A stretch of 39,295 nt of DNA from Candidatus Polarisedimenticola svalbardensis (GTDB lineage: Bacteria > Acidobacteriota > Polarisedimenticolia > Polarisedimenticolales > Polarisedimenticolaceae), in the NCBI GenBank assembly GCA_014764515.1, contig JACXWD010000021.1:1-39295 (forward strand), read 5' to 3'. The notes beneath the pieces are model-generated. The model saw nothing but the letters and a program-made list of their open reading frames with translations. It had not been told where the DNA came from and did no database searches. Below are positions 1 to 39,295 of this stretch, piece by piece. The position numbers and the translations under genes are program-made. Every line of letters starts with the position of its first letter. Positions within the stretch are counted from its first letter, which is position 1.

Positions 1-39
1 TAAGCAGCCCCCTCCTCTTCGATTGCAGCGCCCTTGTGC

Positions 40-116
40 AACCGTCTTGAAGTGATGATTTTAAAAAGAGTCCCGCTTGCGCGGGACTGTTTTCAAATCG
101 TCACTTCAAGACGGTT
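40..116. terminator. nested inverted repeat, probable bidirectional terminator
   Basis: An outer 22-bp stem (40-61 with 95-116, one G:T wobble) encloses an inner 7-bp GC-rich hairpin, GTCCCGC / GCGGGAC at 70-76 and 81-87 with loop TTGC. Read on the minus strand the inner hairpin is followed by CTCTTTTT, and on the plus strand by TGTTTT, so it could stop transcription from smpB and from any gene to the left. The long outer arms are unusual for a simple terminator and may mark a small mobile palindrome. Bases 1-39 hold nothing I recognise. Confidence 0.65.
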
Positions 117-187
117 AATAATAAGAGGATGCTGGATGGGGCTATGAGGTTGGCGTCAGCCGGCGCAGCGCAGGTGCTTCAGTTTAA

Positions 188-224
188 GGTGTCCCCGAAA
201 CCCGGGTTTCGGTTGCTGTCCCCG
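188..224 (+). repeat. dispersed 37-bp palindromic repeat, copy C
   Basis: This 37-bp unit abuts the smpB stop codon. It begins GGTGTCCCCGAAACCC, has the perfect palindrome GAAACCCGGGTTTC in the middle and ends GGTTGCTGTCCCCG. Two near-identical units lie at 32035-32072 (reverse orientation) and 32098-32135. Size, palindromic core and placement at a gene end resemble REP/BIME elements. No transposase is nearby. Confidence 0.75.
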
Positions 225-701
225 TTATCGGTGCTGGCCGGTTTCCCGGGCCATTTCGCGCTCCGCTTCACGGGTGCGGCTGTCTTCCCGCTTGTCGTGG
301 AGTTTCTTGCCCTTGGCGATGCAGATCTCGAGTTTGATCAGGCCGCCCTTCAGGATCATCGCCAGGGGAATCAGGGTCAGGCCTGCGGTTTCCACCGCCT
401 TCGCCAGCTTGCCGATCTCCCGCTTGTGGAGCAGGAGCTTTCGGGGACGGAGGGGATCGTGGTTTTCCCTGTTGCCGTGGGTGTACGGGCTGATGTGGGC
501 GTTTACCAAAAATACTTCGCCGTTCCGGATTTTTCCGTAGGCATCCTTGAGGTTCACCCGACCTTCCCGGGCGGATTTCACCTCGGTGCCAAGGAGCTCG
601 ATACCGGCCTCGAAAGTTTCCAGGATGTGGAACTCGTGGCGGGCTGCTCGGTTTTTGGCCAGGACCGGGTTTGCGCTCCGCTCCTTCCGCTTCCGGGCCA
701 T
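225..701 (-). CDS. smpB: SsrA-binding protein SmpB
   Basis: SmpB binds tmRNA and delivers it to ribosomes stalled on broken mRNAs (trans-translation) in the cytoplasm. The 158-aa product has the usual family length. It shows the OB-fold core NRAARHEFHILETFEAGI, the conserved GTEVKS and GRVNLKDAY segments, the HISPYTHGN loop and the basic tail (GKKLHDKRED) that enters the mRNA channel. ATG at 701 is preceded by GGAGG (707-711 on the opposite strand). A longer in-frame reading exists upstream, but its sequence does not belong to the family. No ssrA gene is visible in the window. The gene is divergent from ricT, 72 bp apart, and ends against a dispersed repeat and a large hairpin. Confidence 0.97.
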   Translation of the reverse strand: MARKRKERSANPVLAKNRAARHEFHILETFEAGIELLGTEVKSAREGRVNLKDAYGKIRNGEVFLVNAHISPYTHGNRENHDPLRPRKLLLHKREIGKLAKAVETAGLTLIPLAMILKGGLIKLEICIAKGKKLHDKREDSRTREAEREMARETGQHR

Positions 702-761
702 CGGGTACCTCCGGGAAAAGCTAGAGTCTAGCCGAGATCCCTGATTTATCCAGCGGTGTTG

Positions 762-774
762 TACCATACGCGGA
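762..774 (+). promoter_or_regulatory. candidate -10 box, leaderless start of ricT
   Basis: TACCAT at 762-767 lies exactly 6 nt before ATG 774 and no Shine-Dalgarno is present. A start of transcription 7 nt after the box would fall on the A of the start codon. The same geometry is seen before the ferredoxin gene (start 34525). No convincing -35 box was found, so this rests on spacing alone. Confidence 0.35.
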
Positions 775-1454
775 TGGAAGTGCTTGCAATCAGGATCCCG
801 CCTGCCACCCGATCCACCACCTGCGTCGCCAACGGGCTGAACCTGGATGTGGGGACCGGCTGCATCGTGGAATCGGACCGGGGACACGAATTCGGGATCG
901 TGACCAGGCCGGTGATGGACAACCGGTTCTTCAAGCCGGGAGGCGCCAAGATCCCCGTGCTGGTCCGGCCGGCGACCCGGGATGATGAAGAAGCCTATGC
1001 TCACAAGGCCTCGGTGGAGAACCTCAGCCGGGAGTTCTGCCAGGACCGCATCCGATCCCTGAAGCTCAAAATGAAACTGGGCCAGGTCGAAATGCAGCTG
1101 GACGGCAAGAAGTTGACCTTCTACTTCACAGCCGAGGGCAGGGTCGATTTCCGCGCCCTGGTCCGGGACCTGGCGGCGGAGTACCACACCCGGATCGAGT
1201 TGCGACAGATCGGCGCCCGGGACGATGCTCAGCTGGACGGCGGTTGCGGCCCGTGCGGCAGGGACCTGTGTTGTTCCACCTGGTTGAAAGGGTTCCAGCC
1301 GGTTTCCATCAAGATGGCCAAGGCCCAGGGCTTGTCGCTGAACCCGTCCAAGATCTCGGGAATGTGCGGCCGGCTCATGTGTTGCCTCAAGTATGAGTAC
1401 GACCCGTCCGCCCCGCGGCCGAACCGGAAGTCGGAGCAGCGTTCCGGCTCATGA
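774..1454 (+). CDS. ricT: PSP1-domain protein, RicT/YaaT family
   Basis: The 226-aa product matches the PSP1 C-terminal domain family (Bacillus YaaT/RicT), which in Bacillus joins a complex controlling RNase Y processing and phosphorelay. The Cys-rich segment GGCGPCGRDLCCSTW followed by GMCGRLMCCLKYE fits the cluster that binds Fe-S in RicT. The early part contains FGIVTRPV and the middle VEMQLDGKKLTFYFTAEGRVDFR, both family hallmarks. No RicA or RicF partner gene is present, so the exact role here is open. A GTG at 756 is an alternative start. The stop overlaps the next start as ATGA (1451-1454), so the YeiH-like exporter is probably translationally coupled. Confidence 0.9.
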   Translation: MEVLAIRIPPATRSTTCVANGLNLDVGTGCIVESDRGHEFGIVTRPVMDNRFFKPGGAKIPVLVRPATRDDEEAYAHKASVENLSREFCQDRIRSLKLKMKLGQVEMQLDGKKLTFYFTAEGRVDFRALVRDLAAEYHTRIELRQIGARDDAQLDGGCGPCGRDLCCSTWLKGFQPVSIKMAKAQGLSLNPSKISGMCGRLMCCLKYEYDPSAPRPNRKSEQRSGS

Positions 1455-2434
1455 CCTTTAAAGCGCGTCTCCCGGGAGTGGCGCTGGCGTCGGGCCTGGG
1501 AATCCTGAGCGTATTCCTGTCCCGCTCCGGTCTGATCCCGTTTGCCGGTGCGATCACCATCGCCATCGTCCTCGGTATCCTTGTTGGAAATTTTGCGCCT
1601 GTCTCGAGAATCCGGCCTGAAGGGATCAGTTGGTGTGAAACGGTCCTGCTGTCATGGGCTGTCGCACTGATGGGACTGAACCTGGATTTCGGTGTGCTCG
1701 CCGACATGAGAGGTGGCGGCGGCGCTGCAGTCATCACGGTGGTGATCGTTGTCGCGGCGACCCTGGGGATCGCTCTGGTGGTGGGCCGATCGGTCGGGCT
1801 GCCCAGGTCCCTGAGCCTGCTTCTCGGCGTCGGCAGCGCGATCTGCGGTTCGTCGGCAATCGCCGCAGTGGCGCCGCTGGTGACCCGGGATCGCAGCGAG
1901 ATCGGGCTCAGCATCAGCGTCGTCAATCTGCTGGGAGTCATCGGGATCTTCCTGTTGCCTGCCATTGTGGTCCTGCAGGGGTTGGGGGAATCGTCCGGAG
2001 GCCTCCTGATCGGCGGGAGCCTCCAGGCGGTCGGTCACGTGGTCGCAGCCGGCTTCTCGGTCAGTGACGGGGTGGGAGAGCTGGCGACGGTGGTGAAGAT
2101 GTTCCGGATCCTGCTCCTCGGTCCGGTTGTGATCGGGGTGGGGTTGGCGATGCGATCCCGCGGCAGTGCGTCGTGGCGGCTGGTTCCGGGCTACATTGTG
2201 GCGTTTATCGTGCTGGCGGTCGTGGGTAACCTGGGGATCCTCCCCGAGGGATGGACCGGCGCCGTCAAGACGGTGAGCAAGGTGATGCTGGCCGTCGCCA
2301 TGGCCGGAGTCGGCCTTCGCATCCAGGTGGCCGGGCTGATCCGCCAGGGCCCCCGGGCGCTGCTGGCAGGTGGAGCGATCTTCGTCGTACAGATCGTGCT
2401 GTTGTCGCTCTTCATCCGTTTCCAGGGCGGATAA
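1451..2434 (+). CDS. YeiH/UPF0324 family membrane protein (putative sulfate exporter family)
   Basis: This 327-aa inner-membrane protein has about ten hydrophobic segments. The family signature GSAICGSSAIAAVAP lies near residue 130, followed by NLLGVIGIFLLPA and GGSLQAVGHVVAAG, which are typical of UPF0324 (YeiH, Cons_hypoth698). The family is annotated as putative anion or sulfate exporters; the substrate is not established and nothing nearby settles it. The start overlaps the ricT stop by 4 bp. The gene converges on rsmI with only 5 bp between the stop codons, and the junction TAACCCGGTTA is itself a palindrome. Confidence 0.88.
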   Translation: MTFKARLPGVALASGLGILSVFLSRSGLIPFAGAITIAIVLGILVGNFAPVSRIRPEGISWCETVLLSWAVALMGLNLDFGVLADMRGGGGAAVITVVIVVAATLGIALVVGRSVGLPRSLSLLLGVGSAICGSSAIAAVAPLVTRDRSEIGLSISVVNLLGVIGIFLLPAIVVLQGLGESSGGLLIGGSLQAVGHVVAAGFSVSDGVGELATVVKMFRILLLGPVVIGVGLAMRSRGSASWRLVPGYIVAFIVLAVVGNLGILPEGWTGAVKTVSKVMLAVAMAGVGLRIQVAGLIRQGPRALLAGGAIFVVQIVLLSLFIRFQGG

Positions 2435-2439
2435 CCCGG

Positions 2440-3285
2440 TTAATCGAGCTCGCCGGCTTCCACCAGGCTGCGATACAACGCCGCCTTCTTCAGGCCCGTA
2501 CTCCGGGTCAGGGATCGCAATGCGGCCCGACGGTCGTTACCGTGCTCCGCCATGGCGTTCCGGAACGAGGCGACCAGTTCGTCCTGATCTGCGGTCCGGC
2601 CCGGATCATCCTTGCCGGCCCCGGCGATGGCGAGACAGAACTCGCCTTTCACCGATCCGGCGATCAGCGCCTCGCCCAGGGCGGCGGCGGTTCCCCTCAG
2701 GATCTGTTCGTGAACCTTGGTCAGTTCCCTTCCCAGAACGATGAGCCGCTCCCCGAGGATGGCGTCCATATCGGTCAGCGCTTCCTGGATCCGGTGGGGT
2801 GTTTCGAACAGCACCACCGTACGTTGTTCACTGGCCAGCTCCCGCAACCGCCGTCGCCGTTCACCACCTCGATGGGGCAGGAAGCCGTCGAAGACGTACC
2901 GGTCCGCCGGCAGTCCGCTTGCGGACAGCAGGGTCGTAACCGCCGAGGGGCCGGGAACCGGCACCACCTGGAAGCCGTGGGCGTGAACCTGGTCCACCAG
3001 GAGCGAGCCTGGATCGGAGACCGCCGGCGTCCCGCCGTCGGAAACCAGGGCGATGTCGCCTCCGCCGGCAATCAACCCGAGCAGCTCTGGGATCCGGGCC
3101 TGCTCGTTGTGCTTGTGGCAGGAGGACATCGGGGTGGATATCTGGTGGCGCGCCAGCAGGCGGGCGGTCCGCCGGGTATCCTCGCAGGCGATCCTGTCTA
3201 CCTGTTCCAGGAGCTCCGTCGCCCGGGGCGACAGATCGTCCAGGTTGCCCAGCGGGGTGGCGATGACGTACAGCGTGCCGGCCAT
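2440..3285 (-). CDS. rsmI: 16S rRNA (cytidine-1402 2'-O)-methyltransferase RsmI
   Basis: RsmI methylates the ribose of C1402 in the decoding centre of 16S rRNA using S-adenosylmethionine. The 281-aa product has the family motifs in order: ATPLGNLDDLSPRA (9-22), CEDTR (34-38), VSDGGTPAVSDPG (81-93), VPVPGPSA and LSASGLP (109-126), then GFLPHRG and FETPHR. ATG at 3285 has GAGGG upstream. It is the last gene of the nitrilase-nadE-rsmI operon, 19 bp after nadE. The C-terminal part is Arg- and Ala-rich, as in the family's tail domain. Confidence 0.96.
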   Translation of the reverse strand: MAGTLYVIATPLGNLDDLSPRATELLEQVDRIACEDTRRTARLLARHQISTPMSSCHKHNEQARIPELLGLIAGGGDIALVSDGGTPAVSDPGSLLVDQVHAHGFQVVPVPGPSAVTTLLSASGLPADRYVFDGFLPHRGGERRRRLRELASEQRTVVLFETPHRIQEALTDMDAILGERLIVLGRELTKVHEQILRGTAAALGEALIAGSVKGEFCLAIAGAGKDDPGRTADQDELVASFRNAMAEHGNDRRAALRSLTRSTGLKKAALYRSLVEAGELD

Positions 3286-3304
3286 GGTGAACCCTCGCCT
3301 GGTA

Positions 3305-4132
3305 TCAGGATTTCCAGTCCCGGGGATATCGGAAGTCCCACCCCACGGACCGGGTCGAAACCTTGGCGATCACCGGCAACCTGCGTTTGAACTGGGAGCC
3401 TGTGATCAGGTTGAGAACTCGATCTACCATTTCCCGGGAGAAGCCTTTCTCAACAGCCGTGGCCGGCGAGACCCTGGCGTCCACAAGCAACGCCAGCAGG
3501 TTATCCACTTCTTCGTAGGTAAACCCGAGTTCGTCTTCGTCGCTCTGGTCCGGCCACAGATCGGCGCTGGGCGGCTTGGACACCACTAGGTCGGGCACCT
3601 GCAGGTGCCGGGCCAGTTGCCGCACCTGGGTTTTGTACAGGTCGCCGATCGGATTGAGGGCAGATGCCATGTCGCCATGTAGCGTGCCGTAGCCCAGGAG
3701 GATCTCGGTCTTGTTGCTGGTTCCAAGGACCAGCGCCTTCTCCCGGGCGGAAAGATCATAGAGAACCGTCATGCGGCAGCGCGCCATGACGTTCCCGAGA
3801 CGGAGACGGTCCATCTCCCCGACGCTCTCTCGGCATCCCTCCACCATGGCGGTGATATTCACGGTTTCCGACCCGATTCCAAGAGCATCCACCACCAGGG
3901 CGGCGTCGGTAAGGGATTCCCGGGAACTGGACCGGTACGGCATCAGAACGGCATGTATCCGCTCCGGGCCGAGTGCGACGGCTGCCAGGTAGGTGGAGAC
4001 GGCGGAGTCCAGGCCGCCTGACAGCCCTACAACCAGGCGCGAGAGCCCTGTCCGTTCCAGCTCGCTGCGGATGAATCCGGTAAGGATGTCGGTAGTGGCG
4101 GACGGGTCGATCCCGAGGTCGGCTTCACGCAT
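3305..4132 (-). CDS. nadE: NAD+ synthetase, ammonia-dependent type
   Basis: NadE converts nicotinic acid adenine dinucleotide, ATP and ammonia into NAD+. The 275-aa product has the ATP-pyrophosphatase P-loop SGGLDS (38-43), LGTSNKTE, GYGTLHGD and KPPSADLWPDQSDEDELG, all core motifs. It lacks the N-terminal glutaminase domain found in long glutamine-dependent enzymes, so by itself it should use free NH3. A stand-alone nitrilase-family amidase gene ends on its start codon (TGATG at 4134-4130), which suggests the two act together. The chosen ATG at 4132 gives normal family length; the longer upstream reading is an out-of-family extension inside the neighbour. Confidence 0.95.
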   Translation of the reverse strand: MREADLGIDPSATTDILTGFIRSELERTGLSRLVVGLSGGLDSAVSTYLAAVALGPERIHAVLMPYRSSSRESLTDAALVVDALGIGSETVNITAMVEGCRESVGEMDRLRLGNVMARCRMTVLYDLSAREKALVLGTSNKTEILLGYGTLHGDMASALNPIGDLYKTQVRQLARHLQVPDLVVSKPPSADLWPDQSDEDELGFTYEEVDNLLALLVDARVSPATAVEKGFSREMVDRVLNLITGSQFKRRLPVIAKVSTRSVGWDFRYPRDWKS

Positions 4133-5010
4133 CACAGGTCCTGATCCGGCTCGGGTAGGCCGAACCGCTCGGTTCGGATCCTGCCCATTTCCCGGTACAC
4201 CAGTTCCAGCCGGGCGTCCCGCAGAAGAGGGTAGGCGGTCCGGGCCCGGCGAAGAACCTCCCCCTCCAGTTCCACTATCAGCCAGCCCTCTAGAAGGGCC
4301 GGGATCGAACCGATTTCTCTGCCGAACGGATCGATGGCGATAGATCCGCCACCGAAGTTCAGTCCATCCTCGTAACCGACCCGGTTCACGTAGACCACCT
4401 GGGCGGTCTGGAACTGGGCGGTGGTTCTCAACAGATCGTGCCATACAGGTACGCTGGTGACGCCGGTCTCGGGCCGGGCGCCACGGGTCGGCCCGCTCCC
4501 CAGTACGAACAGGATCTCGGCGCCGTCCTGGGCCAGGAGCCAGGCGTTGGGTGAATGCCAGACATCCTCGCAGATCAGCGTTCCGATCCGGCCGAAAGGC
4601 AGCCCGGCCGTTCGCAGCTGATCACCTGCAGCGAAATCACGACCTTCGTCGAACATGCCGTAGGTCGGCAGGTGGATCTTGCGGTGGACGTGGACGACCT
4701 TCCCTCCGGAAAGGTAGACCGCCGAGTTGTAGAAACGGTGGCCTTCCCCTTCCTCTACCAGGCCGACCAGGGCGTCGATATGGCGTGAGCTTTCCAGGAG
4801 TGGTTTGAGCTCCGGGGAGTCGAGGGTCCGGGCCACATCGGGGGTCTGGTCCTTGAGCAGGTAGCCGGTCAGCGAAAGCTCGGGAAAGACCACCAGGCCG
4901 GCGCCTTCCTCCCGGCCCCGCCGGAGCAGGTCCAGGTGCATTCCGATGTTCGCCTGCAGGTCCCCGAGTTTGGGAGCGATCTGTGCCAGGGCGACGCGAA
5001 CGGTCTGCAT
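4132..5010 (-). CDS. carbon-nitrogen hydrolase (nitrilase superfamily), probable glutaminase partner of NadE
   Basis: The 292-aa product shows the complete Glu-Lys-Cys catalytic triad of the nitrilase superfamily: Glu44 in VFPELSLTGY, Lys111 in HRKIHLPTYGMFDEG and Cys147 in LICEDVW. The sequence resembles the glutaminase domain of glutamine-dependent NAD synthetase, and the next gene is a short nadE that lacks this domain. I infer that it supplies ammonia from glutamine to NadE. ATG at 5010 begins the canonical MQTVRVALAQIAP start, with GGAG upstream. TATGGT on the minus strand (5046-5041) could be the -10 box, giving a leader of about 25 nt. A general omega-amidase role cannot be excluded. 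Confidence 0.85.
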   Translation of the reverse strand: MQTVRVALAQIAPKLGDLQANIGMHLDLLRRGREEGAGLVVFPELSLTGYLLKDQTPDVARTLDSPELKPLLESSRHIDALVGLVEEGEGHRFYNSAVYLSGGKVVHVHRKIHLPTYGMFDEGRDFAAGDQLRTAGLPFGRIGTLICEDVWHSPNAWLLAQDGAEILFVLGSGPTRGARPETGVTSVPVWHDLLRTTAQFQTAQVVYVNRVGYEDGLNFGGGSIAIDPFGREIGSIPALLEGWLIVELEGEVLRRARTAYPLLRDARLELVYREMGRIRTERFGLPEPDQDL

Positions 5011-5411
5011 AGGCTGTTTCTCCACGACAGGAAGGGTTCTACCATAGCAGGAGAGAGAGCTTGCGTCTGCAAAACGAGGCCAGAATGGCACGTCCAGGAT
5101 CAAGTACGTCGTATTGACTGAGTTTATATGGGAGAGGGCACAGCTTCGCCATTCTCGGATTGTCAAGGGTTACCTTTTTATAGGAATAACCTCTGACGTG
5201 TAGTCTGGGCGACCACCAACAAGCTAGCACAGAAAACATTTTTCTTCACCAGCTCCGGACCAACCGGGCTATTTCGATTGGAATGGTTAACTATTTTGAC
5301 TATTCTTGGTTTCCCCGTCGGGTCACATAATAAAAGTGCCGGGAAGTTGGCCCGAATCTTTCATATGTGATGGTTCCGATACGAACCCATGTCCAAACGG
5401 AGACACCAGGT
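5011..5411. other. 401-bp intergenic region between divergent operons
   Basis: This stretch is more AT-rich than its surroundings and has no convincing ORF or tRNA. It must hold the promoters of the nitrilase-nadE-rsmI operon (leftward) and of the sigma-factor gene (rightward). The best rightward candidate is TTGGAA (5278-5283), a 17-bp spacer and TATTCT (5301-5306); a second is TTGGTT (5306-5311) with TAATAA (5328-5333). Neither is close to consensus. A perfect TTGACA on the minus strand near 5160 has no matching -10 box. Confidence 0.35.
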
Positions 5412-6605
5412 ATGGCACGCAAAGCAACAGTCCAGGACCAGGAAGCCCTGGAAAACAAAAGGGAAGAACACGAGGAGGCAGCCGTTCGCCGAGCTGCCGC
5501 CGCCATCGACCCCAAAGCCCGGGGTGCCAGGAAGCGTCAGCTGGAGAGAGGCCTCAAGGCCGATCGTCAGGCTGCCGCCATCCTCCCGATCTATCTCCGC
5601 GAGATGGGCGCCACCCCGCTGATCGACGAGCATCGTGAAGTGGAACTGGCCAAGGAGCTCCAGGACGCAAGGAAGGGCATGGCTGCCCTGGCGATCAAGC
5701 TGCCGGCCGCCGTTCGTGAAATCGTTCTGCCTGCCGGCCTGGAAGGGCCGAAGAGGGGCAGGGAGTGGCCTCTGGACGACATGGAAACGTTCTACAAGAA
5801 CCTGGTGCGCTACAACCGGGAGTTCAAAGACACCCGGCTCAAGGCCGCCATGAAGAACGCCAGGGGGTTCAACCGGCACCTGGATCACGCCCGGGACGCC
5901 CTCATCCTTGCGAACCTGAGGCTGGTTGTCCATATCGCCAAGAAATACCTGAATCACGGCATCTCCTTCATGGACCTGATCCAGGAAGGAAACATCGGCC
6001 TGATGAAGGCGGTTGAGAAGTTCGAGTACGAGCGGGGCAACAAGTTCTCCACGTACGCGTACTGGTGGATCAAGCAGGCGATCGAGCGGGCCATCGCCGA
6101 CAAGGCCCGTGTGATCCGGATTCCGGTCCATGTGAATGAAAAAATCAAGAAGATCTCCCGGGTTGCACGTGAGCTGAGCGAACGTCTGGGCCGCAAGGCG
6201 ACTCCGGAAGAGATCGCCAAGAAGCTGCGGATGCCGGTTACCAAGGTCGAGGAGATTCTCGGCGTGGTTCAGGATCCCCAGGCGCTGGAGGATATGTCCG
6301 CCGACGACGACAGCCCGGGGCTGCTCCGGTTCGTCGCCGACCCGAATGCGCCATGCCCGCTGGAGCGGACGGTGGATCGGGAACTCCGTGAGAAGATCGA
6401 ATCGACCCTGAAGGTTCTGAACCCCAGGGAAGAGGAGATCATCCGGTTGCGGTTCGGCATCGGACGGGACATGCCCTACACCCTCGAGGAGATCGGGCGG
6501 GTTATGGGGCTCTCCAGGGAGCGGGTCCGCCAGATCGAGGCGACCGCCCTGAAGAAGATCCAGTCGGCCCAGGAGTGCCGGGATCTCCGGGAGTTCCTCG
6601 GGTAG
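5412..6605 (+). CDS. RNA polymerase sigma factor, sigma-70 group (RpoD/RpoS-like)
   Basis: The 397-aa factor has region 1.2 (ILPIYLREMGATPL, 57-70), an insert of about 90 residues, region 2 (LRLVVHIAKKYL, DLIQEGNIGLMKAVEKFEYERG and FSTYAYWWIKQAI, 169-224), region 3 (VIRIPVHVNEKIKKI) and region 4 with the -35-binding helix-turn-helix (YTLEEIGRVMGLSRERVRQIE, 356-376). Region 1.1 is absent or replaced by a charged Ala/Arg/Glu-rich N-terminus. It is shorter than a typical RpoD and could be the primary factor or an RpoS-like group 2 factor. ATG 5412 (MARKATV) has GGAG about 10 nt upstream; GTG 5367 is an alternative start. A terminator follows, so it looks monocistronic. Confidence 0.93.
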   Translation: MARKATVQDQEALENKREEHEEAAVRRAAAAIDPKARGARKRQLERGLKADRQAAAILPIYLREMGATPLIDEHREVELAKELQDARKGMAALAIKLPAAVREIVLPAGLEGPKRGREWPLDDMETFYKNLVRYNREFKDTRLKAAMKNARGFNRHLDHARDALILANLRLVVHIAKKYLNHGISFMDLIQEGNIGLMKAVEKFEYERGNKFSTYAYWWIKQAIERAIADKARVIRIPVHVNEKIKKISRVARELSERLGRKATPEEIAKKLRMPVTKVEEILGVVQDPQALEDMSADDDSPGLLRFVADPNAPCPLERTVDRELREKIESTLKVLNPREEEIIRLRFGIGRDMPYTLEEIGRVMGLSRERVRQIEATALKKIQSAQECRDLREFLG

Positions 6606-6632
6606 AAACCTCGCTTACAGGTTGAGTTTCCC

Positions 6633-6667
6633 ATGGGGTCGGATTCAGGTCTGGCCCCATTTTTTTA
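6633..6667 (+). terminator. rho-independent terminator of the sigma-factor gene
   Basis: The stem ATGGGGTC (6633-6640) pairs with GGCCCCAT (6653-6660, one G:T pair) around a 12-nt loop, followed directly by a run of seven T (6660-6666). It lies 28 bp after the sigma-factor stop codon. Confidence 0.85.
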
Positions 6668-7049
6668 TCCCTGCACCGCCATGAACCTGTGGATGGGGCT
6701 GTTGAAAAAAAATGTGAGGCCGGAAACCAACCGATCGAGGCGTCGAAACAGACCCGTCTGAATGGGTAAATGAATGAAAACAGGCATCTTGTGTAATAAG
6801 ACCCGGATGGCGGGCTGAGGTGGTATTCAGGCGAGTCGGTCGCAATTGGCCTGCTTTCCACAGATTTTCCACAGGAAATCAGCCCGGGATCTGTTGAAAA
6901 ACAGTTTTTTTCCCACAGATCCTGGAGGGGCTTGCGGATCGCGGTTTTCGTACCGCATGGAGGCAGGAATCAAGGGTGGACAGCATCAAATCGCGGTACA
7001 TTGTTGATGAATATTGATCCGGCCGACCTTGAGCCGGGAGTGTCCGGTC
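6668..7049. other. intergenic region with a cluster of DnaA-box-like 9-mers
   Basis: No gene is supported in these 382 bp. DnaA-box-like sequences (consensus TTATCCACA) are at 6865-6873 (TTTTCCACA, one mismatch), 6854-6862 (CTTTCCACA), 6909-6917 (TTTCCCACA) and, reversed, 6688-6696 (TGTGGATGG). Two weaker reversed copies TGTTGAAAA are at 6700-6708 and 6892-6900. A-rich and T-rich runs lie among them, as in replication origins or DnaA-regulated regions. CTGTT-GAAA-AACAG followed by seven T (6891-6911) could also act as a weak terminator. No dnaA, dnaN or gidA lies nearby, so an origin is only a possibility. Confidence 0.35.
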
Positions 7050-7271
7050 ATGACGATTTTTGAACTACGCCAGAATTACCACGATTCGCTGGGCAACATG
7101 CGAACCTGGCTGGGAGATACCTCTCTGTCCGGGGGCCTGACCGTACTGGACCGACTTTCAATACTGGACGCATGGCAGCAGGAAATGCTGGAGTACTTCG
7201 AGAAGAACGGCTACTGCTTCAGTTGCTCCCGCCGCCTTGAAAGGTGTGTCTGCCCCGAACACGGCTTCTAG
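7050..7271 (+). CDS. small Cys-rich hypothetical protein
   Basis: I do not recognise this 73-aa protein. Residues 1-52 look helical and amphipathic (LTVLDRLSILDAWQQEMLEYFEKN). The C-terminus has Cys56, Cys59, Cys66, Cys68 and His71 (CFSCSRRLERCVCPEHGF), a CxxC-CxC arrangement likely to bind zinc. ATG 7050 has GGGAG (7036-7040) at good spacing; an upstream in-frame start (7014) lacks one. It sits alone after the DnaA-box-like region and 70 bp before the acetyltransferase gene. Short length and no known homologue leave some doubt that it is a gene, but the ribosome-binding site and Cys pattern support it. Confidence 0.6.
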   Translation: MTIFELRQNYHDSLGNMRTWLGDTSLSGGLTVLDRLSILDAWQQEMLEYFEKNGYCFSCSRRLERCVCPEHGF

Positions 7272-7341
7272 CTCGTTCCATCTCCGCCTTACCCACCTTC
7301 CCGATGTACGATGATCACCGCAATGTCGTAGGGGAGGGGCT

Positions 7342-8313
7342 GTGGCTGGCCTGTTTGTACGAGGTGATCGGGAAATCCGGCGGATCTACCGGGAGTCGTA
7401 CTCCCTGTGGGGGATCGGCCTGACCCCTGAAGGGTATTTCGGATTCTGGCAGGATATCCGGGCCACAGCCTGGGGTTCACGTTATCTGGATTTCCTGACC
7501 TGGGAGGAAGGCGGCGCAATTCTTTCCAGCATGAAGCGGTACCGGCCACTGGTACGTTCCGACGGCAGCACCGGCCGGGCAACGGTGATCGGCGCGGTGT
7601 ATACGCCTGCCAGGTATCGCCGGGAGGGGCACGCCGCCGCCATGATCCGTGCGGTCCTGGACGAGGCCCGGGGAGCCGGAGACCGGCTGGCCCTGCTGTT
7701 CACCGATATCGGTACGGCTTACTATCGTGGGCTCGGGTTCCAAACACTTCCCGCCACCTCCGCCATGGCAGGTCTGATCCCGGCGCGGCAGCCGATACAC
7801 GGTCCGATAGAACTGTCTCCGGTCGGCCCGGCCTGCCTGCCCCAGGTCCGGGAAGCTCACGAGGCCGGAATGAGCGGACTCGGTCTCCACATCGTGCGGG
7901 ATCGGGAACACTGGGATTTCATCCTTACACGGGCCGATCGTTACTTCAGCAGGGCAGCGGGGAGTGGCCAGCGCTTCCTGGCTGCCCACCGGGCCGGAAG
8001 CTTCATCGGTTACCTGGTGGATATGGAGGCGGACGGTGAATGGGAGATCCGGGAGGTCGGTTCAACAGATGGATCGCCTGAGACCATGGCGGACATCCTC
8101 CGGGCTGCAGCCTGCGAGAAGCCCCGCCGCACGGTCCGAGCCGCCTACGGTTGGCTCCCCCCGGCCCTGATCGAGTGCCTGCCGGACTGGGACTGGACCG
8201 TATTGCCCCGGGATCGGGCCATACCGATGATCGCCACAATTGGGGCAACGGATATTAGCGATCCACCTGCAGGCCGGTTAAACTCGTTCTTCCCTTACAT
8301 GGACCAGTTCTGA
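7342..8313 (+). CDS. GNAT-family N-acetyltransferase (Eis-like architecture)
   Basis: The 323-aa protein contains a GNAT acetyl-CoA-binding core near residues 75-130: IGAVYTPARYRREGHAAAMIRAVLDEA carries the V-x-P..R-x-x-G-x-A motif A, and AYYRGLGFQTLP is the usual GNAT end strand. N- and C-terminal extensions make it about twice as long as a single GNAT domain, reminiscent of Eis or LYC1-type two-domain acetyltransferases. The substrate is unknown. It starts with GTG 7342 directly after GGGGAGGGG (7331-7339). Only 10 bp separate it from lptD, so it is probably the first gene of the lptD operon. Confidence 0.82.
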   Translation: MAGLFVRGDREIRRIYRESYSLWGIGLTPEGYFGFWQDIRATAWGSRYLDFLTWEEGGAILSSMKRYRPLVRSDGSTGRATVIGAVYTPARYRREGHAAAMIRAVLDEARGAGDRLALLFTDIGTAYYRGLGFQTLPATSAMAGLIPARQPIHGPIELSPVGPACLPQVREAHEAGMSGLGLHIVRDREHWDFILTRADRYFSRAAGSGQRFLAAHRAGSFIGYLVDMEADGEWEIREVGSTDGSPETMADILRAAACEKPRRTVRAAYGWLPPALIECLPDWDWTVLPRDRAIPMIATIGATDISDPPAGRLNSFFPYMDQF

Positions 8314-8323
8314 GGGACGCCGG

Positions 8324-10687
8324 GTGAAATCTTCCGAACATGCATGCCACCGGATCGCTGCCGTCGCCGTCGTCGTGGTGTTGCTGTTGTCTTTCCCGGC
8401 GCCTGCAGCCGAGAAGGACCCCCGACAGAGCGGTCTGCCGGACGGGATCTCCATCGATCTGGACGGATTCCAGAGACGGGATGACGAAGATCGCATCATC
8501 CTGGAAGGCGCCGTCACCATCCGGTGGAACGAATACCTGTTCCAGGCCGACCGGGTGGTGTTCCTCAATAAAAATCACATGGAGGCCACCGGCAACGTGC
8601 TGATTGTCTGGGGGCCGAACCGGATATCGGGCACCCGCCTGGAATACTGGAAAGACGAAGACCGGGGAATTATCCATGACGCCTTCGGCCAGATCGAACC
8701 GGAGTTCCTGTTCACCGCCGTTACGGCGGAAAAAGTCGGAAAGGACGTTGTTTACCTCAAGAAGGCGATGGTAACAACCTGTACCCAACCCAGACCGTAC
8801 TGGTCGTTCAGGATGACTTCCGCCAGGCTGAAACTGAACGGATATGCCCGCCTGTGGAACATGCGCCTCAAGGTCGGCAGGTTCCCGGCGTTCTACATGC
8901 CGTTCCTGCTGTGGCCGGTGAAGGAAGGCAGGTCCCCGGGCCTGTTGCTGCCGGAAATCCACACCACCAACAACCGGGGAAGGTCCATCGCCGTGCCGGT
9001 GTTCTTCCCCCTGGGGCGGAGCGCCGACCTGACGATCATCGGGAAGGACTACAGCGAGGGCGGCCCTGGTGGAGGCGTCATCTTCCGCGCCATCCCCAAT
9101 CGCAAGGGAACCATCGGTTTTGTGGCCGACTACATCCAGGACGAGGTAGTGGGCGAAAACCGGTACAGCATGACCTACAAGCAGACCCAGGAGTTCCTCA
9201 ACGGATTCCGGATGGTGGCGGACGTCAACTCCGTCAGCGATTTCAACTACTTCAATGATTTCGAGCGCGATCTGACCCTGACGTCATCACCGTCGATCCT
9301 GGCACGTGTGGAGTTCTCCCGGAGCGGTCGCCGGGCCAGCATGAACGTCCGGGAATTCCGCCGCAAGCAGTTGTTCGCCGACGGGTCCACCCTGGTTCAG
9401 CAGACCCTGCCGGAGATCGAGATCCGGGGCCGAAGCCAGCAACTGGGCAAGTTGCCGATCTACCTGTCGTACGAGACCTCCATGGCCTCGATCCAGCAGA
9501 GCGGGATCCAGCAAGGCGCCGCCATCGATGCGGATTATTTCCGGGCCGACTTCTTTCCGGTGCTGTCGGCTCCGATCTCTTCCCTGCGGTGGCTGGACAT
9601 CACTCCCAAGGTCAGCCATCGCTTCACCTGGTACTCCCAGTCCCAGCTGGAAGGAGAGGACGGTCTGGGGAACCGAACCCGGGAGATCCTGGATGTGGAC
9701 CTGAACCGGGGAGTCAGCGCGGCGGCCCTTGAGATCGTCGGTCCCAAGATCTACAAGATCTACGAGCGCCCGGACAGCGAGTACTCCAAACGTTACAAAC
9801 ACAGTATTGAGCCGGCGGTGACCTACGCCTACCAGGAAGGGTTCGACCGCTCCGACGAGATCATTACTTATGACGAGGTGGACCGCTTCGGCGCCGCAGG
9901 CAATTCCATCAACTACGGTATCCGCAGCCGCCTGTTCGCCCAGCGCCCCCGCTCCTCCCGGGATGTTTCCACAGGTCCGGACTATTCGATCCTGATGCCG
10001 GACCGGCCGGCCGGGATGGGCCAGGTTGCCGGGGATCCTGGAGGCGTCGGCTCCTTCGACGAACCTGAAGAGGTGGCTGACCCTGATGAGGAACAGCCGA
10101 TCGAAACCATCGAGATCGCCACACTGGAGATCCGGCAGAGCCGTTCCTACAACAAGGACCTGAGTTTCGCCGACCTGGACGGGGACGGTGAACTGGAAGC
10201 GATGAGCAGTTTTTCGCCGGTGCAGCTTATCGGCCGCGTCAATCCGAAACCGAAACTGAGCTTTGATCTCCGGAGCAGCTGGCACCCGCTGTACAAGGAA
10301 GTACAGGACGTCGCCCTGTCCGGCAGCGTCATGAACAACGTTGCCCGGGTGCGGTTCTCCCTGGTTCATCGCGCCGGCCTAGGTGTGGTTTCCGACGGAA
10401 CGACGTTCACCCCGCAGCCCGACGATACCCAGGTGCAGCTGTCTACCGGCCTGAACCTGTTCGGTGGCAAGCTCCGCCTGGGGCTGAGCGGAACGTACGA
10501 TCACGACCCGGCGGTAGGGCAGAGCAGTTTTCCCGAACGGCAATGGCGGGTGCAGTACAGCACCCAGTGCTGCACGTTCTACGTGGAGAGCCTGGACCGG
10601 GGGTTCACCGGACTCCAGACACGTGACGATTTCTATTTCAGGGTCGATCTGCGAGGTGTGGGCAAGATCCTGGACCAGCGTTTCTGA
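8324..10687 (+). CDS. lptD: LPS-assembly protein LptD (OstA/Imp)
   Basis: LptD is the outer-membrane barrel that, with LptE, inserts lipopolysaccharide into the outer leaflet. The 787-aa product has a signal peptide (residues 1-29, ending APAA), an N-terminal beta-jellyroll (ILEGAVTIRWNEYLFQADRVVF) and a C-terminal barrel. The conserved TTCTQPRPYW (Cys153) and the adjacent pair Cys749-Cys750 (QCCTFYVE) match the disulfide partners of E. coli LptD; the extreme N-terminal Cys of E. coli is missing. An acidic insert near residues 560-635 contains DLDGDGELE, a calcium-loop-like motif, probably in an outer loop. GTG 8324 follows GAGGGA. The gene shows that the host is diderm with LPS-type lipids. 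Confidence 0.95.
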   Translation: MKSSEHACHRIAAVAVVVVLLLSFPAPAAEKDPRQSGLPDGISIDLDGFQRRDDEDRIILEGAVTIRWNEYLFQADRVVFLNKNHMEATGNVLIVWGPNRISGTRLEYWKDEDRGIIHDAFGQIEPEFLFTAVTAEKVGKDVVYLKKAMVTTCTQPRPYWSFRMTSARLKLNGYARLWNMRLKVGRFPAFYMPFLLWPVKEGRSPGLLLPEIHTTNNRGRSIAVPVFFPLGRSADLTIIGKDYSEGGPGGGVIFRAIPNRKGTIGFVADYIQDEVVGENRYSMTYKQTQEFLNGFRMVADVNSVSDFNYFNDFERDLTLTSSPSILARVEFSRSGRRASMNVREFRRKQLFADGSTLVQQTLPEIEIRGRSQQLGKLPIYLSYETSMASIQQSGIQQGAAIDADYFRADFFPVLSAPISSLRWLDITPKVSHRFTWYSQSQLEGEDGLGNRTREILDVDLNRGVSAAALEIVGPKIYKIYERPDSEYSKRYKHSIEPAVTYAYQEGFDRSDEIITYDEVDRFGAAGNSINYGIRSRLFAQRPRSSRDVSTGPDYSILMPDRPAGMGQVAGDPGGVGSFDEPEEVADPDEEQPIETIEIATLEIRQSRSYNKDLSFADLDGDGELEAMSSFSPVQLIGRVNPKPKLSFDLRSSWHPLYKEVQDVALSGSVMNNVARVRFSLVHRAGLGVVSDGTTFTPQPDDTQVQLSTGLNLFGGKLRLGLSGTYDHDPAVGQSSFPERQWRVQYSTQCCTFYVESLDRGFTGLQTRDDFYFRVDLRGVGKILDQRF

Positions 10688-10705
10688 GCCGGCCGGAGCA
10701 CGACC

Positions 10706-11695
10706 ATGAAGATCCTGATCACCGGCGTTACCGGGTTCCTGGGCGGCAGGCTGGCCCACAGGTTCGGCGAGGCCGGCCATGAAGTCCAGGGGCTGGTCCG
10801 GGCCGGTTCCAGCTGGAACGACCGGCCGGCTGACGCCGTGGAAGTCACCGGTGATGTGACCGACCCTGCCGCTCTCGGGAGGGCGGCAAACGGATGCGAT
10901 GCCATCGTTCACGCCGCGGCCCTTGTGAAGATGTGGGTGCGTGACCGAACGGAATTCGACCGGGTCAACGTTCAGGGGCTTGCGAATGTCATCGCAGCAG
11001 CACGTGATTCCAGGGCGAGGTTGATCTACACCTCCTCGTTCATCGCCCTGGGCCCTACCGACGGCGATACCTTCCACGAAGAAAGCCCCCGTCGCAGCGA
11101 GTCGTTCTACACCGATTATGAGCGCACCAAGTGGCTGGCGGACCAACTGGCCCGGAACACGCCGTCCGACGGCCTGGACATGGTGCGGCTGTACCCCGGT
11201 GTGATCTACGGCCCCGGGTCCCTGACCCAGGGTAACTACATCGTCCAGCTGCTGCTCCAGCACGCCCGGGGCAAGCTTCCGGGGATCCTGGGAACCGGCA
11301 GTCTGCGGCAGTGCTTCGCCTACGTGGACGACGTTACCGCCGGTTTCGTGACCGCCCTTGAAAAGGCAAAGCCCGGATCCGGCTACATTCTGGGCGGGGA
11401 CAATCGCACCGTTCTTGAGCTGTTCGATTGTTTCGAGGCGTCGGCCGGCGTCAGCCCTCCGAAGCGGAAGATCCCGTTCGGTGTTGCCGCCCTGATCGGC
11501 AAGCTGCAGCGCTGGCGGGCGCAGCTCACCGGTATGGAGCCGGAGCTGACCGACGAGGTCGTCGGGGTCTATCGCCATGAGTGGGCCTACAGCTCCGATG
11601 CGGCGGTAAGGGACCTGGATTACCGTGTCACCTCCCTCGCCGAGGGCGTGGCGAAGACCACCGAGTGGCTGCGCCGGACCGGAGAACTTGCATGA
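10706..11695 (+). CDS. NAD-dependent epimerase/dehydratase (extended SDR, HpnA/dihydroflavonol-reductase-like)
   Basis: The 329-aa cytoplasmic enzyme has the dinucleotide-binding TGVTGFLG (6-13), HAAALV near residue 70, the catalytic Ser in YTSSF (108-112) and Tyr138/Lys142 in YERTK. LYPGVIYGPG and FAYVDDVTAGF are typical of extended SDRs. The best family match is the group holding HpnA-like hopanoid-associated proteins and dihydroflavonol-4-reductase-like enzymes; the substrate cannot be read from sequence. It follows lptD by 18 bp and overlaps the next gene, an isoprenoid-alcohol-kinase-like protein, by 4 bp (ATGA), so a role in lipid or isoprenoid modification is plausible but unproven. 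Confidence 0.87.
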   Translation: MKILITGVTGFLGGRLAHRFGEAGHEVQGLVRAGSSWNDRPADAVEVTGDVTDPAALGRAANGCDAIVHAAALVKMWVRDRTEFDRVNVQGLANVIAAARDSRARLIYTSSFIALGPTDGDTFHEESPRRSESFYTDYERTKWLADQLARNTPSDGLDMVRLYPGVIYGPGSLTQGNYIVQLLLQHARGKLPGILGTGSLRQCFAYVDDVTAGFVTALEKAKPGSGYILGGDNRTVLELFDCFEASAGVSPPKRKIPFGVAALIGKLQRWRAQLTGMEPELTDEVVGVYRHEWAYSSDAAVRDLDYRVTSLAEGVAKTTEWLRRTGELA

Positions 11696-13068
11696 GTGTC
11701 CGGTCGGAACTGCTCCGGAAGCTGGTCCATGTCGGCATGGGCGGCTTCGCACTGGCTTTGCGGTGGCTGACTCCGTGGCAGGCGGCGGCCTGCGCCCTGA
11801 TTGCGCTCCTGTTCAACCTGTTGTTGCTCCACCGCATCACCGGCCGTTCCCTTCTGCGCAGCGATGAAAAAGGCAAGGGGTTCTCCCTGGGGATCGCCCT
11901 GTACCCGGCGGTGGTGCTGACCCTGGTACTGGTGTTTTTCCGTCGCCTGGAGCTGGCGGCAGCGGTCTGGGGATTCCTGGCGTTTGGCGACGGTATGGCC
12001 ACGGTGGCAGGCGTTACCGTCGGCGGACCGAAACTGCCGTGGAACGGTGAAAAATCCTGGGCCGGACTGGTGTCATTCGTGCTGTGGGGCACCGCCGCAG
12101 CGGCGTTCCTGATCCGATGGGTCCAACAGGGCGCCGCCGCCGGACAGAACGACCACGTCGGCATGTCGTTCCTGACCGTCGGGCCCTGGTTCCTGCTGGC
12201 CGGCTGTTTCGCCGCAGCCCTGGCCGCCGCCCTGGCCGAGTCGGCCCGGACCGGCATCGACGACAACATCCTGGTCCCCCTGGCCGGGGGGTTGACCCTG
12301 TTCGCGGCCACCCTGGTGGATCCGGCGGTGCTGGCAGCCTCCTGGCCGACCATGGCCACCGCCTTGTTGTGGGGCGCCGCCATCAATGCGGTCCTGGCCA
12401 TGGGAGCCTACGCCGCGAAAGGGGTCGGTGTCTCCGGGGCTGTGTGGGGCTGGGTGCTGGGCACCTTGCTGTACGGCTTCGGGGGCTGGCGATCGTTCCT
12501 GATGTTGCTGGTGTTTTTCGTACTGGGCACCGCCTGCACCAAGGCCGGGTACGGCAGGAAGGCGGCTCTCGGCATCGCCCAGGAGAAGGGTGGACGGCGG
12601 GGAGCCCGGAACGCCTTCGCCAACACGTCCGCCGGCGTCCTGTTCGCCTTCCTGGCGGTGGCCACACCGTACAGCCTGGCCTTCTCGCTGGCGGTAGTGG
12701 CCGCCTTCGCCACTGCCGCCTCGGACACCGTATCGTCGGAGATCGGCCAGGCCTACGGCAAACGGCACTTCCTGGTGACCACCTTCCGCCGGGTGCCGGC
12801 GGGAACCGACGGGGCTGTCTCCCTGGAAGGGACCCTGGCCGGGATCGGAGCGTCGCTGGTGCTGGGGGCGGTTGCTGCCTGGACAGGGTTGATCCCGACG
12901 GCAGGGATCGGGCTGGTGGCGCTGGCGGCGTTTGTCGGAACCACCCTGGAGTCTTACCTGGGCGCCGCCTTCGAGCAGACGAAACAGATCGACAACGAAC
13001 TGGTGAATTTCACCAACACCCTGGCCGGAGGGCTCACCGCCCTGGCGCTTGCCTGGCTGGTGTTCTAG
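11692..13068 (+). CDS. fused phytol/dolichol-kinase-like (VTE5/SEC59) and DUF92 (VTE6-like) membrane protein
   Basis: The 458-aa polytopic membrane protein has two parts. Residues 1 to about 215 resemble the CTP-dependent phytol/dolichol kinase family: RKLVHVGMGG, DEKGKGFSLGIALYP and FGDGMATVAG with PWNGEKSWAG. Residues from about 225 match DUF92, the family of plant VTE6 phytyl-phosphate kinase: WGWVLGTLLYGFGGWRSF, CTKAGYGRKAALGIAQEKGGRRGARNAFAN, SDTVSSEIGQAYG and RVPAGTDGAVSLEGTLAG. In plants the two enzymes act in sequence to turn phytol into phytyl diphosphate, so this single protein may carry both steps on a polyprenol or phytol. The start overlaps the SDR stop (ATGA). The stop overlaps the convergent nucleotidase stop in CTAG. 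Confidence 0.82.
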   Translation: MSVRSELLRKLVHVGMGGFALALRWLTPWQAAACALIALLFNLLLLHRITGRSLLRSDEKGKGFSLGIALYPAVVLTLVLVFFRRLELAAAVWGFLAFGDGMATVAGVTVGGPKLPWNGEKSWAGLVSFVLWGTAAAAFLIRWVQQGAAAGQNDHVGMSFLTVGPWFLLAGCFAAALAAALAESARTGIDDNILVPLAGGLTLFAATLVDPAVLAASWPTMATALLWGAAINAVLAMGAYAAKGVGVSGAVWGWVLGTLLYGFGGWRSFLMLLVFFVLGTACTKAGYGRKAALGIAQEKGGRRGARNAFANTSAGVLFAFLAVATPYSLAFSLAVVAAFATAASDTVSSEIGQAYGKRHFLVTTFRRVPAGTDGAVSLEGTLAGIGASLVLGAVAAWTGLIPTAGIGLVALAAFVGTTLESYLGAAFEQTKQIDNELVNFTNTLAGGLTALALAWLVF

Positions 13069-14021
13069 CCGCCTACCGCTTTCAGCACCGCATCGTGGAG
13101 CAGGCCGTTGGTTGCGATGACGCCCCGGTTCTTCTCCAGGCGGGATCCGTGGTGGAACTCCAGCCGGTTGCCGTGCATGTCGGTGACCCTGCCTCCCGCT
13201 TCCTCGATCACCAGGACACCGGCGGCGTGATCCCAGATCTTCTCCACGTAGCCGGGCCGGGCCGGGAGGCGCAGGTAGATGTCGGCGTCGCCCCGGGCCA
13301 GGGCGGCGTACTTGGCCTGGCTGTCCATCCGAACCGGTGGCAGGACGATTCCGAGCTCCTGGGCGATCCGCGCCGAATCGGAATGGGAGCTGTGTCCGGA
13401 TTCAACCGACTCCACGAACCGAGCGGAGGCAGGGTCGGTTGTCCCGGTCACCCGGGCCGGTACTGAATCGGAGGTTGATTCCAGTGGCTGGACCGTGGTG
13501 CCGCCCCCTTTGATCGTTCCGAAAACCACGCCGCCCGGATCCAGGTTGGGGCAGGCCAGGGCGGCCACGGCAACCTCTCCGTCAACCACCAGGGCCAGGG
13601 CGATGGCGTACTGCTCGCCTCGCAGGAACCCCTTGGTGCCGTCGATCGGGTCCAGCGTCCAGAAGCGCGGCGCGTACTCCCGGGCGGAGCCGTGGTCGAT
13701 CCATGAGCAGACCGTGGCGTTATCCACGCCCATGCGGACTTCGGCGACTTCCTGCGCGACTCGTTTTAGAAGGCGGTTGCCGTCGCCTGTTCGGAGGGCG
13801 GAGGAATCCTCTTCGGCGATGACCGGGTCTTCAGGGAACGCTTCCCGGAGGGTGCGGCAGACCAGGGCCTGGCTGCCGAAATCGGCTACGGTGACCGGGC
13901 TGCGATCGTCCTTGCTGTGAACCCCGTCGCCGATGGCCGACTGTACCGCGGTACACAGCAGGGATGCTTCCCGAACCGCCGCCAGGGCGGTCTGTAACTC
14001 GTTAGCGAACCCTCTCGACAT
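13065..14021 (-). CDS. 3'(2'),5'-bisphosphate nucleotidase, HAL2/inositol-monophosphatase superfamily
   Basis: The enzyme is predicted to hydrolyse 3'-phosphoadenosine-5'-phosphate (PAP), a by-product of sulfate assimilation and sulfotransfer, to AMP. The 318-aa product has the lithium-sensitive phosphatase motifs: SPVTVADFGSQ (Asp47), EED at 70-72, DPIDGTKGFLRG (124-133, metal ligands Asp124 and Asp127) and WDHAAGVLVIEEAGG. The KDDRSPVTVAD context and length favour HAL2 over plain inositol monophosphatase. ATG 14021 has GGAGGA upstream. It is divergent from the type III PKS cassette (146 bp between) and shares its stop region with the DUF92 gene. Confidence 0.9.
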   Translation of the reverse strand: MSRGFANELQTALAAVREASLLCTAVQSAIGDGVHSKDDRSPVTVADFGSQALVCRTLREAFPEDPVIAEEDSSALRTGDGNRLLKRVAQEVAEVRMGVDNATVCSWIDHGSAREYAPRFWTLDPIDGTKGFLRGEQYAIALALVVDGEVAVAALACPNLDPGGVVFGTIKGGGTTVQPLESTSDSVPARVTGTTDPASARFVESVESGHSSHSDSARIAQELGIVLPPVRMDSQAKYAALARGDADIYLRLPARPGYVEKIWDHAAGVLVIEEAGGRVTDMHGNRLEFHHGSRLEKNRGVIATNGLLHDAVLKAVGG

Positions 14022-14167
14022 GATGGACGGTCCTCCGGCCAGCACGATACCACGGACCATCGGGAAGAAACCGCTGCCCGGGCCGGTTGCTGTCGCCAAC
14101 GTTTGGTCGCTTTCCGACTACGGGGTAAGGTGAATCGGGAGCAACTGAAGCAATTGGAGGGCGAGGG

Positions 14168-15217
14168 ATGAGGCTGGCCGGAGTAGGGGCGGGATTTCCG
14201 CCGCATTACTATGACCAGGCGACCTTGCTTGCCGAACTCAAGGAGATCTGGAAGGAGAAGAACCGCAATCCGGCTACCCTGGATCGGCTGCATCGCAACG
14301 TGCTGGTGAACGGGCGTCACCTGGCGCTGCCGTTGGAAGCGTACAGAGAGTTGAACGGCTGGGGTGATGCCAACGACGCCTGGATCCGTGTCGCCGTGGA
14401 AGTGGGGGAGGCGGCTGTACGGGACGCTCTCGCTGTTTCCGGGCTCGCCCCGGGAGACATCGGGACACTATTGTTCACCACGGTAACCGGAATCGCCACC
14501 CCGTCCATCGACGCCCGTCTGATGAACCGACTCGGCCTTCCGGCCTCGGTCCGGCGCCTCCCGCTGTTCGGCCTGGGCTGCGTAGCCGGGGCGGCCGGCA
14601 TCGCCAGGGCATCGGACTTCGTGAAAGCCTGGCCGGACGAGGCGGCGGTTGTTCTGTCGGTGGAGCTTTGCTCCCTGACCCTCCAGCGGGAAGACCTCTC
14701 GGTTCGCAACCTGATCGCCACCGGCCTGTTCGGCGATGGAGCGGCGGCAGCCGTGGTGGTCGGCGAGAACCGGGAATCGACAGGGCCACGGGTTTTGGGA
14801 AGTCGTTCGGTGTTCTACCCGGATACGGAAAAGGTCATGGGGTGGCACATGTCCGAAAGAGGGTTCGGCCTGATCCTGTCGGCGGAGGTTCCCGAGATGG
14901 TGCGCCGGCATCTCCGCAGGGATGTGGATGATTTTCTCGGGAGCTTTGATCTGGATCGATCGGGCATTTCACGCTGGATATCCCATCCCGGCGGCCCCAA
15001 GGTGCTGGAAGCGATGCAGGAGGCGCTGGAACTTCCCGACACCGCACTCGATTCCAGTTGGCGATCCCTTCAGGAACTGGGGAACCTTTCAAGCAGTTCG
15101 GTCCTGATGGTCCTCAAGGACACGATGGAAAATGACCGGCCGCCCCAGGGGAGCTACGGTCTGATACTGGCCATGGGGCCCGGATTCTGCACCGAACTGG
15201 TGCTGCTGCAGTGGTAG
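14168..15217 (+). CDS. type III polyketide synthase (alkylresorcinol/alkylpyrone synthase-like)
   Basis: Chalcone/stilbene-synthase-fold ketosynthase that extends an acyl-CoA starter with malonyl-CoA and cyclises the product. The 349-aa protein retains the triad Cys138 (GLGCVAGAAG), His273 (SHPGGPKVL) and Asn306 (GNLSSSSVL), plus GLFGDGAAAAV and the C-terminal MGPGF loop. Bacterial members next to ICMT-like and flavin genes (SrsA, BpsA types) make long-chain alkylresorcinols or alkylpyrones from fatty acyl starters; I infer the same here. GGAGG and GAGGG precede ATG 14168. The 3' end overlaps the methyltransferase start by 7 bp, so the three genes are one translationally coupled operon. Confidence 0.93.
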   Translation: MRLAGVGAGFPPHYYDQATLLAELKEIWKEKNRNPATLDRLHRNVLVNGRHLALPLEAYRELNGWGDANDAWIRVAVEVGEAAVRDALAVSGLAPGDIGTLLFTTVTGIATPSIDARLMNRLGLPASVRRLPLFGLGCVAGAAGIARASDFVKAWPDEAAVVLSVELCSLTLQREDLSVRNLIATGLFGDGAAAAVVVGENRESTGPRVLGSRSVFYPDTEKVMGWHMSERGFGLILSAEVPEMVRRHLRRDVDDFLGSFDLDRSGISRWISHPGGPKVLEAMQEALELPDTALDSSWRSLQELGNLSSSSVLMVLKDTMENDRPPQGSYGLILAMGPGFCTELVLLQW

Positions 15218-15720
15218 GGTACCTGGGACTGATCGGGGCTGTGGCGCTCATGCGCCTTGTTGAGCTGAAAATCTCCAATCGGAACGTAAGGCGGCTCCTG
15301 GCCGCCGGCGGTGTGGAGTCCGGCGCCGGGCACTACCCGGCCATGGTCCTGGTGCACACGTTCTGGCTCGTATCCTGCGTTGTGGAAGTCCTGGTCATGG
15401 AGCGCCCGTTCGTTCCGGTTCTCGGCTATCCGATGGTGGCGTTGCTCCTGTGCGCCATCGCCCTGCGCTACCAGGTGATCCGGACCCTGGGTCCCCGTTG
15501 GACCACCCGGGTGATCACCGTGCAGGGCGCGCCAAGGATCACCACCGGACCGTACCGCTGGTTGCGGCATCCCAACTACCTGGCCGTTGCACTGGAGATC
15601 GTGGCGTTGCCTTTGATCCATTCGGCCTGGATGACGGCGGTCGTTTTCGGTCTGGCCAACCTGCTGGTGCTTCGAATCCGGATCGCTGTGGAGGACGAGG
15701 CCCTGGAGGCAAGCGCTTGA
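15211..15720 (+). CDS. isoprenylcysteine carboxyl methyltransferase (ICMT) family membrane methyltransferase
   Basis: This 169-aa integral membrane protein has about four or five hydrophobic segments and the ICMT/phospholipid-methyltransferase signature GPYRWLRHPNYL (113-124) with the later acidic RIAVEDEAL (158-165), which form the SAM site. Next to type III PKS genes, ICMT-like enzymes (SrsB in Streptomyces, BpsB in Bacillus) O-methylate phenolic lipids or pyrones; I infer that role. GTG 15211 lies inside the end of the PKS gene. The stop overlaps the TTG start of the oxidoreductase (TTGA, 15717-15720). Confidence 0.9.
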   Translation: MVGYLGLIGAVALMRLVELKISNRNVRRLLAAGGVESGAGHYPAMVLVHTFWLVSCVVEVLVMERPFVPVLGYPMVALLLCAIALRYQVIRTLGPRWTTRVITVQGAPRITTGPYRWLRHPNYLAVALEIVALPLIHSAWMTAVVFGLANLLVLRIRIAVEDEALEASA

Positions 15721-16817
15721 CCCGGCCGGATCTGCTGGTGGTAGGTGGCGGGCCGGTCGGCCTGGCGGTGGCGATCCGGGCCCGTCAGAAGGAGCTGTCG
15801 GTCCGTCTTATTGATTCCGCTTCACCGCCGATGGACAAAGCGTGTGGAGAAGGGCTGATGCCCGACGGAGTCGGTCTGCTGGAACAGCTGGGTGTCCAGG
15901 CCGGCGGGCTGGAACACAAACCGTTCGGTGGCATCCGTTACCTCTCCGAGGAGGTCACCGTTGAGGGCCTGTTCCCCGGGCCGCCAGGTCTCGGTGTGCG
16001 GCGAACCGAACTGCACCGCGCCCTGGTGGATCGAGCCGTTGAGAGCGGCGTCGACCTGCACTGGAACAGTCCGGCCCGGGGTTTTACGCCGGCCGGTGTC
16101 CTGGGTGAGAGTGGAGAACTGCAGGCCGGCTGGATCGTGGCTGCCGACGGTCTGAACTCGGTGATGCGACGAGCCGCCGGCCTGGAGGGCAGGGAGGCAC
16201 GGCGCAAACGGTTCGGTACCCACAAGCATTTCGAAATCGAACCGTGGGCCGACAGGGTCGAGGTGTACTGGGCCGAAGGTTGCGAGGCGTACGTCACGCC
16301 GGTGGGGCCGAATTCAATAGGCGTTGCGATTTTGTGGAGTGGCGACAAGCGTCCCTGGCCCGAACTGCTCCGGCTGTTTCCCGAACTCCGGGATCGCTTG
16401 CGGCAGGCCGGCTCCGGCTCGGCCGAGCGAGGCGCAGGCCCGATGGAGCAGCGCGCCCTGGCGGTTTATCGCGGCAACCTGGCCCTGGCAGGAGATGCGG
16501 CCGGGTACCTGGACGCCATCACCGGGGAAGGGTTGGCGGTCGGGTTCCGGCAGGCGTTTGCCGTAGTGGACGCCATCGTTCAAGGCGATCTGGCCGGCTA
16601 TGCCAGGGAGTATCGCCGGATCGTAAGGGTGCCGAACGCCATGACCCGGTTGTTGATGAAGATCGGCGAGAAGCCTGAGTTGCGTAATAAATTTCTCTGG
16701 ACCCTGGCGGAGAATCCGGGCCTGTTCGACCGCTTGCTGGCGGTCATGACCCGGTCGATCCCCGCCCGCGCCCTCGGCATCGGGAACGCCGTCCGCCTCC
16801 TCCGCACGCTGTTCTAA
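15717..16817 (+). CDS. FAD-dependent oxidoreductase/monooxygenase (SrsC-like position)
   Basis: The 366-aa flavoprotein has an N-terminal Rossmann motif VVGGGPVG (8-15), the segment KACGEGLMP (41-49) shared with geranylgeranyl-reductase-like flavoenzymes, RRTELHRAL, a mid-protein VAADGLNS and the FAD-ribose motif LAGDAAGYLDAITGEGL. In srsABC the third gene encodes a flavin hydroxylase that oxidises the methylated phenolic lipid toward a quinone; this gene holds the same position. A role in ring hydroxylation is inferred; double-bond reduction on an isoprenoid is the main alternative. TTG 15717 has GGAGG (15705-15709) upstream. The stop codon begins a terminator hairpin. Confidence 0.88.
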   Translation: MTRPDLLVVGGGPVGLAVAIRARQKELSVRLIDSASPPMDKACGEGLMPDGVGLLEQLGVQAGGLEHKPFGGIRYLSEEVTVEGLFPGPPGLGVRRTELHRALVDRAVESGVDLHWNSPARGFTPAGVLGESGELQAGWIVAADGLNSVMRRAAGLEGREARRKRFGTHKHFEIEPWADRVEVYWAEGCEAYVTPVGPNSIGVAILWSGDKRPWPELLRLFPELRDRLRQAGSGSAERGAGPMEQRALAVYRGNLALAGDAAGYLDAITGEGLAVGFRQAFAVVDAIVQGDLAGYAREYRRIVRVPNAMTRLLMKIGEKPELRNKFLWTLAENPGLFDRLLAVMTRSIPARALGIGNAVRLLRTLF

Positions 16818-16836
16818 AAGGGGTCAGGCCCCTTTT
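16816..16836. terminator. bidirectional terminator overlapping both stop codons
   Basis: AAAAGGGG (16816-16823) and CCCCTTTT (16829-16836) form a perfect 8-bp stem with loop TCAGG. The left arm starts within the TAA of the flavoprotein gene and the loop contains the stop codon of the convergent PP2C gene. A/T runs on both outer arms suit termination from either side. Confidence 0.7.
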
Positions 16837-17666
16837 CGCCTTTCGGGCCGGTACAGGATGAACGCCAGGTCGTCCGGCTTGTGAGGCTCGCCACGGTGAG
16901 GCTTCGCCATCCTGCGCAGGGCGGTGGAAGCCAGAGCCCCGGCGCAGTCTTCGAGCTTTCCCTTGCGTATCCGTTCCACGATCTCTTCCTCGAACAGGTT
17001 GTCGTACAGACCGTCACTGCCCAGGAGCACCGTGTCTCTCTGTGCCAGACCGAGCCTGGGGCCGATCTCGATCCTCATGTCCGGGATCCCGACGATGTTG
17101 GAGACCTCGTTGCGCTGGGCGTGGTTCATCGCCTCGCCCTCATCCATGAGGCCGGCTTCAAGGGCATAACCGACAGGGCCATGGGACAGGGTGCGGTGCT
17201 TCATCTTGCCCAGGCCACCGACTACCAGGATGTCCGAATCGCCGACATGGCAGGACCTCATGCGCCCTTCCTGGAGCAGGACCACGGCGATGGTGGTGGC
17301 GGCGCCGGTTCCCAGTTCACGGACCCTCTTGTTGGCCAGTTCGACCCCATTGAGCGCCGAGGCTCTCAGCTTGTTCCCGGCGGCGATACCTTCTTCTACA
17401 GCCTCGGCCATCGCCTCCACTGCAAGCCTGGAAGCCTGGGCGCCGCCGGCGTAGCCGCCGACCCCGTCGGCCACCACCAGCACCCCGGAATCATCGGGGC
17501 AGGGGATCAGGGCGGCGGAATCCTGGTTGGCCGATTCCCGGTCCGGTGACTTGACGCAGAACAATGCGACCCGGCCCCCGGCGAACGGATGCAGTTCCGC
17601 CCTCTCCATGTTGGAATCGATGAAGAACACAGGCTTCCCGGTGGCTGCTGGGGTCTCGTCGTTCAA
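16824..17666 (-). CDS. PP2C-type serine/threonine protein phosphatase
   Basis: The 280-aa metal-dependent phosphatase shows the PP2C motifs RESANQDS (43-50), VVADGVGGYAGG (64-75, metal-binding Asp67), TTIAVVLL, CHVGDSDILVV, LLGSDGLYDNL and the final PDDLAFIL. It has no membrane segment, so it probably acts in the cytoplasm on Ser/Thr phosphoproteins. TTG 17666 is chosen because GGGAG lies 5 nt upstream; TTG 17696 is a longer alternative and ATG 17609 a shorter one without a ribosome-binding site. No kinase is beside it. It is divergent from the phosphate porin gene (213 bp apart), so a link to the phosphate locus is possible but not shown. Confidence 0.9.
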   Translation of the reverse strand: MNDETPAATGKPVFFIDSNMERAELHPFAGGRVALFCVKSPDRESANQDSAALIPCPDDSGVLVVADGVGGYAGGAQASRLAVEAMAEAVEEGIAAGNKLRASALNGVELANKRVRELGTGAATTIAVVLLQEGRMRSCHVGDSDILVVGGLGKMKHRTLSHGPVGYALEAGLMDEGEAMNHAQRNEVSNIVGIPDMRIEIGPRLGLAQRDTVLLGSDGLYDNLFEEEIVERIRKGKLEDCAGALASTALRRMAKPHRGEPHKPDDLAFILYRPERRKGA

Positions 17667-17879
17667 GCGTTCTCCCGGGCGGTATTCTACCTGCAACAGG
17701 GTTAAAAATGTTTAAAAGACTGGCGATCGGCCACTGGCTATGGAAAAGGAAATAACGCTGTTAATTACAGGTAGGTCTTGTCTCCGGTGCCGGTGGCATT
17801 TCTAGGCCATTTTCGGTCATAATCATCGACCGGTCCCGGAAAGGGCCGCAAATTCAATCGGTTCCGAGGAGGAATTAGA

Positions 17880-19088
17880 ATGCGAAAGGTTGCGTTGATT
17901 ACTTTGTTGTCTCTCGTCCTGGCCCCGGTGGCATTTGGGGGAGAGGAAGAGGAAATGGCGGTCTTCCACGACAAAGGCTATCTGGTCTCGGAGTCGGAAG
18001 ACGGTAAAACCAAGTACTGGGTCGACGGCCGGATCATGCTCGATTACGGCGACATCTCCAGCGACAGCGGCGAAGCGCTGGGTGTGGCGTCAGGCTGGGA
18101 GACCCGCCGGGCCCGCCTTGCCGTCAAGACCATATTCAACGGTGAGTGGGCCGGTGAGTTCGACATGGACATCGCCGACAATGAAGTCGAGATCAAGGAC
18201 TTCTGGATGTCCTACATCGGATTCGACAACACGATCGTCAAAATCGGAAACCACAAGGTGCCGACCAGCCAGGAGGAGTTGACCTCCTCCCGCCACCTGA
18301 CGTTCATGGAACGTTCCCTGATGAACACCTTCAACGTCGGCCGCCGCATCGGCGTGAGCTACAACCGCTGGGGCGAGAAGTACCTGGTCATGGGCGGTTA
18401 CTTCGGTGAAGAGCCTGCAGCAGGTGAAGACGAGGGTGAAGACGAGGCGATGGGATTCGGCCTCCGCGCCGCTTTCGCGCCGATCAACACAGATGACAAC
18501 GTGCTGCACTTCGGTTTTTCCTACAACGACTTCGAGCCTGACGCAGGCAGCGATGACGAAGTCCGGTTCAGGACCCGCGAATTGCACCTCATGCCCCGGT
18601 TCCCGAACACCGGCAATGTGGACATGGTCAGCGATTACCAGATCCTCGGCGTCGAACTGGCGGGGCAGATGGGCGCCTGGTCGTTCCAGTCCGAATACAT
18701 GAAAGCCGATCTGACCAGGATGGCCGGAGCCCCGGACGCTTCGTATGACGGTTACTACGCCTTCGTGAGCTGGATCCCGTTCGGCGGGCAGCGCACGTAC
18801 TCCATGGACTCCGGTGAGTGGGGCGCCGTCAATCCCAAAGGTAAACGTGGTGCCCTGGAGCTCGCCCTGCGGGCCAGCAACGTGAATCTCAACGATTTCG
18901 ATGCCGGCGTCGAAGGCGGTGAAGCCGACAACATCACATTGGGCCTCAACTGGTACGCCAACGATCATGTCCGCATGATGTTCAACTACATCAAGCAGGA
19001 CAACGACGAGTTTGCCGACGGCGACGGAGATTTCCTCCCCGACGACGATCTCGACATCATTGCCGTTCGGTTCCAGCTGACCTTCTAA
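17880..19088 (+). CDS. phosphate-selective porin O/P family (OprP-like) outer-membrane protein
   Basis: The 402-aa precursor has a signal peptide (MRKVALITLLSLVLAPVAFG) and a beta-barrel with alternating aromatic strands that ends in LTF, the usual barrel-assembly signal. Family landmarks are YWVDGRIMLDYG, TRRARLAVKTIFNGEWAGEFDMDIA, IVKIGNHKVPTSQEELTSSR and NTFNVGRRIGVSYN, matching the OprP/OprO family of anion-selective porins. It is acidic overall, unlike Pseudomonas OprP, so phosphate specificity is inferred from the downstream phosphate transport genes. AGGAGG precedes ATG 17880. A strong terminator separates it from the next gene, so it may be expressed far more than the rest of the locus. 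Confidence 0.85.
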   Translation: MRKVALITLLSLVLAPVAFGGEEEEMAVFHDKGYLVSESEDGKTKYWVDGRIMLDYGDISSDSGEALGVASGWETRRARLAVKTIFNGEWAGEFDMDIADNEVEIKDFWMSYIGFDNTIVKIGNHKVPTSQEELTSSRHLTFMERSLMNTFNVGRRIGVSYNRWGEKYLVMGGYFGEEPAAGEDEGEDEAMGFGLRAAFAPINTDDNVLHFGFSYNDFEPDAGSDDEVRFRTRELHLMPRFPNTGNVDMVSDYQILGVELAGQMGAWSFQSEYMKADLTRMAGAPDASYDGYYAFVSWIPFGGQRTYSMDSGEWGAVNPKGKRGALELALRASNVNLNDFDAGVEGGEADNITLGLNWYANDHVRMMFNYIKQDNDEFADGDGDFLPDDDLDIIAVRFQLTF

Positions 19089-19102
19089 TCGGATGATCTC
19101 TA

Positions 19103-19139
19103 AGACCAGGGGGCTTTTGCCCCCTGGTCTTTTGTTTTT
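19103..19139 (+). terminator. strong rho-independent terminator after the porin gene
   Basis: AGACCAGGGGG (19103-19113) pairs perfectly with CCCCCTGGTCT (19120-19130) around a short CTTTTG loop, followed by TTTTGTTTTT. Since the following genes have the same orientation with only 43 bp more before the next start, read-through or a hidden promoter must drive them. Confidence 0.92.
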
Positions 19140-19182
19140 CAACCGCCAGGATTCCAGGTGGATGCGGTGACAGGGAGAAGTG

Positions 19183-19791
19183 ATGGCTGAAATCAAACCA
19201 AGGTTCGAGTTCCGAACTTTCGCCCGTGGGCTGGGATCGGTCGAGAGACGGTTCCGCGAACTCGCCCCTGTTGAGCGTATCCGGGAAAGCTCCGAGATCT
19301 ACATCATGTCCAGGGGCAACAACGAGAACAATACCAAGCTCCGCGACGCCAAAATGGATATCAAGGTGTTCGTCCGGGAAGACCGTGGTCTGGAGCAGTG
19401 GAACCCCAGGATGAAAGGCGAGTTCCCCATGGAGACCGCCGTCCTTCGCGACGATGTGTTTCCGGCCCTGGGAGTCAATCATCCTGAATTCAAAAGAGAG
19501 GTCTACTCCCTTGAACAATACCTCTCCGAGGTGATCGAGCCTCATCCCGACCTGCAGGCGGTATCGGTTCACAAGCGGAGGTTCGGCTTCACCATCAACG
19601 ACTGTATTGCGGAAATGGGCGAGATCTATATCAACGGCGCGAAAATTTATACAGCCAACCTGGAATCCGTCAACGTGGATGCGATCCTAAACGGGATGAA
19701 AATGGTCGGTCTCGATGGCTATGAAAACATCAACTACCTCATGGCGATCAAGAAAGTGATCGGTATGGAAAAAGGCCCGATTCCCTGGTAG
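19183..19791 (+). CDS. divergent CYTH/triphosphate-tunnel-like protein, uncharacterised
   Basis: I place this 202-aa soluble protein tentatively in the CYTH (triphosphate tunnel metalloenzyme) superfamily. The strand order looks right: RFEFRTF at 7-13 where ExExK normally sits, a basic strand NNTKLRDAKMDIKVFV (49-64), EQWNPRMKGEFPM (71-83), HKRRFGFTINDCIAEMGEIYI (130-150), then KIYTANLESVNVDAIL and a C-terminal helix with YENINYLMAIKKVIGM. The canonical ExExK is degenerate (first Glu and Lys replaced), so activity or metal use may differ. It sits directly before a canonical CYTH gene (26 bp) and inside a phosphate-transport run. It may bind or process polyphosphate; this is inference. ATG 19183 has GGGAG 5 nt upstream. 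Confidence 0.6.
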   Translation: MAEIKPRFEFRTFARGLGSVERRFRELAPVERIRESSEIYIMSRGNNENNTKLRDAKMDIKVFVREDRGLEQWNPRMKGEFPMETAVLRDDVFPALGVNHPEFKREVYSLEQYLSEVIEPHPDLQAVSVHKRRFGFTINDCIAEMGEIYINGAKIYTANLESVNVDAILNGMKMVGLDGYENINYLMAIKKVIGMEKGPIPW

Positions 19792-19817
19792 GCAAGGATC
19801 TGGTTCAGGAGCAGCAA

Positions 19818-20279
19818 ATGGGAAAAGAGATCGAAAGAAAGTTCCTCGTTTCGGGCGACGACTGGCGATCGCTAGGGAAGGCGATTCGATACCGTCAGGG
19901 TTACCTGTCTTCGACCAAGGAACGTGTCGTGCGGGTTCGCACCATCGATGACAGCGGTTTCCTGACAATCAAGGGCATTACCGAAGGGTTGTCGCGCCTG
20001 GAGTTCGAATACGACATCCCTGCCGACGACGCCGGGAGTCTTCTGGACCTCTGCGAAAAACCGCTGATCGAAAAGACCCGGACCAAGATCCCCATCGGAG
20101 AGCTGGTATGGGAGGTGGACGAGTTCTTCGGTGACAACGCCGGATTGATCGTGGCGGAGGTGGAGCTTGAAGATGAGAGCCAGTCCGTCGACCTGCCGTC
20201 CTGGATCGGAGAGGAAGTGTCCGGGGATCCGCGTTACTTCAACTCCAACCTGATCAAACATCCGTACACAAGCTGGTAG
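19818..20279 (+). CDS. CYTH domain protein, probable inorganic triphosphatase
   Basis: The 153-aa protein is a compact triphosphate tunnel metalloenzyme. It has ExExK in KEIERKFLV (residues 3-11), YRQGYL, the RVRVRTI-type basic strand (VVRVRTI), FLTIKG, RLEFEYDIP, KTRTKIPIGELVWEVDEF and the late AEVELEDE, which supply the basic and acidic residues lining the tunnel. Short CYTH proteins of this size (NeuTTM type) hydrolyse tripolyphosphate. It lacks the CHAD domain found in longer YgiF-like proteins. The position between a divergent CYTH-like gene and a DASS transporter gene, 31 bp before the latter, suggests a role in phosphate or polyphosphate metabolism. AGGAG lies before ATG 19818. Confidence 0.9.
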   Translation: MGKEIERKFLVSGDDWRSLGKAIRYRQGYLSSTKERVVRVRTIDDSGFLTIKGITEGLSRLEFEYDIPADDAGSLLDLCEKPLIEKTRTKIPIGELVWEVDEFFGDNAGLIVAEVELEDESQSVDLPSWIGEEVSGDPRYFNSNLIKHPYTSW

Positions 20280-20310
20280 AGCCTGACGCCATCGCAGGAA
20301 AGGGAAATCC

Positions 20311-21915
20311 ATGGCCGACAAGGTAGAGCCATTCGACCCTCTGGACATGAGCCACTACCGTGTGGAGAAGCTCAAGGTCCGTCAGAAAAAAGGGGTAGAA
20401 CGGTGGATGGCGATCCTCGGCATGCCGCTGGCGATCCTCTCCTTCCTGGTCATCTACTTCGGACTGGATGTAGCCTTCCTGCAGAACATCGATCCGTCCG
20501 GTCTGGGCAGTACGGCGCTGAAGCGGTTCGAGGAGCTGGGTCCGGAGGGGTTCTCGAGAGCCAATATCGCCATGCTGGCAGTCTTTGCCGCCGCGATAAT
20601 TCTCTGGGTTACCGAGGCGGTCCCGAACTACCTGACTTCGCTGATTGTGATCATCACCATGGTGCTCACCAATGTGATCTCGGAGGTTGATGCGTACCAC
20701 CAGCTCGGCCACCGGGTGATGTGGCTGAACATTCTTTCCTTCGTACTGGCCAGCATGCTGGTGAAGACCCAGGTGGCGAAACGGTTCGCCTTGTGGTTCA
20801 TCGTCAGGTTCGGCAAGAGCGCCTCCTCCATATTCCTCAGTTTCATTGTCATCAACGTCGTCCTGTCGGCCTTCATTTCGGCCACCACCGCCAAGGCCGC
20901 CATCCTGTTGCCGATATTCATGGTCATCGCAGCGGTCTACGGAGCCGATGGATCCAAACGGAACAATTTCGGCAGGAACCTGGTTCTGCAGAACCTGTTC
21001 CAGATCAACATTTCCGCCGGAGGCTTCATCACAGGGTCCGGAGCCAACCTGCTTGCAGGCATGCTGATCGCAGGCGCCATCGGGAGCCCGGACTTCCTCT
21101 ATGGCGACTGGCTGGTGGCAGCATTCCCGATCTCCATGGCCCTCATCTTTATCGGCTGGATTGTGGGAACGCGCTGGATTTTCCCCATGACTCCGGAGGA
21201 ACGACGGCCCCAGATCGAAGGGGGCATGGAGCGGCTGAAACAGGAGCTCCATAAACTCGGACCCCTGAAATGGGAAGAGATCCGGGCGGTGGCGATATTC
21301 CTGGTGGTTCTCGCCCTGTGGGTGACGGACCGTTACCACGGCATCAGCAAGACGGCCACCGCCTTCCTGGGAGCGGTGACCGCGCTGCTTCCGAGGGTCG
21401 GCATCGTCAAATGGAATGACGTCGACATCCCGTGGCACCTCCTGCTGTTCTCGGCCGGGGCCTACACCCTGGGGGCTGGTCTCAAGACCACCGACCTGGC
21501 ATCGCTGGCGGTGGACGCCGGCTTCGATAAGCTGGGGCTGGGGGAGGGCACCCCGTTCTGGGTTCTTTACCTTCTGTTGACCGGCGGCATGATCTTCAGT
21601 TCGCTGCTGTCCCAATCCAAGACCATGCGAACCCTGGTATTCGTGCCGATCGCCATCGGAACGGCCCAACGTTTCGGCTTCAGCGTGCTCAGCCTGGCAT
21701 TTCCCGTTGCTCTTCTGATCGAGCACGTCTACGCGCTGCCGTTCAACTCCAAGCCTGCCGCCCTGCTTTACCTCACCGACCATTACAGCTGGTCGGATAC
21801 CTTCAAGTTCGGATTCGTCATGCTGGTTATCGGATGGATCATGAGCATCCTGATGGGCGAGACGTACCTGCGCTTTCTCGGATACACACCGGACGGTGTG
21901 TTCGGCCTCTTTTAG
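20311..21915 (+). CDS. SLC13/DASS family anion transporter
   Basis: The 534-aa inner-membrane protein has about twelve transmembrane segments and the fold signatures of the divalent-anion:Na+ symporter family (ILWVTEAVPNYLTSL near residue 95, DVDIPWHLLLFSAGAYTLGAGL near 375). The two substrate/Na+ motifs, normally SNT, read SATTAKAAILLPI and SQSKTMRTLVFVPIAI, so the ligand may not be a dicarboxylate. The N-terminus (40 residues) is hydrophilic, with no SPX domain. In yeast, SLC13-like Pho87/90/91 carry phosphate; the location beside DUF47 and PiT genes makes phosphate a reasonable guess, with sulfate, arsenate or citrate as alternatives. AGGAAAGGG precedes the ATG. Confidence 0.88.
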   Translation: MADKVEPFDPLDMSHYRVEKLKVRQKKGVERWMAILGMPLAILSFLVIYFGLDVAFLQNIDPSGLGSTALKRFEELGPEGFSRANIAMLAVFAAAIILWVTEAVPNYLTSLIVIITMVLTNVISEVDAYHQLGHRVMWLNILSFVLASMLVKTQVAKRFALWFIVRFGKSASSIFLSFIVINVVLSAFISATTAKAAILLPIFMVIAAVYGADGSKRNNFGRNLVLQNLFQINISAGGFITGSGANLLAGMLIAGAIGSPDFLYGDWLVAAFPISMALIFIGWIVGTRWIFPMTPEERRPQIEGGMERLKQELHKLGPLKWEEIRAVAIFLVVLALWVTDRYHGISKTATAFLGAVTALLPRVGIVKWNDVDIPWHLLLFSAGAYTLGAGLKTTDLASLAVDAGFDKLGLGEGTPFWVLYLLLTGGMIFSSLLSQSKTMRTLVFVPIAIGTAQRFGFSVLSLAFPVALLIEHVYALPFNSKPAALLYLTDHYSWSDTFKFGFVMLVIGWIMSILMGETYLRFLGYTPDGVFGLF

Positions 21916-21946
21916 GCTTTGACTCCTCGGCCGATTGGAGCGTGAC

Positions 21947-22591
21947 ATGGGTATCTTCTTCAAAAAAACAAGGGACCTTGAGAACGAGATCGATCTGTTC
22001 CTGGACATGATCGTGAACGGCTCCCTGCAGTTTCAGAAGGGTATCGAATACTATCTCCATGACCGCAAAGAGGAGTTCGAAGGCAGTTGCCGGCGGCTTT
22101 CGGAGATTGAATCCCAGGCCGACGAGCTTCGGCGCAAGGTGGCGAGGAAGCTGTACGTTCACACCCTGATCCCCGATTCGAGAGGGGATGTTCTCGGCCT
22201 TCTGGAAAGTTCCGACAAGGTGTTGAACCAGCTGGAGGAAACCCTCTCCCAGTTCTCCGTGGAGTTCCCGGAGATCATCCCCGAGGTTCGAGAACTGTTC
22301 CAGGAGCTGGCCGATACGGCGGTACTGTCGGTGGATAGCATGGTCCGGGGCGTACGAGCCTACTTCCGCGACCTCTCGGCGGTCCGGGATTATCTTGGCA
22401 AGGTGAACTATTACGAGAAGGAGACCGATCGCATCGCCGAAGAGATCAAGCGCATCGTTTTTCGCCAGGACCTGCGTCTCTCCCACAAGTTCCACCAGCG
22501 CTATTTCGCCTTGCACATCGAAGCTGTCGCCGATGAGGCGGAAGACGTCTGTGACCGCCTAGCCATCGCATGCATCAAGCGAGATGTTTAA
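21947..22591 (+). CDS. DUF47/PhoU-like accessory protein (TIGR00153 type)
   Basis: The 214-aa all-helical cytoplasmic protein begins with the family's MGIFFKKTRDLENEIDLFLDM and continues through RLSEIESQADELRRKVARKLY, LLESSDKVLNQLEETL and YYEKETDRIAEEIKR. DUF47 proteins are PhoU-like regulators usually encoded directly before a PiT permease, as here (3 bp between stop and start). They are thought to tune PiT activity; metal-binding ExxD-like residues in the helices fit this. GGAG is 6 nt before ATG 21947. Confidence 0.93.
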   Translation: MGIFFKKTRDLENEIDLFLDMIVNGSLQFQKGIEYYLHDRKEEFEGSCRRLSEIESQADELRRKVARKLYVHTLIPDSRGDVLGLLESSDKVLNQLEETLSQFSVEFPEIIPEVRELFQELADTAVLSVDSMVRGVRAYFRDLSAVRDYLGKVNYYEKETDRIAEEIKRIVFRQDLRLSHKFHQRYFALHIEAVADEAEDVCDRLAIACIKRDV

Positions 22592-22594
22592 GCG

Positions 22595-23635
22595 ATGATC
22601 TGGCTCTTTCTTCTCAGTGGGCTCTTTCTCGGGTGGTCGCTGGGAGCCAATGATGCCGCCAATATCTTCGGCACGGCGGTGGGAAGCCGCATGGTCCGTT
22701 TCAGGACCGCCGCCATCGTCTCCGGCATCTTCGTGATCCTGGGGGCGGTCATCAGCGGCGCCGGAGCGAGCCACACCCTGGGAAAGCTGGGTGAAATCAA
22801 CGCCATTGCAGGCGCCTCCACGGTTGCACTGGCAGCAGCGGTGACCGTGGCCTGGATGACCAAGGCCGGTTTGCCGGTTTCCACATCCCAGGCGATCGTC
22901 GGCGCCATCGTGGGCTGGAACCTGTTCTCCGGATCGCCTACCGATATGGGTGCGCTGACCAAGATCGTCTCGACCTGGGTGCTGTGCCCGGTGCTGGCCG
23001 GCCTGTTCGCCATCGTTCTTTACAAGGCGTTCAAGCTGTTCCTCGGCAAGAACCGGCTTCATCTGCTGGAGATCGACGCCTACACCCGTGCGGCGCTGAT
23101 CCTGGTAGGCGCCTTCGGCGCCTACTCCCTTGGAGCCAACAACATCGCCAACGTGATGGGTGTGTTCGTGCCGTCCTCACCGTTTAGTGATTTCAGCCTG
23201 TCCGGGTTCAGCTTTTCCGGAATTCAGATCCTGTTCCTGGTGGGGGCGATCGCCATCGCAGTGGGGATATTCACGTATTCGTTCAAAGTGATGGCGACGG
23301 TGGGAAACGAACTCTTCAAGTTGACCCCGGTGATGGCGCTGATCGTGGTCCTCTCCGAATCTCTGGTCCTGTTTCTATTCGCCTCCAGGGGACTGGAGTC
23401 ATGGCTCCTGTCTCACGGCCTGCCGACAATCCCGCTGGTTCCGGTTTCCAGTTCTCAGGCGGTGATCGGAGCAGTCGTAGGGATCAGCCTGGCCCGGGGA
23501 GGGAGGGGCCTGGATCTCAAGACCCTGTTCCGTGTCGGGTCCGGGTGGGTGACCACACCGGCGTTCTCGACCCTGCTGGCGTTCATACTTCTGTTTATCG
23601 TGCAGAACGTGTTCGAGCTGGCGGTTCACCAGTAG
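22595..23635 (+). CDS. PiT-family inorganic phosphate permease
   Basis: The 346-aa membrane protein shows the internal duplication of the PHO4/PiT family: GANDAANIFGTAVGSR (17-32) and GANNIANVMGVF (180-191), and the paired PVSTSQAIVGAIVG (95-108) and PVSSSQAVIGAVVG. It should import inorganic phosphate (as metal phosphate with H+, or Na+-coupled). Arsenate often enters by such carriers, which makes the arsM module 3 kb away noteworthy. It is translationally coupled to DUF47. No clear terminator follows before the convergent hydrolase gene. Confidence 0.95.
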   Translation: MIWLFLLSGLFLGWSLGANDAANIFGTAVGSRMVRFRTAAIVSGIFVILGAVISGAGASHTLGKLGEINAIAGASTVALAAAVTVAWMTKAGLPVSTSQAIVGAIVGWNLFSGSPTDMGALTKIVSTWVLCPVLAGLFAIVLYKAFKLFLGKNRLHLLEIDAYTRAALILVGAFGAYSLGANNIANVMGVFVPSSPFSDFSLSGFSFSGIQILFLVGAIAIAVGIFTYSFKVMATVGNELFKLTPVMALIVVLSESLVLFLFASRGLESWLLSHGLPTIPLVPVSSSQAVIGAVVGISLARGGRGLDLKTLFRVGSGWVTTPAFSTLLAFILLFIVQNVFELAVHQ

Positions 23636-23722
23636 GGAATACCGGACTCGGTTCCTCTATTCGGCCTACCGCTCTTGTCCCTGCCGTGCTGTAGAGAATG
23701 TTGTGCCGGCGAGGGCCGCCGG

Positions 23723-24376
23723 TCAAGTTTCTTCGGGAATCGGTGCGCCGATCTGGCCGATGACATGGACGACCGCTGTGGCAGCCTCTCCGGCCCTTCC
23801 GGGGAAAAGGTGAGAAGCGCCAGGCACTGCCTGCACCACCGCCTTCTCGCGGGTATTCCCAAGGGCGTGGCGGACCTCTTCCGGGCTGCCGAATTCGTCC
23901 TCGCTTCCCTGGACCACCCCGATCGGCGCCGAGATGGTTTCCGGTGCGCCCAGATCGTACTCCCGCACCGGCAGGCCGATGGCCACCATCCCGGCGATAC
24001 CGTGATGGGGATGCTCCTGCAGGTATTTCAGGGAGCATAGCGAGCCGAACGAATACCCGACCAGGTACAACGGTTTCCCCGACAGCAGGCCACGCAACCA
24101 GGCTGCTGCTGCTGCTACATCGTCGACCTCACCGCGGCCCTGGTCGTAGGCGCCGTCGCTTTGTCCGACTCCACGGAAGTTGAAACGCAGGGTGGTCCAG
24201 CCCAGCCGATGCAGCGCTCTCTCCACATGAAATACCACCGGGTTGCGCATGGTGCCGCCGTGGAGCGGATGGGGGTGGGCCACAACGGCGCCGGCTTCAG
24301 GGCAGTTGGCCACCCGCAGAAGAGCCTGGAGGCGTCCTGCCGGGCCGGGGATCCATAACTGGCGCACTTCACTCAT
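23723..24376 (-). CDS. alpha/beta hydrolase, COG2945-like
   Basis: The 217-aa cytoplasmic hydrolase contains HPHPLHGG (34-41), the oxyanion segment NFRGVGQSDG, the nucleophile elbow GYSFGS with Ser109, the late Asp in GSEDEFGS and His in ASHLFPG. These match the short alpha/beta hydrolases related to dienelactone hydrolase (COG2945). The substrate is unknown. No Shine-Dalgarno precedes ATG 24376; TACAAT 10 nt upstream suggests a very short or absent leader. It converges on the PiT gene with an 87-bp gap. Confidence 0.88.
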   Translation of the reverse strand: MSEVRQLWIPGPAGRLQALLRVANCPEAGAVVAHPHPLHGGTMRNPVVFHVERALHRLGWTTLRFNFRGVGQSDGAYDQGRGEVDDVAAAAAWLRGLLSGKPLYLVGYSFGSLCSLKYLQEHPHHGIAGMVAIGLPVREYDLGAPETISAPIGVVQGSEDEFGSPEEVRHALGNTREKAVVQAVPGASHLFPGRAGEAATAVVHVIGQIGAPIPEET

Positions 24377-24386
24377 GACGGTTCGG

Positions 24387-24392
24387 ATTGTA
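24387..24392 (-). promoter_or_regulatory. candidate -10 box for the alpha/beta hydrolase gene
   Basis: TACAAT on the minus strand ends 10 nt before the ATG at 24376, which predicts a transcript with a leader of about 4 nt. No -35 consensus was seen. Confidence 0.4.
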
Positions 24393-24493
24393 CCCCTGGA
24401 ACGGCCCGGTTGCCGTGGTGGAACCGGATTCCGCGTCCGAGGGTTCGCCCGTTATATGATCCCGACAGGTCCCGCCTCCGGATCGAGGGTTCG

Positions 24494-24943
24494 ATGTGGG
24501 AGCATCCCTGGCTCCGCCGGCTTCTGGGGTGGGTCTGGTTCCTGGCCTGGTGTTCGATTGTTTACCTGGTCGCTTCGCCATGGAGAGAGCTTGGCGGCAT
24601 CGTGGACGAGCGGTTGCGATGGTTCCACCGCTTCAGCCTGTGCATGGGGTTTGCTGCAGGCGCCATCGCCGGCAACCACGGCAGGGAAACGGGTGCAGGC
24701 CGTGGGCCTGCATACCGTCGTCGATGGTACCGGGCCGCCTGGTACCCGCTGGCCACCGTCACCGCCGTGCTGATGGTGGCCCTGGCGCTGTCGCCGCCGC
24801 GGGAAGGGGAGATAGGCATCCTGCTCACCGCCTTTCTCGCTTCATGGGCCGGCATCGATAGCGGGTGGTCGATCTATCCGATGCTCCATGGTCTTTCGCC
24901 GGAGGATCCGGTGGAGTCTGCGGAAGATCCGATCTCGATGTAA
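24494..24943 (+). CDS. small hydrophobic membrane protein, unknown function
   Basis: I do not recognise the family. The 149-aa product has about four hydrophobic stretches: LLGWVWFLAWCSIVYLVA, FSLCMGFAAGAIAG, WYPLATVTAVLMVALALS and GILLTAFLASWAGIDSGWS. Between segments two and three is a basic loop (GRETGAGRGPAYRRRWYR). ATG 24494 has GAGGG at close spacing; an in-frame start at 24410 is possible but would add a Pro/Arg-rich stretch with no ribosome-binding site. The stop is 29 bp before the PBP4 gene, whose likely -10 box (TAAAGT) overlaps the stop codon, so co-transcription is uncertain. Confidence 0.65.
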   Translation: MWEHPWLRRLLGWVWFLAWCSIVYLVASPWRELGGIVDERLRWFHRFSLCMGFAAGAIAGNHGRETGAGRGPAYRRRWYRAAWYPLATVTAVLMVALALSPPREGEIGILLTAFLASWAGIDSGWSIYPMLHGLSPEDPVESAEDPISM

Positions 24944-24972
24944 AGTAGCGGTCCCACGACGGAGGATCCCTC

Positions 24973-26220
24973 TTGAGCCGGACAGCTATTGCATTCCTGG
25001 GGCTTGCCCTGCTCATTGGAGCGGCGCCTGTCGCCCAGGCGGAGACCAGCTACCCCAGGTCGATGGTGTGGTACGCCGAGACCATGGACGGTAAGGTCGT
25101 TTCCCAGCACAAGGCGGACGAACCGGTGAACCCGGCATCGGTGGTCAAGGTGGCCACATCCCTCCGCGCCCTGGACCTCCTTGGACCGGAACACCGTTTC
25201 GATACGGTATTCCGTTATGCAGGCGGGATCGAGGCGGACTGGCCGCCGGAATCAGGAGAGCTGGCAGGGGATATCGTGGTCCTCGGCGGCGCCGACCCGG
25301 ATTTCCAGCTGGAAAACGCCTTCATGTTGGCGTTGTGGCTAAACAAGACCGGCATCCATGCCATCCGGGGCAGGTTGCTGGTGGACGACCGCTTCTGGAT
25401 CGGCTGGGAGAAGGGATCGGCCGGCCGACTGGAAGATCAGGATGAGCGCTCCAGGCTGATGGCCAGCCGGCTGCGCAGCGCTCTCGACTCCCACCGCTGG
25501 GACCGGCGCACCCAGAAAGCGTGGAAGAAGTACGCCGGTGAATTCGAGCTCAATGCAGGGAAGCCGCCCAGGTTGCTGGTTAAGGGTGGGTACGGCCGGT
25601 TTGAAGGAGAGCAGATCGGGACGGTTCTGGTGACCCATCGCTCCAAGCCGCTGGTGGACCTGCTGCGCCGGTTCAATGCATTTTCCAACAACGATATCGA
25701 ACGCCTCGATGCCTCCATCGGTTCCCCGGCGGAACTGGCAAGCTGGCTGAACGGTCATTCCAATGGCGAGCCGGTGGTCCTCCAAACCAGTTCCGGCCTC
25801 GGCGTGAACCGGATGAGCCCGCGGCAGGTCGTCAAGCTGGTCCGCGACCTCATGTTCCAATGCAACAACCTGGGGATCGACCTGGCAAGGATGCTGCCGG
25901 CTTCCGGTTGCCGGCCGGGCACCCTGTCTTCCATGTACCCGCGGCTCAAGGAAGGCGAGTACCGCGGCTCCATCACCGGGAAGACCGGCACCCTGATCCA
26001 CACCGACGGCGGGGTTTCGGTTCTGGCCGGCGTGGCGGATACCCGGCAGGGCAAGGTCATCTTCTGCGTTGCCTATGAACGGGCCGGACGCAACCGCTAC
26101 TGGGCCAGGAAGCAGGAAGAAGCCTGGTTGCTGGAGCTGGTCCGGAGCCTGGGCGGCCCGATCGGGCGGACCTGTCCCGACGGCTTCCCCGGTCCGCACC
26201 ACGGCGCGGAACTCCTATAA
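24973..26220 (+). CDS. D-alanyl-D-alanine carboxypeptidase/endopeptidase, PBP4 (peptidase S13) family
   Basis: The 415-aa exported enzyme trims or cleaves peptidoglycan cross-links in the periplasm. A signal peptide (1-23, ending AQA) precedes the penicillin-binding motifs SVVK (Ser56-Lys59), SNN (238-240) and KTG (337-339). It is somewhat shorter than E. coli PBP4 (DacB), with a reduced insert between SxxK and SxN. The start is TTG 24973 with GGAGG 7 nt upstream. TAAAGT just before it could be the -10 box. The next gene follows after a 106-bp gap with its own promoter. Confidence 0.9.
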   Translation: MSRTAIAFLGLALLIGAAPVAQAETSYPRSMVWYAETMDGKVVSQHKADEPVNPASVVKVATSLRALDLLGPEHRFDTVFRYAGGIEADWPPESGELAGDIVVLGGADPDFQLENAFMLALWLNKTGIHAIRGRLLVDDRFWIGWEKGSAGRLEDQDERSRLMASRLRSALDSHRWDRRTQKAWKKYAGEFELNAGKPPRLLVKGGYGRFEGEQIGTVLVTHRSKPLVDLLRRFNAFSNNDIERLDASIGSPAELASWLNGHSNGEPVVLQTSSGLGVNRMSPRQVVKLVRDLMFQCNNLGIDLARMLPASGCRPGTLSSMYPRLKEGEYRGSITGKTGTLIHTDGGVSVLAGVADTRQGKVIFCVAYERAGRNRYWARKQEEAWLLELVRSLGGPIGRTCPDGFPGPHHGAELL

Positions 26221-26253
26221 ATACAACAGTTAGGTGTTTCTCTTCACCCCGGT

Positions 26254-26293
26254 TTGACGGATATATGCATAGCACATATATTGTGCTCTGCAT
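26254..26293 (+). promoter_or_regulatory. arsM promoter with overlapping 29-bp palindromic operator
   Basis: TTGACG (26254-26259), a 17-bp spacer and TATATT (26277-26282) form the best sigma-70 promoter in the window. A near-perfect palindrome, arms ATGCATAGCACA and TGTGCTCTGCAT at 26265-26276 and 26282-26293, is centred on 26279 and covers the -10 box. Eleven of twelve arm positions pair. A repressor bound here would block RNA polymerase; the MarR-family protein encoded two genes down is the natural candidate, though ArsR-type sites also look similar. Confidence 0.8.
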
Positions 26294-26326
26294 TTAAATT
26301 CAAACCTGGGCAGGGAGGAACATGCC

Positions 26327-27163
26327 ATGTCGAAAGAGCTGGAAACCATGCCGGACAGCCCGGAAAAAGTCAGGGACCTGGTCCGGGAGCGGTACGGGAA
26401 AGCGGCATCAAGGCAACCGGGAGGCTGCTGCGGCGGCGGCCGCAGTGCCGACAGCGTCGCCGAGTCCATCGGGTACTCCAGCGATGAAATCGGCTCGGTG
26501 CCCGACGGCGCCAACCTCGGCCTTGGATGCGGCAACCCTAACGCCCTGGCAGCTCTGCAGCCGGGAGAGACGGTCCTTGATCTGGGATCCGGCGCCGGCT
26601 TCGATGCTCTCATCGCCGCGCCCAGGGTCGGACCGACCGGCCGGGTGATCGGTGTAGACATGACGCCGGAGATGCTGGAGCGGGCTCGGACCAACGCCGT
26701 GGAAGCCGGCTACGCCGGGACGGTGGAGTTCCGGGAGGGGACTATCGAAGCCCTGCCGGTGGCAGCCGGTACGGTGGATGTGATCATTTCCAACTGCGTG
26801 ATCAACCTCAGCCCGGACAAGCCTGCGGTGTTCCGCGAGGCGTTCCGGGTCCTGAAACCGGGGGGGCGGCTGGCCCTCAGCGACATCGTGCTATCGGAGC
26901 CGCTGCCGGAAGATCTCCGGGACATGGCGGCCGGATACGTTGCCTGCCTGTCAGGCGCCCTTCAAGAATCCGAATACGTAGCCGCCATGACCGCCGCCGG
27001 TTTCGAGGACGTGAGCTGGACCCGGACACCGGCGTCGATGCTGTTCGATTCGTCAACCCTGGATCCGGAGGCGCTGGAGATCGCCGGGCAGGTCGGTGAG
27101 GCCAGGCTCAAGGAACTGGCGGACACGGTCTGGAGCTACCGGCTGGAAGCGCGCAAGCCGTGA
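26327..27163 (+). CDS. arsM: arsenite S-adenosylmethionine methyltransferase ArsM
   Basis: ArsM methylates trivalent arsenic in steps to methyl- and dimethyl-arsenicals using SAM. The 278-aa product has the SAM motif [15 protein letters not shown] (83-97) and the three arsenic-binding cysteines in conserved contexts: Cys68 (LGLGCGNP), Cys157 ([11 protein letters not shown]) and Cys207 ([10 protein letters not shown]). An extra pair Cys34-Cys35 (GGCCGGG) near the N-terminus is common in this family. GGGAGG precedes ATG 26327. The stop overlaps the GTG of the MarR gene, so the regulator is co-translated. Methylation of arsenic taken up as arsenate by the PiT carrier upstream is a plausible physiological link. 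Confidence 0.95.
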
Positions 27164-27597
27164 ACCGGTTCGCACCGGAGCTGATGGCCCTGGGGAGGGC
27201 GTTCGGCCTGTTCGAGCGGGACGCCATCTGTTGCGGCACGGTGTCCGTCGCCCAGAGCGCCGCGCTGCAGGAGTTGCTGCGCGGCCCCAGGGAGATCGGC
27301 AGGCTGGCCACCATCATGGGCGTCGCCCAGAGTTCCATGACCCGGCTGGTGGACGGTCTTGAGAAGCGGGGATGGGTGGAACGGGACAGGGCAGGGCAAG
27401 ACAGGCGGAGGGTGGAGGTCCTGCTCAGCACAGCCGGCCGGGAGGAGGCCACCCGCTTGAGCGGTCTGACCGAAGAAACCCTGTCCACGATCCACGATCG
27501 GATTCCGGCAGACAAACGGAAGCAGGTTCTGGAGTCGCTGAACCTGTTGCGCAAGGCGATCGAGGATGTGCGCTGCTGCGGTCCGGGGAAGGACTGA
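27160..27597 (+). CDS. MarR-family regulator with paired cysteines, candidate arsenic sensor
   Basis: The 145-aa regulator has a MarR winged helix: EIGRLATIMGVAQSSMTRLVDGLEKRGWVERDRAGQDRRRV (45-85). It is odd in carrying Cys24-Cys25 (DAICCGTVS) in the first helix region and Cys139-Cys140 (VRCCGPGKD) at the C-terminus, places that could come together in the dimer and bind As(III). It overlaps arsM as GTGA (27160-27163). I infer that it represses the palindrome-covered arsM promoter and is released by arsenite. The stop abuts the convergent neighbour's stop in TGATCA. Confidence 0.88.
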   Translation: MNRFAPELMALGRAFGLFERDAICCGTVSVAQSAALQELLRGPREIGRLATIMGVAQSSMTRLVDGLEKRGWVERDRAGQDRRRVEVLLSTAGREEATRLSGLTEETLSTIHDRIPADKRKQVLESLNLLRKAIEDVRCCGPGKD

Positions 27598-28929
27598 TCA
27601 GAACAGCTTCAGCTCCGAACCCTGTTCCCAGAGCGCCAGCTGCCGTCCGGCCTCGTCGGTCAACCACAGGCTGCTGAACCCTTTTTCTTCCGCCTGACGG
27701 ACCAGGTCCTTTACATGTTCTTTTCGCTCCGCCGGGTTCCACATGTCCCACAGGTCGCCGGACGTCTCGGCAAGCATCACTTCCGCAGCCGCTGTCGCCT
27801 GTTTCAGCGGCATGGCGTTGCTGAACTCCTCAGGCAACAGATCGACCACCGGGCCACTCGGCGGCAGCAGCATCAGGTTCACAACGACGGCCGCTACGGC
27901 CAGAACGCCACAGGAGATACCCATGACCCGAAGCCTGCGCTTGCGATCCTTCTCTTCCCGCTCCAGGTAGTTCAGGAGTTTCGGCGGCGTCGTCCGGGAT
28001 TCACGGACGCCGCGGAGCGCATCGTCCATAACATCCCGCCGTTGTTCCCTGGCCTCGTTCACCGCCGCCGCAGCCTGTTCCGCCGCAGCGATACTGGCGT
28101 TCAGGTCCAGGTCCGATCCTTTGTCGCCGGCAGCTTCTCCCGTGTCGCCGGCGTTCTTTCCGGCGATGACCACCTGGGACAACCGGCTGTAGGCCGAAAA
28201 CAGGTTGCGCTGCAGGTCGTTGAGCTGTTCGTACAACGGTTTCGGGCCCTCTACAAAGGCGGTGTCCTTGCTGGCCGCCAGGACCCTGGAAACCGTCTTG
28301 TAGGCGGAACGATCATTTTCAAGGTTCCGCCACAGCGTCTCTCTTTCGCCATCAGCGGTCTCCTGCCTGTTGAGCCATGCCGCCAGGTCCACGCCGATGA
28401 GATGGAGGAGGATGGCGCCGTCTCGCGCAGGAGAACCGCCATCAGCGGGAAGAGCCGGGTAATCGGCAAGGTCGAAGAACCGGGCCAGCATACGGGCGGT
28501 CATCATTTTTTCCCTTGAAGGGACGAGCCGCTGGTGCAGGCCGTTGAGGTAATTCTTGTCGTCTTCCGCCAACTGGGGCACGGTTGCGGCCAGATCCTGT
28601 TCGATGCGGTCCAGATCCTGTTCCAGGGAGAACAACACTCCGGCTGCGGCCAGGATAGTCTCAGGCGCTGCGCTGCCGTCGCCGTTCATGATCGCCAGTT
28701 GATCGTCGACCACCGTGCGCAAGGCCAGGAGCGCTCTCGGGATTTCCCGCCGTGGGCCTTCCTCCGCCGGATCTCCGGCGATCTTGACCATGCACTGCAG
28801 GATCCTGGGCTCCGGTTCCATGTGACCGTTTTCGGTGATGAACCGCTTGGCCTCAACCAGGCTCGGCGGCATCTCTTCAAGCAGCCGCTCTACGATCCGG
28901 CGGCGTTCCTGTACCCGTGGTTCCGGCAT
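27598..28929 (-). CDS. single-pass membrane protein of unknown function, pilin-linked
   Basis: I do not recognise this 443-aa protein. Residues 1-330 are hydrophilic and mostly helical, with Glu/Arg-rich stretches and an Ala/Asp-rich helix (LNASIAAAEQAAAAVNEAREQRRD) near 277-299. A basic patch (KDRKRRLR) precedes one transmembrane segment (about 334-356, GISCGVLAVAAVVVNLMLLP) and about 85 residues follow, probably periplasmic (SSLWLTDEAGRQLALWEQG). The topology, a large cytoplasmic part and a small outer part, recalls scaffold components of secretion or pilus machines, but no domain is identifiable. The pilin gene ends 9 bp upstream, so the two are an operon. Confidence 0.8.
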   Translation of the reverse strand: MPEPRVQERRRIVERLLEEMPPSLVEAKRFITENGHMEPEPRILQCMVKIAGDPAEEGPRREIPRALLALRTVVDDQLAIMNGDGSAAPETILAAAGVLFSLEQDLDRIEQDLAATVPQLAEDDKNYLNGLHQRLVPSREKMMTARMLARFFDLADYPALPADGGSPARDGAILLHLIGVDLAAWLNRQETADGERETLWRNLENDRSAYKTVSRVLAASKDTAFVEGPKPLYEQLNDLQRNLFSAYSRLSQVVIAGKNAGDTGEAAGDKGSDLDLNASIAAAEQAAAAVNEAREQRRDVMDDALRGVRESRTTPPKLLNYLEREEKDRKRRLRVMGISCGVLAVAAVVVNLMLLPPSGPVVDLLPEEFSNAMPLKQATAAAEVMLAETSGDLWDMWNPAERKEHVKDLVRQAEEKGFSSLWLTDEAGRQLALWEQGSELKLF

Positions 28930-28938
28930 CCCTGCCCC

Positions 28939-29463
28939 CTAGAGCGCTTCGTCGGCGCTCATCCAGACACCGTTCTCGAAGAAGTAGATCCCGTCCCTGA
29001 AGGTGCCGCCCGGACCGACGTTGTCGGTGTAGAGCAGCCAGACGATGACCGCCGGCTCTTTTTTGGGACGCATGATTGCGGCGAATTCGGTTGCGGTGCC
29101 GTCGTCGTTATAGGCTGTGTATCCCAGTACACGATCGAACAGCAGCTTCTGGTTCAACCCGTCCACCGAGCTGAAATATCCGCCGGTGGAGAGGGGAGCC
29201 AGGTCGGGAAGGCTCATGGTTTCCAGGGGATCGCCGCCGCCCATAAGGGGGAACCTGCTCTTATCCAGGTAGTACCGTTTCATGGAGTCATGGAGGACTC
29301 TCAAGTCCGCCACCAGGGCGCTCCGTCGACTCTTGGTAATGGCGCTGGAGTAGATCGGGATGGCGATGGCTGCAATAAGAGAGATGATGACCAGAACGAT
29401 CAGGATCTCGATCAGGGAGTAGCCGCCTTCACGCCTCTGCCTGGACTGTTGCTGCATGGTCAT
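28939..29463 (-). CDS. type IV pilin-like / general secretion pseudopilin
   Basis: The 174-aa prepilin has the class III signal REGG-YSLIE, cleaved by PilD-type peptidase after Gly14, with Tyr at +1 and the required Glu at +5 (Glu19), followed by the hydrophobic helix ILIVLVIISLIAAIAIPIY. The globular part contains YYLDKSRFPLMGGGDP, typical of GspG/PilE-like major subunits, and a C-terminal strand region IYFFENGVW. It could be a minor pilin or a type II secretion pseudopilin; no other pilus gene except the unknown downstream membrane protein is nearby. ATG 29463 has GAGGG; Met3 is a possible alternative. Confidence 0.9.
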   Translation of the reverse strand: MTMQQQSRQRREGGYSLIEILIVLVIISLIAAIAIPIYSSAITKSRRSALVADLRVLHDSMKRYYLDKSRFPLMGGGDPLETMSLPDLAPLSTGGYFSSVDGLNQKLLFDRVLGYTAYNDDGTATEFAAIMRPKKEPAVIVWLLYTDNVGPGGTFRDGIYFFENGVWMSADEAL

Positions 29464-29609
29464 GGTTGTCCCTCGCCGGTGAGAAACGCCCGCAATCCAG
29501 CCACAACAGGCCGCTTTCCCGGTAAGGGAAAACTTATGGCCGGTTGGGCGAGGGTCAAGAGAGCGGCAAAAATGCCGTCAATCAAGCATTATTCTGAAAA
29601 GGCCGGAGG

Positions 29610-30374
29610 TTACGGCTGAACGGTGACGGTGGCGTCCTCGATGATGAGGTCATAGCTGTACCCGGCGCCGAAGTCCTTGTCCAGGGTCACCTTACCCTGC
29701 ACCAGCACCAGGTCTCCTACCTTGACGACGGAGTCGGTGGTGATGGTCAGGTCGTCGCTGCCGGCTTCGCCGGATCCGTCCTTGATGTGAAGCCAGTTCT
29801 TGCCCATGATGCCGCTGTTGTACTTCACTACACGGCCCATGACCGCCACTTCCTTGCCGGCCAGGTCGGCGACGGCAGCGTATAGCCCGGCAACCGTGTG
29901 ACCGCCGTCGGCTTTCGGTACAGAGCCGGCTTCCACCACAGGTACGGTCTTGTCGGCCATGGCATTCATCACGCCTGCTGCGCCGTGAGCCTCTGCCGCA
30001 ACGCCGTTAGCGCCGTTGACGCCGGCCTCGCCCGGTTTGGAGAGGGCGGAAAGAAACACGATCGATTCAAAAGTGCGGTCCAGCGAGGGGCTGTGGAAGT
30101 TGTTCATCACCTGGCCGACTCCCATGACAATCCGGTCGCCGACTGCCACCGGTGTGGCCGGGCCGGCAGCCCAGACCTCGCCATCGGCGGTCTCCAGCAG
30201 AACATAGGTGTAACCGCCGGCATCCATGGTTTCGAGAACCTCGGCGGAGGCCGGTTCCTGAGCGGTGACACCAGGTTCAGCCGATGCTTCGGGGCCGGTT
30301 TCGGCGGCTCCGCAGCCGACGAGGAACAGGATCATGACGGACATTACGGTCAGGTATTTCAACGTGTGACGCAT
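29610..30374 (-). CDS. lipoprotein with OB-like C-terminal domain, unknown function
   Basis: The 254-aa precursor has a lipoprotein signal with lipobox LVGC (Cys21) and a low-complexity Ala/Glu/Pro linker, so it is anchored to a membrane facing the periplasm. Two similar beta-rich parts follow: ETMDAGGYTYVLLETADGEVWAAGP with VGDRIVMGVGQVMNNF, then GKEVAVMGRVVKYNSGIMGKNWLHIKDGSG with GDLVLVQGKVTLDKDFGAGYSYDLIIEDA, which looks like an OB fold. Such proteins occur beside cytochromes and nitrite-reductase genes in other genomes, but no partner is seen here. ATG 30374 has GGGAG upstream. It lies 25 bp after fumarase, so it may be cotranscribed. Confidence 0.8.
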   Translation of the reverse strand: MRHTLKYLTVMSVMILFLVGCGAAETGPEASAEPGVTAQEPASAEVLETMDAGGYTYVLLETADGEVWAAGPATPVAVGDRIVMGVGQVMNNFHSPSLDRTFESIVFLSALSKPGEAGVNGANGVAAEAHGAAGVMNAMADKTVPVVEAGSVPKADGGHTVAGLYAAVADLAGKEVAVMGRVVKYNSGIMGKNWLHIKDGSGEAGSDDLTITTDSVVKVGDLVLVQGKVTLDKDFGAGYSYDLIIEDATVTVQP

Positions 30375-30399
30375 TTTAGGCTCCCGTAAGCTGTTCCGT

Positions 30400-32019
30400 T
30401 CAGGAACAGGACAGTTGTTTGAAGAAATCGTTACCCTTGTCGTCCACAAGGATGAACGCGGGGAAATCCTTGACTTCGATCTTGTAGACTGCTTCCATGC
30501 CGAGTTCCGGGTACTCCAGCACCTCCACCTTGATGATGTTTTCCTGGGCCAGCAGTGCGGCGGGCCCTCCGATAGAGCCCAGGTAGAAACCGCCGTGCTT
30601 CTTGCAGGCCTCGGTGACCTGGTCGCTGCGGTTCCCTTTGGCGATCATGACCATCGATCCGCCGTGGGACTGGAACAGGTCGACGTACGGGTCCATGCGG
30701 CCTGCGGTGGTGGGACCGAACGATCCCGAGGCGTATCCTTCCGGGGTCTTGGCCGGACCGGCGTAATAGACCGGATGGTTTTTCAGGTATTCCGGCATCG
30801 GTTCGCCCCGGTCCAGCCGTTCCTTGGTTTTGGCGTGGGCGATGTCCCGGGCGACGATCAGTGTGCCGGTCAGGGAGACCTGGGTTTCAACCGGGTGTTT
30901 GCTCAGCTCGGCCAGGATCTCGGGCATCGGCCGGGAGAGGTCGATCTTTACCGCGCCGTGGTCGTGAGCCTTGCGATACTTTTCCGGGATGTAGCGGCCC
31001 GGGTCGGTTTCCAGAACTTCCAGCCACAGGCCGTCCCTGTTGATCTTGGCCTTGATGTTGCGATCGGCGGAGCAGGATACGCCCATGCCGATGGGACAGG
31101 AAGCGCCATGGCGGGGCAGCCGGATGACACGGACGTCCAGGGCGAAATATCGCCCTCCGAACTGGGCTCCGATCCCTGTTTCACGTGCCTTCTGCAGCAA
31201 CTGCTCCTCGAGGGCCAGGTCCCGGAACGCCGCGCCGCCCTTGCCACCCTCAGTCGGGAGGTTGTCATAGTATTTGGCGCTGGCCAGCTTGACCGTTTTG
31301 AGGGTCGCCTCGGCGGAAGTGCCGCCTATGACGAAAGCAAGGTGGTACGGCGGGCAGGCTGCCGTGCCGAGGGTTTTCATTTTGGCTGTGAGGAACTCCA
31401 CCAGGGTGTCCGGGTTCAGCACCGCCTTGGTTTCCTGGTAGAGGTACGACTTGTTGGCCGAGCCGCCGCCCTTGGCCAGGAACAGGAACCTGTAGTCCGA
31501 TCCCTTGGTGGCGTAGACCTCGATCTGTGCCGGCAGGTTGTTCCCCGAGTTCTTCTCTTCGTACATGGTCAGGGCCAGGGTCTGGGAGTATCTCAGGTTC
31601 TCGGTTGTGTAGGCGTTGAACACGCCGTGAGCCAGCGCCTCGGAGTCGTCACCGTCTGTCCAGACCTGCTGGCCCTTCTTGCCCATGACGATGGCCGTTC
31701 CTGTGTCCTGGCAGAGGGGGAGGACACCCTTGGCGGCGATCTCGGCGTTCTTGAGCAGGGCAACGGCGACCCCCCGGTCGTTGGGCGTCGCTTCCGGGTC
31801 GTCCAGAATGCCGGCCACGAGCCGAAGATGATCCGGCCGGAGATAGAAGGAGACGTCCCGCATGGCGGTGGTTGCCAGAAGGGTCAGCCCCTCCGGGTCC
31901 ACCTTGAGGATCTCCCGCCCTTCGAAATCCGCCACCTGGACGAACCGGTCGGTCACCAGGCGGTATTCGGTGTCGTCTTCGCCTGCGGGGAAAGGATCCT
32001 GGTATTGGAAGTCAGCCAT
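30400..32019 (-). CDS. fumarate hydratase class I (iron-sulfur, FumA/FumB type)
   Basis: The enzyme interconverts fumarate and malate in the TCA cycle with a [4Fe-4S] cluster. The 539-aa single-chain protein has the alpha and beta domains fused. Cluster ligands are Cys103 (LPLCQDTGT), Cys222 ([16 protein letters not shown]) and Cys316 (GVSCSADRN), matching E. coli FumA Cys105, Cys224 and Cys318 with a constant offset of two. The C-terminal domain contains [38 protein letters not shown] precedes ATG 32019. A dispersed palindromic repeat lies 16 bp upstream of the start, so it is in or next to the leader. A 7-bp hairpin (30391-30409) covers the stop codon. Confidence 0.96.
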
Positions 32020-32034
32020 TTTCCATGCTCCTTT

Positions 32035-32072
32035 TCGGGGACAGCAACCGAAACCCCAGTATCGGGGACACC
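32035..32072 (-). repeat. dispersed palindromic repeat, copy A (inverted)
   Basis: Reverse complement of the unit at 188-224: it reads TCGGGGACAGCAACCGAAAC at the left and ends ATCGGGGACACC. Its central palindrome is degraded (GAAACCCCAGTATC). It faces copy B across a 25-bp spacer, so the two could form a long hairpin between the divergent fumarase and mmuM genes. Confidence 0.78.
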
Positions 32073-32097
32073 AAGCTAAACCGGGGAGTTTTGAATA

Positions 32098-32135
32098 GGT
32101 GTCCCTGAAACCCCGGTTTCGGTTGCTGTCCCCGA
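32098..32135 (+). repeat. dispersed palindromic repeat, copy B
   Basis: It starts GGTGTCCCTGAAACCCC and ends TTTCGGTTGCTGTCCCCGA; it matches copy C (188-224) at all but a few positions. Together with copy A it makes an inverted pair of about 100 bp (32035-32135). Confidence 0.78.
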
Positions 32136-32200
32136 AACTGAAGAGTGATTCTACTCTTGCTGGATAAAGGCGGCCAGAGCGCCGGAAGACCTTCTGCGGC

Positions 32201-32216
32201 TAAAATACGGATGCGA
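32201..32216 (+). promoter_or_regulatory. candidate -10 box with near-leaderless start of mmuM
   Basis: TAAAAT (32201-32206) is 9 nt before ATG 32216, and no Shine-Dalgarno is present. It predicts a leader of 0-4 nt. No -35 match was found. Confidence 0.4.
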
Positions 32217-33166
32217 TGAAAACTCCCAAGGACAGCCCGTTTCACCTGTTTCTGGAGCGGCAGGGCGTCATGATCCTGGATGGCGGCCTGGCTACCGAAC
32301 TGGAGGCGGCCGGCGCCGATCTCTCCGGCGACCTTTGGTCCGCCCGGCTGCTCGCCGCCGACCCGGCCCGGATCCGTAGCGCTCACCTGGCTTTTCTGGA
32401 GGCCGGCGCCGATTGCATCGTCTCGGCCAGCTACCAGGCGACAGTGGCCGGGTTTGTTCAGGACGGGTGTTCCCCGGAGGAGGCCGAGGCGCTGGTGCTG
32501 CTTTCGGTGGAACTGGCAGTGCAGACCCGGGACCTGTTCTGGTCCGGGATCCGAGGCGGGGAGAGCCGGATCCGTCCCCTGGTGGCCGCTTCCATCGGGC
32601 CTTATGGCGCCTATCTTGCCGACGGCTCCGAGTACACCGGTCGTTACGCCATCGGCGAGGAGGAACTGTACCGGTTTCACAAGAGCCGCTGGGACCTTCT
32701 GGCGGCTGCCGGCGCCGACCTTCTGGCGTGCGAGACGATCCCGTCGCTCATGGAGACCGGCGTCCTTTGCCGCCTCATGGAGGAGTGTCCCGGGCCGGGG
32801 GCCTGGTTCACCTTTTCGTGCCGGGACGGCCGGCACCTGCGGGACGGATCGGAGCTGGGCGAGGCTGTCCGAATGGTCTCCGGCCTACCTGGTGTTGCCG
32901 GTGTAGGTGTGAACTGCGTCGACCCGGCCCAGGCTCCTGCAATGATCCGGACCGTGAAAGCCCACAGCTCCCTCCCGATCCTGGTGTACCCGAACTCGGG
33001 AGAGCGCTGGGATGCCGGGAACCGGTGCTGGGCCGGGAGTCGGGACGATTTTCAGGCTGAGGTTTGGGTCGAAGCCGGCGCCAGTCTGATCGGAGGCTGT
33101 TGCCGGGTGGGGCCGGAGGAGATACGACGGATTAGGGCAGCACTGCTCGCAACACCTTTAGCGTAG
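32216..33166 (+). CDS. mmuM: homocysteine S-methyltransferase (MmuM/YagD type)
   Basis: The 316-aa enzyme transfers a methyl group from S-methylmethionine or SAM to homocysteine, forming methionine. It has ILDGGLATELEAAGADL (20-36), the zinc-binding Cys234 (GVGVNC) and Cys295-Cys296 (GGCCRVGP), and VAASIGPYGAYLADGSEY, all landmarks of the stand-alone Hcy-methyltransferase family; the protein is too short for MetH. ATG 32216 is the only sensible start; the ATG at 32211 hits a stop at once. Its last 35 bp overlap the 3' end of convergent mutY. No SAM or cobalamin riboswitch was seen upstream. Confidence 0.93.
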   Translation: MKTPKDSPFHLFLERQGVMILDGGLATELEAAGADLSGDLWSARLLAADPARIRSAHLAFLEAGADCIVSASYQATVAGFVQDGCSPEEAEALVLLSVELAVQTRDLFWSGIRGGESRIRPLVAASIGPYGAYLADGSEYTGRYAIGEEELYRFHKSRWDLLAAAGADLLACETIPSLMETGVLCRLMEECPGPGAWFTFSCRDGRHLRDGSELGEAVRMVSGLPGVAGVGVNCVDPAQAPAMIRTVKAHSSLPILVYPNSGERWDAGNRCWAGSRDDFQAEVWVEAGASLIGGCCRVGPEEIRRIRAALLATPLA

Positions 33167-34199
33167 CCCCGGAAACCGGGGTGACGTCCAGACGATCCGG
33201 TTCTACCCAGCAGAGTTCTTTTCGGCCGGCCACCCTGCCTCGGGCCAGGGTGCCGTGATACACCGTCAGACGGATTCTACGATTCATGATGCCGTGGGAC
33301 ACCTCTTCGCCCGGCGTCAACGACCGGACTTCCAGGCCGTGTCGATCCAGCAGATGCGCGGCGAGCTCTGCGCTGCCGTCAGCGCCATTCCGGTGTTCCA
33401 ACGCCGGAAGGTCCCAGAGGCCGCGAAGGGGGGACCGATCACCAGGCTTCTCCAGCAACACCTTGTCACCCCGACCGATGACCGCAACCGCCGCCAGCAC
33501 CTTGACGCCGGCGGCTCTCTTTGCCGGCACCGGGAATTCCCCGGGATTCCCGGAGGCGTATCCTTCACACCAACGCATCACGGGACAGGATCGGCAATCC
33601 GGTTCGGCGGCCGTACAGACCGTCGCTCCCAGTTCCATGAGTGACTGGTTCAGGTCTCCCGGATCGGGTCCTTCCACCAGGCCCCCTGCCAACTCCCAGC
33701 AGGCCGCTTCGTCGGCGCCGGTGCGGTCGCCACGGATCCTGCCGCCGGTGAGACGGGCCAGCACCCTCCTGATGTTCCCGTCCAGGACAGGTTCAGGTTG
33801 ATGGTAGGCGATGCTGGCCACGGCGCCGGCGGTGTACCGGCCCACGCCTGGAATCGACATGAGGTCGGCCACCGCAACCGGCACCGTCGCCTTAAACTCC
33901 CGGATCATCTTTTTGGCGCCGGCCAGGAGGGCCCGGGCGCGACGGTAATAACCGAGACCGGACCATGCGGAGAGCACCTCTTCCTCCGACGCGGCGGCCA
34001 GGGCGGTGATTGTGGGGAAGCGCTCCAGGAACCGTTCGTAGTACGGCAGCACGGTGGCGACCTGGGTCTGCTGCAGCATGATCTCCGAAACCCAGATCGC
34101 GTATGGATCTGTCGTGGATCTCCAGGGCAGGGTCCGGGCGGAACGGCGGTACCACCCAAGGAGCGCCTTGCGGATCGATGCCTGCCTGCCGGCGTTCAA
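33132..34199 (-). CDS. mutY: A/G-specific adenine DNA glycosylase MutY
   Basis: MutY removes adenine mispaired with 8-oxoguanine. The 355-aa protein has the catalytic Glu39 (SEIMLQQTQV), the helix-hairpin-helix LMSIPGVGRYTAGAV (113-127), catalytic Asp140 (VLDGN) and the cluster motif C195-x6-C202-x2-C205-x5-C211 for [4Fe-4S]. The C-terminal Nudix-like domain (VLLEKPGDRSPLRGLWDLPALE) recognises 8-oxoG. The start appears to be TTG 34199 overlapping the ferredoxin stop (TTGA), with GGGA upstream; no closer ATG preserves the N-terminal helices. The 3' end overlaps mmuM by 35 bp. Confidence 0.95.
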   Translation of the reverse strand: MNAGRQASIRKALLGWYRRSARTLPWRSTTDPYAIWVSEIMLQQTQVATVLPYYERFLERFPTITALAAASEEEVLSAWSGLGYYRRARALLAGAKKMIREFKATVPVAVADLMSIPGVGRYTAGAVASIAYHQPEPVLDGNIRRVLARLTGGRIRGDRTGADEAACWELAGGLVEGPDPGDLNQSLMELGATVCTAAEPDCRSCPVMRWCEGYASGNPGEFPVPAKRAAGVKVLAAVAVIGRGDKVLLEKPGDRSPLRGLWDLPALEHRNGADGSAELAAHLLDRHGLEVRSLTPGEEVSHGIMNRRIRLTVYHGTLARGRVAGRKELCWVEPDRLDVTPVSGATLKVLRAVLP

Positions 34200-34525
34200 A
34201 GTTCCCGGTCGGTCCTGGTCATAACGAGGCGCTCCACCACCTCGCCGCCGATCAGGTGCCGTTTGACGATCTCATCCACATCCTCCAGACCGACCTGCAC
34301 GTACCAGACCGCTTCCGGGTAGACCACGATCACCGGCCCCTGGCTGCACTGGTCCAGACATCCGGCTTTGTTGATACGAATTTCCACACTGAGGCCGGCC
34401 TGGGCCACCGCCGTCTTGAGCGCCTGGTGCACGTCCGTTCCTGCCTTCCCGTGGCAGTCCCCCCGTCGATGCCTGGCCGCCCGCTGGTTGATACAGACGA
34501 ATACATGGCGTTTAAAGACCTGCAT
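34196..34525 (-). CDS. thioredoxin-like [2Fe-2S] ferredoxin
   Basis: This 109-aa protein belongs to the thioredoxin-like ferredoxin family. The four cluster ligands are Cys11, Cys24, Cys56 and Cys60 (C-x12-C-x31-C-x3-C), in HVFVCINQR, RGDCHGK and INKAGCLDQCSQGPVIVVYP. It probably acts as a small electron carrier or Fe-S chaperone in the cytoplasm. It is the first gene of a pair with mutY, an Fe-S protein, and the stop and start overlap. No Shine-Dalgarno is present; a perfect TATAAT lies 6 nt before the ATG, so the mRNA is probably leaderless. Confidence 0.9.
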   Translation of the reverse strand: MQVFKRHVFVCINQRAARHRRGDCHGKAGTDVHQALKTAVAQAGLSVEIRINKAGCLDQCSQGPVIVVYPEAVWYVQVGLEDVDEIVKRHLIGGEVVERLVMTRTDREL

Positions 34526-34531
34526 AACGTG

Positions 34532-34537
34532 ATTATA
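34532..34537 (-). promoter_or_regulatory. consensus -10 box, leaderless start of the ferredoxin-mutY operon
   Basis: TATAAT on the minus strand is followed by 6 nt (CACGTT) and the start codon at 34525. Transcription would begin at or within a base of the ATG. No TTGACA-like -35 element is visible. Confidence 0.6.
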
Positions 34538-34632
34538 AGCTGGATTCGGCCTGTCCGTGCTAGCATATCCGGTCGGTTCACGGTCTGCGTGTACCAGGAA
34601 TATGAATCAAACGATCAAGCCCGGAGGATAGA

Positions 34633-34836
34633 ATGCCGATCAAGACTCCCGAACAGTTGAACGAACGGGTCGACATGCTTCAGAAAAAGCTGACGGAGGC
34701 CGGAGACGGAACGGACCCGGTTGCCACCCGCAGGCTGAAAAAGTCGATCCGCCGATCCCAGCGCAAGGCTCGCCGCACTACCGTCTTGCTGGAAAAGAGA
34801 GCAGGAAAGAAGGAAGAGGCGGCGAAGGAAGCCTGA
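34633..34836 (+). CDS. small basic helical protein, unknown function
   Basis: The 67-aa protein is rich in Lys, Arg and Glu and is predicted to be mostly helical (coiled-coil-like): ELNERVDMLQKKLTEAG-type heptads in the first third and RRLKKSIRRSQRKARRTTVLLEKRAGKK after. It could bind nucleic acid or the ribosome; I cannot name a family. GGAGG at good spacing precedes ATG 34633, which strongly supports translation. The Nudix gene begins 6 bp after the stop, so it is the first gene of a small-protein-Nudix-sixA operon. Confidence 0.75.
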   Translation: MPIKTPEQLNERVDMLQKKLTEAGDGTDPVATRRLKKSIRRSQRKARRTTVLLEKRAGKKEEAAKEA

Positions 34837-34842
34837 CCGGTC

Positions 34843-35388
34843 ATGGCCATCGACCGATGGCGCAGGATCCGGTCACGCCTGCTCCAGGACTGCCGCGTGT
34901 TCCGCCTCAACGAGGTCAAGTTCGAGCGCGAAGGCGTCCCGGCGCCGGATCCCTTCTACGTGCTGAACGGACCGGACTGGATCAACGTGATCCCGCTGCT
35001 GGCCGATGATCGTGTGGTCATGATCCGCCAGTACCGCTTCGGAACCGAATCCGAAACCCTGGAAATCCCGGGCGGCATGTGCGACCCGGGAGAAGAACCG
35101 GCAGTAGCGGCACGCCGGGAACTGCTGGAAGAAACCGGGTTCACCGCCGACGCGCTGGTTCCAATCGGCTCTGTTCACCCCAACCCGGCCATCCAGTCCA
35201 ACCGTTGCCACTCGTTCCTGGCCACCGGTCTGAACCGGGAGTCGGAACCGACGCCGGACGCCAACGAAGGTTTCGAAGAGCGCCTGGTCCCGCTTTCCCA
35301 GATCCCGAGCCTGATCGCCGGCGGTGAAATCACCCACTCCCTGGTTGTGGCTGCGTTCTATTTGTTCGGCTCCCGGCAATCAGGATAG
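34843..35388 (+). CDS. Nudix hydrolase, ADP-ribose pyrophosphatase-like
   Basis: The 181-aa hydrolase has a perfect Nudix box at residues 78-100 (G-x5-E-x7-REL-x-EE-x-GF). The preceding VVMIRQYRFGTESETLEIPGG is typical of ADP-ribose/ADP-sugar pyrophosphatases (NudF-like), which cleave nucleotide-sugar diphosphates. HPNPAIQSNRCHSFLA later in the chain is also seen in this subgroup. The precise substrate is unproven. It lies 6 bp after the small basic gene and 7 bp before sixA. Confidence 0.92.
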   Translation: MAIDRWRRIRSRLLQDCRVFRLNEVKFEREGVPAPDPFYVLNGPDWINVIPLLADDRVVMIRQYRFGTESETLEIPGGMCDPGEEPAVAARRELLEETGFTADALVPIGSVHPNPAIQSNRCHSFLATGLNRESEPTPDANEGFEERLVPLSQIPSLIAGGEITHSLVVAAFYLFGSRQSG

Positions 35389-35395
35389 GATCCGA

Positions 35396-35872
35396 ATGGC
35401 CGAATTGCTGATCCTGCGCCACGCCAAGTCCAGCTGGGAGAGTCCCGGTCAGGATGACCACGACAGGCCGCTCAATGACCGGGGGCGTCGTGACGCTCCC
35501 AGGATCGGGGAACTGCTGGCTGCCGAGGGGCTGCTTCCCGATGCGGTCCTGTGCTCGACAGCCTGCCGCACCATGGAGACATGGGGGCTGCTGTCCGCCG
35601 CAGCAGGTTGTGACGTCCAGCCCCTGTACAGGGAAGAGCTGTACCTGGCCCCGGCCGGCGATCTCCTGGAGCAGTTGCAGACCATGCCGGAGTTCTGCCG
35701 GCGGGGGATGATCATCGGCCACAACCCGGGTCTGGAACTGCTGGTGGCGATGCTTGCCGGCCGGAACGTGACCATGCCGACAGCCTCCATGGTTCTGATG
35801 GAGATCGACGGCTCCTGGGAAGCGATTACCTCTGCACGGTTCATCCGGCAGTGGAAACCGAAAGATCTCTAG
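35396..35872 (+). CDS. sixA: phosphohistidine phosphatase SixA-like (histidine phosphatase superfamily)
   Basis: The 158-aa protein has the RH signature LILRHAKSSW (Arg8, His9), the DHDRPLNDRGRRDA segment typical of SixA, and the second catalytic His109 in IIGHNPGLE. SixA removes phosphate from phosphohistidine on HPt or PTS proteins; family members of this length lack extra domains. ATG 35396 is 7 bp after the Nudix stop. A reading that starts earlier in the same frame adds only sequence from inside the Nudix gene. Confidence 0.9.
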   Translation: MAELLILRHAKSSWESPGQDDHDRPLNDRGRRDAPRIGELLAAEGLLPDAVLCSTACRTMETWGLLSAAAGCDVQPLYREELYLAPAGDLLEQLQTMPEFCRRGMIIGHNPGLELLVAMLAGRNVTMPTASMVLMEIDGSWEAITSARFIRQWKPKDL

Positions 35873-35953
35873 ATCCCGGCCCTGTCCTACAGCTCCCACC
35901 CCGGATACACTCATTGTCAGGCCACCGGAAAAGCCGATACGCGGAGGTGCACC

Positions 35954-38900
35954 ATGGGTCTTATGTTGACCGTCCCCTTGTTGATTCTGTCGGCTCTGTT
36001 CGCCGTGGTTCCCATGGCGCCAGGGGAGCCTCCCGCGTCCGGATTCGATCCGTCATGGGACAAAGGGGAAGCCCTGCGCCAGGAAGGTTCCTGTGAGCTG
36101 GCGCTGAAGGCGTACGGCAAGGTAGATCGCGCCTCTCTCCCTGAACAGTCCCAGCGCTGGCTCGATTTCCGGATAGCCGACTGCACGTGGCGGTCACGGG
36201 CCACCACCAACGATCCGGACGACAGCGCCACCCGGGCTGCGCTGGAGCAACTCCGCTCCATGGCAGGGAAGGTGAGCCGTGAACAGGACCGGGATCTGCT
36301 CTGGGCCGAGATCCAGGAATCCCTGGGGGACGCCCAGTGGCAGGTTCGCAATCGCAGTAACTGGTCCACCGGCTGGAACCATTATCACCAGGCGTTGTCC
36401 TGGTGGGCCGGCTCCCGGGACATCGAGCCGGCCAGGGTTCGCTACCTCGGGATCCTCCGCAAGGCGGCCCGGCCGGTCTGGGCCGAGCCTCGCCATTACA
36501 CCTACGGTAGCTACGGCGCCAACATCCCGGTGGAGATGCTGAACAACGCCCTGGAAATTGCCCGTGAACCTGCCGATATCGCCTGGTTGCGGTACCTGCT
36601 GGCCAGCGGCCTGCGCAACAACTCCGGCAACCCGGCGCTGTACCGGCGGACGGTGGACGCGTACGAGGCCGCCCTCCTGGGTGGTCGCGAGCAGGACTGG
36701 TACGACGACGCCCTGTTCAACTACGCCAATTTCCTGCATTCGCCAGGCCGGCCGGTCCTGCTGGAAGAAGGCGGCTATGGCCGCCAGCCGGAGTGGGAGA
36801 AGGCGGTCGAGATCTACACCAGGATCGTGGACGAGTTCAAGGAAGGGGAGACCCGCTACCGGGACGATGCACGAAGGCAGATCACGGAGATCACCGGCAA
36901 AAGTCTCAACGTCATGGTGTCCGGCATGTTCCTGCCCGGCGCCCGGCCGTCCTTCGACGTGGTCTGGCGCAATCTGGACCGCATCGCCATATCGATTCTC
37001 CCGGTGGACCTGGGGTCCGATCTGAAAATAGACAACTGGAAAACACAGAACGATTACCTCAAGGGACTGGACCTGTCCGGGATCGCCCCGGTCCGGTCAT
37101 TCAACCTGGATGGACAGAGGAAAGAGAAGCATGACCCGGGCCGTCGAACGGAAACGCTGGACGAGCCGCTTCCGGAAGGCGCCTACCTGATCCTGGCCGA
37201 GGGTGGGGGACAGGCCAGAAGGGAACTGCTGCTGGTAACCCGTACTGCGGTCATCCTGAAGGTCCGTGACGGCCAGGTCCTGGCCTGGGTCGCCGATGCC
37301 CTGGACGGCGGGCCGGTGCCCGGCGCCACCGTGAACCTGTATATGGGCAGTCGCAACAGAAACCGGCAGGTCTGGAACTCCAGAACGCTGACCGCCGGTG
37401 ATGACGGCATCGCCTGGGCGAGGATCCCGGGGGCCGACCACCACACGCTGTTGGTGACCGCCACCGCAGGCTCCCGCCAGGCGCTGGGAACAGGTCACGT
37501 TCGTGGCCGGCAGGGGCCGGGGAGTGAACGGCGGGACTGGCGCATGTATGTCTTCGCCGACCGCCCGGCGTACCGCCCCGGCGATACGGTCCAGTTCAAG
37601 ACCGTGGCAAGGATCATGGGGGATGACGGCCCGTTTGTTCCGGATCAGGAAGCACTCGATTACAAGATCATGGATTCCCGGGGAACGGTCGTCGCATCCG
37701 GCCGGCTGGACCTGAACCGGTTCGGTTCCGGCTGGGACGAGTTGACCCTGGATTCCGAAGCGGTTCTGGGTGAATACCGTATCCAGTTCAAAAACCCGGA
37801 ACGGTCCGGGTGGATCTACGGCTCGGCCCTGTTCCGGCTGGAAGAGTACAAGCTGCCTGAATTCCAGGTCACCGTGACGCCGCCCATGGAGGACGGCAGC
37901 CCGGTGGTGTTCCGGCCCGGCGACAAGGTGGAAGCCGAGATCGAGGCCGCCTATTACTTTGGCGGCCCGGTGGCCGGCGCCACGGCGGTGGTTACCGTGC
38001 GGCAGGCGCCGCTGTACATCCGGTACCGCCCTCTAAACAAGTTCGCCTGGCTCCACGAGCCGGACAAAGAGGGCCGCGGGATGCCGTACTACGGGGCCGG
38101 GTCGGTGGTGCAGACCATCACCGTGACAACCGGTGAAGACGGCACCGCCAGGGTGTCGTTCCCCACCGAGCCTTACGGCAACCAGGACCTGACCTACACC
38201 CTGGAGGCCCGGGTTACCGACGCTTCCCGCCGGGAAGTCACAGGGACCGGCCGGGTCCGGGTGACGAGGCAACCGTATTTCGTGTTCCTGGAGCCGGTCC
38301 ACAGACTGTTCCGCCCCGGTGACCAGGTGGCGGCGGATATCCGGGCCAGGGACGGCAACGACCGTCCTGTGAAGACAACCGGAACCATGACGGTCTACCG
38401 GGAACGCTGGGAAGAGATCTGGTCTCATCCGGACGGTCCGTGCAGAACCTTGCAGTCCCAGGGTTACCGATCGGAAAAGATCCTGGACGCCAGGGTTGCG
38501 ACCGACGCCGAGGGGAAAGGGGAATTCACCTTCGCCCCGAAAGAAAACGGCTACTACCGCATGGAGTGGAGCAGCGAGCGGTCGGCTGTCGCCCCGGTGG
38601 CCGCATCCACCACCGTATGGGTGACCGACAGCGAGACGGCGGAGATCGGTTACCGCACCGGTGGTGTGGAAATCCTTCTGGACCGGGCAACCTTCACGCC
38701 GGGTGAATCGGCAACGGTCATGCTCGCCTCCGGAACCACCGGACGGCATGTCCTGTTCGGCATCGATCCCGGCGACCTGGATGGCTGGCACGTGGTCACC
38801 ATGGACGGTTCGGTGAAGCTGATGCAGGTGGAGATACAGGATCGCCACACACCGAACATCTTCCTGGACGCCACCCTGCTGTCCGATACCAGGCTGTACC

Positions 38901-39295
38901 AGGATGTTCAGGAACTGGTGGTGCCTCCTGTCCGGCGACTTCTGGATGTGAGCCTGGACCTGGGCCTGGAAGCCTACTTGCCCGGCCAGACAATCGAGGC
39001 GACGGTCACCACACTGGATCACACGGGGAAACCTGTGCCTGCGGAAGTAGCGGTGGGAGTGGTGGATGCCGCTGTCTATGCTATCCAGGCCGACTACGCT
39101 CCCGACCCGCGGCAGTTCTTCTACGGAGACAAACGGCACCATCAGGTCCGGACAGCCGGTACGTTTGCGTGGAAACAGTTCCTCAAACCCCAGCCGGAAT
39201 CGGAACAGAACGAGGCAAAGGATGAACTGAGCAGCCTGGGGTATCTGGGTGGTGGCGCCGAGAGAGGGCGGAGACAGGATCTCTCGGCGAAATCG
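35954..39295 (+). CDS. alpha-2-macroglobulin family protein, 5' part (gene runs past the window end)
   Basis: An open frame of 1114 codons reaches the last base without a stop. The product starts with a signal peptide (MGLMLTVPLLILSALFAVVP) without a lipobox Cys, so it should be secreted or periplasmic rather than a lipoprotein. Residues about 40-300 are helical and TPR-like (LRQEGSCELALKAYGKV, WEKAVEIYTRIVDEFKEGETRYRDDARRQ). Macroglobulin beta-domains follow, with MYVFADRPAYRPGDTVQFKTVA, LEEYKLPEFQVTVTPP, PYFVFLEPVHRLFRPGDQV, LLDRATFTPGESATVML and VAVGVVDAAVYAIQADYAPDP. These match bacterial A2M protease-trapping proteins. The thioester region lies beyond the window, so its presence is unknown. 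GGAGG precedes ATG 35954. Confidence 0.92.
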   Translation, partial: MGLMLTVPLLILSALFAVVPMAPGEPPASGFDPSWDKGEALRQEGSCELALKAYGKVDRASLPEQSQRWLDFRIADCTWRSRATTNDPDDSATRAALEQLRSMAGKVSREQDRDLLWAEIQESLGDAQWQVRNRSNWSTGWNHYHQALSWWAGSRDIEPARVRYLGILRKAARPVWAEPRHYTYGSYGANIPVEMLNNALEIAREPADIAWLRYLLASGLRNNSGNPALYRRTVDAYEAALLGGREQDWYDDALFNYANFLHSPGRPVLLEEGGYGRQPEWEKAVEIYTRIVDEFKEGETRYRDDARRQITEITGKSLNVMVSGMFLPGARPSFDVVWRNLDRIAISILPVDLGSDLKIDNWKTQNDYLKGLDLSGIAPVRSFNLDGQRKEKHDPGRRTETLDEPLPEGAYLILAEGGGQARRELLLVTRTAVILKVRDGQVLAWVADALDGGPVPGATVNLYMGSRNRNRQVWNSRTLTAGDDGIAWARIPGADHHTLLVTATAGSRQALGTGHVRGRQGPGSERRDWRMYVFADRPAYRPGDTVQFKTVARIMGDDGPFVPDQEALDYKIMDSRGTVVASGRLDLNRFGSGWDELTLDSEAVLGEYRIQFKNPERSGWIYGSALFRLEEYKLPEFQVTVTPPMEDGSPVVFRPGDKVEAEIEAAYYFGGPVAGATAVVTVRQAPLYIRYRPLNKFAWLHEPDKEGRGMPYYGAGSVVQTITVTTGEDGTARVSFPTEPYGNQDLTYTLEARVTDASRREVTGTGRVRVTRQPYFVFLEPVHRLFRPGDQVAADIRARDGNDRPVKTTGTMTVYRERWEEIWSHPDGPCRTLQSQGYRSEKILDARVATDAEGKGEFTFAPKENGYYRMEWSSERSAVAPVAASTTVWVTDSETAEIGYRTGGVEILLDRATFTPGESATVMLASGTTGRHVLFGIDPGDLDGWHVVTMDGSVKLMQVEIQDRHTPNIFLDATLLSDTRLYQDVQELVVPPVRRLLDVSLDLGLEAYLPGQTIEATVTTLDHTGKPVPAEVAVGVVDAAVYAIQADYAPDPRQFFYGDKRHHQVRTAGTFAWKQFLKPQPESEQNEAKDELSSLGYLGGGAERGRRQDLSAKS

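Follow-up and report, generated by a model that had tools for sequence, protein, structure and literature searches.

In the usual picture of external polyphosphate use, bacteria cleave the chains outside the cytoplasm and then take up orthophosphate, and we know of no bacterial inner-membrane carrier for condensed phosphate. Carboxylates are the best-known cargo of carriers of the DASS (SLC13) and tripartite tricarboxylate (Tct) families. In DASS symporters, two Ser-Asn-Thr (SNT) motifs bind substrate and Na+, whereas in exchangers basic residues occupy the Na+ sites (PMC7553777). The signature Asp residues of PiT permeases are both regarded as essential for the transport of phosphate; the corresponding positions of CysP are Gly and Asn (PMC5840216). 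DUF47/PitR genes accompany pitA, that is, Pit phosphate importers (PMC13170248; the equation of PitR with DUF47 is our own reading). Among the proteins of the triphosphate-tunnel fold (CYTH/TTM), NeuTTM is a specific tripolyphosphatase with a proposed Tyr28/Lys52 dyad, and the cellular role of tripolyphosphatases is an open question (PMC3440374). At four of the positions that form the acidic patch in the hydrolases, Vtc4 of the yeast VTC polyphosphate polymerase is basic (PMC4641920). Here, we describe a locus that joins two tunnel proteins to DASS and PiT carriers, a DUF47 protein, and a phosphate-type porin. It lies in the window, the whole stretch of 39,295 nucleotides from Candidatus Polarisedimenticola svalbardensis that was analysed.

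Results

Layout and recurrence of the locus

Six plus-strand genes in a row had been proposed for positions 17880-23635 by a sequence-only reading of the window, and six open reading frames were found there with the same coordinates. Pfam gave a clear assignment for five of the six proteins; the exception, CYTHa, was placed by its predicted structure. The features are as follows.

17880..19088, plus strand: OprP/OprO-type outer-membrane porin with an N-terminal signal peptide (by eye); PF07396, 8.7e-60
19102..19131, plus strand: strong terminator- or attenuator-like hairpin that sets the porin gene apart from the five genes after it; stem of 13 bp, loop of 4 nt, and a T-run
19180..19791, plus strand: CYTHa, divergent protein of predicted triphosphate-tunnel fold, 203 aa
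19818..20279, plus strand: CYTHb, canonical CYTH/TTM protein, putative inorganic triphosphatase of the NeuTTM type, 153 aa; PF01928, 2.3e-18
20311..21915, plus strand: carrier of the DASS/SLC13 family with exchanger-like basic residues; PF00939 (Na_sulph_symp), 3.2e-49
21935..22591, plus strand: DUF47/PitR (PhoU-like) accessory regulator; PF01865 (PhoU_div/DUF47), 6.2e-22
22595..23635, plus strand: PiT-family permease whose subfamily is marked by STSQ/SSSQ and GAND/GANN motifs; PF01384 (PHO4), 4.2e-51
23641, no strand: right-hand junction, where synteny with the sister genome picks up (blastn against contig C20 of genome G001)
23705..23723, plus strand: terminator-like hairpin 3' of the locus; 7 bp stem, weaker than the hairpin at 19102-19131

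From the porin through the PiT gene, the intergenic gaps are 91, 26, 31, 19, and 3 bp, and an SD-like GAGGAGG precedes the porin gene. The porin, CYTHb, and the DASS carrier scored above the cut-offs of their Pfam models. PF07396 is the family of the phosphate and pyrophosphate porins OprP and OprO. The PADLOC defence-system models gave no match at the locus.

When 85,000 genomes were scanned for CYTHa, relatives were retrieved from one Cloacimonetes, one Bacteriovoracaceae, and one Balneolaceae genome, each time within a related locus. Profile searches detected CYTHa in 16 of 297 genomes of the window's phylum and in 11 of 245 genomes of the class to which the Balneolaceae genome belongs. All six genes, porin orthologues included, occur in 15 loci (counting the window) and in at least four orders: porin-CYTHa-CYTHb-DASS-DUF47-PiT; CYTHa-porin-...-CYTHb-DASS-DUF47-PiT; porin-CYTHb-DASS-CYTHa-DUF47-PiT; and CYTHa-CYTHb-DASS-DUF47-PiT-porin. 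Chance does not account for this set, since distant genomes share it in differing arrangements. The sequence-only reading had made its case depend on CYTH genes standing next to DASS and PiT genes in related genomes, and in the related loci they do. The pairwise identity matrices correlate across loci (r 0.86 for CYTHa and CYTHb; 0.93-0.94 among DASS, DUF47, and PiT), which is consistent with joint inheritance of the six genes, with a contribution from shared phylogeny.

Variants of the set were also found. In two further loci, the DASS carrier is replaced by a Tct carrier, namely TctC/TctB-TctA in L036, which thus retains the TctC receptor, and TctB-TctA in L020, which also lacks CYTHb and a nearby porin. 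Downstream of the latter locus, genes resembling those of sulfur metabolism were noted by eye. A second type of locus (L038-L041, L043, L044) lacks DUF47 and PiT but has the porin, CYTHa, and CYTHb together with a DASS carrier of roughly 40% identity; L038-L041 contain DUF4010 genes in addition. Three loci (L097-L099) are cut by contig ends, and three remote CYTHa matches (L042, L045, L046) lie outside such a locus. A NarL/LuxR-type response regulator is encoded upstream in three loci. In line with the sequence-only reading, we found no described locus with this set in the open-access literature, where absence is not proof.

Among 41 genomes of the window's class, the window's genome is the only one with CYTHa. 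Genome G001, which belongs to the same genus, shares both flanks at 77-84% identity (blastn). On its contig C20, the match starts at window position 23641, 6 bp past the PiT stop codon, and unrelated genes lie upstream. The right junction alone was placed, since on the left the G001 contig ends. At 0.58, the GC content of the locus is below that of the flanks (0.633); in tetranucleotide usage, the locus correlates with the genome at 0.877, compared with 0.94-0.98 for window stretches away from it. Given a sister genome without the locus at the junction and the foreign composition, the locus was probably gained laterally. The identity of both flanks to the same-genus genome speaks against a contaminated MAG, a possibility that was weighed and dismissed.

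Two tunnel proteins

In a search of PDB profiles, CYTHb resembled NeuTTM over its full length (2fbl/3typ, 1.5e-16). Across all 15 loci, no substitution occurs at E4, E6, K8, Y29, R39, R41, K52, E62, E64, K86, R88, D101, E114, or E116, and the ExExK motif, the Y29/K52 dyad, and the acidic patch are all kept. Judged by these residues, CYTHb retains the active site of an inorganic triphosphatase, and its earlier designation as a canonical CYTH protein was borne out by both the PF01928 match and the intact site. CYTHb thus shares the canonical active-site residues of NeuTTM, ygiF, and CthTTM; unlike theirs, its gene belongs to an operon-like array that also encodes carriers and another tunnel protein of divergent sequence.

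This second protein, CYTHa, starts at GTG 19180 or ATG 19183, and no signal peptide was seen in it. It matched none of the Pfam (including PF01928, the CYTH model), NCBIfam, and PADLOC models, and four distant members of the family likewise had no match in Pfam. With sequence alone, a PDB profile search returned chance matches, and an hhalign comparison with CYTHb was weak (P 0.057). An AlphaFold2 model, obtained with four homologues, had a mean pLDDT of 91.3 and consisted of eight strands plus a terminal helix. The top PDB match of this model in Foldseek was mouse thiamine triphosphatase (3.6e-7), and VIA-align gave Z values of 13.2 for PH1819, 13.1 for ThTPase, 12.7 for ygiF, approximately 11.6 for SaTTM, and 8.2 for Vtc. 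The predicted fold of CYTHa is thus that of a TTM tunnel, nearer to the hydrolases than to Vtc; ThTPase, ygiF, and the archaeal TTMs score at Z 12.5-13. It is the predicted structure that assigns CYTHa to this fold, which the sequence profiles could not show, and the sequence-only reading had rightly called the divergent gene CYTH-like.

CYTHa lacks ExExK, but an RxExR motif is invariant in 14 of 14 covered loci, as are, where covered, Y41, K53, R55, K62, K79, K132, R134, E145, and E162. Matched by strand order, R8 would sit at the position of the first Glu of ExExK, and K79, in the fifth strand, would take the place of a Glu of CYTHb; R12 and E10, the latter part of the acidic patch, are retained. 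In its acidic-patch residues, CYTHa may be intermediate between the hydrolases and Vtc4. It has the predicted tunnel fold and basic residues at some acidic-patch positions in common with Vtc4, but its model is less similar to the Vtc chains than to the hydrolases. The analogy to yeast VTC and Pho91 drawn in the sequence-only reading is loose on this account, and neither an SPX nor a VTC membrane domain was detected by Pfam among the six window proteins. A fusion of a CYTHa domain with a Ppx/GppA exopolyphosphatase (PF02541, 2.4e-53) occurs in L042, where another CYTH gene lies 2 bp upstream of it; this fusion was found once, and not beside the other locus genes. The locus gives the CYTHa family, for which there is no Pfam model, its first context.

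Two atypical carriers

The DASS carrier (534 aa) fell just under the cut-off of TIGR00785. Its best match among PDB profiles was the chloroplast dicarboxylate carrier DiT1, and Pho90 was not among its matches at E 0.01. In each of the 15 loci, the carrier has SAT and SKT instead of the two SNT motifs of Na+-coupled symporters (DASS-C); both Asn residues are thus lost, the second being replaced by an invariant Lys. Four basic residues, K195, K437, R440, and K481, are likewise conserved in all 15 loci. DASS exchangers (DASS-E) have conserved Arg and His at the Na1/Na2 sites; when the carrier is lined up by profile with DiT1, K195 falls opposite Arg and R440 opposite His, residues of the sort reported to act as Na+ surrogates in exchangers (PMC7553777). 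From these residues, we infer that the carrier is exchanger-like and takes a strongly charged anion. It may resemble the DASS exchangers LaINDY and plant DiT1 in having basic residues at the Arg/His positions of DiT1 and differs from them in the extra invariant Lys437 and Lys481, which may point to a more highly charged substrate. With the SLC13-type phosphate carriers Pho90 and Pho91, it shares the wide DASS superfamily, but it has no SPX domain by Pfam, and basic residues replace the Na+-site motifs.

In the PiT permeases of the loci, the second Asp of GANDVANA is Asn in 15 of 15 cases, and the first is kept in 14 of 15. They carry STSQ or SSSQ, whereas canonical PiTs present in some of the same genomes carry STTH or STSH. 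The best NCBIfam match of the window's PiT was the CysP sulfate permease (NF053884, 5.5e-23), at 81 of 400 bits and far below the cut-off. As in the Pit-PitR phosphate import pair, the DUF47 gene adjoins the PiT gene, and the two diverge in strong correlation. Unlike that pair, the PiT shows the STSQ/SSSQ and GANN motifs, and both genes are set among porin, CYTH, and DASS genes. With such altered motifs, membership in the PiT family does not prove orthophosphate transport.

Discussion

The sequence-only reading had suggested a system for uptake and for the handling of polyphosphate or tripolyphosphate. A phosphate and condensed-phosphate theme is strengthened by the CYTHa-Ppx/GppA fusion, the pairing of DUF47/PitR with PiT, and the NeuTTM-like CYTHb; carriage of orthophosphate by PiT and DASS found no such support, given the lost second Asp and SNT Asn residues. 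Tentatively, and at somewhat less than even chances, we read the locus as a laterally spreading module for short condensed phosphates (pyro-, tripoly-, or short polyphosphate) that is coupled to the phosphate balance and combines uptake or exchange with splitting in the cytosol. The substrate, direction of transport, and division of labour might be as follows. Phosphate chains would pass the outer membrane through the porin, and the DASS carrier (Tct in some lineages), with its strongly basic site, would swap the polyanion for another anion at the inner membrane. In the cytosol, CYTHb would cleave tripolyphosphate to PPi and Pi, CYTHa with its rearranged metal site would bind and process or sense the chain, and PiT with DUF47/PitR would balance the phosphate released. 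That intact short polyphosphates are imported across both membranes through the exchanger-type DASS or Tct carrier and cut in the cytosol by the pair of tunnel enzymes is a bolder version, which we regard as unlikely. If true, it would provide the first bacterial inner-membrane carrier for condensed phosphate known to us. In any case, a conserved operon-like set of a putative triphosphatase, a second tunnel protein, two atypical carriers, and a phosphate-type porin is a testable genetic object for the role of tripolyphosphatases. Against the condensed-phosphate reading we count the association of DASS and Tct with carboxylates, the TctC receptor of L036, the PiT without its second Asp, the NarL/LuxR regulator, and the single occurrence of the Ppx fusion.

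The DASS carrier, which matches CitMHS besides PF00939, is interchangeable with TctA/TctB/TctC and finds its best PDB profile in a dicarboxylate carrier. DASS or Tct might hence exchange citrate or dicarboxylates in connection with phosphate supply, for example to mobilise mineral phosphate or metal-phosphate complexes, with phosphate entering through porin and PiT and the CYTH proteins acting as housekeeping enzymes or sensors. Because both carboxylate-holding SNT motifs are altered, and because neither the Ppx fusion nor the presence of two tunnel proteins is explained in this way, we consider such an exchange rather unlikely. The CysP match and the C-domain Asp-to-Asn change shared with CysP (PMC5840216) would suit a system for sulfate or another oxyanion, with a CysP-like PiT and a sulfate-carrying DASS, and so would the genes downstream of L020. 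In the window, a gene for a PAP phosphatase (HAL2) lies 3.8 kb upstream, but in the native flank common to the sister genome. As the N-domain Asp of PiT is mostly kept, and a link to phosphate is suggested by the porin, the triphosphatase, the DUF47 partner, and the Ppx fusion, a sulfate system appears improbable. An accidental neighbourhood of unrelated genes would fit the lack of CYTHa in the other 40 genomes of the window's class; in view of the recurrence of the reordered set across distant lineages with correlated divergence, we give it next to no credence.

The locus could also serve phosphate storage, with CYTHa as a VTC-like synthase or polyphosphate-binding sensor, CYTHb trimming or recycling tripolyphosphate, and the carriers supplying phosphate, and thereby replace or supplement Ppk. 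By strand-order matching, CYTHa R8 and K79 would be basic where hydrolases have Glu, as in Vtc4 compared with AtTTM3 (PMC4641920). Of the first ten genomes with a PiT-containing locus, eight lack PPK1, and seven of these also lack PPK2; in the phylum sample, 166 of 297 genomes have PPK1. The window's genome, however, encodes PPK1 and two PPK2 proteins, so the locus is no stand-in for Ppk there, and the suggestion that the system does without Ppk fails for it. In the class of the Balneolaceae genome, PPK1 occurs in 6 of 11 locus genomes vs. 192 of 245 overall; a stratified test gave p about 0.03, ignoring relatedness and MAG incompleteness. Neighbouring genomes without the locus also lack PPK1. 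The tendency of locus genomes to lack PPK1 is thus confounded by lineage and a lead only, and replacement of PPK as a rule was not upheld. As CYTHa is also structurally nearer to the hydrolases than to Vtc and keeps E10, we judge a storage module to be unlikely.

PiT and DUF47 pairs of the PiT subfamily with STSQ/SSSQ were also found outside the locus. In L081, a PiT and DUF47 pair lies near a gene that by eye resembles a 5'-nucleotidase gene, which counts in favour of the condensed-phosphate reading.

Locus variants and related genes outside the window

The place of DASS in the conserved locus was taken by tripartite tricarboxylate carrier genes in two stretches of other genomes (L036:6557-9628 and L020:10715-12758). 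The type II loci L038-L041, from which PiT and DUF47 are absent, carry a ~40%-identical DASS, and two DUF4010 membrane-protein genes accompany the CYTHa-like genes there. In L033, the PiT gene of the locus is split into two overlapping ORFs (8207-9329, minus strand), and an intact paralogue is present elsewhere in the same genome (L079). A PiT-related protein of ~755 aa with a long extra part is encoded at L082:1564-3831 (genome G000, contig C170); genomes G157 and G304 also have long PiT-related forms resembling it.

At L042:8655-10169 (minus strand), a Ppx/GppA exopolyphosphatase and a CYTHa domain are joined in one protein, and another CYTH gene lies 2 bp upstream of the fusion gene. In L032, L036, and L037, a NarL/LuxR-type response regulator is encoded together with a histidine kinase upstream of the locus, on the same strand. 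This pair is a possible regulator of the locus.

Other features of the window

Two further gene groups were assigned by eye:

14168-16817, consecutive type III polyketide-synthase-like, methyltransferase-like, and flavin-oxidoreductase-like genes
26327-27597, arsenite-methyltransferase-like gene and, after it, a gene for a MarR-like regulator

A repeat of ~28 bp is located at 16816-16843, between two convergent genes, with copies on many contigs of both the window genome and the same-genus genome (G001).
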